Source: Chloroflexota bacterium (GTDB taxonomy: Bacteria > Chloroflexota > Anaerolineae > J102). Taken from it: DNA of 64,000 nucleotides. The position numbers were made by a program, and so were the translations under genes. The notes under the pieces are model-generated. The model was not told the origin of the DNA. It saw nothing but the letters and a program-made list of their open reading frames with translations, and did no database searches. Location: NCBI GenBank assembly GCA_029782215.1, contig JAKOVD010000073.1, forward strand, positions 1 to 64,000, given 5' to 3'. Positions 1 to 64,000 of this stretch are shown here, one piece after another; within the stretch, counting starts at the first letter, position 1; the number at the start of each line of letters is the position of its first letter.

Positions 1-1
1 C

Positions 2-553
2 ACCGAAGCCCTTGAGTACCTGCTCAGCCTCGCCCCCTACGCCCCCGAAGGCATCCTCAATGCCTCCAGCGGCAGCATGCGCGAGCTGTTCCTCAACGGC
101 ACCCTCGCCAGCGAGTGGTGGCCGGCCCTCGAGCAGCCCACCCTGCAGAAGAGCAACCTGAACTGGGACTTCGTCAACGGCACCGCCCCCGAGGGCAAGA
201 CGCCCGTCGGCACCTACGGCGGCTGGAACCTGGTCATCTACAAGAACTCGCCGCACCAGGATGCTGCCTGGAAGTTCATTGAGTTCATGACGGACCCCAA
301 GGTCAACGGCAAGGTCGTCGACCTGATCCCGGCCAACAAGGAGGCCGCCGCGGCCTTCCTGAAGGAAAACCGCAAGGGCCCGGACAAGATCATGGAGCAG
401 TTGAACAACGCCCGGCCCCGCCCCCTGTCGCCCAACTACCTGGAAGTGTCCTCGATCGAGCAGGACATGATGCAGGCCATCTTCAGCGGCACCACCGTGG
501 CCGACGCCACCAAGGCCGCCTGCGAGAAGATCGACGCCCTGGCTGTTAAGTAA
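2..553 (+). CDS. extracellular solute-binding protein, C-terminal part (5' truncated by contig edge)
   Basis: The reading frame is open from base 2, so the true start lies upstream and about 183 C-terminal residues remain. The segment has the helical C-lobe style of MalE-type sugar-binding proteins, including GTYGGWNLVIYKNSPHQDAAW, followed by a helix in which a run of trailing residues resembles the family's usual ending (SSIEQDMMQAIFSG...). It would be the periplasmic or lipid-anchored ligand receptor of an importer. Two MalF/MalG-type permeases lie downstream at 2069-3840, separated by a palindromic repeat and a URO-D-like gene, and are its likely partners. The ligand cannot be told from this fragment. 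No ATPase gene is present in the window. Confidence 0.85.
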   Translation, partial: TEALEYLLSLAPYAPEGILNASSGSMRELFLNGTLASEWWPALEQPTLQKSNLNWDFVNGTAPEGKTPVGTYGGWNLVIYKNSPHQDAAWKFIEFMTDPKVNGKVVDLIPANKEAAAAFLKENRKGPDKIMEQLNNARPRPLSPNYLEVSSIEQDMMQAIFSGTTVADATKAACEKIDALAVK

Positions 554-630
554 CCAGCCACCTCACCCTGGGCGGGCGCCCGAACGGGCGCCCGCCCACC
601 CCTAACCCTGCCTGGTACACCCACTCCAAC

Positions 631-759
631 CCTGTCATTGCGAGCGCAGCGAAGCAATCTCCGAGGTAAGGTGGAGACTGCTTCGGGGCTGACGCAGCGA
701 GGTGATCTCCGAGGCAAGTTGGAGATTGCTTCGGGGCTGACGCCCCTCGCAATGACAGG
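631..759. repeat. palindromic intergenic repeat with 14-bp terminal inverted repeats
   Basis: The element begins CCTGTCATTGCGAG (631-644) and ends with its exact reverse complement (746-759). Inside, a unit of about 54 bp is tandemly duplicated with a few differences, each copy holding GGAGA(C/T)TGCTTCGGGGCTGACG. A shorter relative is at 4871-4949. It has no coding capacity. It resembles REP- or MITE-like elements common between genes in Chloroflexota and other phyla (inference). It lies between the binding-protein gene and the URO-D-like gene, where the RNA hairpin could moderate transcription. Confidence 0.8.
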
Positions 760-831
760 AGGGGTGCGCAGGCACTTTCTGCCCCGCGGCATGAATGACT
801 AAACGATAGCGGCCAGCCTCCCAAGGAGCGA

Positions 832-2007
832 ATGAACAAGATGAGTATGACCTCTAAAGAGCGGATGCTCACGGCCCTCAAGCGGGGTGTGCCGGACCGT
901 TTGCCGGTGACGACGCACCACCTGATGACCTACTTCCTGGACACCTATATGGGTGGCGCCACGGACCAACAGTTTTTCGACGCGATGGGCATGGACGCCT
1001 ACACCTGGACGGTGCCTCACCGCCCCGATCCAGCGCAGGGCGAGTTCTTCGATCCCCTGCAGGGCGAGCCGGGCTTCCTGGAAGCGCGGCGCATCGCCAG
1101 CCCCTCCTGGCACGTCGAGTTCGAAGACGTGCCGCATCCCAAATACCAAACCACGCGCTACCGCATTGTCACCCCCAAAGGCGAGCTCACCACCACGTTG
1201 CAGTCCAATCCGCACACGACCTGGGTGTCAGAGCACCTGATCAAGGAAAAGAACGAAATCGACCTGATCGGCGAATTTGTGACCGCGCCGAAATGCGACG
1301 TCGAAGCGGTCAACCAGACGGCAGAAGCCTATGGCGAGCGCGGCCTGGTGCGCGGGCACATCTGCTGCTTTGACATCTTCGGCCAACCCGGCACCTGGCA
1401 GGATGCCTGCTGCCTGGTGGGCACCCAGCGCCTGATCATGGAGACCTTCGACGACCCGGAGTGGGTGCACGAGCTACTGAAGATGCTGCACCGGCGCAAG
1501 AAGATCTATATGCAGTCACTCAAGGGCGCGCGCTACGACCTCCTTGAGCTGGGCGGCGGCGACGCGTCCACCACCGTGATCTCGCCAGACATCTTCGAGA
1601 ACTTCGTGGCACCCTACGACGCCGACCTCATCGCCACGGCCCATGAGGCGGGGCAGCGCATCGTCTACCACACCTGCGGCGGCATGATGCCCATCCTGGA
1701 AAAGGTCGCGGCCATGCACCCCGACGCCATGGAGACCTTCACGCCCAAGGAGATGGGGGGTGACGTGAGGCTGGCCGAGGCCAAGAACCGCATCGGCGAC
1801 AAGGTGTGCATGATCGGCAGCTTCGACCAGTTCCACTACTTCACCGACTGCTCGGAAGAGGCCACGCGGGCGGCGGTGCGGCGCTGTTTCGAAGCTGCGG
1901 GCGAGGGCGGCGGCTTCATCCTCAGCCCCTCCGACCACTTCTTCGATGCAGACCCCAAGCTGATCGCGGCCTTTGCCGACGAGGCGCGCAAGTGCCTGTA
2001 TTCGTGA
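832..2007 (+). CDS. URO-D-fold protein (MtaA/CmuA-like family), not a haem-pathway decarboxylase
   Basis: A 391-residue protein of the uroporphyrinogen decarboxylase superfamily. The N-terminal TSKERMLTALKRGVPDRLPV is the family signature. H280 and C282 in HTCGG match the H-x-C part of the zinc site in corrinoid methyltransferases such as MtaA. The later third-ligand Cys is replaced by SPSDHFFDADP, so the site is atypical. AAGGAG at 823-828 precedes the ATG at only 3 nt; ATG codons at 841 and 847 are alternatives. The position between a binding protein and its permeases argues for a catabolic or methyl-transfer role on the imported compound, not haem synthesis. The reaction is unknown. A second member occurs at 51847-52917, again beside an SDR. 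Confidence 0.8.
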   Translation: MNKMSMTSKERMLTALKRGVPDRLPVTTHHLMTYFLDTYMGGATDQQFFDAMGMDAYTWTVPHRPDPAQGEFFDPLQGEPGFLEARRIASPSWHVEFEDVPHPKYQTTRYRIVTPKGELTTTLQSNPHTTWVSEHLIKEKNEIDLIGEFVTAPKCDVEAVNQTAEAYGERGLVRGHICCFDIFGQPGTWQDACCLVGTQRLIMETFDDPEWVHELLKMLHRRKKIYMQSLKGARYDLLELGGGDASTTVISPDIFENFVAPYDADLIATAHEAGQRIVYHTCGGMMPILEKVAAMHPDAMETFTPKEMGGDVRLAEAKNRIGDKVCMIGSFDQFHYFTDCSEEATRAAVRRCFEAAGEGGGFILSPSDHFFDADPKLIAAFADEARKCLYS

Positions 2008-2068
2008 CCAGAACCCTCCCGGCCGGACGTCATTTCTGCCCCACCCAGGCAAAGGTCAAGGACACCCG

Positions 2069-3007
2069 ATGACGCCTACGAATGTCACACAAGCACGAGC
2101 CAGGCGACCGGCACGGCGGTCGCTGATTTCGCGCGACACCCTGGTAGCGCTGGCCTTTATCGCCCCGGCCGTGGTGCTGGTGGCCGTGCTGATGTACTAC
2201 CCGATGATCCGGGCCTTCATCGAAAGCCTGTACGAGACCAGCTTCCTCAGCCAGCACCCCAAGTTCATCGGCCTGCAGAACTACCAGGACATGCTGAAGG
2301 ACAAGGCGTTCTGGCAGATCGTCCGCAACTCGCTGACGTGGACCATCGGCGTGGTGGCGCTGCAGAATCTGCTGGGCATGGGGGTGGCCGTCCTGCTCAA
2401 CCAGGACATCCCCCTGCGCGGACTGAGCCGCACCTTGGTCCTGCTGCCCTGGGTGCTGCCGGGCATCGTCGGCGCCATCCTGTGGAAGTTCATGTACGAT
2501 CCACAGTTGGGGCTGATCAACTCGCTGCTGCTGAGCGCGGGGCTGATCAGGAAGAGCTTTCCCTGGCTGGCCAACCCCGGCACGGCGATGTACGCCGTCG
2601 TCCTGGCGGCCGTTTGGAAAGGGTATCCTTTCTCGGCCATTATCTACCTGGCAGCGCTGCAGGTGGTCGACCAGGAGCAGCTCGAAGCGGCGGAGATCGA
2701 CGGCGCCAACGCCTGGCAGCGGTTCCGGCATGTCACGATCCCTTCGATCGCGCACATCATCCTGCTCAACCTGCTGCTGACGACGATCTTCACCTTCAAC
2801 TACTTCGACATGGTGTGGGTGACGACCAAGGGTGGGCCGCTCAACCGCACCCACATCTTCCCCACCGCCATCTTCGACATCGGCTTCGGCCAGTTCCGGT
2901 TCGGTGAAGCGGCGGCCTACGGGGTGGTCGCCGTGCTGCTGCTGGCCGGGCTGGCTTTCCTGTACATTCGCCAACTGCACCCGGGGAGGGGGACGAGCCA
3001 AACATGA
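2069..3007 (+). CDS. carbohydrate ABC transporter permease, MalF type
   Basis: A 312-residue inner-membrane permease with about six transmembrane segments. The first is LVALAFIAPAVVLVAVLMYY near residue 30. The coupling-helix EAA motif reads EAAEIDGANAWQRFRHVTIP near residue 205, which docks on an ATPase subunit. The start at 2069 was chosen because it gives the usual short cytoplasmic N-terminus; an upstream in-frame extension overlaps the URO-D gene. Its stop overlaps the next permease start by 4 nt (ATGA), so the two are translationally coupled. Together with the next gene and the binding protein at 2-553 it forms a CUT1-type sugar importer (family knowledge). The substrate is not identifiable. 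Confidence 0.9.
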   Translation: MTPTNVTQARARRPARRSLISRDTLVALAFIAPAVVLVAVLMYYPMIRAFIESLYETSFLSQHPKFIGLQNYQDMLKDKAFWQIVRNSLTWTIGVVALQNLLGMGVAVLLNQDIPLRGLSRTLVLLPWVLPGIVGAILWKFMYDPQLGLINSLLLSAGLIRKSFPWLANPGTAMYAVVLAAVWKGYPFSAIIYLAALQVVDQEQLEAAEIDGANAWQRFRHVTIPSIAHIILLNLLLTTIFTFNYFDMVWVTTKGGPLNRTHIFPTAIFDIGFGQFRFGEAAAYGVVAVLLLAGLAFLYIRQLHPGRGTSQT

Positions 3008-3840
3008 GCGCTAAAACACGCCGGCGGCTGCGACGCATCGTACTGATTGCCCTCCAGATCCTGGTGCTGGCATTTACGCTGCTGCCTTTCTTCTGGATGA
3101 TCAGCGTCTCGCTTAAGCCCGCCACGGAGCCTTTTGCCATCCCGGCCCGCCTTTGGCCCAACCATCCCACCCTGGAGAACTTCCGCACAGCGTTCAAGCC
3201 GGAGTTTCGCCGCTACTTCCTGAACAGCACGATCCTTTCGCTGACGACCATCGCCATCTCGGTCAGCGTGGGCCTGCTCGCCGCCTATGCCTTCAGCCGC
3301 TTCCGCTTCCGCGGGCTGGGTGTGCTCCTGGTCGGCATTATCGTGGCGCAGATGTTCCCCGTGGCGACCATGATCATCCCCATCTTCAAGATGGTCAAGC
3401 AGGCAGGACTGCTCAACACCTACGGCGCCCTGATCATCGCCTACATCACGATCACGCTGCCGGTCTCGATCTGGATGTTGATCGGCTTCATCAGCAACAT
3501 ACCGCCCGACCTGGAGGAAGCGGCCCTGATCGACGGAGCCACCCGCCTACAGGCTTTCTGGAAGGTGGTCGTACCCCTGGCGCGACACGGCATCATCGCC
3601 GTCGCCGTCTGGATCGTGGTCGTCACCTGGCAAGAGTTCATCTTCGCCCTGGCCTTCACACAGACCAAGGAAATGCGCACCCTGTCGGTGGGCATGAATG
3701 ACTTTATCGGGCAGTACGGCATCCGTTACGGCGAGCTCATGGCGACGTCGGTGATGATTTCGATCCCGATCGTGGCCATCTTCTTCATTCTGCAAAGGCA
3801 GTTCGTGGCCGGCCTGACTGCAGGCGCCACGAAGGGCTGA
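3004..3840 (+). CDS. carbohydrate ABC transporter permease, MalG type
   Basis: A 278-residue permease with six predicted membrane spans. LQILVLAFTLLPFFWMISVS comes first, and the EAA loop is EEAALIDGATRLQAFWKVVVP near residue 175. The N-terminal span followed by SLKPATEPF is the standard MalG-side pattern. It starts inside the stop of the MalF-type gene (ATGA overlap) and should form a heterodimer with it. An 82-bp gap separates it from the metallo-hydrolase gene that continues the operon. Confidence 0.92.
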   Translation: MSAKTRRRLRRIVLIALQILVLAFTLLPFFWMISVSLKPATEPFAIPARLWPNHPTLENFRTAFKPEFRRYFLNSTILSLTTIAISVSVGLLAAYAFSRFRFRGLGVLLVGIIVAQMFPVATMIIPIFKMVKQAGLLNTYGALIIAYITITLPVSIWMLIGFISNIPPDLEEAALIDGATRLQAFWKVVVPLARHGIIAVAVWIVVVTWQEFIFALAFTQTKEMRTLSVGMNDFIGQYGIRYGELMATSVMISIPIVAIFFILQRQFVAGLTAGATKG

Positions 3841-3922
3841 CCCTTTCACCCACCCCGGCGGTCCCGACCTGTGACCCCACACACGGCAGGACGGGCAGCA
3901 CGCCAAGACAGGAGGATAGCCG

Positions 3923-4858
3923 ATGAGCCACGTCTCTGATTTCAGAGGCCCTATCTATCGCGCCGCGATCGAGCTAGCGCCGGGCGTTCCCCTTTATGTC
4001 CACCTGGTCAAAGGGGCAGATTACGCGGTCTGGATCGACAGCGGCGTCGCCTCGATGTTCGCCCAGTTGACGGAGGTCATTGCGCGGGCCGGGCTGCGCG
4101 ACAGCGACCTGCGGTTCATCCTGCACACGCACTCGCACCATGACCACATCGGCAGCAATGCCCAGCTCAAGGACAGGACGGGCTGCCTGATCGCCGCCCA
4201 CCCCCACTACGCCGCCTGGCACGCGGACTTCGAGCGGCACTACCAGGAGTTCGCACGGCCCTTCCCTCACCTGGTGCCTGACACCCCGGCCCTGCGCGCC
4301 GAGGTCCTCGACCCGTTGGATGCGCCGCGGCCGATCGACATCGGCATCGACGAAGGCGTGAGCTTCCACCTGGGCGGCGGCGTCAGCCTGACCGCCATCA
4401 GTCTGCCGGGACACATGCTGGCAGAGCTGGGTTGGCTGGAGGCGTCCACCCGCACGCTGATCCTGGGCGACGCCATCACGGGGTTGGACTGGACGCTGTT
4501 CCACAGCCACCTGTCGGTGGCCGGGTACCGCGGTTCACTGGCGAAGCTGCGCGCCCTGGCGACCAGCGGCGAGGTGGAGCAGGTGCTGTTCGCGCACTTT
4601 GCGCCGATGTCGGCGCCGCGCCTGGAAGACCTGATCCAGCGGGCGGAACGTTACATCGATGAGGTGGAGGCCACGATGCTGCGCATCCTGGCCGGAAGCG
4701 AGGTGGTCAGCCTGGAGACGCTCTGGAGCGAAACCTGCCGCCGCATGGGGCGCCTGCAGGAATTTCGCGCCCTCAACATGGTCTACGCCCACGTGCAGGA
4801 CCTGCACGAACGCGGTCTGCTGGAAGAGACCGAACCCGAAACCTACCGGCTGCGCTGA
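3923..4858 (+). CDS. metallo-beta-lactamase-fold hydrolase
   Basis: A 311-residue cytosolic protein. The dinuclear metal signature reads HTHSHHDHIGSN near residues 73-84, with a later SLPGHMLAELGWLE (third His ligand region) and ILGDAITG (bridging Asp). The C-terminal third is helical and could be a winged-helix-like extension, as in related hydrolases. A good AGGAGG lies about 7 nt before the ATG. It sits in the sugar operon between the permease and an SDR, so a lactone or ester hydrolysis step is plausible, but the family is broad and the substrate is not visible. Confidence 0.82.
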   Translation: MSHVSDFRGPIYRAAIELAPGVPLYVHLVKGADYAVWIDSGVASMFAQLTEVIARAGLRDSDLRFILHTHSHHDHIGSNAQLKDRTGCLIAAHPHYAAWHADFERHYQEFARPFPHLVPDTPALRAEVLDPLDAPRPIDIGIDEGVSFHLGGGVSLTAISLPGHMLAELGWLEASTRTLILGDAITGLDWTLFHSHLSVAGYRGSLAKLRALATSGEVEQVLFAHFAPMSAPRLEDLIQRAERYIDEVEATMLRILAGSEVVSLETLWSETCRRMGRLQEFRALNMVYAHVQDLHERGLLEETEPETYRLR

Positions 4859-4870
4859 AACGCGTCCCTA

Positions 4871-4949
4871 TGTCATTGCGAACGAAGTGAAGCAATCCCC
4901 AAGAGGCCAGTTGGAGATCGCTTCGGCCCTGACGGGCCTCGCGATGACA
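4871..4949. repeat. palindromic intergenic repeat, short relative of the 631-759 element
   Basis: It starts TGTCATTGCGA (4871-4881) and ends TCGCGATGACA (4939-4949), inverted with one mismatch. Between them are GAAGCAATCCCC and TTGGAGATCGCTTCGG, which correspond to internal parts of the longer copy at 631-759. It lies inside the operon between the hydrolase stop and the SDR ribosome-binding site. Confidence 0.8.
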
Positions 4950-4980
4950 GATTGTCCTTACACCCTGAAGGAGAAAGACG

Positions 4981-5751
4981 ATGGCACAACTCAAAGACAA
5001 GATCGCAGTGATCACGGGCGCCGCGGGCGGGATCGGCCACGCCGCCACCCTGGCCATGGCGCGTGAGGGCGCCACCGTCGTCCTCTCCGATCTCAACGAC
5101 GACGCCGGGCACCAGATCGAGCAGGAAATCCGCGCCAGCGGCGGCCAGGCCTTCTACCGTCACGCCAACGTGGCCTCGACAAGCGACATCGAAGCGCTTG
5201 TGAATTTCACCGTCGAGCAGTGCGGCCGCATCGACGTGCTGGTGAACAACGCCGCCATCGCCATTCCCGGCACGGTGGCAGACATCACCGAGGAAAAGTG
5301 GAACAAGGTGCTCGACATCAACCTGACGAGCGTCTGGCGCGGCATGCACTGCGCCATCCCCCACATGATGCGCCAGGGCGGGGGGTCCATCGTCAACATG
5401 AGCTCGGCGCAGGGCCTGGTGGGCTTCAGCGGTTGGTCGGCCTACGCCGCCGCCAAGGGCGCCATCAATGCCCTGACGCGACAGGCGGCGGTGGACTACT
5501 CCAAGTACAATATCCGCATCAACGCCGTCGCCCCCGGCACGATCAACACGGCGATGAACGTGCGCATCTACGCCGAGGCCGAGGACGGCGAGGCGCTTAA
5601 GCGCTATTGGGTCAGCCGCCACGTGGCTGGACGCTTCGGCGAGCCGGAGGAGGTGGCGGGGCTGATCGTGTTCCTGGCCAGCGATGCCGCTTCGTTCATC
5701 ACCGGCGAGGTCATCCGCATCGACGGCGGCCTGGTCATCAACGGCGGCTAA
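4981..5751 (+). CDS. SDR-family NAD(P)-dependent oxidoreductase
   Basis: A classical short-chain dehydrogenase of 256 residues. The nucleotide-binding TGAAGGIG is at residues 13-20, NNAAI follows, and the catalytic Ser lies in NMSSAQG. The active-site YAAAK is in SAYAAAKGAINAL, and the C-terminus is IRIDGGLVINGG. The acidic residue after the second strand (LSDLN) favours NAD (family knowledge). GAAGGAG lies just upstream. It probably oxidises a hydroxyl of the compound imported by the operon transporter, between the hydrolase and the LarA-like enzyme. Confidence 0.92.
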   Translation: MAQLKDKIAVITGAAGGIGHAATLAMAREGATVVLSDLNDDAGHQIEQEIRASGGQAFYRHANVASTSDIEALVNFTVEQCGRIDVLVNNAAIAIPGTVADITEEKWNKVLDINLTSVWRGMHCAIPHMMRQGGGSIVNMSSAQGLVGFSGWSAYAAAKGAINALTRQAAVDYSKYNIRINAVAPGTINTAMNVRIYAEAEDGEALKRYWVSRHVAGRFGEPEEVAGLIVFLASDAASFITGEVIRIDGGLVINGG

Positions 5752-5798
5752 AGAGCGCACGCCGTGCGGCGTCGCACCAACGTCAAGGAAGGCAGATC

Positions 5799-7055
5799 AT
5801 GGTGATCGGAAAAGGCGAGAACGGCCGGTTTCTGAGTGAGGACGAAGCCCACCAAGTCCTGGCAGAGGGATTGGCGCAGACCAACCTGGACGGCAAACGG
5901 GTGTTGATCATCATCCCCGACGGCACCCGCAGCGGGCCGGTGGGGCTCTTCTTCCGCCTGTTCCATGATCTGCTGCACGGACGCGTCGCCGCCATGGACT
6001 ATCTCATCGCCTTGGGCACGCACCAGCCGATGTCCGAGGCGGCCATCCAGCGCCTGCTCGACGTGACGCCGGAGGAGATGGCCGGGCGCTACGCCGGGGT
6101 GCGCGTCTTCAACCACCGTTGGGATGATCCGCAGGCCATGCAGAAGCTCGGCGCGATCCCGGCCGCCGAGATCGCCACCCTGACCCATGGACTCTTCGCC
6201 GAAGAAGTGACGGTGACGGTCAACAGGATGATCTTCGACTACGACCAGCTCATCGTCTGTGGCCCGGTGTTCCCGCACGAGGTCGTAGGCTTCTCCGGCG
6301 GGGACAAGTACTTCTTCCCCGGCATCTCCGGTCCGGACGTCATCAACTTCACGCACTGGGTCGGGGCCGTGGTCACCTGCTTCAACACCATCGGCATCAA
6401 GGACACGCCCACGCGGGCCATTGTCCGCCGGGCGGCGGCCATGATCGAGACCCCCAGGCTCTACTGCTGCATGGTCGTGCAGGGCGACGACCTCTGCGGG
6501 CTCTACGTCGGATCGCCAGAACAAGCCTGGTCCCAGGCAGTCGAACTGTCGGCCCAGGTCCACATCCGCTGGGTGGACCAGCCCTACCGCCGGGTGCTTT
6601 CGGTCATGCCGGAGCTCTATGACGACATCTGGACGGCGGCCAAGGGGATGTACAAGCTGGAGCCGGTCATTGCCGAAGGGGGCGAGGTGATCATCTATGC
6701 GCCCCACATCACCGAGATCTCGTACACCCACGGGCGCATTCTCGACCAGATCGGCTATCACGTCCTGGATTACTTCCTGAAGCAGTGGGACCAGTTCGAG
6801 GATACCCCACGCAGCGTCATCGCGCACTCGACGCACCTGCGCGGGCTCGGCAGCTATGAGAATGGGGTCGAGCGGCCGCGCATCCAGGTCACGCTGGCGA
6901 CGGGCATTCCGCGCGAGCGCTGTGAGCGCGTGGCCCTGGGCTACTGTGACCCGGCGACCATCGACCTGGAGTCGTGGCGCGGCCGCGAAGAGGAAGGCAT
7001 CCTCCTGGTGCCCCACGCCGGCGAGACGCTCTATCGACTGCGCTCACAGGCGTAA
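5799..7055 (+). CDS. LarA-family nickel-pincer racemase/epimerase (DUF2088)
   Basis: A 418-residue protein of the lactate racemase family. Key features match LarA spacing: D41-x-x-R44 in IPDGTRSG, H106 in FNHRWDD, H160, K170 in FSGGDKYFFPG and H186 in NFTHW. In LarA, H174, K184 and H200 have the same intervals (10 and 16); the Lys carries the pincer cofactor and His200 binds nickel (established). The usual FSGGRK reads FSGGDK here. The start at 5799 has AAGGAAGG upstream; the longer frame overlaps the SDR gene and was rejected. It probably racemises or epimerises a hydroxy-acid or sugar acid made in this pathway. The cofactor genes larB, larC and larE are not in the window. Confidence 0.88.
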   Translation: MVIGKGENGRFLSEDEAHQVLAEGLAQTNLDGKRVLIIIPDGTRSGPVGLFFRLFHDLLHGRVAAMDYLIALGTHQPMSEAAIQRLLDVTPEEMAGRYAGVRVFNHRWDDPQAMQKLGAIPAAEIATLTHGLFAEEVTVTVNRMIFDYDQLIVCGPVFPHEVVGFSGGDKYFFPGISGPDVINFTHWVGAVVTCFNTIGIKDTPTRAIVRRAAAMIETPRLYCCMVVQGDDLCGLYVGSPEQAWSQAVELSAQVHIRWVDQPYRRVLSVMPELYDDIWTAAKGMYKLEPVIAEGGEVIIYAPHITEISYTHGRILDQIGYHVLDYFLKQWDQFEDTPRSVIAHSTHLRGLGSYENGVERPRIQVTLATGIPRERCERVALGYCDPATIDLESWRGREEEGILLVPHAGETLYRLRSQA

Positions 7056-7256
7056 TCAGGTCAGATAGTGAAGACGGCATGGGGCTAATGCGGTCCCTTG
7101 TCTGCGTCCTCTGCGGTAATAACCAGGCTTAGCGTCCAAGCGCCTATTTGCCCAGGCGCCCGTTTGGCGGTACAGTCAGGGGTGCCGGTGATGATTGGGC
7201 GGGCTTGCCTTGTATGCCGCCGGCTCCGGCTTGATGCTCCCAGAGGAGGCTTCCCT

Positions 7257-8192
7257 ATGACGCGCATTTCCGTGATCGCCGGCGTGGCGCTGCTTCTCTT
7301 GCTCACCGGCTGCCAGGCAACCATCCAGATCGTGCCCAATACGCCGACGGTGACGCCCACGCGGCGACCGGGCGAGCCCGCACCGACGGCGACCCCGACC
7401 TGGCCGTCGATCTTCGAAGCCACCTCCACCCCAGGGCCCGCGGCTACGGCGACGCCGACGCGCACGCCCACCGCCCTGCCGGTCGACACGAACACGCCCG
7501 AGCCCACGGCCACGGCGGTTCCCACCGACACGCCGACCCCGGAGCCTACGGCGACGCCAGCGCCCACTGAGACACCGACGGCAGCGCCGACCGACACGGA
7601 CACGCCCGAGCCCACGGCGACGGCGGCGCCCTCGGACACGCCCACGGCGGAGCCTACGGCCACGGAGATGGCAGCTCCCACGAGGACGCCGACCACGGCG
7701 CCGACAAGGACCCCCACCGCCGTGCCCACGCGCACGCCGACGCCTCAGCCCGCGGCAGCGCCCCTGCCCACGGCCACGTCCGCCCTGGCCGGCGCCGCCA
7801 GCCAGGCTGCGAAATCAACGCCGACCCCCAGCACTTTCAGCCAGCAGATCACCCAGGACCAGTGCAACCAGATGATCCAGGAGGCGGTGGCCAAGAACCC
7901 GAGCCTGCCCGTGTCCAACCTGGCCTGTGACTTCCAGCCCGACCAGGCGGTGATCACGGGCCGCGCCAAGCTGGGCTTCTTCGCCATCAACCTGGCGATC
8001 ACTGTGGGCGTCGACGTGGCCAACTGCAAGGCCACGCCCAGGATCATCTCCGTCGATCCCGCTATGGCCCAGGCGCAGGTCGAGGCAGGATTTGCGCCCT
8101 ACCTGGGGCAGCTCGCGGATGTGGGGGCGGATGTCTGCGTGACCAAAGTGACGATCACGGACAACGCCCTGACGATCGAGGGCACGCAATGA
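7257..8192 (+). CDS. Thr/Pro-rich lipoprotein with small C-terminal domain
   Basis: A 311-residue secreted protein. The N-terminus is a lipoprotein signal with lipobox LLTGC near residue 20. Residues about 30-180 are low-complexity Thr-Pro-Ala repeats (patterns such as TPTATPAPT), typical of extended surface stalks in Chloroflexota (inference). The C-terminal 120 residues form a compact domain with three Cys and the phrase [23 protein letters not shown] lies 7 nt before the ATG at 7257. I do not recognise the C-terminal domain. The gene stands alone and is closed by the strong hairpin at 8204-8249. Confidence 0.8.
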
Positions 8193-8203
8193 AGATATGA
8201 ACG

Positions 8204-8249
8204 GAGTCCGGCGCCGATCCGTCCAATGTGACGGATCGGCGCCGGACTC
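8204..8249. terminator. 20-bp perfect hairpin between convergent genes
   Basis: The left arm GAGTCCGGCGCCGATCCGTC (8204-8223) is exactly complementary to 8230-8249 across a 6-nt loop CAATGT. It lies between the lipoprotein stop (+) and the HAD phosphatase stop (-), so it can end transcription from both sides. T-runs are short, so intrinsic termination would rely mainly on stem strength. Confidence 0.75.
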
Positions 8250-8267
8250 TGATTTGTCGGGGACGGG

Positions 8268-8825
8268 CTAACGGACGTCCTGGAAGCGCAGCGACCTCAT
8301 GCCGGCGCGGCGGGCGGCCTCGATGCCCACATCCGAGTCCTCGATCACGATGCACTGCTCCGGCGCCGCGCCCAGGCGGGCCGCCGCGGCCAGGAACAGA
8401 TCGGGGAAGGGCTTGCCCCTGGCAATGTCCTCGGAGGTGACCAGGGCATCCACCTCGATGCCGTGCTCCTTCATGATCGGCAGGATGCTGGGGCGGGAGC
8501 TGCCGCTGGCGATGGCCACGGGCACGCCCTGGCTGCGCAGGAGCTTGAGCAGGGCCACGTTGCAGGGGATGGCTTCCGTTCCGCCGCTGAAGGCGGCGCG
8601 CAGCTCGCGCGTGCGGGCGTAGACCTGTTCGACGTCGATGCTGACGCCGGCCTGGCTGGCGAAGTAGAGGAGCTGCTCGCGGCCGGTCATGCCGGCATGG
8701 CTGAAGAAGACCTGGCGGTCGATGGGGACGCCCACCTCGGCCAGGGCCTGGCCGTAGCAGGCGAAATGCGCCTCCATGGTGTAGACGAGGACGCCGTCAA
8801 AGTCGAAGATGTAGGCAAAATCCAT
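8268..8825 (-). CDS. HAD-superfamily phosphatase / beta-phosphoglucomutase-like
   Basis: A 185-residue HAD hydrolase. Motif I is FDFDGVLV with D8 nucleophile and D10 acid/base. The helical cap begins at HFACYGQALAEVG, motif II lies in AIASGSSRP, the Lys motif is GKPFPDLF, and motif IV is IEDSDVGIEAA. The size and cap fit the PGMB-like subfamily acting on sugar phosphates or small phosphomonoesters. It is the last gene of the leftward operon that starts with the GntR regulator. A 65-nt gap holding an imperfect palindrome separates it from the E2 gene, so it may be expressed partly on its own. Confidence 0.88.
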   Translation of the reverse strand: MDFAYIFDFDGVLVYTMEAHFACYGQALAEVGVPIDRQVFFSHAGMTGREQLLYFASQAGVSIDVEQVYARTRELRAAFSGGTEAIPCNVALLKLLRSQGVPVAIASGSSRPSILPIMKEHGIEVDALVTSEDIARGKPFPDLFLAAAARLGAAPEQCIVIEDSDVGIEAARRAGMRSLRFQDVR

Positions 8826-8846
8826 AGAGAAGACGTGGGAACGCTA

Positions 8847-8870
8847 GAACGTTCAAACGTCTGAACGTTC
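8847..8870. promoter_or_regulatory. imperfect 24-bp palindrome with two GAACGTTC octamers
   Basis: GAACGTTC occurs at 8847-8854 and 8863-8870, each self-complementary, and the whole 24 bp is palindromic except for one base pair of positions. It sits 21 bp upstream of the HAD phosphatase start and downstream of the E2 stop on the same strand. It could be an operator or an RNA hairpin; the sequence does not decide. Confidence 0.45.
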
Positions 8871-8890
8871 AGAGGAGAAAGGGCGACAGG

Positions 8891-10090
<1,200 letters not shown>

Positions 10091-10093
10091 GGC

Positions 10094-11128
10094 CTACGCC
10101 TCCTGCCCCACGAGCTGCCGGAGGGCCTGTTCGATGCGGCCGTCGTTGGGCAGGGTGTGGGCCTCGCAGGTGTAGTTGAACGGCATCGGTGTGTGGCGGG
10201 CGGTCACCCGCATCACCGGGGCGTCCAGGTAGTCGAACGCCAGCTCTGACACCTGGGCGGCGATCTCGGCGGCGGTGCTGGCGAAGCCGGTCTCCTCGGC
10301 GACCACCAGGCAGCGGTGCGTCCGCTCCACCGAGCGCACGATGGTGGCGATGTCCAGGGGATAGAGGGTGCGCGGGTCGATCACCTCGATGCTGATGCCG
10401 GACTCCCGCTCCAGCCTGTCAGCCAGGCGCAGCGCGCGGTGGACCATGAGCGACGTGGCGACCACGGTCACGTCACGCCCCTCCCGCCGCACGGCGGCGA
10501 CGCCAAAGGGCACCTCATAGTCGGTGTCCGGCGCCGGGGTCATCCAGGCTGCAAATTCGCCCACCGCACTGGCCGCCGTTCCACCGGGCGAGGCCGAGCC
10601 GTAGAGCAGCTTGTGCTCGAGGAAGACCACCGGGTTGAGGTCCTTGAAGGCGGAGCGGAGCAGGCCGCGGGCGTCGTAAGGCGTCGCCGGCAGCACGACT
10701 TTGAGGCCCGGGGTGTGGGTGAACCAGGATTCCAGGCTTTGGGAGTGCTGCGCCGCGCGTCCCGTGGCGCCAAAGGGCGCCCGCATGATCACGGGAACGT
10801 TGAGTTTGCCGCCCGACATGACGCGGAACTTGGCCATGTGGTTGGCGATGGAATCCATGGCATTGGCCATGAAGTCAACAAACTGGAACTCTGCCACAGG
10901 CCGCAGCCCCGTCAGGGCCGCGCCCATCGCCAAGCCGGCGATGGCGATCTCGGAGATGGCGGTGTCAGCCACGCGCTCCGGCCCGAACTCCTCGTAGAGT
11001 CCTTCGGTGACGCGGTAGGCGCCGCCGAACTTGCCGATGTCTTCGCCAAGAATGAAGACGCGCTCATCCCTCTGCATCTGCTGGCGCAGAGTCTCCCGCA
11101 GCGCCTGGGCAATGGTGGTATAGGGCAT
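10094..11128 (-). CDS. 2-oxoacid dehydrogenase E1 component, beta subunit
   Basis: A 344-residue transketolase-like pyrimidine-binding and C-terminal domain protein. The N-terminal IAQALRETLRQQMQRDERVFILGEDIG holds the Glu that activates thiamine diphosphate, and FVDFMANAMDSIANHMAKF is the family core. The C-terminal domain includes LEVIDPRTLYPLD-like ISIEVIDPRTLYPLD. It lies between E1alpha (18 nt upstream) and E2 (3 nt downstream) and forms the alpha2beta2 decarboxylase that loads acyl groups on the E2 lipoate. Confidence 0.94.
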   Translation of the reverse strand: MPYTTIAQALRETLRQQMQRDERVFILGEDIGKFGGAYRVTEGLYEEFGPERVADTAISEIAIAGLAMGAALTGLRPVAEFQFVDFMANAMDSIANHMAKFRVMSGGKLNVPVIMRAPFGATGRAAQHSQSLESWFTHTPGLKVVLPATPYDARGLLRSAFKDLNPVVFLEHKLLYGSASPGGTAASAVGEFAAWMTPAPDTDYEVPFGVAAVRREGRDVTVVATSLMVHRALRLADRLERESGISIEVIDPRTLYPLDIATIVRSVERTHRCLVVAEETGFASTAAEIAAQVSELAFDYLDAPVMRVTARHTPMPFNYTCEAHTLPNDGRIEQALRQLVGQEA

Positions 11129-11146
11129 GATGGCTCCTTTGCCCGC

Positions 11147-12142
11147 TCAGGGGGTCAGAGGGTCAACGCCCTCGGCATAGACGTGGCGCAGGGCGGCATC
11201 GACTGGCGGTTCCGGGCTGGTGCGGGCGTAAGCCACGGCGTCCTCCAGCTCGGCCCGCACCTCCTGGCGGATGCGGCCGGCATCGCCCGCCAGCATCAGT
11301 CCCTGGGCGACCAGGCGGCGCTCAAGCTGCTCGATGGGGTCACGCTGCTGCCAGAGGGCGACCTCAGCCTCGGTGCGGTAGACGGGCTTCTCAAAGCGGG
11401 AGTGGCCGCGGTAGCGATAGGTCTTGCATTCCAGCAGGGTCGGTCCCTCCCCCGTTCGCGCCCGCGCCACGGCGGCATCGGCAGCCGCGTGGACGGCAAG
11501 GGCGTCCATGCCGTCGACGACGAGGCCGGGAAAGCCATAGCCGGCGGCGCGGCTGGCGATGTCGGGCACCGCCGAGGCATGGGCGAAGGGCACCGAAAAC
11601 CCGTAGAGGTTGTTCTCACACACGTAGACGACGGGCAGCTTCCAGGCCCCGGCCTGGTTCAGGCTTTCATGGAAGGCGCCCTCGTTGGCAGCGCCGTCGC
11701 CGAAGAAGGCGACGGCCACCTGGCCCGAACGCCGCAGTTTGGCGGAAAGGGCGGCCCCCGTGGCGATGGCGATGCCGCCGCCCACGATGCCGGTGGCGCC
11801 GAGCATGCCGACGGCCGGGTCCGACAAGTGCATGGAGCCCCCCATGCCACGGCAGCAGCCGGTATCCCTGGCGAACATCTCCGCCATCAGGCTGCGCAGC
11901 GACACGCCCTTGGCGATGGCGTGCCCGTGCCCGCGGTGGGTGCTGGTGATGTAGTCGCCGGGCTGAAGGGCGGCGCACACCCCGGCGGCGACCGCTTCCT
12001 GGCCGGTGTACTGGTGCATGGTGCCCGGCATGGCCTCGGTCAGGAACAGGTTGTAGAGGCGCTCCTCGAACTCGCGGATGGCCACCATGGTGCGGTATAT
12101 CCAACGCAGTTGATCGGCGCCGGCCAGCGCGGCAAGGGTCAT
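11147..12142 (-). CDS. 2-oxoacid dehydrogenase E1 component, alpha subunit
   Basis: A 331-residue thiamine-diphosphate enzyme. The ThDP fold signature runs from GDGAANEGAFHESLN to ENNLYGFS (GDG...NN, near residues 160-190). HRGHGHAIAKG and YRYRGHS are further E1alpha motifs, the latter on the phosphorylation-loop equivalent. The start at 12142 overlaps the cyclase stop by 4 nt (ATGA), which fixes it; the longer frame into the cyclase gene was rejected. Sequence style is close to acetoin- and pyruvate-type E1alpha; the exact 2-oxoacid is not determined. Confidence 0.93.
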   Translation of the reverse strand: MTLAALAGADQLRWIYRTMVAIREFEERLYNLFLTEAMPGTMHQYTGQEAVAAGVCAALQPGDYITSTHRGHGHAIAKGVSLRSLMAEMFARDTGCCRGMGGSMHLSDPAVGMLGATGIVGGGIAIATGAALSAKLRRSGQVAVAFFGDGAANEGAFHESLNQAGAWKLPVVYVCENNLYGFSVPFAHASAVPDIASRAAGYGFPGLVVDGMDALAVHAAADAAVARARTGEGPTLLECKTYRYRGHSRFEKPVYRTEAEVALWQQRDPIEQLERRLVAQGLMLAGDAGRIRQEVRAELEDAVAYARTSPEPPVDAALRHVYAEGVDPLTP

Positions 12143-12819
12143 GCCTCTTCCTCCTCGATGGCGAGCAGACGGATGGGGCAGGCGTCCATACCGTGCATCT
12201 TGAGCGGCAGGATCCAGCACTCAAAGCGCTGGCGCCGCAGTTGGCCCATGTCGCCGACGGCCTCGATCAGCGCCCGCCCATGCTCCTTGAGCAGCAGGGT
12301 GTGGTTGGGGTGGTAGTCGGTGCCCTTGACCTCGATGCCGGTGGCGTCGATGCCCAGCACATAGACATCCTTCGCCTCGATCAGCCAGCGCATGGCCTCC
12401 GGCTCCAGGTAGGGTCGGTTGTGGGCGGTGGGGGTGTTGTGGTTGGTGAACCGGCCCGTGAACAGGAACACGATGTCGCCCGTCTGGATGAGGTCATCGT
12501 GGGCCTGCAGATCGGCCAGGGTGATGGCCTCGTTGTCCGCCTTGTGGCGGAAATCGAGCACGCAGGCCGGGCCGATTAGCCGGTCAAGGGGGAAAGCGGC
12601 GGCATCGGCGCCGGCGGCATCGAAGTGCCGGGGAAACTCGATGTGGGTGCCGATATGGGTCGACATGTGCACGGTCTGCAGGATGTAGTCGATGTCGGCG
12701 CGGCGCTTGTACTGCGGGTAAATGTCGTTGACGTACTGCGACTCCAGCGTCAGGCCGTACTCCTCGCGGCCCGGCCAGATGTCGTGGCTGAGATCGACCA
12801 CGCGTTTGCCTTTGAGCAT
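12139..12819 (-). CDS. cyclase-family (kynurenine formamidase-like) hydrolase
   Basis: A 226-residue metal-dependent hydrolase of the cyclase/KynB family. The metal motif HxxxHxD appears as H55-IGT-H59-I-E61 followed by H65, with Glu in place of the usual Asp. The start VVDLSHDIWPG and the ending GMDACPIRLLAIEEEE are also family-like. The family hydrolyses amides and cyclic acyl compounds, including formylkynurenine and cyclic diketones. It is coupled to the E1alpha gene by ATGA, so it may feed the 2-oxoacid complex by ring or amide opening (inference). It starts 4 nt after the GntR stop. Confidence 0.85.
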   Translation of the reverse strand: MLKGKRVVDLSHDIWPGREEYGLTLESQYVNDIYPQYKRRADIDYILQTVHMSTHIGTHIEFPRHFDAAGADAAAFPLDRLIGPACVLDFRHKADNEAITLADLQAHDDLIQTGDIVFLFTGRFTNHNTPTAHNRPYLEPEAMRWLIEAKDVYVLGIDATGIEVKGTDYHPNHTLLLKEHGRALIEAVGDMGQLRRQRFECWILPLKMHGMDACPIRLLAIEEEEA

Positions 12820-12823
12820 GGAA

Positions 12824-13609
12824 TCATTCCTCCGGGAGGGATGGGCTGCGGGATGCGCCCGGTGCGGCGGGTGCAGCGCCGAGGGTGACGCGGAAGGCCA
12901 GGCGGTCGGCCCGCAGCCAGACCTCCGAGCACTCCAGGGCGGCGCCCTCCTGATCGTAGGTGACGGCGAACAGGCGGAACAGCGGCGCTCCCACGCGCAC
13001 GCGCAGTAGGCCCGCCTGCAGCCTGCCGGCAGCCACGGCCTCGATCAGGCGGCTGCCGCTGGCCGGCTCCTTGCCGGCGCCGGCGGCGAGGGCAGCGTTG
13101 AGGGAACGGCTGGTGAAGTCAACTGCGGCCACCCGCCGGCCCAGCGCCTCGGGCAGGAAGGTCACGCCCAGAAAGAGGGGTTCCTCCTGGACGAAGCGAA
13201 GGCGCTCCAGGCGCAGGACGGCAGCGCCTTCAGGCAGGCCGAGGGCCTGGGCGATAGCCGCGGGTGCGGGGATGAAGCCCTGCTTTAGCACCTGCGAGCG
13301 CACGGCCAGCCCCTGTGCGGCCATGCCGGCGGCAAATCCGCCCACATCCTGCATCAGGTAGGCGGCGAGCTTGCGCTCGGCCACAAAGCTGCCCTTGCCC
13401 TTGATGCGCGTGATGGCGCCGCTACGCTCCAGCTCGTCCAGCGCCTGGCGCACAACCGTCCGCGAGACCTCGTACTGCCGGCCCAGCTCGGACTCAGAGG
13501 GGAGCGGGGCGTCTGCACTCCAGCCGCCATCCTGGATCTCTTGCCTCAGCTCGTCGGCAAGCTGGATATAGAGGGGAAGCGGGCTGGTGGGGTTGAGGGG
13601 GGAGGACAT
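12824..13609 (-). CDS. GntR/HutC-family transcriptional regulator with UTRA domain
   Basis: A 261-residue regulator. The N-terminal winged helix (about residues 8-80) includes YIQLADELRQEIQ, PSESELGRQYEVSRTVVRQALDEL and the wing ITRIKGKGSFVA. The C-terminal UTRA effector domain includes RLERLRFVQEEPLFLGVTFLP. The start at 13609 was chosen because upstream codons in frame only translate a 7-bp tandem repeat. No Shine-Dalgarno is visible; the repeat starts 4 nt before the ATG. It heads the operon of the cyclase and 2-oxoacid dehydrogenase, which it likely represses through the palindrome at 13778-13805. Confidence 0.9.
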   Translation of the reverse strand: MSSPLNPTSPLPLYIQLADELRQEIQDGGWSADAPLPSESELGRQYEVSRTVVRQALDELERSGAITRIKGKGSFVAERKLAAYLMQDVGGFAAGMAAQGLAVRSQVLKQGFIPAPAAIAQALGLPEGAAVLRLERLRFVQEEPLFLGVTFLPEALGRRVAAVDFTSRSLNAALAAGAGKEPASGSRLIEAVAAGRLQAGLLRVRVGAPLFRLFAVTYDQEGAALECSEVWLRADRLAFRVTLGAAPAAPGASRSPSLPEE

Positions 13610-13613
13610 CGGG

Positions 13614-13704
13614 GGCAGGTAGCAGGTAGCAGGTAGCAGGTAGCAGGTAGCAGGTAGCAGGTGGCAGGTGGCAGGTGGCAGGTGGCAGGTGGCAGGTGGC
13701 AGGT
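13614..13704. repeat. 13 tandem copies of a 7-bp unit (RGCAGGT)
   Basis: One GGCAGGT, then six AGCAGGT, then six GGCAGGT follow without interruption, 91 bp in all. The array ends 4 bp from the GntR start codon, in the position where a Shine-Dalgarno would be on the minus strand (there it reads as ACCTGCC or ACCTGCT units). A shorter array of the same unit precedes the LacI gene at 24673-24700, and flanking bases 13702-13745 also resemble 24700-24745. Regular slippage-prone repeats here could change leader length. Confidence 0.85.
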
Positions 13705-13777
13705 GGCTTCCGAGCAGCAACCGTGAGGGAGCTGGTGCGGGGGGGCAAGGAGCAAGGGGCAAAGCTCGCCAAATGGG

Positions 13778-13805
13778 TTATCATCCTGTCATGACAGGAT
13801 GATAA
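13778..13805. promoter_or_regulatory. perfect 28-bp palindrome, likely GntR operator
   Basis: The half-site TTATCATCCTGTCA (13778-13791) is followed directly by its exact reverse complement (13792-13805). It lies about 170 bp upstream of the GntR gene and about 200 bp upstream of the divergent SulP gene. A dyad with a CTGTCA/TGACAG core fits a dimeric winged-helix repressor. A weaker related dyad, ACCTGT-3 nt-ACAGGT, is at 13912-13926. Confidence 0.65.
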
Positions 13806-13911
13806 GTAACGGGGATTGGCCTGTCAAGTTGCGGCCAGGGGCAGCTTGAGGGGCGGGAAGTGCGGCCTGGCGCACGACGTTGCAGAGCTTCCCAACCTCG
13901 CAAGCTCGCAT

Positions 13912-13926
13912 ACCTGTTTGACAGGT
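13912..13926. promoter_or_regulatory. secondary dyad ACCTGT-N3-ACAGGT
   Basis: Six-base inverted arms separated by TTG lie 76 bp upstream of the SulP start. The core resembles the CTGTCA/TGACAG centre of the large palindrome at 13778-13805, so it may be a second, weaker binding site of the same regulator. Support is only by similarity. Confidence 0.3.
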
Positions 13927-14001
13927 TGGGGAATCAAGGTATTATTGCGAACCTACAAATTGATGGCAGGGCAAATATCCCATTTGCAAAGGATTCGCTA
14001 C

Positions 14002-16254
14002 ATGGACCTCTCCCGCGCAGCCACCGTACCCCAGACTCTGCGGGACGCGTTCTCCCAGCGGTCGGAAGCGAACAAGGTACTGCCTGTCATGACCGCAGGA
14101 TTGGTTGCCGGGGTCATCGACATCTTTCTGTGTATCTCATTGGCGACCCTGGTCTTTGCAGGCCCCCTTTCGGTCATGGTGGGACGGGGTATCGGGGCGT
14201 TCCTCGCGGGCTCAATGATGTTGGCCTTCGTCGCCGCAATCACCAGCTCCATTCGCTACGTCGTCAGTGTCACCCAGGACAGTTCTGCCGCCATCCTGGC
14301 GATAGTGGCCGCCGGCATCGTGGCAGACATGGTAGGTCGCGGGGCTGCGGCCAATGACTCCAGCGTCTTCGCGACCGTCCTTGCAGCGATTGCCCTCACG
14401 TCCCTGGTGGCAGGCGCTCTCTTCCTGGCTATGGGGCACTTTCGGATGGGCAACCTGGGCCGCTTCGTGCCCTACCCCGTTGTCGGCGGCTTCCTCGCCG
14501 GCACCGGCTGGCTGTTGTTCACGGGGGGCGTTTCCGTAATGGCGAGCCAACCCTTCGGCCTGAGTACGCTTCCCACCCAACTTCTACCGCCGGCAGTATG
14601 GTCGTGGCTTCCGGGTGTGGCGTTCGGGTTCCTGCTTGTGCTTCTTTCACGTCGCGTCCACCACTATCTGCTTCTCCCCGCTCTTATTGGTGGAGCACTG
14701 GTCTTGTTTCACAGCCTGCTCTGGCTGACTGGCACCACGCGTGCCCAGGCGGAGGCGATGGGACTGCTCCTGGGTGGACAAGCGGTGAGCGCTCTATGGC
14801 GACCGTTGAACCCGGCGCTGCTGTTACAGGTGGACTGGCAAGCGATCGCCGGACAGGCCGGCAATCTGATCACGCTGGTGGTGGTAAGCTTCATCGCCCT
14901 TCTCATGAACGCAAGTGGCCTGGAACTGGTAGGGCGACGCGACGTGGACCTGGATCGTGAGCTGCGCAGTGCAGGGCTGGGCAACATGATGGCGGGACTG
15001 CTCGGCGGTGCGCCCGGCTATCAGTCCATCAGCTTCTCGACGCTCGCCTACCGCCTGGGGGCGGATAGCCGCTGGGTGGGCATCCTCGTGGCTTGCCTGT
15101 ACCTCGTGACGCTCGTTGCGGGTTCCTTCTTCCTGACGCTCGTTCCCAAGTTCGTTCTCGGCGGGCTGATCGTGTACCTGGGACTCAGCTTCCTGGTGGA
15201 ATGGCTCTACGAGGCCTGGCGGCAACTGCCTCATGGCGACTATGCAATTGTTGTGCTGATTGCGGTGACCATCGCCGTCTGGGGGTTCCTGCCAGGGTTG
15301 ATCGTCGGTGCGCTGGCGGCCGTCGTCCTGTTCGTGATCCGATACAGCAAGACGGACGCGGTCAAGCAGACACTGTCAGGCGTCACCTATCGCAGCAATG
15401 TCGATCGCGGTCCAGTCCACGAGGCGTCACTGCGGGCGCTCGGGGATCAGATTCTGATGCTCCGACTGCAGGGCTATCTCTTCTTCGGCACATCCGAAGC
15501 GCTGCTGAATCGGGTGCGTGCTCGCGTCTATGACCCGAACGCCGTTCCGCTGCGCTATCTCATCCTTGACTTCCGGCTTGTGCACGGCGTGGACGCCTCT
15601 GCCCTCAACAGCTTCGTCCGGATCCAGCACATGGCCGAGGCCAAGGACTTTGAGGTGTTATTAAGTCACCTCTCCACCGACTTGCACCACCAATTCGCGC
15701 GCATGGGGCTGACAAGCGGGGTCATGCGGGAAGCGCCAACCGGCGACGAGGGCATGGAATGGTGTGAGGAACAACTGCTGCAGCAAGCACTGCTGGAGCA
15801 GGAACAGGCAAAAGACTATGTGGTCCGCGATGAACTAAAGGCGTTTTGTCCCGACCCTTCGGCGACCTCGGTGCTCATGACCGCGTTCGAGCGCCTGGAG
15901 CACGAGAAGGACGCAGTGCTCATGCGCCAGGGTGAGATGAGCACCTCGGTCTTCCTGGTAGAGACGGGGCAGCTCAATGTCCTGGTTGAGGATGCGGAAG
16001 GACAGGTGCTCCGCGTGCGCCGCATCAGCTCAGGCACGGTCGTGGGCGAGGTCGGTTTCTATCTCGGGGAGCCGCGCACGGCGACTGTGGTCGCGGCCGA
16101 ACCGTCAGTGGTCTACTGTATGCGACAAACCACGCTGAAACGGCTTGAGGCGGAATGCCCTCAGGCGGCGATGGCCTTCCACCACTTCATCGCCCAGAGC
16201 GTGGCCAGACGGACGGTCGTCATGAATGCGTTGGTGCGGGACCTCCTGGCATAG
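14002..16254 (+). CDS. SulP-family anion transporter with STAS and cyclic-nucleotide-binding domains
   Basis: A 750-residue membrane protein. Residues about 25-470 form the SulP (SLC26-like) transporter core with 10-14 spans, including FVPYPVVGGFLAGTGWLL. A STAS domain follows (about 490-610; GVDASALNSFVRI holds the usual phosphorylatable Ser region). The C-terminal cNMP-binding fold (about 620-740) has the phosphate-binding cassette GEVGFYLGEPRTATVV with its Arg. The start at 14002 has AAAGGA 8 nt upstream. The protein probably moves sulfate, bicarbonate or another anion and is gated by STAS and nucleotide binding. It diverges from the GntR operon. Confidence 0.9.
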   Translation: MDLSRAATVPQTLRDAFSQRSEANKVLPVMTAGLVAGVIDIFLCISLATLVFAGPLSVMVGRGIGAFLAGSMMLAFVAAITSSIRYVVSVTQDSSAAILAIVAAGIVADMVGRGAAANDSSVFATVLAAIALTSLVAGALFLAMGHFRMGNLGRFVPYPVVGGFLAGTGWLLFTGGVSVMASQPFGLSTLPTQLLPPAVWSWLPGVAFGFLLVLLSRRVHHYLLLPALIGGALVLFHSLLWLTGTTRAQAEAMGLLLGGQAVSALWRPLNPALLLQVDWQAIAGQAGNLITLVVVSFIALLMNASGLELVGRRDVDLDRELRSAGLGNMMAGLLGGAPGYQSISFSTLAYRLGADSRWVGILVACLYLVTLVAGSFFLTLVPKFVLGGLIVYLGLSFLVEWLYEAWRQLPHGDYAIVVLIAVTIAVWGFLPGLIVGALAAVVLFVIRYSKTDAVKQTLSGVTYRSNVDRGPVHEASLRALGDQILMLRLQGYLFFGTSEALLNRVRARVYDPNAVPLRYLILDFRLVHGVDASALNSFVRIQHMAEAKDFEVLLSHLSTDLHHQFARMGLTSGVMREAPTGDEGMEWCEEQLLQQALLEQEQAKDYVVRDELKAFCPDPSATSVLMTAFERLEHEKDAVLMRQGEMSTSVFLVETGQLNVLVEDAEGQVLRVRRISSGTVVGEVGFYLGEPRTATVVAAEPSVVYCMRQTTLKRLEAECPQAAMAFHHFIAQSVARRTVVMNALVRDLLA

Positions 16255-16293
16255 ATGCTGAACGTGCAACGCCAGCGGTCCAGCCTGTAGCCT

Positions 16294-17796
16294 TCAGGGA
16301 CACGTCCACGACGTGCGCACGTCCGCGCCCGGCTGGATGCGGAAGGCGGGCTGGCCAGCGAAGATGTCACCCTCAGAGTGCGCCATACTGCCATTGACCC
16401 ACTGCTCGACCTTGTAGGGCTGCCCGTCCCAACTGTAGCCGGCATCGACGGGCACGCCGAAGATGTTGACCTGGCCGTTGGCGCCGTTGGCGCCGAAGCC
16501 GTCGGCATTCAGGGTCTGCCATTCGTTGTTGGGCGCCAGCCGGTAGACCTTGATCCAGCCGCCTTGAGGGGGCAGACAGGTGTGGATATTCCCCACCCAG
16601 TTGTAGGCGGTAGGCTGGTAGGAAAGCTCGACCAGGGCCGGCCCGCTGCCCTGCCAGTATTCCACCACGACCTCGTGCATGCCGTTCGAGACGTTGACCT
16701 CGTTGGTAAGGGTGGTTTTGCCATCGCTGCCACCCCACTTGTCGATTACGGTTGCCCAGTCCAGCCAAACGCGCACGCCGTCGTCCGATCTGACGGAAAA
16801 GAGGTAGCTGCCGCCGCCCAAAAAGACCTTTTGATACCAGCGCACCGAGAAATCCTGCCCGCTCATGTTGTGTCCCGGTCCGCTCGTCTGCCAATTGAAC
16901 CAGACGGCAGGATCGTCGCGTGAGAAGACCGGCGTGCCTGTGGCATCGCGGTTGTTGAAGTAGTCGCCGCGCCAGGCGCCCGCATGGGCCGGGTCGGTGG
17001 CGCTGCCGTCGTCCGGCGCCCACCAGACATGCACCTGGGCGTTCTCTGTGGCGTCAAAATAGTCCACCCGCAGCTCATGGAAGCCGCCGGTCAGCGAGGC
17101 GGTGGTGGAGTAGGTGACGGGGCCGGATGTGAGCCAGCGGTCGATGACCGGCCAGCCGTCCACGTAGACACGCACGCCGTCGTCTGCCGTGGCGTTGAAG
17201 CGCCAGGCGCCGGAGGGCAGGTTCACCTGACGCGTCCAGCGCACCGAAAAGTGGTCGGTGGGAATGCCAGGGGCCGGTGCGCCCAAGCCCCAATCGAAGT
17301 TGACGTCGGCGTCGTTCCGCACCAGCGCCGGCTCGCCGTTGAGGTCCGGGTTGGAGAAGTACTCACCCTTCCAGGCGCCGGTTGCGGCCGCAACGGGCGC
17401 GGCCGTTGGTTTGGGGGCCGCCGTCGCGGCGGGCGAACGGGTGACAACAGGCGTGACGGCTTTGGCGGCGGCAGGCCTGGTGGGAAGAGGAGTGGCCGAT
17501 GGCGCGGGCGGCAGCGTGGGCGCAGTGGTGGGGGTCGCCGTGTCCGCAGGAGCAGGGGCTGCCGTCGCCGCCCTGGTTGCGGTTGCGACTGCCGGAGCGG
17601 GCTCAGCGGTCGCTGCAGGCGCGGTCGGGACGACAGCCTCCGTGGCGGTCGCAGGCGGTGGCTCCACCGAAGGCGTGAAGGTCGGCACCAGAGCGTGCGT
17701 CGGCTCTGGCGTCATCGTCGGAGCCGGCGGGGGCACAGGGGCGCAGGCAGCGCACAACAGGGCCAGGGCCAGAGAGATGGCAAGGAAACGCGACAT
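16294..17796 (-). CDS. PA14-domain lipoprotein
   Basis: A 500-residue lipoprotein. Signal peptide [20 protein letters not shown] carries lipobox LCAAC. A Thr/Pro/Ala-rich linker covers about residues 25-145. Two PA14-like beta domains follow; each starts W(K/R)G(E/D)YF and has the core DDGVR(V)(Y/W)(V/L)D (about 150-270 and 285-415). The C-terminal 85 residues contain [24 protein letters not shown]14 domains bind carbohydrates or act in adhesion (family knowledge). It is convergent with the SulP gene and on the same strand as the upstream helicase gene. Possibly surface glycan binding. Confidence 0.85.
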
Positions 17797-17979
17797 GGGG
17801 GACCGACTCCTTCCGGCGCAGCCGCCGGGCATGGATATCGTAGCGTGCCTTCCGATCAATAGCACGTGTCAGACAAGACGGCAAATGAAGGGTCGAGGTT
17901 CCCAACACTGAATATTCGCCCGGTGATGCTTGGGAGTCCTCACGCCCCAATCCCCATGAACCGTGTCAGTGCGCCGGTG

Positions 17980-20556
17980 TCAACCCGCGGCTGCAAGATC
18001 CGGCGAGGCGGCAGCAATGACCTTGAGGTTCTGGTCGTTGAAGCGGACATGAAGCATGTCCCCCGCAGGTGTGCTCTCCGTTCGTATGACCCACCCATAG
18101 CCGAATTGGCTGTGGCGGACCAGGTCGCCCGCCCGAATGGCCCTTTTGCGCGCAGGCGGCGGCGCTCCCAGGCTCGATCCGGACCGGACGGGTGACACGG
18201 GTGGCGGCCCCGCTTGATGCCCGGTTTGATGCCCCGACTGCGATGCCTCTGCCTTGTGCTGCTGCTCGAGGTAGCGGTCAAGCCCTGCCACCTCGGGCAG
18301 GGAGGGATCACGGGCGAGCCGGCCAATACGGCGCCATTCGTCCACCGCCTCGGGCTCCAGGCCCGCGATCGCCAGGGCCTGGCGTTCCCCGAGGAGCAGC
18401 AGGAAGCCCAACGCCGCCGCCGCCACGTCCTGGCGAGTGCTCCAACCGGCATCCCACCATTGAGCGAAGTAGCTGTAGAAGTCAAAGTCCTGCGTGTGGC
18501 GTGTGATGGCGACGTAGTCGGGAAGCTGCCAGCGGCTGGGCGGCGTGGCGAGCGTTCGCCGCAGATCGCCGATGCAGCGCAGGGCAATCTCTGTGTGCGC
18601 CTCGTTCAGAAACTGGGAGACCGGCTCCTGCCGGTTGTAAAGGAGATGCAGGTGCGTGATGGGCCGCGTGATCGCCACATAGAGGAGGCGGCGCTCCTCC
18701 TCCAGGTTGTCCGGAGGCTGGCCGAAGGGCAGCATGCCCTGGTTGCAGCCGGGAACAAAGACAACGGGCCATTCCAGGCCCTTGGCGCGGAAGATGGTGC
18801 GAATGGTGAGGCCTGCCTGCCGGGCGCCGCCCATGCGGCTGGCATGTTCTGCGGCAATGTGCGCCAGGTGGTTCAGAAAATCGGCCATGCTGCCCTTGCC
18901 GCGGGCGTAGCTGATGATGGCGGCGATATTGGCGGCCTTGCCGGCGCCGGTCTCCATGAAGCCGCTGCTGGTGCGCAGGTAGTCCGAGTAGCCCAGGCGG
19001 TCATCCAGCCCCGCCAGGAATTCGGCCGCCGGACGTGAAGACACACGCTGCGCCATCCACTTGAAGTCGTCTCCCAACTGCAGGAGACGCTCGCCGAAGC
19101 GCGGGTTGGTGACGCCCTGGCTGGCGGCTGCCAACGCCCGTCCCAGGGGTTCGCGACGCGCCACGACCCGTTCTGCCACCTGTTCGCTCAGCTCCCGGCT
19201 CAGGTAGCGCACCGGCCGGTTGTACACGCGCTCCCAGCCGCGCCTGAAGTCTGCCGCCTGGTCAGGTGACAGCCCCTTTCCAGCAAGCAACTGCTTTTCG
19301 AGCAGCGCCAGCCGTCCGTAGTGGAGCATATCGGACACTTCCGGCCGCATGTAGAAGGGCTCACTGCCCACCACTTCATAGGGGATCTGCGCCTCAATCA
19401 GGTACTGCTCGATGTGGGCCGTTTGGGCGTAGATGCGCACAAGGACGGCCATGTCGCCGAGCGACATGCCGGCCTTGTGGTAGGCGATGATGTCATTCAC
19501 GACCTGGCGCCCCATGGCCTCGGCGTCCTTCTCGACCTGCACATGCACCTGCCCCTCAAATCCCCGCGTCAGATGGAGGCTCTTGCGGCGGCGCTGGCGA
19601 TTGTGGCGGATGACCAGGTTCGCCAGGGCGACATGGACGGCCTGCGAACGGAAATTGTCGGTCAGGAAGTAGGTGCGCGCCGCGTAGCGCTGCTCAAAGC
19701 CCAGGATGAAGCGCGGGCTGGCTCCGCGCCACTCATAGATCGTCTGGTCATCGTCGCCGATCACCATGTAGTTGCGGTGCGGCGCCGTCAGCAGGTCCAG
19801 CATCTCGGCCTGGGCGAGGTTGACGTCCTGGAATTCGTCGACCAGGACGCTGCGGTAGCGGCGCTGGAGGCCGGCGAGCAGATCGGGATAGCGGACGAGC
19901 ATCTCCCAACCAGTGAGAAGCATGTCGTCGAAGGTGACGACCCCCGCGCGCGCCCGCTCGTCCTCGAACAGCCGGTAGAGGTCCAGGTACCAGGGCAGCC
20001 CTTCGGGCGGCCGGGCCTGCGAAGCAACCTTGAGCGCCGCCGCCGGCAATCGGGCGGCCTCCAGATCGGCATACTGGAGATTGCCCTTGCAGGCGCCGAC
20101 GTAGTCCAGAAAATCCGTCTGGTCGAGCTGGCCCAGGACGTCGGCAAAGGGGGCTTTGCGCTCCCGCGCCGCCTTCAGAGTGGCGGCAAGCTGCCGGCGT
20201 CCTGCGGCCTCCGGATCACTGGCGGCGGTAGGCGCCAGGTGCAGCCGTCCCTGCCGCTGCGCTTCCTGGATGATGCGGTAGCCAAGGGCATGCAGCGTCC
20301 GCACCTCGACGCCAGCGCAGTGCGGCCACTGCTGCAGCCGCGCCTCGATCTCCAGGTTGGCGGCCTTGTTGTAGGATGTGGCCAGGATGCCGGAGGCGGG
20401 GAACACGCGCTCCCGCACCAGCCGCTCGATGCGGTGCACCATGGCCGTGGTCTTGCCCGAACCGGCGACGGCGAACACAAGGGCCGGCCCTTCGTCATGG
20501 CGGACGATGGCCTGCTGCTCAGAAGTGAGATGGATGGGGACCGGTTGGGCGCTCAC
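17980..20556 (-). CDS. UvrD/PcrA-like superfamily 1 DNA helicase
   Basis: An 858-residue ATP-dependent helicase. Q-motif TSEQQAIV is at residues 11-18, Walker A AGSGKTT at 31-37, motif II VDEFQDVN, motif III GDDDQTIYEWRGA, motif V-VI region IFRAKGLEWPVVFVP and ERRLLYVAITRP. The C-terminal RAGDLVRHSQFGYGWVI is the PcrA-like tudor tail that contacts RNA polymerase in relatives. It unwinds DNA 3'-5' in repair (family knowledge). A 41-nt gap separates it from the small ribbon-helix-helix-like gene upstream. It ends the leftward LacI-to-helicase gene run, though a functional link to the sugar genes is not evident. Confidence 0.93.
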   Translation of the reverse strand: MSAQPVPIHLTSEQQAIVRHDEGPALVFAVAGSGKTTAMVHRIERLVRERVFPASGILATSYNKAANLEIEARLQQWPHCAGVEVRTLHALGYRIIQEAQRQGRLHLAPTAASDPEAAGRRQLAATLKAARERKAPFADVLGQLDQTDFLDYVGACKGNLQYADLEAARLPAAALKVASQARPPEGLPWYLDLYRLFEDERARAGVVTFDDMLLTGWEMLVRYPDLLAGLQRRYRSVLVDEFQDVNLAQAEMLDLLTAPHRNYMVIGDDDQTIYEWRGASPRFILGFEQRYAARTYFLTDNFRSQAVHVALANLVIRHNRQRRRKSLHLTRGFEGQVHVQVEKDAEAMGRQVVNDIIAYHKAGMSLGDMAVLVRIYAQTAHIEQYLIEAQIPYEVVGSEPFYMRPEVSDMLHYGRLALLEKQLLAGKGLSPDQAADFRRGWERVYNRPVRYLSRELSEQVAERVVARREPLGRALAAASQGVTNPRFGERLLQLGDDFKWMAQRVSSRPAAEFLAGLDDRLGYSDYLRTSSGFMETGAGKAANIAAIISYARGKGSMADFLNHLAHIAAEHASRMGGARQAGLTIRTIFRAKGLEWPVVFVPGCNQGMLPFGQPPDNLEEERRLLYVAITRPITHLHLLYNRQEPVSQFLNEAHTEIALRCIGDLRRTLATPPSRWQLPDYVAITRHTQDFDFYSYFAQWWDAGWSTRQDVAAAALGFLLLLGERQALAIAGLEPEAVDEWRRIGRLARDPSLPEVAGLDRYLEQQHKAEASQSGHQTGHQAGPPPVSPVRSGSSLGAPPPARKRAIRAGDLVRHSQFGYGWVIRTESTPAGDMLHVRFNDQNLKVIAAASPDLAAAG

Positions 20557-20597
20557 TTCAGTGACGATGAGAGCGGCGCCGGGTCGATGACCACAGG

Positions 20598-20723
20598 CTA
20601 ACCACCGTACTTCTCTTCGAGATAGATGAGCTGCTGCACGGTCGTGTCCTGCGCTCGCGCATGGGCCTTGGCGTCCTCGACGAGCGCACCTGGCGCCGAC
20701 ACCGTGAGCCTGACTGTCTTCAC
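20598..20723 (-). CDS. 41-aa ribbon-helix-helix-like small protein (GTG start)
   Basis: A short frame with GTG start encodes VKTVRLTVSAPGALVEDAKA... and ends QQLIYLEEKYGG. The N-terminal beta strand followed by two helices with an intervening TTVQ turn is the pattern of MetJ/Arc-type antitoxins (for example VTLSLDEELV..A...A...GTTLN). It starts 4 nt after the nucleotidyltransferase stop (TGA), so coupling is likely, and ends 41 nt before the helicase start. No toxin gene is adjacent. It may be a stand-alone DNA-binding protein, an antitoxin remnant, or a regulator of the helicase. Confidence 0.5.
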   Translation of the reverse strand: MKTVRLTVSAPGALVEDAKAHARAQDTTVQQLIYLEEKYGG

Positions 20724-20727
20724 CGTG

Positions 20728-21558
20728 TCAGTAGCCTCGCAGGTCCGTGCTGGACCGGCGCGTCAGGCCTTGTTTGGGGACGCGCTTGAGGACGACGTAT
20801 TCAAGGCCGTGGAGGGCACAGAACTCCCGCTTCTCGGGTTTGTCGCCATCCTCGTTGACCACGTAGTAGTCGGGACGCAAGCGGACGATCTCCGGCTCGG
20901 CATCCATCCAGCCGTGCCCGCTGGACACGAGCCCCTGCTTGACGAAGCGGATGGCGTGCACCATGTAACGGCGCTCGGCCTCGCTCTGCATGGGGTGGCC
21001 CTCGCCCTTGAGCAGGCGCACGTTGGCATCGTGACCGACAACGACGTACAGCTCACCCAACTCCGACGCCTCCTCGAAGAAGCGCACGTGCCCGGAATGA
21101 AGCCAGTCGAAGCAGCCGGTGACGATCACCCGTTTGCGGCCGGGAACCGCCTCCACCGCCAGGGGCGGGGAAGACGGGAAGGTGGGCAGGTGTGCTGAGG
21201 ACACGACATGATAAGCCAGCCCGCGAGCGTCGCAGGACGCCCGCCTGCCGGGCGTATCGCCGGCCTCGTCGACGATCCAACCATCGGGCGCGAACTCAGG
21301 CAGCTCAGGCAGGGCTCCCGCATCGCCCGGCGTCGTGACCGGCCACACGCGGTGGACGTAACGGAGCGCCTCCAACAGGTAGCGGCGCTCGGCGAAGGGG
21401 AAACGGGGCGACCGCCCCTCCCGCGCGAGCGCCGCCTCGTCCGCGTAGAGAAGCACGTGAACGTTCCCGTAGGCAGCCGCTGCCTCCAGGAAGCGCACCT
21501 GGGAGGAATGCAGGTTGTCGAAACTGCCGGCTACTGCAAAGGACTTGACCGCTGGCAT
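20728..21558 (-). CDS. tandem two-domain cytidylyltransferase-like nucleotidyltransferase
   Basis: A 276-residue protein with two copies of the nucleotidyltransferase fold. The C-terminal copy (about 143-276) has TGCFDWLHSGH with HSGH at 154-157 and RSSTDLR at 268-274, the catalytic and nucleotide-binding motifs of glycerol-3-phosphate cytidylyltransferase-like enzymes. The N-terminal copy (about 1-130) has the same frame but HSSQ at 17-20 and no ISSTxxR-like motif, so it is probably inactive. The start at 21558 shares one base with the kinase stop (TGATG). It would activate a sugar phosphate as a nucleotide derivative, downstream of the GHMP kinase. Confidence 0.82.
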   Translation of the reverse strand: MPAVKSFAVAGSFDNLHSSQVRFLEAAAAYGNVHVLLYADEAALAREGRSPRFPFAERRYLLEALRYVHRVWPVTTPGDAGALPELPEFAPDGWIVDEAGDTPGRRASCDARGLAYHVVSSAHLPTFPSSPPLAVEAVPGRKRVIVTGCFDWLHSGHVRFFEEASELGELYVVVGHDANVRLLKGEGHPMQSEAERRYMVHAIRFVKQGLVSSGHGWMDAEPEIVRLRPDYYVVNEDGDKPEKREFCALHGLEYVVLKRVPKQGLTRRSSTDLRGY

Positions 21559-22376
21559 CAGCGACGCTCCTGACCGTCCGCCAGGCGGACGTGAACTTGC
21601 AGACCGCCCGGCACGGGGCGGTCGGAAACCACGTAGAGGTAGCCGCCCCCACAGCCCGAGTACATGGCCCCGGCGTAGGTGGACGCGTAATGTTCCCACA
21701 GGCCCATCAGGTCCACCGCGATCGTCGGGTGGCGGACCGTGTGCGGGAGAATGGCCTCCCAACAGCGCATGCACTCGTTCATGGAGGCGCCAAGGCCGGC
21801 CAGGTCACAGGCGACGATGGCATCGAAGCAGTCCCTGCCCGACTGCCCCAGACGCTGGATCCAAGCAGGGTCCAGGTTCTTGACACCCAGGGGGCTGTAG
21901 CCGGGTGGGCGCTGGTTCACCGGCAGCATGTAGATGACCGTTTCCAGCCAGGCGGCCACCTGGGGGTCGTTATTCGACTCAACGTGGACGGGAAAGTAGC
22001 CGCCTTCGTAGCCGGCGTCGTAGTCGAGCCGGTTGACGCCGGGGTAGAGAAGGCCCGCCATGTCCTGCGAGCCGGAAGGATCACGCTTGCCCACATTCTC
22101 GGCGGCGTAGAGGATGCGGACGAGGTCAGCCGGGTCGCCGCTGGGTACGCCATCGGGCCACAGCTCCGCCGCCACCTTGCGCGTGCTGGTTCCCATGCCA
22201 CAGCGGTCCATGAAGTAGAAGCTGGGCTCCAGGTTGACTACCACCATGGCGCCAGGTGGGTTCGGGTTGGAGCGCGAGACGTAGGGCTGGTCGATCCAAC
22301 CTCCGGCGAAAGCCATGCGGTAGGGAATCCGGCCGATCAGGCGTTGAAGTCCTGAGAAGGAGGTGGGAGTGGTCAC
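21558..22376 (-). CDS. GHMP-family sugar kinase-like protein
   Basis: A 272-residue protein with GHMP kinase features. RIPYRMAFAGGWID near residue 17 corresponds to the N-terminal substrate motif (as in heptose and fucose kinases), CGMGTSTRKVA near residue 63 is the ATP-binding glycine loop, and YSGCGGGYLYVV near residue 240 matches motif 3. It is shorter than typical members (300-350 aa). The glycine loop has Ser-Thr where GLGSSA is usual. It is coupled to the nucleotidyltransferase by a TGATG junction, so the pair likely phosphorylates and then activates a sugar. The sugar is unknown. Confidence 0.75.
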   Translation of the reverse strand: MTTPTSFSGLQRLIGRIPYRMAFAGGWIDQPYVSRSNPNPPGAMVVVNLEPSFYFMDRCGMGTSTRKVAAELWPDGVPSGDPADLVRILYAAENVGKRDPSGSQDMAGLLYPGVNRLDYDAGYEGGYFPVHVESNNDPQVAAWLETVIYMLPVNQRPPGYSPLGVKNLDPAWIQRLGQSGRDCFDAIVACDLAGLGASMNECMRCWEAILPHTVRHPTIAVDLMGLWEHYASTYAGAMYSGCGGGYLYVVSDRPVPGGLQVHVRLADGQERR

Positions 22377-22400
22377 GGGCTGCTCGGGTGTGGCAGAGAA

Positions 22401-22423
22401 AGCGCCGAGCGGGGCTCGGCGCT
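22401..22423 (-). terminator. 10-bp GC-rich hairpin between epimerase and kinase genes
   Basis: AGCGCCGAGC (22401-22410) and GCTCGGCGCT (22414-22423) are exact complements around a 3-nt loop. On the minus strand the stem is followed by TTTC, so it may act as a partial terminator that lowers kinase expression relative to the epimerase. Confidence 0.6.
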
Positions 22424-22457
22424 CCCGGGGCCTGGCGGGCCCTGGAGGGAGTTATGC

Positions 22458-23513
22458 TCAGATGTGGGTGTCGTCCACGACCTGCTCGCCGGCCTTGCGG
22501 GCGAAGTACTGTTCTTCGATCCAGGCATAGGTTTTGGCCAGACCCGAACGGAAGGGAGTGGAGGGCTCCCAGTTGAGCACCGACTGGATGAAGGTGTTGT
22601 CACTGTTGCGGCCGGCGACCCCGCGCGGGGCATCAAGCTTGTAGTGGCGCTGGAGCTTGACACCGCCGATCTCTTCGGCGATGGTCACCAGGTCGTTGAT
22701 GGCGATCAGCTCGTTGGAGCCGAGGTTGATGGGCGTGGCGATCAGATCATCGCAGTGCATGATCTGGTCGATGCCAAACACGCAGTCGTCAATGTACATG
22801 AAGCTGCGGGTCTGGGTGCCGTCGCCCCAGATCTCGATCTCGTGGCTGCCCGTGTCCTTGGCCTCGATGACCTTGCGGCAGATGGCTGCCGGGGCCTTCT
22901 CCCGCCCGCCGAACCACGTGCCCAACGGACCGTAGACGTTGTGGAAACGGGCAATGGCGGTCTTCATGTGCCGCTCCGCCCAGTATTCCTGGCAGAACAT
23001 CTCGCTCATCAGCTTCTCCCAACCGTAGCCGCGCTCGGCCATGGCGGGGTAAGCATCGGACTCTTTGAGGGGACGGACGTTCGGGTCCTGCTGGAGCAGC
23101 GTGTTGTAGGCGCAGGCCGAAGAAGAGAAGAAGTAGCGCTGCGCGCCCGCACGGTAGGCCGCCTCCAGCAGATGAGTGTTGATGAGGATACTGCGCAGAC
23201 ACTCGATGCGGAAGCGCTCGATGAAGCCCATGCCGCCCATGTCGGCGGCCAGGTTGTAGACCTCGGTGGCGCCTTCCACGGCCTTGATGGCGTTCTCTTT
23301 CTCGCTCAGGTCCATGCACAGGCTCTCGACGCCGGGAACCCGCTGGTACCACATGGGCAGCGGCTTTTTGTCGATGGCGCGAATGCGCGTGAATCCCTGG
23401 TCGTGGAAATACCGGGTCAGGGCGCCGGCGATAAACCCGCCAGCGCCGGCGATGACAATGAGATCGTCCTTTTTCAGGTCAGGAGTGGTGGCGGCAATGA
23501 TGTTCGTGGTCAT
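22458..23513 (-). CDS. GDP-mannose 3,5-epimerase-like NAD-dependent epimerase
   Basis: A 351-residue extended SDR. The Rossmann motif is AGAGGFIAGAL, the catalytic YGWEK gives YxxxK, and SSSACAYN supplies the Ser/Cys. Strong GME hallmarks are NLAADMGGMGFIE, RFHNVYGPLGTWFGGREKAP, IWGDGTQTRSFMYIDDCV and RNSDNTFIQ. GME converts GDP-mannose to GDP-L-galactose and GDP-L-gulose in plants (established); bacterial homologues exist. Neighbouring kinase and nucleotidyltransferase suggest a nucleotide-sugar pathway, though whether they feed this enzyme is inference. LacI-family control from the upstream gene is likely. Confidence 0.88.
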   Translation of the reverse strand: MTTNIIAATTPDLKKDDLIVIAGAGGFIAGALTRYFHDQGFTRIRAIDKKPLPMWYQRVPGVESLCMDLSEKENAIKAVEGATEVYNLAADMGGMGFIERFRIECLRSILINTHLLEAAYRAGAQRYFFSSSACAYNTLLQQDPNVRPLKESDAYPAMAERGYGWEKLMSEMFCQEYWAERHMKTAIARFHNVYGPLGTWFGGREKAPAAICRKVIEAKDTGSHEIEIWGDGTQTRSFMYIDDCVFGIDQIMHCDDLIATPINLGSNELIAINDLVTIAEEIGGVKLQRHYKLDAPRGVAGRNSDNTFIQSVLNWEPSTPFRSGLAKTYAWIEEQYFARKAGEQVVDDTHI

Positions 23514-23542
23514 ATGGATCCTCGTGAATGATGGTGGTCGAC

Positions 23543-23610
23543 GGGGCGACCCATCGCGGTCGCCCCAAGGGATGGCGTTCGTAGGGGCGACCCCTTGTGG
23601 TCGCCCTTTT
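23543..23610. repeat. two GGGGCGACC hairpins, Chloroflexota-type intergenic repeat
   Basis: First hairpin: GGGGCGACC (23543-23551), loop CATCGC, GGTCGCCCC (23558-23566). Second: GGGCGACC (23585-23592), loop CCTTGT, GGTCGCCC (23599-23606), followed by TTTT on the plus strand. A third partial copy GTGGCCGCCCC follows at about 23618-23628. They occupy the gap between the LacI gene and the epimerase gene. They may act as terminators or transcript processing sites as well as mobile REP-like sequences. Confidence 0.75.
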
Positions 23611-23656
23611 CGGCGTTGTGGCCGCCCCCTTGCAGAGGTGTCATGGGCAACAGGAT

Positions 23657-24667
23657 TCAGGTGGAGGCAGGGGGAGCGGCGGAACGGCGCTGGATGATTG
23701 CGGCAGGCAGGACAATTTCTACCCTCGCGGCAGGCGCCTGGCCAGAAAGCCGCGCCAGGAGCAGCGAGGTGGCCTGTCGCCCCATCTCATAGGCCGGCTG
23801 GACGGCTGCCGTCAGAAAGGCGTCAACCACCAGGGCGGGGGGCAGGTCATCGAAGCCGACCAGGGACATCTCCCGGGGGACGGCGACGCCTGCTTCATTC
23901 AGTGCTTTCAGCGCGCCAATGGCAATGAAGTTATTGGCGGCGAAGCAGGCCGTCGGACGCAACGGCAGGGCAAGCACCCGGCATGCCATCTCGTGCCCGC
24001 TGGCGACGGTGAAGGAACCATGGTAGACGATTTCCTGTTCAGGGCCAAGACCGGCCTCCCACAATGCCCTCCGGTACCCCGCCAGGCGATCACAGGCCGT
24101 GGAGACATCAGCGGGGCCGTTGAGCAGGGCGATGCGCCGGTGGCCCAGGTCCAGGAGTAGACGCGCCAGGCGGTAGGCGCCCTCTTCGGAGTCGCAGCGT
24201 ACGACATCCGCAAGCGCCTCGGGCAGGGCACGATCGAGAACGACGACAGGCACCTGCTGGCGTTGCAGGAAACGGATCGGCTCCCTTCCCTCTCCCGCCG
24301 GGACCAACAGGACGCCATCGACCTGCTTCTGCGCCAGGGCAGCCAGATAGCGGTCCTGCTTGGCGACGTTCTCATCCGTGTTGCACAGGATCAGGTTGAG
24401 GCCGGCAGCGCTCGCCGCATCCTCCACGCCGCGCGCCACCGTCGTCCAGAACGGATTGGTGATGTCGGTCAAGAGCAGGGCGAGCATGCCGGTCTGTTTC
24501 CACCGGAAGCTGCGGGCCAGCGTGTTGGGCACGTACCCGGACAGCCGGATGGCTTCCTCCACCCGTTCGCGAGTTTCCGCGCTCACGTAGCCCGTGTTGT
24601 TGACGACGCGGGAGACCGTGATGGGAGAGACGCCGGCCAGGGCGGCGACATCGCGGATGGTGGGCAT
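23657..24667 (-). CDS. LacI-family transcriptional regulator
   Basis: A 336-residue repressor. The DNA-binding domain is MPTIRDVAALAGVSPITVSRVVNNTGYVS... with hinge helix GYVPNTLARSFR near residue 50. The periplasmic-binding-protein-like effector domain includes GMLALLLTDITNPFW and ends with MGRQATSLLLARL. The start at 24667 fits the usual short N-terminus. No Shine-Dalgarno is seen; a short GGCAGGT array lies at the ribosome-site position. It heads the nucleotide-sugar genes and probably binds the dyad at 24755-24774. The ligand is expected to be a sugar. Confidence 0.92.
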   Translation of the reverse strand: MPTIRDVAALAGVSPITVSRVVNNTGYVSAETRERVEEAIRLSGYVPNTLARSFRWKQTGMLALLLTDITNPFWTTVARGVEDAASAAGLNLILCNTDENVAKQDRYLAALAQKQVDGVLLVPAGEGREPIRFLQRQQVPVVVLDRALPEALADVVRCDSEEGAYRLARLLLDLGHRRIALLNGPADVSTACDRLAGYRRALWEAGLGPEQEIVYHGSFTVASGHEMACRVLALPLRPTACFAANNFIAIGALKALNEAGVAVPREMSLVGFDDLPPALVVDAFLTAAVQPAYEMGRQATSLLLARLSGQAPAARVEIVLPAAIIQRRSAAPPAST

Positions 24668-24672
24668 GGGGT

Positions 24673-24700
24673 GGCAGGTGGCAGGTGGCAGGTGGCAGGG
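24673..24700. repeat. four GGCAGGT-type heptamers upstream of the LacI start
   Basis: GGCAGGT repeats at 24673, 24680 and 24687, with a degenerate fourth copy at 24694. The array begins 6 bp before the LacI start codon. Together with 24700-24745 it parallels the longer array and flank before the GntR gene at 13614-13745. Confidence 0.75.
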
Positions 24701-24754
24701 TCGGGGGACTTCCCAGTAGCGACGGTGAGGGAGCAGGAGGGGATAAGGGATGAA

Positions 24755-24774
24755 ATATGTTACCGGTACCATAT
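24755..24774. promoter_or_regulatory. LacI-type operator dyad
   Basis: The 20 bp ATATGTTACC followed by GGTACCATAT are palindromic except for one pair. The central CG flanked by TACC/GGTA is the classic LacI-family operator centre. It lies about 90 bp upstream of the LacI gene, consistent with autoregulation and control of the downstream sugar genes. Confidence 0.65.
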
Positions 24775-24848
24775 TAGCACATGCTGCCGATGGCGGCAAA
24801 TGGGGGCGAGGCGCGAGAGGGCCAGACCGGGACAGGCGGCAAGCATGC

Positions 24849-24876
24849 TTGCGGCGGATAGTCAGCCTGTTATAAT
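24849..24876 (+). promoter_or_regulatory. sigma70-type promoter for the histidine kinase gene
   Basis: A consensus TATAAT at 24871-24876 follows a weak -35 TTGCGG at 24849-24854 with a 16-nt spacer. It is 51 bp upstream of the kinase ATG and points to it. Confidence 0.6.
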
Positions 24877-24927
24877 GGCAACAAGGTCGCTTCGCTTGGC
24901 ATTGCTCGCTGCTGAACTGGAGACCGC

Positions 24928-27474
24928 ATGAAAGGGCCTGCGAAAGATCCGGTACTCGGAATCGCCTTGCGTGTGGCGTTGGCTTTCGTCATCGGCGATG
25001 TCCTTCTGGACTTGCTGCTCAGTGTCTATGCCCTATCGCACCCGGAGACCAGCTCCGCCATCGTGGCCTTCGCCCAGGCCGCGAAGGATGTGGCCCTGGG
25101 AATCGCGGCGGGGGCGCTGCTTTATCTGCTGCTGCGACGGGAAGCTGGCGAACGCGCCGCATTTGAAGCGGCCCTGAGAGAGAGCGAAGAGCGCTATCGC
25201 CTCTTGTTTGAGAGCAGCATTGACGGCATTCTGCTCACGGCGCCGGATGGCAGCATCCTGGCAGCCAATGCCGCAGCCTGCAAGATGTTCGGGCGCAGCG
25301 AAGCCGAGATCTGCCAGGGCGGCCGGAGTATGCTGGTTGATTTGACCGATCCCAGGCTGCCCGAGATCCTCAGAGAACGTGCGGCGACTGGGAAAGCGAC
25401 GGGCGAGCTGCGCCACGTCCGCAAGGATGGGACGACCTTTCCAACCGAAATTTCCTCGGCCCTGTTTCTGGATCGTGAAGGCAACACGCGCACGAGCATG
25501 GTCATCCGTGATATCACGAAGCGGCAGGCGGCGCTGGACGCGCTGGCAGCCAGCGAAGAGCGGCTACGCATGCTGGTCACAGGCGTACCGGCCATCCTGT
25601 GGACGACCGATGCCGACCTGCGCTACACCTCGGTGCAAGGGGCTGGTCTGGCCGCACTGGAAACGAGCGCTGGCGCCTTTCTGGGGAGCCGGGTCGCCGC
25701 GGTCCAGCCGGGAACGCCAGAAGAAGTGCACCTGGTCACAGAAATGCACCGGCGTGCCCTGGCGGGAGAATCCGTCCACTATGAAACGAGCTGGCGCGGC
25801 CGCTATTTTGAGAGCCATGTCGAGCCTTTGCATGATGCAGGCGGCGCCATGGTTGGCTGCATCGGTGTCAGCCTCGACATTACGGACCGCAAGCAGGCTG
25901 AAGAGGCCCTGCGGGCCAGCGAGCTTCGCTTTCGCACCGTCTTTGAAGGCGCTCCTATCGCCATCGCCCTCGAGACCGCCGATGGCCAGGTGATCGAGGC
26001 CAACCCGGCGCTCGCCGAGATGCTCGGCTACAGCCGCTCCGAGCTGCTTACCCTGCAGCACCAGGACTTCACGGCCCTGGACGCCGAAGAGGTCCCGGCG
26101 ACCCGCAACGGGGTGGTCCAGGAACCCGATCGCACCCGGCAGGGTAGGGACAGGCGCTTCGCGCGCAAGGACGGGCAGATGCGTTGGGGACGAGTGACGA
26201 CAGCGCAGGCGCCCAGCGGTCCAGGCCAACCAAGCTACACGATCAGAATGGCCGAGGACATCACGGCGCAGGTTGAGGCCTACCGGCTGCTCGAGCAGCG
26301 GGTGGCGGAGCGCACACGAGAACTTGAGGGACTGCTGGAGATCTCACAGACGATCGCCTCGACCCTGGATCCTGACGCGATTCTGGGGCTGGCTCTCGAC
26401 CAGCTCAAGCGCATGGTGGACTACACCAGCGCCAGCCTCTTCACCTGTGAGGATGGCGACACCCTGGTCATGCAGGCTTTTCGCGGCGTTGGCGCTGCCG
26501 AACCCGCGGCACAGTTTCGCATCGTCCTGACAGACCCGGAGTTGAAGTGGGCGGTGCTGCAACAGGCGCAGCCCCTCGTCATTGCCGATCTTGGCGAGAA
26601 CAGCCCGATGGCGAATCGAGCGAGGCAGGCCATCGACGAGCGCCTGCTAGTGTCAGCCGGTGGGGTGCGCTCGGTCATGTGGATTCCGCTGATCATGAAG
26701 CATGACGTCATCGGAGGCATGGGCGTCACTCACACAACGCCCGGCTTCTTCGACGAACGCCAGGCCAGGCTGGCGCAGTCGATCGCCAACCAAGCCGCGG
26801 GCGCCATCGCAAATGCCCGGCTGTTCGGCCAGGCGCAGCAGTTGGCCACGCTGGAAGAACGCCAGCGGCTGGCACGCGAACTGCACGACTCCCTGACTCA
26901 GTCCCTCTACAGCCTCACGCTGCTGGCTGAGGCAGCGAACAGGCAGGCCGCCACGGGCAACGAGGATATGGTACGGGGATACGTGCAGCGCATCGCCCAA
27001 ACGGCTCTGCAGTCACTGAAGGAGATGCGGCTCCTCGTCTATGAGCTGCAGCCGGCGACAATGGACGAAGACGGTCTCATCGGAGCGCTGCGGAGGCGGC
27101 TGGAAGCTGTGGAAGGGCATACCAACATGAGCGCCCGCCTGGAGATCGAGGGCAACCTGCCGCGTTTGCCGGCGGAGATGGAACAGGGTCTGTACGGGAT
27201 TGCTCAAGAGGCGCTCAACAACGCCCTGAAGCATGCCGCCGCCACCGCCATCACCGTGCGACTGAGAGCCGGTGCAGATTGCGTCGAGCTCCAGGTATCA
27301 GATGATGGTTGTGGCTGCGAGCCGCACAGCGCCGTCCGAGGCGGCGGCATGGGCTTCGCCAACATGACCGAACGTGCGCAGCGACTGGGCGGAACCCTGG
27401 ATTTCGCCTCCCAACCTGGGCGAGGAACCACTGTGACGGTCACCGTGCCGGCGCCCGCGGGCGTCGAAAGGTAA
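24928..27474 (+). CDS. membrane PAS/GAF sensor histidine kinase, NarL/DesK type
   Basis: An 848-residue sensor kinase. Two N-terminal membrane spans (about residues 8-32 and 45-68) precede three PAS domains (about 85-205, 210-325, 330-455), each with typical [12 protein letters not shown] or [11 protein letters not shown] starts. A GAF domain follows (about 470-635). The HisKA_3 phosphoacceptor is H653 in [16 protein letters not shown]. The HATPase domain (about 745-845) has [12 protein letters not shown] and a GMGFANM G-box. It is 10 nt upstream of the NarL-type regulator, forming a two-component pair. The signal is unknown; PAS/GAF domains suggest redox, gas or small-molecule input. Confidence 0.93.
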
Positions 27475-27484
27475 AGGAGACCCC

Positions 27485-28144
27485 ATGCCAGAACCTCGAA
27501 TTCGCATCCTCGTCGCAGACGACCATGCCATCGTGCGCGAAGGCCTGAGGGCTCTGATCGGGACCGAGCCTGGACTGGAACTGGTGGGCGAGGCGGCCGA
27601 TGGGGAGGAGGCTGTGATCAAGGCGCGGCTCCTGCAGCCCGATGTCGTCCTACTCGACCTTGTCATGCCGCGCAAGGATGGCCTGGCCGCACTCGGCGAG
27701 ATCGTGCGCGACAAGCCATCCGTCCGGGTTGTTGTCCTGACAAGCTTCGCTGAAGCCGACAGAGTGATCCCCGCCATCAAAGCGGGCGCCGCCGGCTATT
27801 TGCTCAAGGACTCCTCGCCCCAGGATCTGCTGCGAGCCATCCATGACGTCAGCGTCGGCGAAGCCTCCCTCCATCCCGCCATTGCACGCAAGGTCATTGA
27901 CGAGATGCACCGCCAACAGACAACTCAGAACGCGGCGGAAACCCTGACCCCGCGCGAAACGGAGATCCTGGGGCTGGTGGCGCAGGGACGCACCAATCAA
28001 GACATCGCCGGTCGCCTCTCCCTCAGCGAGCGCACGGTGCGGACGCATGTCAGCAACATCCTGGCCAAGCTGCACCTTTCGAACCGCACACAGGCCGCGG
28101 CATACGCCATCCAGGAAGGTCTGGCCCCAGCGCCGGACGACTGA
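27485..28144 (+). CDS. NarL/LuxR-family response regulator
   Basis: A 219-residue two-domain regulator. The receiver domain holds the acidic pocket DDHAIVREG, phosphoacceptor D58 in [13 protein letters not shown] and the Lys switch in GYLLKDSSP. The C-terminal LuxR helix-turn-helix is [35 protein letters not shown]... It lies 10 nt after the kinase gene. Targets are not known; the adjacent binding protein and sensor genes starting at 28380 are candidates. Confidence 0.95.
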
Positions 28145-28262
28145 CGGATATCACAACCGGGGAGGTTGGGTGAGGGCGGTGGGCGTCTAAGTCATTCCGC
28201 ATAGACAGAACCGGTCTGAATGTCGCAGCCAGGCTGCGCCGAAAGACCGATGCGCCTGCGCC

Positions 28263-28298
28263 CGAGACGTGCTAGGGTAAAGGCATACGGACGTCTCG
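28263..28298. promoter_or_regulatory. inverted repeat CGAGACGT / ACGTCTCG upstream of the solute-binding gene
   Basis: Eight-base perfect arms at 28263-28270 and 28291-28298 are separated by 20 nt. The pair lies 80-115 bp upstream of the binding-protein start and just downstream of the response regulator gene. It could be a regulator site. The rest of the 28145-28379 gap shows no gene or clear promoter. Confidence 0.4.
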
Positions 28299-28379
28299 CA
28301 AGAACCTGTTGCGACTCCGGCGCCGTCGAAGCCAGATCCTCAGACCGCGGCACAGCACACCTCTTGGGGGCATGCTCTG

Positions 28380-29804
28380 ATGACAAAGCAGCACGACCGG
28401 CGACACTCACCGGCTGAGACCACAGCCACCGGCGATGGCGGGAGTGGGGCGCGTCCTCAGACTGGCAGTGTGGGGCAGGTGACGATGACGCGGCGGGCCT
28501 TCCTGCGCACGGCCGGAGGGCTCGTGGCCGGCGCCGCGTTGGCGGCCTGCGCTCCCAGTCCGCCCGCGCCCGCCCCTCAGACCAGCGGACCTGTGCAGCT
28601 CGTGTACCAGGATTGGCGCACAGAATGGTTCCCGGGCATGGCACAACGGATGCTGGCGCAGTTCCATGCCACCCATCCCAACATCCGCGTGTTCTATACA
28701 CCGGACCCGGACCAGCTCGACGAGCGCATGATGGCCGACTTTCAGGCCGGTACGGCGCCGGATGTCATGGCCGGGTGCTGCGACTTCTTCCCAGTCTGGG
28801 GCGAGAAGGGCTACCTGCTCGATCTCCGGCCCTATGTGGATGCCGATATCGACCGCAGCACCATCAATGATTGGGACGCTGCCCAGTACCGGGCCCTGGC
28901 GACTCGCAGCGGCGTGCAGTTCGGCCTACCCAAGTATCACGGCGCCCTGGCCCTCTACTATAACAAGGATCTTTTCGACAAACAGGGCGTCCCTTATCCC
29001 GACGATTCGTGGAACCACAATGACTACCACCAGGCCATGACCCAGCTCGTGCGTGACCGCGACCTGAACGGACGCTTCGACCGTTGGGGGAGCATGGTCG
29101 ATATCGCCTGGGACCGCATCCAGGTCCACATCAACGGCTGGGGGGGCCATCTCGTCGACCCCGGCAACCCCGGCCACAGCCTGATGAGCCAGCCGGAGGC
29201 CATGGCGGCGATGAACTGGATCCGAGACCGGCTCTGGAAGGACCAGACGATGGCCAGCTTCCTGGACGTCCAGAACCTGGAGACCCGGGAGGCGTTCATC
29301 CAGGAACGCATCGCCATGGTGGAGGATGGCTCCTGGGCGCTTAAGGACATCCTGGAAAATGCCCGGTTCCGTGTCGGCGTGACAACGTTTCCGGCAGGTC
29401 CGGCCAAAAAGGTTACCCTGGCCACGACCGATGGTTTCGCTATCTATGCAGGCACCAAGTATCCAGACGCCGCATGGGAACTGATGAAGTTCCTGATCAG
29501 CCAGGACTACGGCCGGGCCATGGCCCAGGAGCAGCTTCTGCAGCCCGCGCGCGCTTCGCTGGTAGACGAGTGGGCAGGATTCGTGCGCCAGGAATACCCG
29601 GATCAGACCAAGGACATGGCCCTGGAAGCGTTTGCCGACGGCCAGGTCAAAGGCTATTCCGTGACCGCCGAGGTGTTTGCGAGGATGGCCGAAGCGCGGC
29701 AGTTGGTCCTTGGAACCTGGCAGCAGATCTTCACGCTCGGCCAACTCCCGGTGGAGGCCATGAAGGAGATCTCCGACCGAATCGACCAGATGCAGCGGGC
29801 GTGA
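28380..29804 (+). CDS. extracellular solute-binding protein (sugar type) with Tat-like lipoprotein signal
   Basis: A 474-residue binding protein. Near residue 36, MTRRAFLRTAGGLVAGAALAAC combines a twin-Arg motif with a lipobox, so export as a Tat lipoprotein is likely. The mature part has family patterns such as WFPGMAQRMLAQFHATHPNIRV, GTAPDVMAGC and FAIYAGTKYPDAAWELMKFL. A start at 28485 is possible and would remove the unusual N-terminal extension. There is no permease nearby; instead it is followed by a sensor phosphatase (GTGA overlap). It may therefore present ligand to a sensor instead of to a transporter (inference). Confidence 0.87.
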   Translation: MTKQHDRRHSPAETTATGDGGSGARPQTGSVGQVTMTRRAFLRTAGGLVAGAALAACAPSPPAPAPQTSGPVQLVYQDWRTEWFPGMAQRMLAQFHATHPNIRVFYTPDPDQLDERMMADFQAGTAPDVMAGCCDFFPVWGEKGYLLDLRPYVDADIDRSTINDWDAAQYRALATRSGVQFGLPKYHGALALYYNKDLFDKQGVPYPDDSWNHNDYHQAMTQLVRDRDLNGRFDRWGSMVDIAWDRIQVHINGWGGHLVDPGNPGHSLMSQPEAMAAMNWIRDRLWKDQTMASFLDVQNLETREAFIQERIAMVEDGSWALKDILENARFRVGVTTFPAGPAKKVTLATTDGFAIYAGTKYPDAAWELMKFLISQDYGRAMAQEQLLQPARASLVDEWAGFVRQEYPDQTKDMALEAFADGQVKGYSVTAEVFARMAEARQLVLGTWQQIFTLGQLPVEAMKEISDRIDQMQRA

Positions 29805-31540
29805 GGCACCGAGCGGACGTGCGAACACGTGTCGATTGGCGCAAGCTCCGCAGCAGGGTGGTTGCGGCCCTGGTGGTGTTGACCCTGGTCGCCCTGGCAG
29901 CCGTGTCGGCCTATACCTTTCGCGCCTACCAGAGCGCGTCGTCGGACCTGGTGGTGGAGCGTGATCGCCAGCTTGCCTTCCTCTCGGCTGCGCACCTGCG
30001 CGAGGAGATGTCCAAGTTCGCGGATGAGCTCTATGCGGTGGCGCGCTCCCCCGAGATCACCCAGGGAACCGTCCTCGCCAAGGGCCAGGCGATGGAGCGG
30101 GCGCACAACCGCCTGGCCGTCTTTGACGGCGGCATCGTCCTGCTGGACAACTTCGGCAGGGTCAAGATGGCGGTTCCCTCCCGCCAGGACATCGCCGGCG
30201 CCGACTGGTCAGACCGTGACTTCTTCCGCCAGCTTCTGACCTCGTCCCAGGTTTTTCTCTCAGACATCGTCAGCGATGGACCGGGCAACTCCGAAGTAAT
30301 CGTGATGAGCGTGCCGATCATCGGCGCACGGGGCGAGTTCGAGGGCGTCCTCGCCGGCATGTTTCGTATCGGCGCCCCCACGACCAGCTCTTTCTACGCC
30401 AGCATCGTGCGCCTGCGCCTGGGTCAGGGCGGGAACACCTACGTGCTCGACGGGAAGGGGAGGCTGCTGTACGATGCCTCCTGGCGCGGGCTTGGCGAGA
30501 GGACGACGATCCCGGGTTTGCCAGCTCTGTACGGAGCGACAGGGGCAGGAGCGCAACGCACCCGCAGCGCGAACGGTCTCGACGTGGTGGCGGCCTATGC
30601 GCCTATCCCAGGGACGCGCTGGACGCTTGTCACCGAGGATGATTGGGCGTCGCTGACCTCGTCGCTCCGGCTTTATGGCCGCAACCTCCTCATTCTGCTG
30701 GCCCTGGGCATCTTGCTTCCTCCCCTGGGGGTCGCCACACTCGTACGCCAACAGCAGGCGCAGATCCGGGAACGTGAGCGTATGGAACAGGAATCGCGCA
30801 TTGCCAATCTGATCCAGCAGAACCTGCTGCCCAAGCAGCCGCCGTCGCTGCCTGCCTGGAACCTGGCCATTCACTACCAACCCTCACAAACGGGTGGCCG
30901 CGACTTCTACGACTTCTCCTTCCTCCCTGATGGGCGACTCATGATCGCATTGGGAAAGATCAACGACCGGGGCCTGGCGGCGGCGCATGTGATTGCCACG
31001 GCGCGAGCAACCCTGCGCGGCGGCGCCCAGAGAATGCTTAGCCCTGGTGAAGTCCTGGAGTGCAGCAATACGCTTCTGCACCCGGAGGTGTCGCCTGACG
31101 TGACCCTTGACTGCCTGTACGCCATCCTCGATCCTGAGGATGGACGGCTCACCCACGCCAACGCCGCCTTGAGTCTGCCCTATTGGTGTCACGACGACGA
31201 CGCCACCCCCCTGCCGGCCACGGGGCCGTCGCTCGGCTCCGAGATCGAGCCGCTCTACGTTCAGGGAGACATGATGATCCGCACTGGGGAGAAGGTGGTG
31301 TTCTGCACGAATGGCGTTCTGGAGGCGCGCAACGCCGACGGCGAGCCGTTTGGCGCCACCCGCATGGGCGCATGCCTCCGAGAGGAAGCCACCTGCGCCC
31401 AGAACACCGTCGAGGCGGTGGTCAGGGCGCTCCAGCAGTTCACCAAGCGGAGCAGGACCTTCGATGACGACATGACCATCATCGTGATCGAACGGATCAG
31501 CCAGGATCAAGTGGCCTCCGGGAACAAGGACCTGGGCTGA
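29801..31540 (+). CDS. membrane sensor with dCache-like domain and SpoIIE/PPM phosphatase domain (altered metal site)
   Basis: A 579-residue protein starting at GTG, overlapping the preceding stop (GTGA). A membrane span at about residues 17-38 leads to a periplasmic dCache-like domain (about 40-280), a second span (about 295-315), a short linker and a C-terminal PPM/SpoIIE phosphatase domain (about 335-575). Conserved parts are LIQQNLLPKQPP, GGRDFYD at 365-371 and DDDMTIIVI near the end. The usual GDVSGKG reads GKINDRG, so the metal-binding Asp is Lys386. The domain may be weak, differently metallated or non-catalytic. It likely links an extracellular ligand to a partner-switching pathway. 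Confidence 0.85.
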   Translation: MRHRADVRTRVDWRKLRSRVVAALVVLTLVALAAVSAYTFRAYQSASSDLVVERDRQLAFLSAAHLREEMSKFADELYAVARSPEITQGTVLAKGQAMERAHNRLAVFDGGIVLLDNFGRVKMAVPSRQDIAGADWSDRDFFRQLLTSSQVFLSDIVSDGPGNSEVIVMSVPIIGARGEFEGVLAGMFRIGAPTTSSFYASIVRLRLGQGGNTYVLDGKGRLLYDASWRGLGERTTIPGLPALYGATGAGAQRTRSANGLDVVAAYAPIPGTRWTLVTEDDWASLTSSLRLYGRNLLILLALGILLPPLGVATLVRQQQAQIRERERMEQESRIANLIQQNLLPKQPPSLPAWNLAIHYQPSQTGGRDFYDFSFLPDGRLMIALGKINDRGLAAAHVIATARATLRGGAQRMLSPGEVLECSNTLLHPEVSPDVTLDCLYAILDPEDGRLTHANAALSLPYWCHDDDATPLPATGPSLGSEIEPLYVQGDMMIRTGEKVVFCTNGVLEARNADGEPFGATRMGACLREEATCAQNTVEAVVRALQQFTKRSRTFDDDMTIIVIERISQDQVASGNKDLG

Positions 31541-31561
31541 CCCAGCTTCGGGGAGTATCGC

Positions 31562-33337
31562 ATGGCAGAGTCACCCAAACGACGTTCCATCGACATCTAT
31601 GAACGCATCAGCCGCGTCATCACGCTCGGCTTCCTGGCAGCGGCTGTGATCGCAGCGGCCGCGGCGCCGGTCATGGCCATCACCTGGAGCAACCTTCCCT
31701 TCCCGGGCTTCATGGTGGAGCCGACCCTCGTCGCCAACGGGAACGGCGGCACGGACTGGCCGGGAAGCCTATTGGGCATCGCGTATCCGCAGCGCGTCGT
31801 GCGCATCGCCGGCGCCGGGGTGGTGAACGGCCCCGAGTACAATGCCGTCCTGGCGACTCTCGGTTTCGGGGATGAGGTCAGCTTTTTCACGCAACTGCCG
31901 GATGGTACGCAGCGCCTGTATCCCATGGTCCGGCTCGTTCATTTTCCTCAAGGGGAGTTTACACGGCTGTTTTGGCTGCCCTACCTCATCGGCGTAGCGT
32001 ACCTCGGCATCGCCATCTGGATGTACCGCCTGCGCGGGATGACGCGCCCAGGCCGCGCCTTCGTCATGTTCGGGCTTTGCACGTCGATCGTCTGCACGCT
32101 GCTGTTCGACCTGGCCAGCACGCACGCCGGCGCAGGCGTCTGGACGGCGGCCGTCGCAGTCATCGGAGGCACGCTGATCAGCCTTGCCCTGCGCTTCCCC
32201 AAGGAGTGGGCGCCGGTGGCGCGGCGCCCGTGGCTGTTGGGCGTTCCCTACCTCTTCTCAATTGGCCTGACGCTCTGGGGTGTCAACGCCTTGGCGAATG
32301 CCAGCGCGCCGTGGAACTACATTGCCGCCTGGGGATACAGCTATCGTTACATCGGCATCGGCATCCTTCTGTTTCTGGCGATGATGGTCTACCGCGCCAG
32401 AGCGCCGGGAGCGCGGGTCGTGCGCCAGCAAGCCCGCATCGTGCTGGCCGGCAGCATGATCGGGTTTGCACCGATCGTGATCTGGGCGCTTGCGCCCATG
32501 TTCGGACGCACCGTGCACTTCAACGTGGTCCTCTTTCTGCCCGGACTGCTGATCTTCCCACTTGGCGTCGCCATCGCCATCTTCCGCTACCGGCTGCTGG
32601 AGGTGGAGGTCATTCTCAACCGCACGATCTTCTACGGCTTGCTCACCGCCATCCTGGCCGGGGTGTTCAGCGTCATGAGCGGCTTCACCCAGCAGCTCTT
32701 CCTGCGGACGACGGGCCGGCGCACCGACGCCGCCATCATCATGACGACGCTGGTCGTTGTCTCGCTGGTCGAACCGATCAAGCAGCGCACCAACGCCTTT
32801 GTCCGCACCCGCTTTAAGGACATTCCGGAGACCACGGGGGAGATCAAACAGCTCGGGGAAGAGGTGAGGGCCTTTCTGCAAATGAGCGATGCGGAGCAAT
32901 TGAGTGGGCACCTGCTGACCACGGTGGCCAACGGCTTGCGCGCCGAGAACGGCGCCGTCAGCCTCTACGGCAGCGAGCGTCTCAGGGTGGTCGGCACCTA
33001 CGGGCGTTGGAACGGCGATGCCCACCTCGTTCTTCCCCTACAGGTCAACGGCGTGCGCTACGGCATGCTGGCGATCGGACCCCGCGTCGATCGGTCGCCC
33101 TATTCGCAGCAGGAATGCCTGGTCGTGGCCGACGCCGTTGGGCGAGTTGCGCAGAGCATTCACTTCGCGACTCTCCTCCGGGGCCTGATGCGGACAGTCC
33201 CGCAAGGAGGTGACGATGAGGCTCCGAGAGGGGCAGCGTCTGAGCCGATTAGCGCTCAACCGCTGGAGCTCGCGCTGGGCGCCGCCGGGCTTCCTTTCCG
33301 CCGGGCCGCCCAGCACCCGACCAGCAGCAAGCCGTAG
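31562..33337 (+). CDS. ComP-like 7TM sensor with GAF domain, lacking a kinase domain
   Basis: A 591-residue membrane protein. One span (about 18-40) is followed by a periplasmic PDZ-like segment containing GIAYPQRVVRIAGAGV, then about seven spans (130-390). The last cytoplasmic loop has IFRYRLLEVEVILNRTIFYGLLTAIL, as in ComP-like kinases of Chloroflexota and Firmicutes. A GAF domain follows (about 430-555). There is no HisKA or HATPase part; the C-terminal 35 residues are low complexity. It sits 21 nt after the sensor phosphatase with GGGGAG as ribosome site. It could hand its signal to that phosphatase or to the kinase at 24928. The last 82 bp overlap the end of the opposing gene. Confidence 0.8.
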   Translation: MAESPKRRSIDIYERISRVITLGFLAAAVIAAAAAPVMAITWSNLPFPGFMVEPTLVANGNGGTDWPGSLLGIAYPQRVVRIAGAGVVNGPEYNAVLATLGFGDEVSFFTQLPDGTQRLYPMVRLVHFPQGEFTRLFWLPYLIGVAYLGIAIWMYRLRGMTRPGRAFVMFGLCTSIVCTLLFDLASTHAGAGVWTAAVAVIGGTLISLALRFPKEWAPVARRPWLLGVPYLFSIGLTLWGVNALANASAPWNYIAAWGYSYRYIGIGILLFLAMMVYRARAPGARVVRQQARIVLAGSMIGFAPIVIWALAPMFGRTVHFNVVLFLPGLLIFPLGVAIAIFRYRLLEVEVILNRTIFYGLLTAILAGVFSVMSGFTQQLFLRTTGRRTDAAIIMTTLVVVSLVEPIKQRTNAFVRTRFKDIPETTGEIKQLGEEVRAFLQMSDAEQLSGHLLTTVANGLRAENGAVSLYGSERLRVVGTYGRWNGDAHLVLPLQVNGVRYGMLAIGPRVDRSPYSQQECLVVADAVGRVAQSIHFATLLRGLMRTVPQGGDDEAPRGAASEPISAQPLELALGAAGLPFRRAAQHPTSSKP

Positions 33338-34758
33338 GTAGGCCACCACTCGACGGCGCGCACCCAGTCCAGCTCGCGGAAATGGGCGGGATCGAGATAG
33401 CTCAGATAAGAGAGGACGATGGCGGCGCTGAGGTAGAGCCAGGGCGCCACGTCCAGCCAAAGCCAGGCAGAGCCGGCGCCCGGCGGGGCGACAAACGGCA
33501 GGAAAGCCAACAAGATCACGAGGTACCAGGGGTGCAGCGTGGGCGTGAGCAGGACCCAGGCCATGAAGGGCACGGCCAGAAGTCTCAAGAAGGGCTGCGG
33601 CGCCGTCCGGACGCGGGACTTCCGCCAGACGGCGATGAGGACTGCGAGCAGGGACGCGGCTGTGAGCCCGCGCGCCCACAGGTCGGGCGCCGGGAAGTCT
33701 AGAGCACTGAGCAGGCGGACAAGGCCGTCATAGACACCGCTGTTGAAGGTCCAATAGCGGCCGTACACCTGCAGGGCGCCGAACAGGCCGCGACCATCCA
33801 GGGGACCGGCCAGGCCCCAGCCGCCTGCCAGGCCCGCCGGAAGCAGAAAGAGGATCATGGCGCCAACCAGGACAGCAAGACCACGCCAGCGCCAGCGGGG
33901 CAGGAAGACAGGGACAAGCAGGAGGGGCAGGGGCTTGGTCATGGTCGCCGCCGCCAGGACGGCGGGCGCCAGCCATGACCGGCGTCCATGTGAGAAACGG
34001 CCCGGGGCCAGGGCCAGCCACACCGCAAGCATGGTGAGAAAGACCATCCAGGCATCCACATGGGCGCCGTGCGCAGATTCGACGATGACAAGGGGATGCC
34101 ACAGGTAGAGCAGAAGGCGCCGGCGCGGCAGGGCCGCCCAGGCGAGCAGCCCGGCCAGCAGCAGGGCGGTTGCCAGGTCAAGCAGGACCATCGCCGCCTG
34201 GAAGGCAACGGGATGAGGCGACAAGACGGTGACGGCAGCGAAGAGGACCTGCGCCGCCGGGAGATAGGGACTGGCCATTTCCGGGTGGTTGACCCGGGCG
34301 CGCAGCGGCGTGTCCAGGAAATCGAGCGCAGGGGCTGCCACAGCATCGCGGTAGGGACTCAGACCGTGGACGGCGACATGACCGTCCCAGAGATAGCGGT
34401 AGACGTCGTCGGAGAGGGTGGGTGTGGTCGCCAGGAGCACCACCCGGAAGGCAACGGCCGCCATCCACACTAGCGGCATGGAGACGGGACCGCGCTTTTC
34501 CGCCCACACCAACAGGCCCAGGAAGGCGGCAAAGGCGGCGGCGTAGCAGACGAGGGTTTGCGGCGTCACGGGACCGCGCAGCGTCCCGCGGGCAAGGTGG
34601 AGCCAGGCCAGGGCGCCGTAGGCCGCGAGGCTGGCGGCGCTCAACGCCAGGGGAACGGCCTGGCGCCTGAGCGTGACGGAGATAGGGGGGAGAGCACGAC
34701 CTGGCTCAGGCATCGACTGGGGCGCGAAGTAAAGAGGGTGGCTTGGAGTGCCGGTCAT
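33256..34758 (-). CDS. GT-C-fold membrane glycosyltransferase (mannosyltransferase-like)
   Basis: About 500 residues with 11-13 predicted membrane spans. The first extracellular loop holds TLSDDVYRYLWDGHVAVHGLSPYRDAV, the acidic D-D/E motif of GT-C enzymes using polyprenyl-phosphate sugars. HGAHVDAWMVFLTMLA and WHPLVIVESAHG are typical of GT87/MptB-like proteins. The start is uncertain (34758 chosen; 34713 also possible); no Shine-Dalgarno is clear. It is divergent from the radical SAM gene and near two further transferase genes, suggesting a common glycan pathway. Its 3' end overlaps the opposing sensor gene by 82 bp. Confidence 0.8.
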   Translation of the reverse strand: MTGTPSHPLYFAPQSMPEPGRALPPISVTLRRQAVPLALSAASLAAYGALAWLHLARGTLRGPVTPQTLVCYAAAFAAFLGLLVWAEKRGPVSMPLVWMAAVAFRVVLLATTPTLSDDVYRYLWDGHVAVHGLSPYRDAVAAPALDFLDTPLRARVNHPEMASPYLPAAQVLFAAVTVLSPHPVAFQAAMVLLDLATALLLAGLLAWAALPRRRLLLYLWHPLVIVESAHGAHVDAWMVFLTMLAVWLALAPGRFSHGRRSWLAPAVLAAATMTKPLPLLLVPVFLPRWRWRGLAVLVGAMILFLLPAGLAGGWGLAGPLDGRGLFGALQVYGRYWTFNSGVYDGLVRLLSALDFPAPDLWARGLTAASLLAVLIAVWRKSRVRTAPQPFLRLLAVPFMAWVLLTPTLHPWYLVILLAFLPFVAPPGAGSAWLWLDVAPWLYLSAAIVLSYLSYLDPAHFRELDWVRAVEWWPTYGLLLVGCWAARRKGSPAAPSASSSG

Positions 34759-34818
34759 TGTACGGAAGAAACCCATTTCTCCCAGCGGTCCCCCTTGCAG
34801 GCAAAGCCATCCGCTCGT

Positions 34819-35667
34819 ATGCTTGTGCGCATGATCGCCTCTTTGCCATCTGCCGCCCCCGAAGGCGCCGCGAAGTCCACGTGCCATCCCGGGCCGGCGC
34901 TTTCCAGGCTTTGGATCTACACCAACTACGACTGCAACCTGACCTGCAGCTACTGCGTGGCGGAGTCAAGTCCCCGCGCCCTGCGGCGGGCGCTCGATCT
35001 GGCGACGGTGGAGCGCCTGGTGGACGAGGCCGCCGCCCTGGGCTGCGAGCGCGTGTTCTTCACCGGCGGCGAGCCCTTTCTCCATCACGAGATCTATGAC
35101 ATGCTGGCCTGTGCGACGGCCCGCATGGATACCGTGGTGTTGACCAACGGCCTGATGCTTGGGGGCCAAAGGCTGGAACGACTGGTCGCAGTTGCCAGCG
35201 AACGGCTGGTGGTCCAGGTCAGCCTGGATGGCGCAGCCCCAGAACAACATGACGCCTACCGCGGCGCAGGCACGTGGGCCAGGACGGTGGCGGCCATCAA
35301 GCGCCTGCAGGCGGCAAAGCTGCACGTGCGCCTGGCTACCACGGTGACGCCCGCCAACGCCGCCTTCCTCGATGACCTGGCCGCCTTCCGGCGCGCGTTG
35401 GGCATCGCCGATGATGAACACGTCATCCGGCCCTTGACGCGGCGAGGGTTTGCACGCGAGGGGATCGACGTCTCCGTGGCAGACCTTGTTCCAGAGGTCA
35501 CCGTGACCGCGGAAGGCGTCTTCTGGCATCCGCTCGCCTCGCCAGGCAGCACCGACATGCAGGTCAGCCGCGAAATCCTCCCGCTGGCGGCGGCGGTTGC
35601 CTGTGTCCGGCAGCAGGTGGACGCCATCCAGCGGCCTGACGCCGGCCAGCCGCGCACCGTGACCTGA
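34819..35667 (+). CDS. radical SAM protein
   Basis: A 282-residue radical S-adenosylmethionine enzyme. The 4Fe-4S site is CNLTCSYC (C-x3-C-x2-C) near residue 40, followed by FFTGGEPFLHHEIYDML, the GGE motif binding SAM. The remaining TIM barrel is VVLTNGLML, VQVSLDGAAPEQHD and ATTVTPANAAFLDD. No SPASM or auxiliary cluster Cys set is seen, and no peptide substrate gene is next to it. The start may be 34819 or 34831. Neighbours are GT-C, DoxX, DUF2064 and GT2 genes, so it may modify a glycan or lipid precursor (inference). Confidence 0.85.
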   Translation: MLVRMIASLPSAAPEGAAKSTCHPGPALSRLWIYTNYDCNLTCSYCVAESSPRALRRALDLATVERLVDEAAALGCERVFFTGGEPFLHHEIYDMLACATARMDTVVLTNGLMLGGQRLERLVAVASERLVVQVSLDGAAPEQHDAYRGAGTWARTVAAIKRLQAAKLHVRLATTVTPANAAFLDDLAAFRRALGIADDEHVIRPLTRRGFAREGIDVSVADLVPEVTVTAEGVFWHPLASPGSTDMQVSREILPLAAAVACVRQQVDAIQRPDAGQPRTVT

Positions 35668-35733
35668 GGGTGATTCCGGCTTCCGTTGGAAGCCATGAGC
35701 CCACCTTAGCCCCCTTCGTGAGGTCCTACCACC

Positions 35734-36261
35734 ATGAAAGGCAAGACAAGACCGAAACCCACTGCGAATGCCCCCTTCGACATGCGGGCGACCCCGTGGC
35801 TCATCGCCGCAGCGCGCATGCTGATCGGGCTGCTGTGGCTGTGGTCGCTGCGGTGGAAGCTGCCGCCCGCTTTCGCGCCCGGCGCCAACCGCGGGCTGCT
35901 GGAATGGCTGCAGCTCGAAGTTCAGCATGCGGCGTTTCCCTGGTACGGCCAATTCGTGGCGTCGGTGGTGATCCCGAACTTCACCCTCTTCGCCTGGATC
36001 ATCTTCATGGGTGAGCTGCTGGTGGGTTTGGCGCTGCTGACGGGAACCTGGACCCGCCTGGCGGGCGCCGTGGGTCTGCTGATGGCGATCAACCTGGGCG
36101 TGGGCCTGCTGGAAGTGCCGGGCGAATGGCCGTGGTCTTATGTCATGTTGGCGCTGTGGCAGGCTCTCTTCGTCGCCGCGGCGGCCGGCCGCGTGGCCGG
36201 AGTGGATGGCTGGCTGCGGCGCCGTCTTCCCCGCGGGTCGGGATGGCTGCGGTTTACCTAG
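35734..36261 (+). CDS. DoxX-like / TQO small subunit-type membrane protein
   Basis: A 175-residue protein with four predicted spans. MLIGLLWLWSLRWKLPPAFAP and FTLFAWIIFMGELLVGLALLTG match the DoxX family, which includes the thiosulfate:quinone oxidoreductase small subunit and many uncharacterised membrane proteins. It ends 6 nt before the DUF2064 gene. A role in quinone-linked redox or envelope integrity is possible, but only family membership is supported. Confidence 0.78.
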   Translation: MKGKTRPKPTANAPFDMRATPWLIAAARMLIGLLWLWSLRWKLPPAFAPGANRGLLEWLQLEVQHAAFPWYGQFVASVVIPNFTLFAWIIFMGELLVGLALLTGTWTRLAGAVGLLMAINLGVGLLEVPGEWPWSYVMLALWQALFVAAAAGRVAGVDGWLRRRLPRGSGWLRFT

Positions 36262-36267
36262 CCGCCC

Positions 36268-36951
36268 GTGCGCGCCGCATTGGTCGTCATGGCCAAGCGT
36301 CCGGCAGCGGGCGCTGCCAAGACACGGCTGTCCCCTCCGCTCACGTCTACCCAGGCCGCTGAGCTTTACGCCTGCTTCCTCCAGGATGCGCTGGCGACAG
36401 CGGCCAGTGTTCCAGACGTCACGCCCATGCTCGCCTATCCCGCAGGTGATGATCCTGCCCTGTTCGCAGCGCTTGCGCCCGGCATCGAGCTGGTCCCGCA
36501 GGAAGGCCCCGGCCTCGGCGAGCGGCTGGACTTCGTGCTGCGCCGCTGTTTGGCCTCAGGCTATGGCGCCGCGGCTGCGTTGAGCAGCGACAGCCCCACG
36601 CTCCCCAATGCCTACCTCACACAGGCCTTCGCGGCCCTGGAACCCGGCGAAGCCGACGTGGTCCTGGGACCGTGCGAGGATGGAGGCTACTACCTGATCG
36701 GCCTCACAAGCCCCCAGCCGCGCCTGCTGCGCGGGGTCAAGATGTCCACGGCCACGGTCCTGGCCGACACGCTGGCGCTGGCCGAAGCGGAACGCCTGCG
36801 TGTGGCGCTCCTGCCGGGCTGGTACGATGTCGATACGGGTGAAGACCTGGAGCGCCTTATGCGTGACCTCCAAAGCCATCCGGGGTGGGCGCCTGCCACC
36901 CGCAGCTACCTGGCTTCCAGCGCACAGCAGGCCGGCGGCAACGAGGTCTGA
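36268..36951 (+). CDS. DUF2064 / TIGR04282-type GT-A transferase
   Basis: A 227-residue nucleotide-diphospho-sugar transferase-like protein with GTG start. LVVMAKRPAAGAAKTRLSPPLT is the nucleotide-binding N-terminus, SSDSPTLPNAYLTQAFAAL the DxD-like segment, and GPCEDGGYYLIGLT the conserved core. The family is often next to radical SAM proteins and a GT2 partner (family knowledge), and here it has both. It is 6 nt after the DoxX-like gene and 24 nt before the GT2 gene, so one operon. Confidence 0.85.
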   Translation: MRAALVVMAKRPAAGAAKTRLSPPLTSTQAAELYACFLQDALATAASVPDVTPMLAYPAGDDPALFAALAPGIELVPQEGPGLGERLDFVLRRCLASGYGAAAALSSDSPTLPNAYLTQAFAALEPGEADVVLGPCEDGGYYLIGLTSPQPRLLRGVKMSTATVLADTLALAEAERLRVALLPGWYDVDTGEDLERLMRDLQSHPGWAPATRSYLASSAQQAGGNEV

Positions 36952-36975
36952 ACGGTTGCGCCCACACAGGCGGCC

Positions 36976-37647
36976 ATGAACGTCTCGGTGATCATCCCCG
37001 CCCTGAATGAGGCAGAGGCCATCGGCGCCGTGGTGGCAGACGCCCTCGCACAGACGGTTCTGGAAGTGGTCGTCGCGGACAACGGCTCCGGCGATGGCAC
37101 GGCAGAGGCGGCCACAGCCGCCGGGGCAACGGTGGTCGTCGAGCCGCGCCGCGGCTATGGCTTTGCCTGCGCCGCCGGGTCGCGGGCGGCCCGGGGCGAC
37201 ATCCTTGTGTACATGGACGGAGACGGCAGCTTCCTGGCGGCTGAGATGCCGCGGCTGCTGGCGCCCATCCAGGCGGGACGGGCCGACCTGGTGCTGGGGT
37301 CGCGCCGGGAAGGCAGCGCGCCTGGGGCCATGCCGCCGCACCAACGCTTTGGCAACTGGCTGGCGGCAGGTCTGCTGTGGGCGCTCTACGGCGTGCAGGT
37401 GACCGACCTGGGTCCCTTCCGCGCCATCACGCGGACGGCGCTGGCGGGATTGGAGATGACGGAGATGACCTATGGCTGGCCCACGGAGATGATGGTCAAG
37501 GCGGTGCGGACCGGCCTTCGCCTGGAGGAGACGCCGGTGACCTATCTTCCCCGGCGTGCAGGCCGGTCCAAGGTCGGCGGCACCGTCAGGGGGTCGGTGC
37601 TGGCCGGTGTGCACATCCTGGGCGTGACCCTGAAGTACGCGATCTGA
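36976..37647 (+). CDS. family 2 glycosyltransferase
   Basis: A 223-residue GT2 enzyme. The N-terminus VSVIIPALNEAEAIGAVV, nucleotide-binding ADNGSGDGTAEAA and metal motif DGDGSF are clear. GSRREGSAPGAMPPHQRFGNWL and PTEMMVKAVRTGLRLEETPVTY follow the pattern of dolichyl- or undecaprenyl-phosphate mannosyl transferases. It lacks a membrane tail, so it may transfer a sugar to a soluble or peripheral acceptor. Polyprenyl-phosphate sugar made here could feed the GT-C protein at 33256-34758 (inference). Confidence 0.9.
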   Translation: MNVSVIIPALNEAEAIGAVVADALAQTVLEVVVADNGSGDGTAEAATAAGATVVVEPRRGYGFACAAGSRAARGDILVYMDGDGSFLAAEMPRLLAPIQAGRADLVLGSRREGSAPGAMPPHQRFGNWLAAGLLWALYGVQVTDLGPFRAITRTALAGLEMTEMTYGWPTEMMVKAVRTGLRLEETPVTYLPRRAGRSKVGGTVRGSVLAGVHILGVTLKYAI

Positions 37648-37672
37648 GAAGGGGGGCAGATACAGGGACATG

Positions 37673-37696
37673 GGGGCAGGTATGGGGACCTGCCCC
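37673..37696. terminator. hairpin GGGGCAGGT / ACCTGCCCC after the GT2 gene
   Basis: Nine-base perfect arms at 37673-37681 and 37688-37696 enclose ATGGGG. The 3' flank CTACGA matches the flank of the GGGGCGACC repeats near 23543, suggesting one repeat family used as terminator. The rest of 37648-37885 has no convincing gene. Confidence 0.6.
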
Positions 37697-37885
37697 TACG
37701 AGTGCGCACGCCTGCCCGGCTCACCCCCTGGATTGCCCAAAGCCGGCGACTGTGGCACGATGATGACTGCATCGATCACGCAGAGGTGACTCCGACTGCG
37801 GGAGATGGCGACGCCCGCCGGCCGCCTGTGTTTATGGGCGCACACCGGCTATTGTGCCACACCGCAACGACCCATCAAGGACGAT

Positions 37886-38302
37886 ATGGACGACCGCACC
37901 ATCTACATCACGGACTATGACCTGAAGCGTTTGCGCGAGCTGCTCGACGAGACCAGGCGAAAAGAAGGCCGGCTGAACGGGTATATGGAAAACCTGGACC
38001 TTGAGTTGGCGCGGGGCATCACGGTAGCGCCCACACTGGTGCCCCCTGATGTGATCACGATGAACTCACGTGTGCTCCTGGTTGACCAGGACACCCAGGA
38101 GGAGATGGAGTTTACGTTGGTCTTCCCCCAAGATGCGGACATTGCCGAAGGGAAGATTTCCATCCTTGCCCCTGTCGGTACGGCCATGTTGGGATATCGC
38201 GCCGGGGACATCTTCAGTTGGAAGGTGCCTGACGGCGTCCGCCGACTGCTGATCACGCGGGTGCCGTACCAGCCGGAAGCAGCCGGCGACTACCATCTCT
38301 AG
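37886..38302 (+). CDS. Rnk / GreA-C-terminal-like protein (nucleoside diphosphate kinase regulator family)
   Basis: A 138-residue protein. MDDRTIYITDYDLKRLRELLDE and the central LDLELARGITV link a short N-terminal helix pair to the GreA/GreB C-terminal FKBP-like domain, VITMNSRVLLVDQDTQEEMEFTLVFPQDAD... and ISILAPVGTAMLGYRAGDIFSWKVPDG. This matches Rnk, which binds RNA polymerase secondary-channel regions in relatives. The start at 37886 gives the family length; AAGGA lies 4 nt upstream. It stands alone and ends at a hairpin. Confidence 0.9.
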   Translation: MDDRTIYITDYDLKRLRELLDETRRKEGRLNGYMENLDLELARGITVAPTLVPPDVITMNSRVLLVDQDTQEEMEFTLVFPQDADIAEGKISILAPVGTAMLGYRAGDIFSWKVPDGVRRLLITRVPYQPEAAGDYHL

Positions 38303-38322
38303 GGGCCCGGCTCGCCGGGCCC
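38303..38322. terminator. 9-bp hairpin GGGCCCGGC / GCCGGGCCC between convergent genes
   Basis: Perfect arms at 38303-38311 and 38314-38322 with a TC centre lie directly after the Rnk-like stop and before the end of the opposing bactofilin-like gene. It can serve as a bidirectional terminator. Confidence 0.6.
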
Positions 38323-38350
38323 AGGTGCGGGGCTCTCCTGGTGACGGGAA

Positions 38351-39664
38351 TCAGACCGGCTCCGCCTCCACCGGCGCCAGCGCTGTTTCCGCGCTGGTGG
38401 CGCGCGGCCAATGGCTTCGCGCCACCAGCCAGAGCGCGCCCAGCCCCACCAGGCTCACGAGCAGCGATACAAGGCCGCCCAGGACCGGAATGGCGGCCAG
38501 GATGACGAAGATCACCAGGCCAAGGAGCAGCGCCAGGATGCGCTGGAGCCAGCCGCCGGCCATGCGGCGGAGCAGAAGGCGTCCCAGCCAGTAGGCGACA
38601 ACGATCTTGCTGACGAACAGCAGCGCGAGCAGGAACACGGCAAAGGCGGCGCCCAGAAGGCCATAGCCGAGCAGCCAGACCACGGTGCGCAGGCCATAGA
38701 GGCCGACGGCGCCAAGGCCGAACCCCACAGCGCCGATAGCGATCGCCAGGACGAGCGACAGGAGAAAGCCGTTGACGGCGATCAGCAGGCCCCAACCGGC
38801 GGCGGCAAAGGGGTGCACCGGGACGATGTCGGCGCCCGCCTCCATCCAACCGCGGGCCAACCAGAGCAGGAGCAGGCCCACGACGACGAGGGCGATCCAG
38901 GACTGGACGTGACCCAGGACCACTTTGCCCGTGTCCGCGGGCTCGGGCTGCTGTGCGACCGTCCAGGACAGCCTGGCGGCGGGCGTCAGAGCCGCCTCAC
39001 CGGCAGCGCAGACCTGGCGGGTTGGGGACCAACTGGCGAAACGGAGACCGGCTGTGGCCGGACGAGGCGCACAATCCGAACGCATGCTGGTGGCGGGCGG
39101 CGTGGGCTCGGGCTGGGCCTGACTCCTGGGCAGCAACTCCTTCCAGCCGGTCTGTCCCATCACCCAGCGTCCGATCTCGAGGGGTCCGAGGATGGCACGC
39201 GCCTGGCCGCCGATGTCGCCGCTAAGTTGGGCGCCGACGGCGACGGCCTCCAGGTTGCGGGCGATCTGCGACCCGGCTCCGGTGGCCAGGCTGACGCCGA
39301 CGAGGTGGAGGTCACGGCCGAGCGTGGACGTCGGCGCCAGGATCATGTTGACGACCGCGGCATAGACGCTGCCGTCGACGCGGCCCTTGACGTTCGCCTC
39401 GGGGCTGATCACGAAGAGGCTGCCGGCCACGTCGCCGTTCACATCGACGGCTTCACCGACGGCAAAAACATCGCCGTTGACGGTGCCATCGACCGTGACG
39501 CGGCTGCCGCTGAGGATCAGGTCATGGTCGACGGTCTGCCCTGCCGGCACGGTGTCGCCGCCAAAAGGCCCCTGGGCAGAAACAGGATGGGCGCCGCCGA
39601 ACAGCACGGCAACAAACAGGACAAAGGTGATGAAAAGAAGGCTCGTCGAGGGTAGTGGCTTCAT
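38351..39664 (-). CDS. bactofilin-like (polymer-forming) exported domain fused to membrane domain
   Basis: A 437-residue protein. A signal peptide ends near SAQG (residue 31). Residues about 38-170 are right-handed beta-repeat style (GTVNGDVFAVGEAVDVNGDVAG, GRVDGSVYAAVVN), as in polymer-forming cytoskeletal DUF583 domains. A loop with two Cys follows, then 5-6 membrane spans from about residue 250 to 425. Bactofilins are normally cytosolic; here the repeat domain is predicted to be outside. Start 39664 is chosen because MKPLPSTSLLFITFVLF gives a standard signal. Possibly a membrane-bound scaffold. Confidence 0.78.
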   Translation of the reverse strand: MKPLPSTSLLFITFVLFVAVLFGGAHPVSAQGPFGGDTVPAGQTVDHDLILSGSRVTVDGTVNGDVFAVGEAVDVNGDVAGSLFVISPEANVKGRVDGSVYAAVVNMILAPTSTLGRDLHLVGVSLATGAGSQIARNLEAVAVGAQLSGDIGGQARAILGPLEIGRWVMGQTGWKELLPRSQAQPEPTPPATSMRSDCAPRPATAGLRFASWSPTRQVCAAGEAALTPAARLSWTVAQQPEPADTGKVVLGHVQSWIALVVVGLLLLWLARGWMEAGADIVPVHPFAAAGWGLLIAVNGFLLSLVLAIAIGAVGFGLGAVGLYGLRTVVWLLGYGLLGAAFAVFLLALLFVSKIVVAYWLGRLLLRRMAGGWLQRILALLLGLVIFVILAAIPVLGGLVSLLVSLVGLGALWLVARSHWPRATSAETALAPVEAEPV

Positions 39665-39990
39665 CGCTTTCTCACTGCTCCTGCAGGGGGCGCCGCGCGG
39701 CAACAACGGCTTGGGGCGCGTGTGTGAACCTGGTCCGGCAAGACACTGCGTGTCAGATCGTACCCGGTTTGTGGCAATTGCACCAAATGGCGCACTTGCC
39801 AGTGATGGACGAGAAGAACAGTGCTATAATACAAACAAGGTTTCGTTTCGAACCATTCGCAGGAGGCAGTGCGTTGATGCACAGGTGGGTGTCTGCCGCA
39901 ACTGGGAATTGCCCTGGCGCCGTGTTCGCAGCGCGGCAAGGCGCCGGACGGCGACTGCGGGATGAGTGAATTCACAGACTGGAGGATGCC
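39665..39990. other. divergent intergenic region with TATAAT and small ORF candidate
   Basis: The 326-bp gap between the bactofilin-like gene and the first acyltransferase gene holds a consensus TATAAT at 39825-39830 without a clear -35. After it, AGGAGG at 39861-39866 precedes an ATG at 39877 that opens a 30-codon frame ending at 39969. It might be a leader peptide; the composition is ordinary and I have no homologue, so it is not called a gene. Confidence 0.3.
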
Positions 39991-41217
39991 ATGACGGGAA
40001 TGACCACATCCCTCTCCTCTCCCCCGCCGCAGGCAGAGCGGCTGCACTACCTGGATTGGCTGCGCGTGCTGGCCGTCATTGGCGTCTTTCTGTTTCACGC
40101 CCTGCACCCGTTCACGGGCGGCCCCTGGGTGATCAAGAACCAGGTCGAGAGCCTGCCCCTGACGATCATCGTGTTCTTCTTCTTCCCCTGGGGCATGCCC
40201 TTCTTCTTCCTCATCGCCGGCATGGGCAGTTGGCTGGCGCTGCGACATCGAACCGCCGGCCAGTTTGCCAGGGAACGTTTCCAGCGGCTGCTCGTGCCCT
40301 TCTTCGTCGGCGCCCTGCTTTTCACCCCCATCCAGCTCACCTATGAGTGGTGGAACCGCAGCCAGCTCGGGCAGACCCAGGCGACCTTGCTGGCCTACCT
40401 GGGCGGGCGGCATCCGCCCCTCAGCCCGCGCTTCTTCGACTGGGCGGGATTCCACCTTTGGTTTCTGGGCTTTCTGTTTGCCTTTTCGATGCTGGGGCTG
40501 CCGATCTTCCTGTGGCTGCGGGGGATGGCAGGGAAGCGGATTGAGGAGGGGCTGGCGCGGCTGTGCGACCGCCGCGGCGGGCTCATGGCGTTCATCCTCC
40601 CCCTGCTGCTCATCCAGCTCCTCTTTCGTCCCTTCGCTCCTGCCGAACAGGATTGGGCGGATTTCTTTTACCGCTTTGCGTTCTTCGTCCTGGGCTACCT
40701 GATGTACACGGACACCAGGTTTCTTCCGGCGGTGCGCCGCGAACGGTGGCTGATGGCGGTGATGGGCAGCGCCGCCTTCGTAGCCCTGGCGGCTTTGAGC
40801 GTCGCCGCAGACCCGGAGAAGCTGATGTCGTCGCCGGGTCTGCCGGGCTACTACCTCTTCTGGGCCCTGTTTGCCGTCAACAGTTGGTGCTGGACGCTTG
40901 TCGCCCTGGCCCTGGGCATGCGCTACCTGGATTTCACGAACCGTTGGCTGGAATACGGCAAGGAGGCAGTACTGCCCTTCTTCGTCGTCCATCAGCCCGT
41001 CATCGTCGTCATCGCCACGTTCGTCGTGCAATGGAACACCGGCCTGGGCATCAAAGCCCTGGTCGTGGTGGCCGCCTCCTTTGCGATCTCCCTTGGCATC
41101 TACGAGTTTCTGATCAAGCGCATCGGCTTCCTGCGCACCCTCTTCGGCATGCACGCGGTGCAACCGGCCAGGGCCGCCGCTGATTCGGGGAGAGCCCCCG
41201 GACCCCGGCCGGCTTGA
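39991..41217 (+). CDS. acyltransferase-3 family membrane protein (first of tandem pair)
   Basis: A 408-residue protein with 10 or more spans. LHYLDWLRVLAVIGVFLFHALHPF carries the family Arg and active-site-type His, and RFQRLLVPFFVGALLF follows as the conserved RxxR-type helix. These enzymes move acyl groups across the membrane to O-acylate surface polysaccharides or lipids (family knowledge). GGAGG lies 6 nt before the start. The next gene is a paralogue 40 nt downstream. Confidence 0.88.
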   Translation: MTGMTTSLSSPPPQAERLHYLDWLRVLAVIGVFLFHALHPFTGGPWVIKNQVESLPLTIIVFFFFPWGMPFFFLIAGMGSWLALRHRTAGQFARERFQRLLVPFFVGALLFTPIQLTYEWWNRSQLGQTQATLLAYLGGRHPPLSPRFFDWAGFHLWFLGFLFAFSMLGLPIFLWLRGMAGKRIEEGLARLCDRRGGLMAFILPLLLIQLLFRPFAPAEQDWADFFYRFAFFVLGYLMYTDTRFLPAVRRERWLMAVMGSAAFVALAALSVAADPEKLMSSPGLPGYYLFWALFAVNSWCWTLVALALGMRYLDFTNRWLEYGKEAVLPFFVVHQPVIVVIATFVVQWNTGLGIKALVVVAASFAISLGIYEFLIKRIGFLRTLFGMHAVQPARAAADSGRAPGPRPA

Positions 41218-41257
41218 GGGCACGGCGCCCCCAAAGGACACGCCCGGCCAAACGAGG

Positions 41258-42463
41258 ATGGCAATGATGACCCACCTGGCGGAACCTCCTGTGAGCGGTG
41301 CGCGCCTGACCGCGGCGACGGCCCGGACGGCGACGGAAGGGCGGCTGCTCTTCGTCGACAACATCCGGGTCTTCCTCACCGTGCTGGTGCTGCTGCACCA
41401 CACGATGATCATTTACGCCGGCACCGGGAAGTGGATCTACAACGAGGGGCGTGAGGACCTCATCACCCGCGGTCTCGGCTCCTGGTTCTGCACGGTGAAC
41501 CAGGCCTATTTCATGGGCCTCTTTCTCCTGATCTCGGCCTACTTCGTGCCGGGATCCTATGATCGCAAGGGGGCGGGGCGCTTCACCAAGGACCGACTGA
41601 TCCGGCTGGGCATCCCGCTGCTGCTGTACGGCTGGCTGGTGCGGCCGCTGCTGATCTACGCCGGCATGGCGGCGTTCGCCGGACAAAGCACGCCGTTCGG
41701 GGAGTGGTTTCCCGCCCAGTACGCCCGCACCTATGGGCTGATCGGCGGCGGGCCGCTCTGGTTCATCGAAACCCTGCTGGTCTTCTCACTCCTGTACGCG
41801 CTCTGGCGGGTCCTCTCACGGCGGCCGGGGCGACCGCCGGTGAACGCGCCCTTTCCCGGCAGCGCCGCCATCGTTCTGTTTGCGCTGGGCGTGGGCGCCG
41901 TCACCTTCCTGGTGCGGCTGGCTTTTCCGGTCGATGCGAGCTTCCAGCCGCTGAACCTGCAGTTCGCCAACTTTACGCAGTACGTCGCCCTCTTTGCCGC
42001 CGGGCTCGTCGCTTACCAGCGCAACTGGCTGCTGGGCATGCCCGACCGCACGGGCCGGCGCTGGCTGATCGCCGGCATCCTGCTGGCGCTTTCGCTGCCG
42101 GCGCTGGGCTTTCTGACCGGCAGCGCCGCGGACGACACGCCGTTCAAAGGCGGTTGGCACTGGCAGGCGTTTGCCGCCGCCGTGTGGGAGTCCTTCCTCT
42201 GTATCAGCCTCTGCATCGGGGTGGTCTACTTCTTCCGGCGCCGCCTCGACGGGCAGGGCCGGCTGGCACGGACGCTGTCGCGCAGCGCCTACGGCGCCTA
42301 CCTGGTGCAGGAACCGGTGATCACGCTCACGGCCGTGGCGCTGCAGGGGCTCGCGCTCTACCCGCTGCTCAAGTTCGGCCTGGTGTCGCTCGTGACGGTC
42401 CCGCTCTGCTTCCTGGTGGGGGCGCTGTTGCGCCGGCTGCCCTACGCCGACCGCGTTCTCTAG
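41258..42463 (+). CDS. acyltransferase-3 family membrane protein (second of tandem pair)
   Basis: A 401-residue paralogue of the preceding protein. LFVDNIRVFLTVLVLLHHTMIIYAG holds the family Arg and His-His, and FTKDRLIRLGIPLLLYGWLV the second conserved helix. About ten spans are predicted. The two genes probably derive from duplication but now differ through most of their length. Substrate is unknown; with the glycosyltransferase genes nearby, glycan acylation is likely. Confidence 0.87.
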   Translation: MAMMTHLAEPPVSGARLTAATARTATEGRLLFVDNIRVFLTVLVLLHHTMIIYAGTGKWIYNEGREDLITRGLGSWFCTVNQAYFMGLFLLISAYFVPGSYDRKGAGRFTKDRLIRLGIPLLLYGWLVRPLLIYAGMAAFAGQSTPFGEWFPAQYARTYGLIGGGPLWFIETLLVFSLLYALWRVLSRRPGRPPVNAPFPGSAAIVLFALGVGAVTFLVRLAFPVDASFQPLNLQFANFTQYVALFAAGLVAYQRNWLLGMPDRTGRRWLIAGILLALSLPALGFLTGSAADDTPFKGGWHWQAFAAAVWESFLCISLCIGVVYFFRRRLDGQGRLARTLSRSAYGAYLVQEPVITLTAVALQGLALYPLLKFGLVSLVTVPLCFLVGALLRRLPYADRVL

Positions 42464-42585
42464 CTGGCTTTTTGCGCGGCTGCCATGATGTCGCATGGAC
42501 AAACAGATGACACGCTGTGAGCGCGGCTGACACAGCCGTCTCATAGGCGCTGTTAAGCACCCACCATCGAGGACAAGGTAGGAGA

Positions 42586-43419
42586 ATGAACATGCAGAAG
42601 CTGTCACTTGGAACTGAAGAACTGCCCCAGACCGCAACCATGCCGGTGTTGTTCCTGGGACATGGCAGCCCAATGAATGCCATCGAAGACAGCCCGTTTG
42701 CGCGCGGCTGGCAGGAGATGGCCCAGTCCTTGCCGGCGCCCGCCGCCATCCTCTGCGTTTCCGCCCATTGGGAAACACGCGGCACTTTCGTGACGACCAT
42801 GACACAACCGCCCACCATCCACGACTTCGGCGGCTTCCCGCGAGCGCTGTACGAAGTCGAGTATCCGGCGCCCGGAAGCCCGGTCCTCGCCGAGGCGGCC
42901 AGGGATACCCTTCAGAAGACGCCCGTGGGCATGGCCGGGGCTCGCGGCCTCGACCACGGCTGTTGGGCCGTCCTGATCAGGATGTACCCCGCGGCGAACG
43001 TGCCCATCGTCCAGGTCAGCCTTGACCATACAAAGGCCGCCGCGTTCCACTATGATCTTGGGCAGGAGCTGGCCGCTCTGCGGCGCCGGGGGGTCCTCAT
43101 CGTCTGCAGCGGCAACATGGTCCACAACCTCCGCCCGATCGTGCTGTCAGAAGACCTCGACTTCAACCGGCCTCTTGCCCTCGACTGGGCGCTTGAAGCC
43201 GATGGAATCTTCAAGCGGCTGATTGCGGCGCGTGACCACAAGGCGCTGGCCAACTACCAGGCGCTGGGCAGCGCCGTCCAGCTTGCGGTTGCAACACCCG
43301 AGCACTACCTGCCCATGCTCTACGCCCTGGCGCTGCAGGGGAAAGACGAGCCGCTTGTCTACTTTAACGACGTTCCCGTGGCGGGCTCATTGACCATGAC
43401 CTGCTTCAAGATCGGCTAG
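42586..43419 (+). CDS. class III extradiol dioxygenase, DODA/YgiD type
   Basis: A 277-residue protein. LFLGHGSPMNAIEDSPF has the first His ligand, SAHWETRG the second and DHGCWAVLIRMYP a further conserved His. The length and the order of motifs match the 4,5-DOPA dioxygenase/YgiD family (LigB superfamily). The metal site may hold Fe or Zn. It opens catechol-type rings in characterised members. TAGGAGAA lies just upstream. Neighbouring genes do not indicate a pathway. Confidence 0.9.
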   Translation: MNMQKLSLGTEELPQTATMPVLFLGHGSPMNAIEDSPFARGWQEMAQSLPAPAAILCVSAHWETRGTFVTTMTQPPTIHDFGGFPRALYEVEYPAPGSPVLAEAARDTLQKTPVGMAGARGLDHGCWAVLIRMYPAANVPIVQVSLDHTKAAAFHYDLGQELAALRRRGVLIVCSGNMVHNLRPIVLSEDLDFNRPLALDWALEADGIFKRLIAARDHKALANYQALGSAVQLAVATPEHYLPMLYALALQGKDEPLVYFNDVPVAGSLTMTCFKIG

Positions 43420-43424
43420 CGAGG

Positions 43425-45275
43425 TCAGCTTCGCAGCTCGCGCACCTTCTGCAACAGAAGGAACAGGGCGACGGCCACCAGGCCAACGATGAGAATCTGC
43501 GACCAGAAGTGCACGATGAGGATGATCGCAGCGATCAGCGCCAGCACGACATTGACGTTTGTGACGGTGGCGACGAAGTTTCCCCTCAAGATCGACTCGA
43601 TCATCATGAACGTGATGACCAGGGCGACGATGCCCAGCCAGAGGTACTGGGGAGCAAGCCAGTAGAGGCCAGCGATGCCCAGGAGCAGCAGGCTCATGCT
43701 GACGGCGGCCCAGCCTTCCACGAAGCGATTGAAGCGCATCGTGGTGACGGGCACAGGCGCGGCGAGATGGCGGATATGGACGCGCGGCAAGTCCTTTTGA
43801 CCCGCTTGCAGGCGCGTGCGGCGCTCCATGACGCTGTCGAGGAGGGCGCTGTTCTGTGACTGCTCGCGGCGCAGATCGCGGACCTGCGCCGCCGCTTCGT
43901 CCACTTTCTTCGCCAGCGCCTGGTGCTGCCTGGCCAGGTGTGGGCTGCGCTCCATGCTCTTGAGCTCGATGCCAAGCTCCTGGAGGGCGCCGGACTTTTC
44001 GGGTAGGACCTGGGCCAGCTCCGCCTGGCGGCCTTCCAGCTCTTCCTGGCGTTTCGCCAGCAGCCGCAGTTCATCGGGCGGCGGCGGCACCTTGTCCAGG
44101 CCGGCAAAGCCAAGGGGATCGTACCAGGAACCGCGCGGGGAACCGTCGCGGTTGTACATGGGACCGGCAGGGGCGTTTTCACCGGAGATGGGGTCGCGGG
44201 CGAACAGACCCCAGAGGCCGCGATACTGGCCGACCCAGGGCGTGGACTCGTCGATGATGACCGGCGTCCATTCCTCGTCCTGGCCGGGCCCCACCGAGAG
44301 CCCATCGCCGCGGGCATAGTCCACGAAGGGGATGCGGAAGGGGTTGGCGCCCCGGCTTGGCTGGCCCAGCGTCTGCGTCCAGAAGCGATGCCACGCCACG
44401 AGTCCGCGCGTGGCCCAAGAGGGCAGGGGCAGATTCGCCTCCGCCTGGTACTCGCCGCGCCGGAAGTAGGAGGCATGGGACCCTGCACCCGCGTAGACAA
44501 CCGGGTGGCCATCCACCAGCTCGATCTCCTCGCGGTCATCCCAGCGGCGGCGCAGATCGTCGCCGTGGAAATCGTGGGAGGCATAGCCGACCCACTCGGG
44601 CACCAGCAGCCCATCCTCCTCATAGAGATAGACCAGGATCATCTCCCAGTCGGACTCGTGGTCGTTGACGCCGCGGAAGCCAGACCGCCAACTGTTGTAG
44701 CAGAAGAAGAACCAGTACTGGAGGATCGTCCAACCGCCCTGCCGCGCCACCCGTCCGTGGTAGACGTATTCCTCGTTCTGCTGCAGCATGTCGTTGTACT
44801 GCAGCTCGGCCATGGCGGCCGTGGCGCCCGGCACCCGGCCGCGAAGCAGGAGCGTGGCAGAGAAGAGGGCATCGGCCAGCCGCGGCAGCAGACCACCGCG
44901 GGCCAGGCGTCCCTGCCCGGCGTGGAAGACGTTGTTCGAGCTGCGTTCCAGGCGCAGGCGATCGTTGATAGCCTTTGTGCTCTCGCTGAGGGTGAGCGGC
45001 GGCACATAGCGAAGAAACTGGACCGTGCCGAATTCCGCCGGTCTCGGCTCGACCAGGGTGTCGAGAGTCAGATCGTCCTCCGCCAGAAGCATGACTTCCG
45101 TGCCGTCGGGACGATGCTCCCAGAGGCTGGACTTCCTGACATAGTCCTCGACCCCGGTGGGATAGAACTGCTCGCCTTTTGTGTAGCGCACCACCGGCTC
45201 GAAGCGGCGCAGCAGCTCGAGGTCAGAAGCCGTGGCGGCGATGGCAGGGCGGTCAGAAGGATTGTGCGACATCAC
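43425..45275 (-). CDS. Vps62-like domain protein with coiled coil and C-terminal membrane segments
   Basis: A 616-residue protein of unknown function. Residues about 15-370 resemble the Vps62-related domain: QYWFFFCYNSW, HESDWEMILVYLYEE, YASHDFHGDD and HPVVYAGAGSHASYF are spaced as in that family. A charged coiled coil (about 400-495; LLAKRQEELEGRQAELAQ) follows and at least three spans end the protein (about 525-610). No signal peptide is seen, so the large domain should be cytoplasmic. It overlaps the small membrane gene upstream by 23 nt, so the two are likely co-produced partners. Function is not known in bacteria. Confidence 0.7.
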   Translation of the reverse strand: MMSHNPSDRPAIAATASDLELLRRFEPVVRYTKGEQFYPTGVEDYVRKSSLWEHRPDGTEVMLLAEDDLTLDTLVEPRPAEFGTVQFLRYVPPLTLSESTKAINDRLRLERSSNNVFHAGQGRLARGGLLPRLADALFSATLLLRGRVPGATAAMAELQYNDMLQQNEEYVYHGRVARQGGWTILQYWFFFCYNSWRSGFRGVNDHESDWEMILVYLYEEDGLLVPEWVGYASHDFHGDDLRRRWDDREEIELVDGHPVVYAGAGSHASYFRRGEYQAEANLPLPSWATRGLVAWHRFWTQTLGQPSRGANPFRIPFVDYARGDGLSVGPGQDEEWTPVIIDESTPWVGQYRGLWGLFARDPISGENAPAGPMYNRDGSPRGSWYDPLGFAGLDKVPPPPDELRLLAKRQEELEGRQAELAQVLPEKSGALQELGIELKSMERSPHLARQHQALAKKVDEAAAQVRDLRREQSQNSALLDSVMERRTRLQAGQKDLPRVHIRHLAAPVPVTTMRFNRFVEGWAAVSMSLLLLGIAGLYWLAPQYLWLGIVALVITFMMIESILRGNFVATVTNVNVVLALIAAIILIVHFWSQILIVGLVAVALFLLLQKVRELRS

Positions 45276-45720
45276 CGTCTTCTCCTCTGCGGTGCAAGCC
45301 GAAGGCCTCCCGCACCTCCACCTGGTTCAGAGCGAACAACAGCAGCATGTAAAGGAACATGCGCAGGTAACCCGGCTCACCATAGAAGTAACGTGTGATC
45401 TGCACCGCCAGGCCCAGGCCAACCCAGACCATGACGCTGATCCAGGCCCAGAAACGCAGCCTGAGGAAGCCCCACATGAGGACGATGGTGACGGCGGCGG
45501 CGACCAATTCGTAGACGGCAAAAACGAGCGCAGTCGCCTCCGGAGTCAGGCGCGAGCTGACTATCACCAACTGCTGCTGCTGCGACTCCACCACGATACC
45601 CGTGTTCCAGATAGAAGCGATGCCCAGGAAAAACGAGACAATCGCCATGAACAAAGCGATGGTGCCCACAATGGTCACTGCCACGGGGCGCTTCCGCTTC
45701 TTGGGAAGGGCAGCCGTCAT
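45253..45720 (-). CDS. small four-span membrane protein
   Basis: A 155-residue protein with a basic N-terminus (LPKKRKRP) and four predicted spans: VTIVGTIALFMAIVSFFLGIA, LVFAVYELVAAAVTIVLMWGFL, FWAWISVMVWVGLGLAVQI and GYLRMFLYMLLLFAL. It is followed on the same strand by the Vps62-like gene with a 23-nt overlap. I do not recognise a family. The pair may form a membrane complex (inference). Confidence 0.75.
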   Translation of the reverse strand: MTAALPKKRKRPVAVTIVGTIALFMAIVSFFLGIASIWNTGIVVESQQQQLVIVSSRLTPEATALVFAVYELVAAAVTIVLMWGFLRLRFWAWISVMVWVGLGLAVQITRYFYGEPGYLRMFLYMLLLFALNQVEVREAFGLHRRGEDGDVAQSF

Positions 45721-45893
45721 TGATCGACCTCCGGTTCGCAGATGGGGCGCAGGAAAGACCAGCAGGCGCCTGCCGTCACAGCAATGGCCAGACAGATATT
45801 TAGTCTATGCAGACTTCCCCTCCAGCGCAAGCAGCGCGCTCATACAGATGCGGTTCGAATTTTGGAGTGACAGGATCGCGGCGAGGAGACGAG

Positions 45894-45914
45894 CGGGCGA
45901 GGTGACCTCGCCCG
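45894..45914 (-). terminator. 9-bp hairpin downstream of the P-type ATPase gene
   Basis: CGGGCGAGG (45894-45902) and CCTCGCCCG (45906-45914) pair around TGA. It lies 25 bp past the ATPase stop on the minus strand and before the small membrane gene, so it likely ends the ATPase transcript. The remainder of 45721-45938 has no gene. Confidence 0.55.
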
Positions 45915-45938
45915 GACGACACCCAGACCTGGCGGGGC

Positions 45939-48410
45939 TCAGTGTGGCGGCGCGCCGAGGTCGATGCCCAGGTAGCGTTCAAACAGCCGCGCCCGCCAGA
46001 CGAAACGGAGCACGAACAGCCAGATGACGATGACGCCAAAGATGATGGGGCCGTCGACCCGGCTGGGCAGGGGCGTGAGCTCAAAGAACCGCCGCAAGGG
46101 GGGAATCGCACTGAAGACGAGCAGCAGCACAAGCACGCCAAGGGCTAACAGCGCCGGTCGCCAGTCCCGGCGGACAGGGGCGCCGCCTGACCAGAAGCGC
46201 GTGGGCGGCGCCACGAAAAGGACCAGAACAAGCCCCATGAGCACCTTGCCATAGGTGAGCGCCGTCTGCGCAGAAGCCATGTCGCCTGCCGTGGCAATGA
46301 AGTAGAGGTAGATCGCCAGGCCGGCGAGGGCGATGGTGACGGCGGCAGGGGGCAGGAAATGGGCCAGGCGGCGGACGAGGCTCTGCCGCAGGACGGCGCC
46401 TGGCTGCGCCCACAACGCCAGTCCGAGCGTCGGAATCGTGATGGTGAAGATCGAGACGATGGAGATGAGGCCGGGGGTGAAGGGAAAGCCCGCCGACAAC
46501 ATGGCAATCGTCGCGATCAGCAGGGCCAGGGAGAAGATGTGCGACAGGTAGATCTTGAGAATGTCATCGATGCCGTTGAGGATGCGCTGCCCTTCGGCAA
46601 AGGCATGCGGCAGGGCGGCGAAGGAGTCATCCAAAAGCACCAGGTCGGCCACCCCGCGGGCGGCCTGACTGCCGCTCTGCATGGCGATGCCGACGTGGGC
46701 CTGTTTCAGCGCCAGGACATCGTTGACGCCGTCGCCGGTCATGGCGACATAATGACCCTGGCTGGCCAGGGCGCGAACCAGACGTTCCTTCTGATCCGGA
46801 CCGATACGGCCAAAAACGGCGGCGGTGCTGGCCGCCTGGGCAAAGTGCAGGTCGTCCATCGCCGCCAGATCGGCGCCGGAAACGACGTTCAGGGGCTGCC
46901 CGCCACCGTCCAATCCGACCTGCCTGGCAAGCGCCGCCACGGTGTCGGGGTCGTCCCCAGAGATGATCTTGACCTCGATGCCGGCGCGGCGGAAGCCTTC
47001 CAGGGTTTCCCGCGCCTCGGGACGCAGCTCATCGGACAGGATGACGTAGCACAGGGGCGTCAGAGCGGGCAGTCCGGTAACTTCGGACGCCGGCGATGGC
47101 CTGGGTGCGTGTGCAAAGAGCAGCACGCGCAGCCCCGCCGAGGTCCAGGCCGCCACGGATGGCAAGATCGCTTCAGGACCGACATACGGCGCCAGGGCTT
47201 CGGGCGCACCGAGAACGAACAGCCCCTCCTGACCCGATCCCGGCTCCACAGGGCCATCGGCGGCAAACGACAGCGCACTCCAGCGGCGAGCAGAAGAAAA
47301 GGGTACTTCCTCGACGACCTGACGGGCGCGGCCAGGGCAGCCGCGGGCGATGGCATCCGTCGTCGCCGTGCCGGCGGTCACACTGCGGGCATAGGCGCCG
47401 AGCAGGTCTCGCAGGTCCGGCTCCGAGAGGGTGTGGCCGGGGAGAGGCTGCACGCTTTCGAGGCGCAGCCGGTTGGCCGTGAGCGTGCCGGTCTTGTCGA
47501 GGCAGAGGACGGTGATATTGCTGAGAGACTCCACGGCGTTGACCTGCTGCGCCAGGCCCCCTTTGCCGGCGATGCGCAGCGCGCCCAGGGCATAGGCCAC
47601 CACGATGATGAGGAAGAGGCCGCTGGGCGCCAGGCCGAAGGTGACGGCCGCGCTCTGCACGGCGCTGAGCAGCGTGACATCCTCGTAGATGACGAGCTCG
47701 AGGGCAATGACCATACCGAAGAACGCCACCAGCAAGAGGAGCACCCGGATGAGAAGGTTGACCTCCCGCTGCAGGGGCGTCAGTTGGCGGGTGAAGACGC
47801 GGGCACTGGCCGTGAGGCGATTGGCGTAGCTGTTGGCGCCGACAGCCTGCGCCACGTAGGCCGTACGCCCGCTGACCACAAAGCTGCCGGAGTAGAGCGG
47901 ATCGCCCACATGCTTGCCGACGGCGAGGCTCTCGCCGGTAAGAAGCGACTCATCGACGTCGACAGCGCCGGGTCCGACCACGACGCCGTCGACCATCATC
48001 TGGTCGCCCTGCCCGACGATCAGGATGTCGCCGGCGACGATCTCCGAGGGATCGATTTCCCTCTCCTGGCCCTCGCGGCGCACGGTGGCCTGCGGCCGGG
48101 TGAGGAGGGCGATCTCGTCCAGCTTACGCTTGGCGCGCACCTCCTGCAAGGTGCCGACGATGACGTTCAGGAAGGCGGCAAAGACGGTGAAGAGGGCGTC
48201 CTTGGGGCTGCCCAGCAGGAGGAGAAGGAGGCCCAGGCCAAAGAGCACCGTGTTGAAGAAGGTGAAGACGTTGTCGCGCAGGATCCGGCGATAGCTGCGG
48301 CCCGTTTGGATCCTGGCATCATTGCCCAGGCCCTGGGCGCGCCGGGAAACCGCTTCTTGTTCCGACAGACCACCGGCAGGCGTGTCAGGGGCAGGCGCAG
48401 GACTGGGCAT
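45939..48410 (-). CDS. P-type cation-transporting ATPase, CtpE-like
   Basis: An 823-residue P-type ATPase. Key sites are TGES in the actuator domain, the phosphorylation site LDKTGTL (about residue 305), TGDGVND in the hinge and ten predicted spans. The N-terminal GLSEQEAVSRRAQGLGND and INTVLFG-like FFNTVLFGLGLLLL fit the CtpE branch, linked to Ca2+ uptake in mycobacteria (established there; assignment here by resemblance). No CPx heavy-metal motif or N-terminal metal domain is seen. It is divergent from the AI-2E-family permease gene. Confidence 0.88.
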   Translation of the reverse strand: MPSPAPAPDTPAGGLSEQEAVSRRAQGLGNDARIQTGRSYRRILRDNVFTFFNTVLFGLGLLLLLLGSPKDALFTVFAAFLNVIVGTLQEVRAKRKLDEIALLTRPQATVRREGQEREIDPSEIVAGDILIVGQGDQMMVDGVVVGPGAVDVDESLLTGESLAVGKHVGDPLYSGSFVVSGRTAYVAQAVGANSYANRLTASARVFTRQLTPLQREVNLLIRVLLLLVAFFGMVIALELVIYEDVTLLSAVQSAAVTFGLAPSGLFLIIVVAYALGALRIAGKGGLAQQVNAVESLSNITVLCLDKTGTLTANRLRLESVQPLPGHTLSEPDLRDLLGAYARSVTAGTATTDAIARGCPGRARQVVEEVPFSSARRWSALSFAADGPVEPGSGQEGLFVLGAPEALAPYVGPEAILPSVAAWTSAGLRVLLFAHAPRPSPASEVTGLPALTPLCYVILSDELRPEARETLEGFRRAGIEVKIISGDDPDTVAALARQVGLDGGGQPLNVVSGADLAAMDDLHFAQAASTAAVFGRIGPDQKERLVRALASQGHYVAMTGDGVNDVLALKQAHVGIAMQSGSQAARGVADLVLLDDSFAALPHAFAEGQRILNGIDDILKIYLSHIFSLALLIATIAMLSAGFPFTPGLISIVSIFTITIPTLGLALWAQPGAVLRQSLVRRLAHFLPPAAVTIALAGLAIYLYFIATAGDMASAQTALTYGKVLMGLVLVLFVAPPTRFWSGGAPVRRDWRPALLALGVLVLLLVFSAIPPLRRFFELTPLPSRVDGPIIFGVIVIWLFVLRFVWRARLFERYLGIDLGAPPH

Positions 48411-48722
48411 CGACGCGGGTCTCCTTCCGGAGAGTATAGCCGCGCCGGGGACGCACGACCAGACGCGGCGCCGTCTGTCTGCGTCGGGTGAGCGGCGTGG
48501 ATGCGAGAAAGCTGAGGCTTTCTCTCAAACGAGGGTCGGAGCTCGCCGCCGCAGTCGTCAGAGGGGCGCCGGCTGGCCGCCCGTGACTTTGGCGGCTTTA
48601 TGGTATGATCGGCGCCAGCCTGTGAGCGGGGGCACTTCAACCCCTGGCAGCGGCATGCGCGCCGCCGGCAGCGCCGGCCCGGCGGGCACTTTTCGGAGTA
48701 CGTCTGAGAAAGGTGTACTGTG
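48411..48722. other. divergent promoter region between P-type ATPase and AI-2E-family gene
   Basis: The 312-bp gap has no convincing gene. TATGAT at 48604-48609 is a possible -10 toward the + gene, with only a weak -35. Several GC-rich inverted stretches are present around 48650-48690. Confidence 0.35.
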
Positions 48723-49811
48723 ATGAACAACGTCATGCCGCATCGCTGGGCCCAGCTTTCGCGCCTGATCCTGGTGGCAGGAGCGATGGTCCTGGTCTTC
48801 TATGGCCTGATGGCCTATCCGTCCCTATGGAACCTGGTCTTCCTCTCGGTGGTTCTCTCCATCGCCCTTGCTCCGGCGGTGAAATGGCTGACGAAGAAGG
48901 GGCTTTCGTACTCTGTAGCCACCATCCTGATGACGCTGGCCCTGGTGATCCTGCTCCTGGCGCTGGGCCTGTTCGTCATCTACTCGGCGGAGGTACTGAT
49001 CAAGGGGTTGCCCGATGCACAGGCCAAAATGCAGGCGCAGATCGCCAACATCGACGCCTGGCTCACGGCGCACAACATCACTTCTTCGGAAATCACCTCG
49101 GCGATGACCAAGGTGGTCAGCGCCATCTTCTCGGAACTGGCCAAGGGATTGTCGGAGATCGCGCCGATGCTCTTCGTGCTGGTGTTCACGCCGCTCATCA
49201 CGCTGTTCATGCTGCTGGAAGCGCCTGGCTTCGGCATGCGGCTGCAGAAGCGCCTGGCCAGCAATCCGCTGGCCCTCGACAGCCTGAATCGCTTTGCCTT
49301 TCACACGCGCAAGTACATTTGGGTCACGACCCTGCTCGGCGTGTTAAAGGGCGGCACGATGACCGTGGCGCTGGCGCTGCTGGGCATCGACTATGCCCTG
49401 ATCTGGGGCGTGCTGTATTTCATCATGAACTACGTCCCCTATATCGGGATCATCATCGCCCTCATCCCCCCCGTGCTCATGGCATGGGGCCAATACGGCC
49501 CGGCCTATGCGCTGTTGGTCTTCATCATCTATGAGATCGTCGACAACACCATCAGCTATATCATCATGCCGCGTGTCATGGGTGAGGAAGTGGATGTTTC
49601 CATGACCGTGGGCATCGTGACCTTCTTCCTGTTTGCCTGGCTGCTTGGCCCCATCGGCGGGATTCTCTCCTACCCGTACACGCTGGCCGTCAAGGATGTG
49701 GTGTTGGGCAGCTCCGAGGACACGCGCTGGCTGGCCAACCTGATGAACATGGGCATGCCCAAGCCCGAAGAACTGGCCGCGGACGCCCCCAAGAGCGGGG
49801 GCGATAGCTAG
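48723..49811 (+). CDS. AI-2E family transporter (PerM/YhhQ-type permease)
   Basis: A 362-residue membrane protein. About seven to eight spans with the central soluble segment (SAEVLIKGLPDAQAKMQAQIANIDAWLTAH) and the C-terminal FIMNYVPYIGIIIALIPPVLMA, the most conserved family motif. The start at 48723 (ATG) is preferred over GTG at 48720. Members export AI-2 or act as Na+/H+-linked permeases; the substrate here is open. The gene is followed by a strong hairpin. Confidence 0.9.
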   Translation: MNNVMPHRWAQLSRLILVAGAMVLVFYGLMAYPSLWNLVFLSVVLSIALAPAVKWLTKKGLSYSVATILMTLALVILLLALGLFVIYSAEVLIKGLPDAQAKMQAQIANIDAWLTAHNITSSEITSAMTKVVSAIFSELAKGLSEIAPMLFVLVFTPLITLFMLLEAPGFGMRLQKRLASNPLALDSLNRFAFHTRKYIWVTTLLGVLKGGTMTVALALLGIDYALIWGVLYFIMNYVPYIGIIIALIPPVLMAWGQYGPAYALLVFIIYEIVDNTISYIIMPRVMGEEVDVSMTVGIVTFFLFAWLLGPIGGILSYPYTLAVKDVVLGSSEDTRWLANLMNMGMPKPEELAADAPKSGGDS

Positions 49812-49824
49812 ACAAGTCTGCCGG

Positions 49825-49855
49825 GGAGTAGGCCCGTTGGCGCCGGGCCTACTCC
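49825..49855. terminator. 12-bp perfect hairpin at the end of two convergent genes
   Basis: GGAGTAGGCCCG (49825-49836) pairs exactly with 49844-49855 across TTGGCGC. The right arm contains the stop codon of the channel gene on the minus strand, so termination structure and coding end overlap. It serves the AI-2E-family gene on the plus strand as well. Confidence 0.7.
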
Positions 49856-51756
49856 TCCGCCACGACGATGATGCGGTCGTCGGCCGCGAAGGTGACGGTT
49901 TCGGACTTGCGGGGATTGACCACCACACCGTAGGCGTGGGCGGCGTCGTGAGCATGGCGCCGCAGGCGGTAGCCGATGGCGATCTCGCCGCGCTGCCGGG
50001 CCGCCTCCAGCACCGTGTAGAAGTTCACTGGCACGCCCGGGTTCACGTAGCCGGTGATGGGCCGCAGGTAGATCTCCGAGCCCTCGGGGTCGAAGATGTC
50101 CGCCAGGATGGCGTTGAGGGCCTTGTGCTCGGATACCTGGGCGAGCATCATGCTGATCAAGCGGTCGCTGACGATGAAGTCCTCGGCGCGGGTGATCTCG
50201 GCCAGATTGCGGTTGCGGATGTCGAGCATCTCGCTGACGATGGCGAAGCTGCCGCCGCTGCGCTCGGCGATGTCGCGCAGGTGGAGCAAGGTAATCAGGG
50301 TGCGGGCATCGGCCTGCTGGGGATCGAGGCCGTTATCGCAGACCACCAGAACGTGGTCAAAGGAAGGTATGTCCAGGCTGTCCAGCAGCTTACGGTCGGT
50401 AGTGTCGCCGTCGACCAGGGTGACGGCCATCTGCCGGAGAGCCCCGTTCCACCCCGATGCCTGCACGTGGCCGGCAATGGCCTCCGCCGCCACCGTGACG
50501 CTCGAGCCCGGCCCCACGTAATGGTCCAGCTCAGCCAGCACCGTGGGGGCGCGCCAATTCCAGCCGAGCATCAAGGTGCGCTCGGCGCGCTGCGGCCGCG
50601 CCTGCGGCGGGGCGATGGCGGCGGCATCGATCCCGAAGTCGGTACGCCCGGAAAGATGGATGGTGTCATCGTCAGCGGAGATGGCGATGATCTCGTCACC
50701 CGGCTGGATGAGGGTATCCAGGCGGGGATGGAGCTGGGGAAGGCCTCCGGCCGGGTGCAGGCCGATCACGGTCGAGTCCTCGTAGGCGAACAGGGCTTCG
50801 CCAAAGGTCTTGCCCGCCAGCCCCGGCTCGGCCTGGAAATAGATCTCATCACCGTCGAAATCGAGCAGCTCGGTGTACACGACCGAAAGCCCCGACTGCC
50901 GGCAGGTCTGCGCCATGATGCGGGCCACCAGGTCGCCCGTCAGGATCAATTCCACCTCGTCACACCCCACCATGCGGGCCACGTCTACGTTGCGGGGGTC
51001 GCGGATTTCCGCCACGACGTGATACGGCCCCGCCTTGCGCTGGGGGCTGTTCAAGATGGCCAGCAGGGCTTTGATGACGTGGGAATCGGCGTCGTGGGCA
51101 TCGCCGACCTCGGCCGGGGAAAGCACGATGATGGCTTTGGCCGAGGGCAGGCTGACGATCTCCAGATCTGACGGCTCGAGGGGCGTCCCGGAGCGGCAGA
51201 CGACACGGGTGCGTCCCGTGTCACCGGCCTTGGCCCGGATTTCGTCCTCCATTTCGACCTTGTCCTTGTCGCCGAGGATGACGATGCACGGGTGGCGCTG
51301 GTTAGCATTGGCAACGGCCAGCTCGGAGATGATGGTGAAGACCTGCTCCGACCACCCCAGAATGACGGTGTGGCCGGACTCGATCACACGCGAACGCCCC
51401 TTGCGGAGCTGATCGAGCTTGGCCTCGATGCCCGTCGTCAACACACCGATCAGGATGCTGAGGAGGAAGATGCCACCCAGCGTGACACCCAGGCTGACCA
51501 GGCGGAAGTTCCAACCGGTGTCGCCCCCCATGGTGCCGGCATCGAAGGTGCGCATCAGGCTGAGCCAAGCCGCTTCCTTGAAGGTGACCGGGTCGCCGCC
51601 GTCGGGCGCCACGCGCAGCAACGACATCAGCGCCGCCGCCACGATGATGACCAACAGGCTGAGCAGACCCAACCAGCCGATCAGGGCAATGGCGCCCCTG
51701 GACATCGTGTTATCGAATTTGTAGCGTAGCCGCTCACCCAACGTAGCTTTCTTCAT
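49849..51756 (-). CDS. CASTOR/POLLUX/SYM8-type ion channel with RCK-like domains
   Basis: A 635-residue protein. Two to three N-terminal spans (about residues 20-105) flank FDAGTMGGDTGWNFRLVSLG, the pore-like loop of the CASTOR/POLLUX family. A long soluble part has two RCK/TrkA-N-like Rossmann domains: GHTVILGWSEQVFTIISEL near 128 and a second around RTLMLGWNWRAPTVLAEL near 390, plus TrkA-C-like segments. Plant members pass Ca2+ or K+ at the nuclear envelope (established); bacterial ones are little studied. Start 51756 is chosen because MKKATLGERLRYKFDNTM begins the conserved part. Confidence 0.85.
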   Translation of the reverse strand: MKKATLGERLRYKFDNTMSRGAIALIGWLGLLSLLVIIVAAALMSLLRVAPDGGDPVTFKEAAWLSLMRTFDAGTMGGDTGWNFRLVSLGVTLGGIFLLSILIGVLTTGIEAKLDQLRKGRSRVIESGHTVILGWSEQVFTIISELAVANANQRHPCIVILGDKDKVEMEDEIRAKAGDTGRTRVVCRSGTPLEPSDLEIVSLPSAKAIIVLSPAEVGDAHDADSHVIKALLAILNSPQRKAGPYHVVAEIRDPRNVDVARMVGCDEVELILTGDLVARIMAQTCRQSGLSVVYTELLDFDGDEIYFQAEPGLAGKTFGEALFAYEDSTVIGLHPAGGLPQLHPRLDTLIQPGDEIIAISADDDTIHLSGRTDFGIDAAAIAPPQARPQRAERTLMLGWNWRAPTVLAELDHYVGPGSSVTVAAEAIAGHVQASGWNGALRQMAVTLVDGDTTDRKLLDSLDIPSFDHVLVVCDNGLDPQQADARTLITLLHLRDIAERSGGSFAIVSEMLDIRNRNLAEITRAEDFIVSDRLISMMLAQVSEHKALNAILADIFDPEGSEIYLRPITGYVNPGVPVNFYTVLEAARQRGEIAIGYRLRRHAHDAAHAYGVVVNPRKSETVTFAADDRIIVVAEE

Positions 51757-51846
51757 GCAGGCGCCTCCAGCCAGATTGGAGGCTATTCTATCCCCGGCTG
51801 CGCCCGGCGCCAACTACCGGGGCTACCCCGTTCCAAACCACCGCTC

Positions 51847-52917
51847 TCAGGCGCCGTAGCGCCGGAAGCGCTCCACAACCTCGGCCATGGCGAAGATGTT
51901 GTCGTCCGGCGTTCCGTAGTCCATGTTGATGCAGCAGATGCCTGCCGCCTCCAGGGGACCGACTGCCCGCAGCAGGTGCTCAGTGTCCAAGGCGATCTCC
52001 TGCGGCGTTGCCTGGAGCATGCGGATGGGGCTGAGGCGCAGGTTGAGGAAGGCCTCCGGTAGCGCCTGGCGCACGGCCGCTACGTCGGACCCCCAACCCA
52101 CGTCGACCATCAGGGCCCCTGTCTCCGCGTAGGCCGGGGCAATCTTGTGCATGTTATCGCCGCAGTGATGGATGCCGAAGGGTTGGGTGGCGGCGGCCAT
52201 GCGCTTCTCGACCGGGAGCTGAAAATCGCGGTAGCTTCTGGAAGAGATCATCTGCACCGAGCAATTGGCGTGATAGAACATTGCCGGATTGACATGCTCG
52301 ACCATGCGATTGACGGAGATGGAACAGGTGCCGGTGCGCTGCCGCAGGTACAAGGCCACCTCAACGATGAGCTCGGCGATCAGGTCGAGCAGGCGCCGAA
52401 CCCGCGCAGGCTGCCGGTAGAAGTCGATGAACAGGTCCTGCCCGTAGAGATGATAGGCGGCGTTGAGGAGACCGTCGGTGTTCATGTCTCCCACAACATA
52501 GCCCCACCCGGCCTCCAGCGCGTCCATCTGCGGGATGATCTCGCTCATCGGCCAGGTGGTGCGGAAGTCGGGCTTGTCCAGCCTGTCCACCTGCGCCGTC
52601 GTCAACTGCAGAGGCATGGGCTGCGGGGCGGCGTTCGGCTCGAACCAAACCTCGGCGCCGAACAGGGCGGGGATGACAAAGCCGCCCGCCACGTGGAGCG
52701 AGCCGATGATGGGCCGCGGCTGCGGGTCCGGCTCGCCCATGCCAATGTCACCAAAGCGCTCGTAGAGGACGCGGCGCATGGTGACGTCGTTGGCGATGCG
52801 GGCGGCCGGATCCATGTAGAAGGAACGGTCGAACGACACACCGGCCGTGCGGCGCCACCAGTTAGGATTGAAGACCAGCTCAATGGGCAGCAAGCGGTCA
52901 GCGGTCATGGGCGGCAT
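51847..52917 (-). CDS. URO-D-fold protein, second copy (methyltransferase-like)
   Basis: A 356-residue URO-D superfamily protein. H250-x-C252 in GIHHCGDN and the Cys pair in GICCINMDYGTP fit the zinc-site pattern of MtaA/CmuA-like corrinoid methyltransferases; unlike the first copy at 832-2007, the third Cys is present. The N-terminal half is divergent. ATG codons at 52917 and 52908 are both possible starts. It follows the SDR gene by 13 nt on the same strand, repeating the URO-D/SDR association of the first locus. A haem biosynthesis role is unlikely. Confidence 0.8.
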   Translation of the reverse strand: MPPMTADRLLPIELVFNPNWWRRTAGVSFDRSFYMDPAARIANDVTMRRVLYERFGDIGMGEPDPQPRPIIGSLHVAGGFVIPALFGAEVWFEPNAAPQPMPLQLTTAQVDRLDKPDFRTTWPMSEIIPQMDALEAGWGYVVGDMNTDGLLNAAYHLYGQDLFIDFYRQPARVRRLLDLIAELIVEVALYLRQRTGTCSISVNRMVEHVNPAMFYHANCSVQMISSRSYRDFQLPVEKRMAAATQPFGIHHCGDNMHKIAPAYAETGALMVDVGWGSDVAAVRQALPEAFLNLRLSPIRMLQATPQEIALDTEHLLRAVGPLEAAGICCINMDYGTPDDNIFAMAEVVERFRRYGA

Positions 52918-52930
52918 CGCGGGGCACCCC

Positions 52931-53719
52931 TCAATCCATTTCCAGGCCGCCGCAGACGTTCAGCGACTGTCCGGTCATGTAGCCGGCGTCGTCCGACAGG
53001 AGGAAGGCCACGACATCGGCCACGTCCGCAGGGGTCTGGATGCGCCCCAGAGGAATGGTGTTGACCATCGCGGCCAGCGATTCCTCCACGGTGATGCCCT
53101 TCAGCGCTGCCCGCCCCGAGTGCACGGTGCGCGTCATGTCCGAATCGACAACACCCGGACAGACGGCGTTGACGGTGATGCCGTGCGGGGCCAGGGCCAG
53201 CGCCGCCGAGCGCACCAGGCTGATCACGCCCGCCTTGCTGGCCGCGTAGTCGACCACATTGGGACGCCCGCTGCGCCCGGACACCGAGGAGATGCCGACG
53301 ATGTGTCCCTTGACGCCACTCCTGACCATGCGCCGCCCCACCTCCTGGAAAACCAGGAAGGTGCCGGTGAGATTGACGTTGAGGGTGAAGTCCCAGTCCG
53401 CCTTGGGAAGGTCGAGGAAGTCGTAGATCTTGAGCACGCCAGCGGCAGCGACCAGCCCGTCAAGAGGACCGCCGGTCATCTGCTCGGCCTGATCCAGCGC
53501 CGCCGCAATCGAGGCAGGCGAAGTCACATCCATGCTGACGGTCCAGGCCCTGCCACCGCCGTCACGGAGGGCCTGAGCGACCCGGTCGATGCGGTCGACG
53601 GCCAGATCGGTCAGAATCACCCAGGCGCCTTCCCGCGCCAACCTCTGGGCGATGGCCGTACCGATGTTGCCGCCGCCGCCAGTGATGAGAATCCGCTTGC
53701 CATCGAATCGAAGGGTCAT
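52931..53719 (-). CDS. SDR-family oxidoreductase, second copy
   Basis: A 262-residue short-chain dehydrogenase. ITGGGGNIGTAIAQRLA carries the TGxxxGxG motif, LVAAAGVLK replaces the usual NNAG segment, the catalytic Ser is in GISSVSG and the active-site motif is YAASK. It ends with TGQSLNVCGGLEMD. It is translated with the URO-D-like gene downstream (13-nt gap). The NNAG change to VAAAG is common in some subfamilies. The substrate is probably a sugar or polyol derivative. Confidence 0.92.
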   Translation of the reverse strand: MTLRFDGKRILITGGGGNIGTAIAQRLAREGAWVILTDLAVDRIDRVAQALRDGGGRAWTVSMDVTSPASIAAALDQAEQMTGGPLDGLVAAAGVLKIYDFLDLPKADWDFTLNVNLTGTFLVFQEVGRRMVRSGVKGHIVGISSVSGRSGRPNVVDYAASKAGVISLVRSAALALAPHGITVNAVCPGVVDSDMTRTVHSGRAALKGITVEESLAAMVNTIPLGRIQTPADVADVVAFLLSDDAGYMTGQSLNVCGGLEMD

Positions 53720-54407
53720 AGCGCTGCACCTGTCCTCAGAGGGATTGGCCCGCGGGGCCGCAGGCGGGAGAATAGCACAGTCATTTGGGCGTGTCCAGAG
53801 GACCGCAGTTGGGGGGTGGTTTCAGGTCTTCGCGGCAGGCGTCGAGAGCAAGAGACGGAGGGGAGGGATAGGGACGAGTGGCGACCTCAGTCGCTTTAGC
53901 AGGGAGGGAACGACTGAAGTCGTCACCACGAGTCGTGACTACGTGGTTACTGCGATGCAGGGCAGAGGCGGCCCGACCTGGAGGCCGGCGTTCCCGGGCG
54001 TGCAGGAACGACTGATGAAGCTCTGCAATTTATCCGTGTGACGTCATCTTGGCGCGGCCAGGCCCGGCCAGGAATGAATTCCCGGCCTGATACAGACAAA
54101 ACCTGCTGAAGCAGGTTCAAACTCGGCCTCAACCCGCTTCAGCGGGTTTCCAATAGCAGACGCCGAATGCATTCGGCGGCAGCCATCCGCCAACCCACAT
54201 ACTTCGGACAATTTGCAGATCAATGGAAGGGATGTGGGCGAGGAAACCTCACCCCTACGCGAGGAATGGGTGGTGCAAGGGCGAGAGGACCCTGGCCATG
54301 CGCGAGGGGTGGGTTCAGGAATCCCTGGAAATCGGCGAGTTGGGCGTAAAATGGTTGGGCGCAGCGGGCCGCGCCCTGGCGTTCACTCCCTGATCCCTGC
54401 ACCACGC
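53720..54407. other. 688-bp intergenic region rich in palindromes, no gene seen
   Basis: Short frames exist in this stretch but none has a convincing start or composition. It contains the palindrome cluster at 53881-54178. The last 230 bp before the glycosyltransferase start hold no obvious promoter. Confidence 0.6.
53881..54178. repeat. cluster of palindromes with 2-nt GA/TC/GC centres
   Basis: Perfect palindromic arms occur at 53910-53923 (ACGACT, GA, AGTCGT), 54100-54117 (AACCTGCT, GA, AGCAGGTT), 54131-54148 (AACCCGCT, TC, AGCGGGTT) and 54161-54178 (CGCCGAAT, GC, ATTCGGCG). Imperfect ones lie at 53881-53894 and 54066-54087 (one mismatch each). Arm sequence changes from copy to copy, yet the geometry is kept, so each can form a tight hairpin. 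Such short dyads between genes are widespread in Chloroflexota (inference). They may be REP-like mobile sequences or transcript-processing sites. Confidence 0.75.
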
Positions 54408-55163
54408 ATGCTTCGAAGACATCGCGCTCTCCTCGCCATCCTGGGCATCTACCTGGTGCTGGCCTTCGCCTACAGCATCGTCAACCCGATCCTGGAAAGC
54501 CCGGACGAAGCCCTCTACTACGACCAGATTCGCTTCCTGGTCGAGCAGAAGCGGCTGGGGACACTGCAGGAGGGGCAGCTCTCCAAAGGGCACCACCCAC
54601 CCCTCTATTTTGCAGTGGCAGCGGCGGCGACGGGATGGGTCCCGAATGCGAATTTCAGCGCCATGCTCGCCAACGGCAACCCATTCTGGGCCTACCGCCA
54701 CTGGGAACCGGGCGTGGACAACAAGAGCCTCTATCTGCACGATCCCACCCTAGAAGGGTGGCCCTACCGCGACGTGTCGCTGGGCGTCCACCTGCTGCGG
54801 TGGCTTTCCGTTCTGTTCGGCGCCGCCATCATCCTCACCGTGTACGCGACGGCGCTGGCGCTGTTTCCCGATATGCCCTGGACGGCGGTGGGTGCGGCGG
54901 GCCTGGTGGCCTTCAACCCGATGTTTCTCTATATCCAGAGCTCGGTCCACGACGACGCCCTGGTGAACCTGATGGGCGCCCTGACTGTCTACGCCGCGGT
55001 GCAGTACTGGCAGCGCGGCCCTTCGGGGCGGCGGGCGGCGCTCCTCGGCCTGCTTTGCGGCCTGGGCGTGCTAACGAAGATCAACTTTATGGCGCTGGCG
55101 CCGATGGTGGCCCTGGTCATCGCCGGACGAAGCTGGCTCGACCGGCGGACGAATCCCGGCTGA
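54408..55163 (+). CDS. DUF2142-like membrane glycosyltransferase, N-terminal part (ends at in-frame TGA)
   Basis: A 251-residue fragment. MLRRHRALLAILGIYLVLAF begins the first span, and ILESPDEALYYDQIRFLVEQ and KGHHPPLYFAVAAA are GT-C-type loop motifs of DUF2142-like proteins using lipid-linked sugars. Six or so spans follow. It stops at TGA 55161-55163, and the same reading frame continues with matching membrane sequence from 55164. The complete protein would have 748 codons including the stop. The start at 54408 fits; an in-frame upstream extension has no family signal. Confidence 0.75.
   Translation: MLRRHRALLAILGIYLVLAFAYSIVNPILESPDEALYYDQIRFLVEQKRLGTLQEGQLSKGHHPPLYFAVAAAATGWVPNANFSAMLANGNPFWAYRHWEPGVDNKSLYLHDPTLEGWPYRDVSLGVHLLRWLSVLFGAAIILTVYATALALFPDMPWTAVGAAGLVAFNPMFLYIQSSVHDDALVNLMGALTVYAAVQYWQRGPSGRRAALLGLLCGLGVLTKINFMALAPMVALVIAGRSWLDRRTNPG
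55161..55163 (+). other. in-frame TGA splitting the DUF2142-like gene
   Basis: The frame reads ...RRTNPG, TGA, WRDLVRMAAVAGAV... without a change of phase. TGA here would be CGA (Arg) by a single C-to-T change. Downstream codons GTG 55176 and ATG 55182 could restart translation. A sequencing error, a true nonsense mutation or readthrough are all possible. Confidence 0.8.
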
Positions 55164-55175
55164 TGGCGGGACCTG

Positions 55176-56654
55176 GTGCGCATGGCGGCCGTGGCGGGGG
55201 CTGTCGCCCTGGTCATCGCCGGCTGGTGGTTCGTGCGCAACCAGTTAGTCTACGGCGAACCCACAAGCATGGAGCGCCAGATGCAGGTCTGGGGCATCCG
55301 TCCCAATGCGCCGGACGTGCGGGCGGCGGCGCGGGAGCTGGGCTTCCTGCGCGATTCCTTCTGGGGCATCTTCGGCTATGGCCAGATCCCCCTGCCTCGC
55401 TGGCTTTACACGTTTTTCTGGCTGCTGGTGCTGGCAGGCGCCGCCGGATTGGTGAGCTGGCTGCTGCAGGCGCGGCGCCGCGGCGTTCTCGGACGCTCGC
55501 GCGCCTGGCTGCTGTTGGCGCTGGCAGCGGCGCCGGCGGCCGGCTTTGCCGCTACCTTCGCGCGCATGACGGTCAGCGCCACCGCCGACTTTGGCCGTTA
55601 CCTGTTTCTGAGCTATGCCGTGCTGGCGCCGCTCCTGAGCGTGGGCCTGACGGGGTGGCTGCCGGGCCGGTGGCGCCGGCCCGCCACGGGCGCCCTGCTG
55701 GTCTTCCTGCTGGGCGCGGCCGTGGGCGCGCTGGTGGGGGTGCTGCGGCCGGCCTACGCGCCGCCGCCGATCCATGCCAGCGCCGATGGGCTGGCCATCC
55801 AGCACCGTCTCGATGCGGAATACCTCGGCGCCGGCAAGCTGCTGGGCTACTCGCTCGACCCGCCATCGGCAACGCCGGGAGGGGAGGTAGCGGTCACGCT
55901 CTACTGGCAGGCGACCGGCACACCGAAGGCCAACTACACGGAATTCGTGCAGCTCGTCGGGGATAACAACGTGGTCTGGGGTGGGCGCGACACGCACCCC
56001 GGGCTGGGGCGCTATCCGACCAGGCGCTGGCAGCCGGGCCAGGTCATCGTCGACACCATCCCGGTGCCGATCGCCCTGGCCAGCCAGGTGGCAAGCACGA
56101 CGCCGCTGCCCACCGGCCTGCGGCTGGACATGGGCCTGGCCGAGAACGGCCAGCGCCTGCAGACGAGCGACGGCCGCGACACGGTGACGGCAGGTCCCGT
56201 GCGCCTGGCGCCCAAGACACCGCCAGAACCGCAGGGCGAGCGCGTCCAGTACCGGCTTGGCGATACCGCCGAACTCATTGCGGTCCAGGCTCCGGCCGGG
56301 GCAGCGGCGCCGGGCGCCACGCTGCCCTTTGCGCTGACCTGGCAGAGCCTCAAGCCAGCGGACGATGATTATGTCGTGTTTATCCACGTGCTCGACGGCG
56401 CGGGCAAACTGGCGGCGCAGTTCGACAGTCCGCCCCAGGACGGGCGCTACCCCACCCGCCTTTGGCAACCTGGCGATGTGGTGATCGATGCCCGCCAGGT
56501 GCCGCTGCCGGCCGATCTCCCGGCCGGCGAGTACAAAGTGGTGGGCGGATGGTACCGCCGCGACACGGGAGAGCGCTTGCCGGTCACGGATGCCTCCGGC
56601 CAGCCTCTGCCGGATGCCTCGGCGCCGCTGTTCAGCTTCACGGCCGGCGGCTGA
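55176..56654 (+). CDS. DUF2142-like membrane glycosyltransferase, C-terminal part
   Basis: A 492-residue continuation of the gene at 54408 after an in-frame TGA. The first 200 residues have five more spans (VAGAVALVIAGWWFVRNQLVYGE, WLYTFFWLLVLAGAAGLVSWL, and others). From about residue 210, two beta-rich domains (LLGYSLDPPSATPGGEVAVTLYWQATG and a second with DDYVVFIHVLDGAGKLAAQFD) have the GGEVxVTLYW type common at the C-terminus of these Chloroflexota proteins. The part is probably non-functional alone unless translation continues through or restarts at 55176. Confidence 0.75.
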   Translation: MRMAAVAGAVALVIAGWWFVRNQLVYGEPTSMERQMQVWGIRPNAPDVRAAARELGFLRDSFWGIFGYGQIPLPRWLYTFFWLLVLAGAAGLVSWLLQARRRGVLGRSRAWLLLALAAAPAAGFAATFARMTVSATADFGRYLFLSYAVLAPLLSVGLTGWLPGRWRRPATGALLVFLLGAAVGALVGVLRPAYAPPPIHASADGLAIQHRLDAEYLGAGKLLGYSLDPPSATPGGEVAVTLYWQATGTPKANYTEFVQLVGDNNVVWGGRDTHPGLGRYPTRRWQPGQVIVDTIPVPIALASQVASTTPLPTGLRLDMGLAENGQRLQTSDGRDTVTAGPVRLAPKTPPEPQGERVQYRLGDTAELIAVQAPAGAAAPGATLPFALTWQSLKPADDDYVVFIHVLDGAGKLAAQFDSPPQDGRYPTRLWQPGDVVIDARQVPLPADLPAGEYKVVGGWYRRDTGERLPVTDASGQPLPDASAPLFSFTAGG

Positions 56655-56964
56655 CCACCATAGCCCAGACAGCGCGGGGGTGAAGTGATAGCCGTGCCCT
56701 GAAGGGGCCTACCCGTGTGTGTGCGCGGGCTTCGGCGGGTACAGGTTCTTGCGGGTGCACGGGGTGCGCAGAGTGCCGGGGCAGATCTGAGTCAAGAACG
56801 GCCATTCGATCTCAGCCTTGCGGCGGCATCGCCTGAGGGGCATTGCCGCGTCCTTGTTGTAATGTTTTATAAAATTTGACTATTTATGACACTATAAATA
56901 CTATGTGACAGATTTCACCAGCCGCGATGCTGCCGTCTGACGTTTGCAGGAAGGAGTTCTCACC
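56655..56964. other. 310-bp intergenic region ending in a strong promoter
   Basis: The first 190 bp are GC-rich with no gene or clear element. From about 56855 the sequence becomes AT-rich and holds the promoter at 56876-56904. The base change is sharp against the GC-rich surroundings. Confidence 0.6.
56876..56904 (+). promoter_or_regulatory. sigma70-type promoter with embedded inverted repeat
   Basis: TTGACT (56876-56881), a 17-nt spacer and TACTAT (56899-56904) form a near-consensus promoter. The 7-bp arms TATTTAT (56881-56887) and ATAAATA (56894-56900) overlap the -35 end and most of the spacer, so a dimeric regulator bound there would block or alter polymerase binding. It is 60 bp upstream of the regulator gene that opens the sulfur/cytochrome operon. 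Confidence 0.7.
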
Positions 56965-57750
56965 ATGGCCGACCGACTTCTCACCACCCGTGAGCTTGAG
57001 GATTTGCTCCAACTGGACCGCGTGACGATCTACCGCATGGTCAAAGACGGCGAACTGCCGGCGCTGCGCGTGGGCGGGCAGTGGCGCTTCTCCGCCGAGG
57101 CCGTCGATGCCTGGCTCCAGCAACAGCACGACCAGGCGCCTGCCAAAAGGGAACAGCGGCCAAACGCACCGGAGCTAGACGCTCTGCCACTGGTCGACCT
57201 GGTCCCCATCGGCACTCTCCAGGCGATTCAGAACCAGTTTGCCGAGCTCGTGGGGGTGGCGGCGTTCATCACCGACCTGGAGGGGCAGCCGCTGGCGCCA
57301 TGCAGCCGCTGCAGCCGCTTCTGCCAGCTTGTGCACAGCAGGCCAGAGGGAATGGCAGCCTGCCAGGCGTCCTGGAGGTCTATTGCTCACCTGGATGAAG
57401 AGGGCGCCGGGATTCACGTCTGTCACGCTGGCATCAGCTACGCCAGTGCGCCTGTCAGCGTACAAGGACGGCGCTTCGGCCTGGTGACGGCCGGCCAATT
57501 TCTGACCGAACCCCCTGAGCCTGAGGCGTTCCAAGCACGAGCGCTGGCGACGGGCGCTCGCATCGGCGTCTCGGGCGACGATCTCGCCGCAGCGAGGGAT
57601 TCGATCACCATCATCTCGCACGATCACGCCCTGCAGATCACCAATCTCCTGCAAACCATCGCCAATGCCATTTCCAGCATTGGCTATCAGAGCTACCAGG
57701 TTCGACAAACGCTCGCACGTATCGCCGAGCTCACGGCGCAGGCGGGCTAG
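56965..57750 (+). CDS. excisionase-type HTH regulator with PocR sensory domain
   Basis: A 261-residue regulator. Residues 1-55 are a MerR/excisionase-like helix-turn-helix: LLTTRELEDLLQLDRVTIYRMVK and GELPALRVGGQWRF. Residues about 70-235 match the PocR ligand-binding domain, with several Cys (C-x2-C in PCSRCSRFC, then AACQAS, HVCHAGI) that may bind metal or haem or sense redox (inference). AAGGAG lies 8 nt before the start at 56965. It is the first gene of the cytochrome/YedE operon and probably activates or represses it through the inverted repeat in the promoter. Confidence 0.85.
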   Translation: MADRLLTTRELEDLLQLDRVTIYRMVKDGELPALRVGGQWRFSAEAVDAWLQQQHDQAPAKREQRPNAPELDALPLVDLVPIGTLQAIQNQFAELVGVAAFITDLEGQPLAPCSRCSRFCQLVHSRPEGMAACQASWRSIAHLDEEGAGIHVCHAGISYASAPVSVQGRRFGLVTAGQFLTEPPEPEAFQARALATGARIGVSGDDLAAARDSITIISHDHALQITNLLQTIANAISSIGYQSYQVRQTLARIAELTAQAG

Positions 57751-57770
57751 AACTCATCAAGGAGGGACTC

Positions 57771-59261
57771 ATGCGAAAGAAGTTTGTATGGATTCTGGCC
57801 TGGTCCGCTCTTGTGCTCACGCTTGCGGCGTGTGCACCGGCGCCCAGACCGGATGACAAGACGGCAGGCGATGACCCCAAGGCGCACCTGCCGACCCACC
57901 TGATCCACACGGATCACAGCAGCATCATCCAGGGACCCTTCGGTTCCGGGCCGGAGGTCACCCAGGCCTGTCTCAAATGCCACCCGGACGCAGCGAACCA
58001 AGTCATGCACACGACGCATTGGACCTGGGAAGGGCAGCCCGTGACCGTCTCCTGGCGCAGCGAGCCGGTAACCATCGGCAAGAAGAACCAAATCAACAAT
58101 TTTTGCATCAGCGCCCAAGGCAACCAAAAGAAATGCACGAGCTGCCACACCGGCTACGGGTGGGCAGATAACACCTTTGACTTTCAGAATGCAAACAACG
58201 TCGACTGCCTGGCCTGCCATGCCGATGCCGCCATCTACAACAAGGGCGACTACGGTCTTCCGGCGGCCTCGGTCAATCTGCTGGCGGCAGCACGTTCCGT
58301 CAGGGCGCCCACACGCGAGGAATGCGGCAAGTGCCATTTCGATGGCGGCGGCGGCAATGGCGTGAAACACGGTGACCTGGACGAGAGCCTGTATTTCCCG
58401 TCTGAGAACCTGGATGTCCACATGGGCAGGCTCAACTTCCAGTGCACCGACTGCCACCGCACCGAAGAGCATGCCATCCGGGGAAAGCTGCTGGCAGACA
58501 ACTACACCATTGACGCCAAAGACCAGGTCGCCTGTGAGGATTGCCACACCGGCGCCATCCACGCCGATGAACGCCTGAACGAGCACATCAAGACTGTGGC
58601 CTGCCAGACCTGCCATATCCCGGACATGGCGCGCAAGGACCCCACCAAGACCTACTGGGATTGGTCCACCGCCGGCCAGGACAGGACGGAAGACCACTAT
58701 ACCTACCTGAAGATCAAAGGCTCGTTTGTCTACGACGAGAATGTGGCGCCGACCTACGAGTGGTTCAACGGCAACGTCGATTACCGGTACCTGTTGGGGG
58801 ATGCCATTGATCCGGCCAAGCCGACCGACATCGTCAGACCCGCTGGCGACATTCACGATGCCAACGCCAGGATTGCCCCTTTCAAGATCCATGTTGCCAA
58901 CCAACCCTACGACAAGGTCAACCAGATCCTGATTCCGCCGCGCACTGCGGGCGAAAATGGCTTCTGGACGACGTTCGACTGGCCGTCGGCCCTTGCCCTG
59001 GGCGCCCAGGATGCCGGCCTCAAGTTCTCCGGCGACTACGGCTTCACGGAAACGCGCATGGCCTACCCGACGACGCACATGGTGCAGCCCAAGGAAAAGG
59101 CGCTGCAGTGCAGCGATTGCCACAGTGACAACGGACGCCTGGATTGGAAGGCCCTGGGCTACCCCGGCGACCCGATGAAATGGGGCGGGCGCGATACACT
59201 CAAACTCACACCCGCACAGCCCATTGCCGCGGCGCCGTCCCCGGCGGAGGCGATGCCATGA
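57771..59261 (+). CDS. octahaem c-type cytochrome, tetrathionate reductase (OTR) family
   Basis: A 496-residue lipoprotein (lipobox LTLAAC, Cys21). Eight CXXCH haem sites start at C67, C122, C146, C185, C225, C255, C278 and C447. LIHTDHSSIIQGPFGSGPEVTQ and HTTHWTWEG near the N-terminus and GKKNQINNFC are hallmarks of the octahaem tetrathionate reductase family, in which one haem is lysine-ligated and forms the active site (established). The enzyme acts outside the membrane on tetrathionate, nitrite or hydroxylamine in vitro in Shewanella. AGGAGGG lies just before the start. It overlaps the next cytochrome gene start (ATGA), so the pair is coupled. Confidence 0.92.
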   Translation: MRKKFVWILAWSALVLTLAACAPAPRPDDKTAGDDPKAHLPTHLIHTDHSSIIQGPFGSGPEVTQACLKCHPDAANQVMHTTHWTWEGQPVTVSWRSEPVTIGKKNQINNFCISAQGNQKKCTSCHTGYGWADNTFDFQNANNVDCLACHADAAIYNKGDYGLPAASVNLLAAARSVRAPTREECGKCHFDGGGGNGVKHGDLDESLYFPSENLDVHMGRLNFQCTDCHRTEEHAIRGKLLADNYTIDAKDQVACEDCHTGAIHADERLNEHIKTVACQTCHIPDMARKDPTKTYWDWSTAGQDRTEDHYTYLKIKGSFVYDENVAPTYEWFNGNVDYRYLLGDAIDPAKPTDIVRPAGDIHDANARIAPFKIHVANQPYDKVNQILIPPRTAGENGFWTTFDWPSALALGAQDAGLKFSGDYGFTETRMAYPTTHMVQPKEKALQCSDCHSDNGRLDWKALGYPGDPMKWGGRDTLKLTPAQPIAAAPSPAEAMP

Positions 59262-62020
59262 ACACCCGATTGCGCAAACTGACGGCCGCTCTGCCGTCGC
59301 GGCGTCTGCGCCTGATCACGGGCGCCGCGCTTCTGTTGGTGCTTGGTCTCGGCGCCTGGACGGTCGCGGGCGTTGCCGCTCGCGGCGCCGCAGCACCGGT
59401 GCACAACGCCTCGCCGATCCATCCCAACTTTCCCCTCCTTGATGCCAGCGGCGCCAACGTCCTGACCAGCGGCAAGGCGGCGTCGACTGACAAGACGTGC
59501 GGCGCCTGCCACGACACGGCGTTCATCCAATCACATGCCTTTCATGCCGACCTGGGTCTGAGCGACATGACGACCGCCGGCAAGGCCGCCTCGGGCACGC
59601 CGTGGGATACCTCCGATGGCCTCTTCGGCAAGTTCGACCCCCTCGCCAACCGCTATCTGACGCAGGCGGGAGATGAACGACTGGACCTGTCGACCGCCGA
59701 ATGGCTCAAGCTGGTGGGAGGTCGCGTCGCCGGCGGCGGCCCGGCCACGACCTCGCGCAGCGGTGGCCCGCTGACCGGCGCCGCTGCCGGCGGCCCGGAA
59801 GCCGCCATCCTCGACCCGGCGACCGGCCAGCCCAGGGCATGGGACTGGAGCCAATCCGGCGTCATGGAGATGAACTGCTTCCTGTGCCACACGGCGAATC
59901 CTAACAACGGCGCCCGCATCGAAGCACTGCAGGCGGGTCGTTTCGGCGATGCCGTGACCGCCACCCTGGCCGGCACCGGACTCGTGACCATGTCCGGCAC
60001 GGGCTGGATTTGGAATCCCGCGGCCTTTGACGCCAACGGGGAGGTCAAAGCCGACTTCGTTCAGATCCAGGATCCGACCAATGAGAACTGCGCCCAGTGC
60101 CACGGCGTGGTGCACACGGATTCCTCGCCGCTGACCCTGGCGGCGTGCGATCTCAGCCAGCCACAGACAGCGACGACAGGCCAGGTCATTGCCGCCCAAA
60201 AGATCAGTGATTCCGGCCTCAACCTGGCCGACAAAGACAAACTTGCCTATGCCTGGGATGTCCACGCGGAACGCGGGCTGAAGTGCACCGATTGCCACTA
60301 CTCCCTCAACAACCCCGTGCACTACCAGGAAGCGCAGGAGAACAAGCCCAGCCATCTGACGTATGACCCGCGGCGCCTGGACATCGGGGACTACATCAAG
60401 CAGCCCAACCACAACCTGGCACGCGGCCAGAGCGCCCAGTACGACGTGGCGCCTGAGGGCAAGGCGACGATGCGTCGCTGCGAGTCGTGCCATGACGCGG
60501 TGAAGACCCATGCCAACTGGCTGCCCTACACCGAGAGGCACATGCAGGAAGTGGCCTGCGAGACTTGCCACATTCCGCAGCTCCACGCACCGGCCATTCA
60601 GTCCTATGACTGGACGGTGATCAAGCCCAACGGCGCGCCAGTCAGCGAGTGTCGCGGCATTGAGGGACAGAATACCGTCACGGACCTGGTGACGGGGTAC
60701 CGGCCCGTCCTGATGCGGCGCGCCAATGTCGACGGCAGGAGCATGTTGGCGCCGTACAACCTGATCAGCTCCTGGTTCTGGATCTATGACGATGCCAATG
60801 GCAACGTTCGCCCTGTCCGGCAGATCGACCTCCAGGCAGCCTATCTGGAGGGTGGCAGCTATCGTCCCGCCATCGTGGCCGCCTTTGACGCCGATGGCGA
60901 CGGCGCCATTAGCGACGCCGAGCTGACGATCGACTCGGATGCCAAGAAGGCAGCGGTCGCGGCCCAATTGGCGGCGCTGGGCCTGCACAACCCGCGCATC
61001 GACGGTCAGGTGCAGCCGTACAGCATCAATCATGACGTGGTGCGCGGTGACGCCGCCCTGCGGGACTGCCAGGCATGCCACAGCGACGGCTCGAACATCG
61101 CCGCCCCCCTCCAACTGTCGGGCCACATACCCGCCGGCGTGCTGCCCGCATTCGTCAAGAACGTCAATGTCGCCGCAAGCGGCGACGTGACGCGCAGCGG
61201 CGGCTCGCTCCTCTACCAGCCCGAACCCGAACGGGACGGCCTGTACGTCTTTGGCCACAATCACGTTTCCTGGCTGGACTGGCTGGGGGCGCTGGTTTTC
61301 GCCGGCACGCTGCTCGCCATCCTTGCTCACGGGACGCTGCGCTATCTGTCGTCGCTGCGCCAACCCAGGCCCACCCTGGCGACGAAACGCGTCTACATGT
61401 ACGACCGCTACGAGCGCTTCTGGCACTGGCTGCAAACGTTGACCATCATCCTGCTGCTCTTCACCGGCCTGATCATCCACCGGCCGGATATGTTCGGCGC
61501 CTTCGCCTTCCGCCACGTGGTCACGCTGCACAACGCCCTGGCCATCATCCTGGTTGCCAATGCCGGACTGGCGCTCTTCTGGCACCTGACGAGCGGGCAG
61601 ATCCGCCAGTTCATCCCCCGGCCCTACGGCTTCTTCGACCAGGCGATCGGTCAGGCCAAGTACTACCTGGAGGGAGTTTTCAAGGGCAAGCCGCATCCCT
61701 TCGACAAAACGTATAAGAAGAAGCTCAACCCCCTGCAGCAGGTCACCTATTTCGGTCTGCTCAACGTCCTGCTGCCGCTGCAAATCCTGACCGGGGCCGT
61801 CATGTGGGGCGTGCAGCAGTGGCCACAGGTGGCCCGCATGATGGGAGGGCTGCCGCTGCTGGCGCCGTTCCACACCATGGTGGCCTGGCTGCTTGCCACC
61901 TTCGTGGTGGCGCATGTCTACCTGACCACCACCGGCGCGACCGTGGGCGAAGACATCAGCGCGATGGTCACGGGCTGGGAAAACGTCCCCGTCCACGCCG
62001 CCGAGCCGGCCGGGGACTAA
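59258..62020 (+). CDS. heptahaem cytochrome c fused to cytochrome b membrane domain
   Basis: A 920-residue protein. An N-terminal anchor (about 18-42) leads to an outside-facing region with seven CXXCH sites at C81, C207, C278, C343, C408, C434 and C604. Near residue 545, DADGDGAISDAEL looks like an EF-hand/dockerin Ca-binding loop. From about residue 665, five membrane spans follow: LDWLGALVFAGTLLAILAHG, then a cytochrome b556-like unit with YERFWHWLQTLTIILLLFTG, HNALAIILVANAGLALFWH and APFHTMVAWLL; conserved His residues can bind two b haems. The protein may pass electrons between the quinone pool and the octahaem partner (inference). Confidence 0.9.
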   Translation: MNTRLRKLTAALPSRRLRLITGAALLLVLGLGAWTVAGVAARGAAAPVHNASPIHPNFPLLDASGANVLTSGKAASTDKTCGACHDTAFIQSHAFHADLGLSDMTTAGKAASGTPWDTSDGLFGKFDPLANRYLTQAGDERLDLSTAEWLKLVGGRVAGGGPATTSRSGGPLTGAAAGGPEAAILDPATGQPRAWDWSQSGVMEMNCFLCHTANPNNGARIEALQAGRFGDAVTATLAGTGLVTMSGTGWIWNPAAFDANGEVKADFVQIQDPTNENCAQCHGVVHTDSSPLTLAACDLSQPQTATTGQVIAAQKISDSGLNLADKDKLAYAWDVHAERGLKCTDCHYSLNNPVHYQEAQENKPSHLTYDPRRLDIGDYIKQPNHNLARGQSAQYDVAPEGKATMRRCESCHDAVKTHANWLPYTERHMQEVACETCHIPQLHAPAIQSYDWTVIKPNGAPVSECRGIEGQNTVTDLVTGYRPVLMRRANVDGRSMLAPYNLISSWFWIYDDANGNVRPVRQIDLQAAYLEGGSYRPAIVAAFDADGDGAISDAELTIDSDAKKAAVAAQLAALGLHNPRIDGQVQPYSINHDVVRGDAALRDCQACHSDGSNIAAPLQLSGHIPAGVLPAFVKNVNVAASGDVTRSGGSLLYQPEPERDGLYVFGHNHVSWLDWLGALVFAGTLLAILAHGTLRYLSSLRQPRPTLATKRVYMYDRYERFWHWLQTLTIILLLFTGLIIHRPDMFGAFAFRHVVTLHNALAIILVANAGLALFWHLTSGQIRQFIPRPYGFFDQAIGQAKYYLEGVFKGKPHPFDKTYKKKLNPLQQVTYFGLLNVLLPLQILTGAVMWGVQQWPQVARMMGGLPLLAPFHTMVAWLLATFVVAHVYLTTTGATVGEDISAMVTGWENVPVHAAEPAGD

Positions 62021-62047
62021 CCACAACACACAAGGAAACGTGAAGCA

Positions 62048-62614
62048 ATGACGACAACGATGGATGTGCCAAACAAGACCTGGAAAACGCGCCTCTTCGA
62101 CCGCCCGAAGCGAGACTACATTCACCCCTACCTGGGGGGGCTGCTCCTGGGCCTGGTGCTGTTCGCCGCCTTCTTCCTGACCGGCAACGGACTGGGAGCG
62201 TCAGGCGGCTTGAACCGGATCGTCGTCTTCGTGGAGGACCTCATCGCCCCAGCCCACGTGGACCGCATTCCCTACCTCATCAAGCTGGCTGGCGGCGACA
62301 AGAACCCACTGGACGACTGGGTCGTGCCGCTCGTCTTTGGAACCATCCTGGGCGGCTTCGTCTCCGGTTGGCGCAACGGCCGGCTGCAGGTTGAGACCAA
62401 CAAAGGGCCAAACATCTCCGTGCGCACCCGGTGGCTGATGGCCTTCATCGGCGGCGCCATCATGGGCTACGGCGCCCGTATGGCCCGCGGGTGCACCTCG
62501 GGTCAGGCCTTGTCCGGGGGCGCCGTTCTCTCGGTCGGCTCCTGGGCGTTCATGTTCGCCGTGTTCGGCGGCGCTTATGCGCTCGCCTACTTCGTGCGGC
62601 GGCTCTGGAATTAG
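62048..62614 (+). CDS. YeeE/YedE (TsuA-like) transporter, first half
   Basis: A 188-residue membrane protein with about four spans, beginning after a cytoplasmic N-terminus ending in RPKRDYIHPYLGG. The hallmark RMARGCTSGQALSGGAVLS near residue 145 matches the thiosulfate-channel motif, with its Cys. TsuA itself is one polypeptide holding two such halves (established for the family); here the two halves are separate genes. It starts 27 nt after the cytochrome gene, with AAGGAAA upstream, and is followed 10 nt later by the second half. Confidence 0.88.
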   Translation: MTTTMDVPNKTWKTRLFDRPKRDYIHPYLGGLLLGLVLFAAFFLTGNGLGASGGLNRIVVFVEDLIAPAHVDRIPYLIKLAGGDKNPLDDWVVPLVFGTILGGFVSGWRNGRLQVETNKGPNISVRTRWLMAFIGGAIMGYGARMARGCTSGQALSGGAVLSVGSWAFMFAVFGGAYALAYFVRRLWN

Positions 62615-62624
62615 GAGGGTGACC

Positions 62625-63860
62625 ATGATGTTCCCACTTCAGCTCGAAACCCTCGTAGGCAAGCCCCTGATGTTCGTGGTCTTTGGCCTGATCGGGTTTG
62701 CGTTTGGCTTCGTCCTGGAAAGCTCCGGCTTTGGCAACTCTACCAAGCTGGCAGCCCAGTTCTACTTCAAGGACATGACCGTGCTGAAAGTAATGTTCGG
62801 GGCTATCATCACGGCGATGGTGCTGCTGTTCATCACCGTGGGCCTGGGCATCCTCGACTTCAGCCTGGTCTGGGTCAACCCCACCTACCTGGCCTCCGGC
62901 ATCGCCGGCGGCTTGATCATGGGCGTGGGCTTCATCATCGGCGGCTTCTGTCCCGGCACCTCCCTGGTGGCGATGGCGACGCGCAAGATCGATGGGCTCT
63001 TCTTCGTGCTCGGCGTCCTCTTCGGCATTCTCGTTTTCGGGGAGACCGAGCGCTTCTATGACCTCTGGTGGAACAACGCCGGTTACCTTGGGCGCCTGAC
63101 GATTCCCGAATGGCTTGGCTTGCCCACCGGCGTCGTAGTCGTCGGCATCGTCTTGATGGCCCTGTTCATGTTCTGGGGGGCGGAACAGCTCGAGCACATC
63201 TTTGGCGGTCGCGACCTCAGCAAAGAACCGCGCTGGCGGCGCTACCTCGCCGTCGGCATCGTCACCTTCGCGGCCAGCATCATCCTGATCGGCATGCCGA
63301 CGACGCAGCAGAAATACGCCCGGGTCGCCGCCGTCAAAGACGCAGCCCTGGCGCACCGTGACGTGCAGATCCAGCCCGGCGAGCTGCTTGCCACCATCGG
63401 CGATGACACCCTGAAGCTCACCATGCTCGACGTGCGGCCGGAGGCCGACTTCAACCAGTTCCACATCGCCGGCTCGCAGAACGTCCCGCTCGCCCAGATT
63501 CATGAGGTTGTCCCGGAGCTGCAAACCCAACAGCTCCCCAATGCCGTCATCGTGCTTGTCGGCAACGATGAGAAGGCGGCAACCGAAGCCTGGAAGACCC
63601 TGACGGCCGAGAGCGTTTCCAATACCTACATCCTCGAGGGAGGCATCAACGAATGGATTGCCACCTTTGGGAAAGAGGAGAATGACATCGTCAAGGTCGC
63701 TTCGCCCTCCGGCGACGACACGCTCTGCTTCACGTTCCCGGCAGCCCTCGGCGACCGCTTTGCGGCGGCCGATCCTTCGCCGCATGAGTGGCAATTGGAC
63801 TACACGCCCAAGATCAAGCTGCAGGTCAAGCGCGACCACGGCGGTGGCGGCTGCGGATAA
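62625..63860 (+). CDS. YeeE/YedE transporter, second half, with rhodanese-like domain and Cys tail
   Basis: A 411-residue protein. Spans 1-5 (about residues 10-195) include the second YedE motif GGFCPGTSLVAMATRKIDG. A further span (about 208-228) leads to a rhodanese-like domain (about 245-350; LDVRPEADFNQFHIAGSQNVPL). Its active-site loop reads VIVLVGNDEKAA and has no Cys, so it cannot form a persulfide there. The last residues are DHGGGGCG, a flexible Gly tail with a Cys next to the end. AGGAGG is 6 nt before the start at 62625. The tail may serve as a sulfur-accepting arm (inference). Confidence 0.88.
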   Translation: MMFPLQLETLVGKPLMFVVFGLIGFAFGFVLESSGFGNSTKLAAQFYFKDMTVLKVMFGAIITAMVLLFITVGLGILDFSLVWVNPTYLASGIAGGLIMGVGFIIGGFCPGTSLVAMATRKIDGLFFVLGVLFGILVFGETERFYDLWWNNAGYLGRLTIPEWLGLPTGVVVVGIVLMALFMFWGAEQLEHIFGGRDLSKEPRWRRYLAVGIVTFAASIILIGMPTTQQKYARVAAVKDAALAHRDVQIQPGELLATIGDDTLKLTMLDVRPEADFNQFHIAGSQNVPLAQIHEVVPELQTQQLPNAVIVLVGNDEKAATEAWKTLTAESVSNTYILEGGINEWIATFGKEENDIVKVASPSGDDTLCFTFPAALGDRFAAADPSPHEWQLDYTPKIKLQVKRDHGGGGCG

Positions 63861-63872
63861 GAAATGGGACTC

Positions 63873-63906
63873 GTGCGGTCGGGGCGCTATGCCGTCCCGA
63901 CCGCAC
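63873..63906 (+). terminator. 14-bp hairpin after the cytochrome/YedE operon
   Basis: GTGCGGTCGGGGCG (63873-63886) pairs with 63893-63906 with one mismatch, loop CTATGC. It lies 12 bp past the YedE stop. No T-run follows, so termination may be partial. Confidence 0.6.
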
Positions 63907-63952
63907 GGGGGGATGGGATTGCAGGCGCAGTGCCAGGAGCTTGTCACTTTCG

Positions 63953-63982
63953 TTGACATACACGCGCATCGGGGCTTACAAT
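63953..63982 (+). promoter_or_regulatory. sigma70-type promoter for the next gene
   Basis: TTGACA (63953-63958), 18-nt spacer and TACAAT (63977-63982) near the window end point to a gene just beyond. The promoter follows the operon terminator, so a new transcript starts here. Confidence 0.65.
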
Positions 63983-64000
63983 GGGGGCGCTACCCAGCAT

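Follow-up and report, generated by a model that had tools for sequence, protein, structure and literature searches.

A recurring octahaem, cytochrome b and split YedE gene cassette in Chloroflexota and its candidate C-terminal carrier arm

Five genes between positions 56965 and 63860 (+ strand) of a Chloroflexota contig (JAKOVD010000073.1) form a real operon-like module, and its conserved core is an octahaem tetrathionate reductase (OTR), a cytochrome b and a split YedE transporter that ends in a Gly-Cys arm. We put at about even chances the reading that the four core genes, g2-g5, encode a quinone-linked extracytoplasmic sulfur oxidoreductase that has its own carrier and importer; of the two directions in which it could work, we prefer reduction. 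The window, by which we mean the whole 64,000-nt stretch of DNA that was analysed, contains the following genes and features of this module.

56965..57750, + strand: g1, transcriptional regulator with HTH_17 (excisionase-type; PF12728, E 2e-16) and PocR sensory (PF10114, E 1e-36) domains
57771..59261, + strand: g2, OTR family lipoprotein (TIGR04315, 570.5 bits against a cut-off of 375)
58104..58106, + strand: g2 Cys112, aligned with Cys64 of 1SP3, a cysteine outside the haem motifs
58365..58367, + strand: g2 Lys199, aligned with Lys153 of Shewanella OTR, the distal ligand of catalytic haem 2
59258..62020, + strand: g3, heptahaem c domain fused to a di-haem cytochrome b (7 CXXCH; PF01292 at 715-906)
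59498..61081, + strand: g3 heptahaem domain, residues 81-608, a distant OTR/MmcA relative (profile comparison; TIGR04314 partial)
61400..61975, + strand: g3 cytochrome b561/FdnI-like quinone-facing domain (PF01292; VIA structure match)
62048..62614, + strand: g4, C-terminal half of a YeeE/YedE transporter (PF04143 profile positions 158-309)
62492-62494, + strand: g4 pore Cys149
62625..63860, + strand: g5, N-terminal YeeE/YedE half, extra TM helix, extracytoplasmic rhodanese-like domain and Gly-Cys tail
63375..63662, + strand: g5 rhodanese-like domain, residues 251-346 (PF00581, E 5e-14, 53 bits against 22.2)
63828..63857, + strand: g5 C-terminal arm, residues 402-411, RDHGGGGCG* (homologue conservation)
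63852-63854, + strand: g5 Cys410

All five ORFs lie on the same strand and are closely packed, with gaps of 20 bp between g1 and g2, 27 bp between g3 and g4 and 10 bp between g4 and g5 and a 4-bp overlap of g2 and g3, and these coordinates and gaps confirm the initial annotation, which had described five co-directional, tightly spaced genes. The boundaries of the group are an unrelated gene upstream, ending at 56654, and a solute-binding lipoprotein gene downstream that starts ~400 bp after g5. Promoter-like sites, which are consensus matches only, precede g1 (56876-56904) and the start of the gene next downstream of g5; no terminator-like site was found downstream of g5, and Rfam and tRNA scans across the window gave no match. 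The 15 c-type haems that had been proposed are there, as eight CXXCH motifs in g2 and seven in g3, and domain and family matches agree with the proposal that a YedE-type sulfur transporter is joined to an enzyme of the OTR family and to a cytochrome b of the quinone type. The proposed link of the module to sulfur also held up, as both family and partner evidence point that way.

The g2-g5 cassette recurs in Chloroflexota, Betaproteobacteria, Acidimicrobiia, Desulfobacterota/Myxococcota and Bacteroidota, and because the four-gene order is found in dozens of independent loci, it is not due to chance. Across 61 relatives there are 16 strong matches to OTR, 15 to g3 and 14 to g5, counts that diverge where contigs end. 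The initial annotation had counted the PocR-domain regulator as part of the unit and had held that separate occurrence of the genes in close relatives would speak against it; the regulator does separate across loci, whereas the order of g2-g5 is kept. A PocR gene lies upstream and in the same direction only in this genome (G000), L026, G002/L111 and G005/L113, and it is divergent from the cassette in G010 and G012. At most cassette loci an ArsR repressor, together with an XRE-cupin regulator, stands in its place, and this rules out PocR as a core member, so that g1 is a lineage-specific partner. Against the PocR regulator model NF047788, g1 scores 40.8, below the equivalog cut-off of 500, with the sensory domain alone in common. 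Among texts outside paywalls, none of the papers that bring together octahaem proteins and YeeE/YedE describes the cassette.

The g2 protein has a lipobox, LAAC, with Cys21 visible in the sequence, and two of its positions do not vary in the family: the position of Lys153 is Lys in 152/152 OTRs, and that of Cys64 is Cys in 151/151 ungapped OTRs. In g3, the haem region matches the OTR profile over residues ~193-454 (probability 98.3, E 2e-14), and the relation of the heptahaem domain to OTR rests on profiles because this part of g3 was poorly modelled, a Foldseek search with the model matching the cytochrome b part only. That part resembles FdnI (1kqf_C; VIA Z 13.6, rmsd 4.9, 187 aligned), and its His723, 758, 872 and 886 are invariant and are candidate haem ligands.

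Both g4 (94.5 bits) and g5 (49.4 bits) exceed the PF04143 (Sulf_transp) cut-off of 27, with g4 as the C-terminal half and g5, which covers profile positions 4-188, as the N-terminal half. The split of YedE in two thus stands as first annotated, although that annotation missed that g5 continues into a rhodanese domain (PF00581) and a Gly-Cys tail. The transporter identity of g5 rests on Pfam because its transporter part was modelled at low confidence, and Foldseek with the g5 model matched the rhodanese domain alone and no YeeE structure. Two cysteines, g5 Cys109 (kept in 61/61) and g4 Cys149 (78/79), were equated by motif with the pore cysteines Cys91 and Cys293 of TsuA, whose roles are described in PMC11582611. 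The g4 half falls below the TsuA equivalog cut-offs (39 against 400 bits for NF052577, 32 against 645 for NF041049), and no match of g5 to either model was listed; that the halves lie so far below thiosulfate-transporter cut-offs counts against the mechanism proposed below and does not fix the transported species.

The rhodanese-like part of g5 has the expected fold (VIA Z 13.3, rmsd 1.8, 102 aligned), and a PDB search with the g5 profile returned rhodaneses and rhodanese-like domains only, but in g5 homologues the active-site loop, where the catalytic residue would be, lacks a conserved Cys. Despite this, the unique g5 homologues that are not truncated have Cys at the final or penultimate position in 93/93 cases, and they span Chloroflexota, Pseudomonadota, Actinomycetota, Desulfobacterota/Myxococcota and Bacteroidota. 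The arm that bears it is predicted to be flexible (pLDDT about 30), and the positive-inside trend of the sequence (8.0 versus 1.1) would place the rhodanese domain and tail outside the cytoplasm, in the compartment of the haems. In SoxY, the Cys of a GGCGG arm binds sulfur (PMC6067878), and g5 has no match to the SoxY domain PF13501. The invariant terminal Cys suggests that OTR works on sulfur held by a flexible protein arm, and together with the rhodanese domain it shifts the model from an importer plus a reductase to a redox enzyme, a carrier arm and an importer.

Tails of this kind are tied to OTR beyond g5 itself. Among 1246 neighbour ORFs of at least 150 aa there are 28 GG(L)C tails, and 28/28 are cassette proteins, the split YedE-rhodanese with its tail being coupled to OTR in at least five phyla and in both major branches of the OTR tree. 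DUF302 proteins adjacent to OTR end in Gly-Gly-Cys in 5/5 cases, compared with 0/28 for DUF302 proteins encoded at other sites in that genome set, and two rhodaneses that adjoin OTR at locus L094, unrelated to g5, have the same end. A SoxY gene has been reported adjacent to otr in sulfur-oxidising lucinid symbionts (PMC11237559). However, a Gly-Cys-tailed neighbour is absent at loci of OTR with a ~200-aa cytochrome b (46/152 before allowing for truncated contigs), and the Gly-Cys tails near OTRs that lack YedE or DUF302 belonged to spurious ORFs, apart from one or two proteins that were not convincing, so that the arm either is not universal or is located elsewhere.

In the mechanism that we propose, Cys410 on the flexible GGGCG arm would bind a sulfur moiety, either thiosulfate or sulfane sulfur, much as the SoxY arm does. 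For redox chemistry the arm would enter the pocket of the Lys-ligated haem 2 of OTR, and to hand sulfur inward it would reach the mouth of the pore formed by the two YedE halves (g5 Cys109, g4 Cys149). Electrons would run between menaquinone and OTR by way of the di-haem cytochrome b and the heptahaem domain. If the module reduces, the arm thiol would react with tetrathionate or another S-S compound of this sort, quinol-derived electrons would split the adduct, and the freed sulfur unit would be imported. We favour this mechanism because the tail Cys persists where the rhodanese Cys is missing, because unrelated OTR-adjacent proteins share the tail and SoxY is reported next to otr, because the cassette recurs across phyla with the OTR Lys and Cys and both pore cysteines kept, because the rhodanese domain and its tail are predicted on the haem side, and because the cytochrome b resembles FdnI and models of the PhsC type. 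It is further favoured by the 36-fold induction of Acidobacteriota otr by tetrathionate (PMC8528874) and by the PocR paralogues, which adjoin genes for DsrE2, DsrC, TusA and a disulphide-reductase-family flavoprotein.

The same parts could also run in the other direction, with OTR oxidising arm-bound sulfur (SoxCD-like six-electron or SoxXA-like two-electron chemistry), electrons passing to the quinone pool and YedE importing the remaining sulfur. The pseudomonadotal carriers, which include Parasulfuritortus, Thiobacillus and Gallionellaceae, argue for this and against reduction, since SoxY, a sign of sulfur oxidisers, is present in 5/5 of those tested and dsrA in 3, and an FccB (sulfide dehydrogenase) gene adjoins the Thiobacillus cassette; the symbionts with SoxY beside otr (PMC11237559) fit as well. 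In Chloroflexota the signs are different, as dsrA is absent from the window genome and the other tested carriers, and the cassette-bearing L026 genome has no SoxY. Menaquinone has a potential of -75 mV. The tetrathionate/thiosulfate couple, at +198 mV (PMC8528874), is too high for reducing menaquinone, and the sole substrate expression response is to tetrathionate as acceptor (PMC8528874). We consider the oxidative direction unlikely.

The role of OTR has been called cryptic, and the Shewanella enzyme also reduces nitrite and hydroxylamine in vitro (PMC4484225), which counts against the sulfur mechanism proposed here and would allow OTR to be a nitrite or hydroxylamine reductase fed by the cytochrome b, with the YedE-rhodanese serving a separate sulfur function in the same operon. 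Such a module is highly improbable given the coupling of the tailed YedE-rhodanese to OTR across phyla and both arms of its tree, the DUF302 tails that also arise beside OTR, and the sulfur-related regulators and neighbours. It is distinctly unlikely, too, that the Gly-Gly-Cys end serves for docking or sorting or binds a metal or haem, in what would be a simple tetrathionate reductase paired with a standard thiosulfate importer. Conservation by itself is no proof of sulfur loading, and membership of the OTR and YedE families is enough to suggest that tetrathionate is reduced and thiosulfate then taken up, but the only residue required is a thiol at the extreme end, as in SoxY, neither a membrane helix nor a sortase-like signal follows the tail Cys of g5, and three tailed partner types have a rhodanese or SoxY domain, both of which are connected with sulfur transfer.

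If the carrier-arm mechanism applies, the transporter half would be its own substrate carrier, tying respiration to sulfur uptake in the widespread Anaerolineae where the cassette occurs. More tentatively, OTRs in general might act on sulfur tethered to a partner's C-terminal Gly-Gly-Cys arm. The cassette would be a redox-coupled sulfur import machine, one transporter half of which doubles as a swinging-arm carrier; this design would have evolved in parallel with Sox, and unrelated carriers of no fewer than four architectures (YedE-rhodanese, DUF302, free rhodanese and SoxYZ) would have arrived at it. The natural substrate of OTR would then be protein-bound, which would explain its broad in-vitro activity and would alter the meaning given to otr in surveys of the sulfur cycle.

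Each part has a known counterpart. Like MmcA of Methanosarcina, g3 has seven haems and is related to OTR, but it matches TIGR04314 only partially (32.8 against 250) and is fused to a cytochrome b. That cytochrome b shares the b561 fold and four candidate ligand His with the PhsC/FdnI type, but it scores below the PhsC equivalog cut-off (NF011582, 134.6 against 204) and is fused to seven c haems. The mature g2 protein is 48% identical to Shewanella oneidensis OTR (SO4144, PDB 1SP3) and shares its eight CXXCH motifs; the Shewanella protein is periplasmic and was studied with the small tetrahaem cytochrome STC (PMC4484225), whereas g2 is a lipoprotein, and a cytochrome b of its own, a split YedE and a carrier-like arm are encoded alongside it. 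As in TsuA/YeeE and the split PmpAB, g5 and g4 have PF04143 halves with two pore cysteines, divided N-half from C-half as PmpB and PmpA are, but the operon lacks a TsuB/YeeD gene, and an extra TM helix would send the C-terminus of g5 outward and adds the rhodanese domain and tail. The thiosulfate-oxidation carrier SoxYZ has a flexible extracytoplasmic Gly-Gly-Cys-Gly arm, which as a sequence feature is comparable to that of g5 (...GGCGG* in SoxY, ...GGGCG* in g5), but g5 lacks the SoxY fold, and its arm instead extends from a rhodanese-like domain that is joined to half of a transporter.

The unit at window positions 56965–63860 consists of five genes on the + strand with intergenic gaps of 20, −4, 27 and 10 bp, which agrees with its initial annotation as five co-directional, closely spaced genes. 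It is bounded, since the gene preceding g1 stops at 56654 and the one following g5, which encodes a solute-binding lipoprotein, starts about 400 bp downstream.

Genes of the unit
56965–57750, +, g1: HTH_17 and PocR domains
57771–59261, +, g2: lipoprotein of the octahaem tetrathionate reductase (OTR) family, eight CXXCH motifs
59258–62020, +, g3: seven CXXCH motifs and a C-terminal b561 domain
62048–62614, +, g4: C-terminal half of a YeeE/YedE transporter
62625–63860, +, g5: N-terminal half of a YeeE/YedE transporter, then a rhodanese-like domain, terminus ...RDHGGGGCG

The eight motifs of g2 and seven of g3 bear out the 15 c-type haems counted earlier, and both halves of the split YedE proposed there are present; the rhodanese domain and Cys tail of g5 had been missing from that description. 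At 570.5 bits, g2 lies above the TIGR04315 cut-off of 375, and it shares 48% identity with the Shewanella OTR (1SP3). Lys199 of g2, the lysine ligating catalytic haem 2, is kept in 152/152 aligned OTRs. Cys112 (58104–58106; Cys64 in 1SP3), which lies outside the haem motifs, is present in all 151 ungapped OTR rows and may serve as a partner in thiol chemistry.

In structure, the g3 cytochrome b resembles formate dehydrogenase N subunit I (1kqf_C; VIA Z 13.6, rmsd 4.9, 187 aligned); it keeps His723, 758, 872 and 886, with a spacing like that of the FdnI ligands. The heptahaem region is distantly related to OTR and MmcA. From the homology of these two parts, we infer a possible electron path between quinone and the haems of OTR.

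A Cys is last or last but one in 93/93 unique non-truncated g5 homologues, where the tail is GGCG in 79, with GGC, GGCS, GGCT, GLCG and GLCS also occurring. The rhodanese domain matches rhodaneses in fold (VIA Z 13.3, rmsd 1.8, 102 aligned) and is modeled by AlphaFold with high confidence, with the last ten residues disordered and the transporter part at low confidence. The rhodanese active-site Cys is absent throughout the g5 sets examined, and therefore the tail thiol cannot be a mere spare for the normal rhodanese cycle. Across 47 g5 sequences, the loops carry 8.0 Lys+Arg on one side versus 1.1 on the other, which places the N-terminus on the outer side together with the rhodanese domain and the tail.

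When named genome contigs were scanned with g3, the order g2, g3, g4, g5 was identical in the large majority of the 80 loci found, including those of Parasulfuritortus cantonensis, Thiobacillus, Gallionellaceae, Acidimicrobiia and one deltaproteobacterium. In 61 genomes related to that of the window, strong matches number 16 for OTR, 15 for g3 and 14 for g5; they coincide in genome and position, and the few gaps lie at contig ends. Further surveys were selected by OTR profile alone and so carry no bias towards g3; in these, the split YedE and rhodanese pair adjoins OTR in Desulfobacterota and Bacteroidota too, and cytochrome b can be a separate protein of ~210 aa. In five OTR and split YedE loci (L252, L255–L257, L287), a protein with 8–9 haem motifs replaces the g3 fusion. 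In the pseudomonadotal class, OTR is above cut-off in 23 of 274 genomes, nearly all with OTR plus a small cytochrome b, and among these genomes the four-gene cassette (g2–g5) was seen in Parasulfuritortus alone. Its genome has both types (L185, L186), the second comprising OTR, small cytochrome b and redoxin. The sequences compared are mostly MAGs. SUF iron-sulfur genes (SufC, SufD, SufS, FeS_assembly_P) adjoin the cassette in many Anaerolineales (L028, L031–L034, L036, L037, L048, L054, L057 and others), which may reflect either a functional link or common descent.

The PocR gene did not hold up as a constant member of the combination. It is the co-directional upstream gene in the window genome, locus L026 and genomes G002 and G005, and is divergent in G010 and G012; because an ArsR repressor and a divergent XRE-cupin regulator occur at other loci, it is an exchangeable regulator. 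The ArsR, found at 38 loci (L030:6032–6376 and 37 similar), has one invariant Cys and is a candidate redox or sulfur sensor. Close PocR-HTH paralogues in the class adjoin DsrE2, DsrC, TusA with a lipoyl H-protein-like gene, a pyridine-nucleotide-disulphide oxidoreductase or a GlcD-CCG oxidase (all but the last seen at L319, L320, L325, L326 and L327); the window genome's own adjoin TusA (L319) and lie near DsrE2-DsrC (L327). This suggests a sulfur-responsive regulator family and supports a sulfur-related signal for PocR.

Tailed proteins of other families also accompany OTR. In five pseudomonadotal loci (L162, L166, L167, L169, L172; e.g., L167:774–1319), a DUF302 protein encoded directly upstream of OTR carries a membrane or signal segment at its N-terminus and finishes in a glycine-rich stretch with terminal Cys (...GGGGAGGNDIGGC and similar), an end found in 0/28 other DUF302 proteins from twelve genomes searched. 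A redoxin/TlpA-like gene lies downstream in four of these loci and was not seen in L172. A Bacteroidales cassette (L094:2739–6526) encodes two further rhodaneses and a YedE-rhodanese half, all ending in GGC. Among 1246 neighboring ORFs of at least 150 aa, GG(L)C ends occur in 28, all of them such cassette proteins; several OTR loci have no tailed neighbor. In lucinid symbionts, a published survey places a divergent soxY with soxZ adjoining otr (PMC11237559), and the GGCGG cysteine of SoxY is its established sulfur-binding site (PMC6067878). In a tree built by a quick method with weak deep root branches, YedE-linked OTRs fall on both main arms and DUF302-linked OTRs form one small clade within the second. 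Given these unrelated partners (YedE-rhodanese, DUF302, rhodaneses, SoxY) and their places on the tree, the tailed proteins appear to be repeated answers to a single need.

We propose, at roughly even confidence, that the tail thiol carries a sulfur unit for OTR and YedE. The thiol would take up the unit and offer it to OTR, which would use electrons derived from quinone for the redox chemistry, and the tail would then hand it to the YedE pore, where the two functional cysteines are both kept. Reduction is favored because the tetrathionate/thiosulfate couple (+198 mV) readily accepts quinol electrons and tetrathionate induced an otr gene in sediment microcosms (PMC8528874), and because dsrA is absent from the Chloroflexota carriers tested and SoxY from L026's genome. 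The oxidative direction is the less probable one and would apply above all in pseudomonadotal carriers, which are Sox bacteria. A nitrogen-oxide role for the module is unlikely because the cassette partners speak against it.

The initial interpretation as a sulfur-oxyanion module is partly supported and is extended by the carrier tail, with PocR now exchangeable. The outcome is a specific proposal, open to experimental test, for what the cryptic role of OTR may be. The cassette was not found described in the open-licence papers searched; its parts are known individually, and the conserved cassette of OTR, heptahaem-cytochrome b and split YedE with a tail is a new variant.
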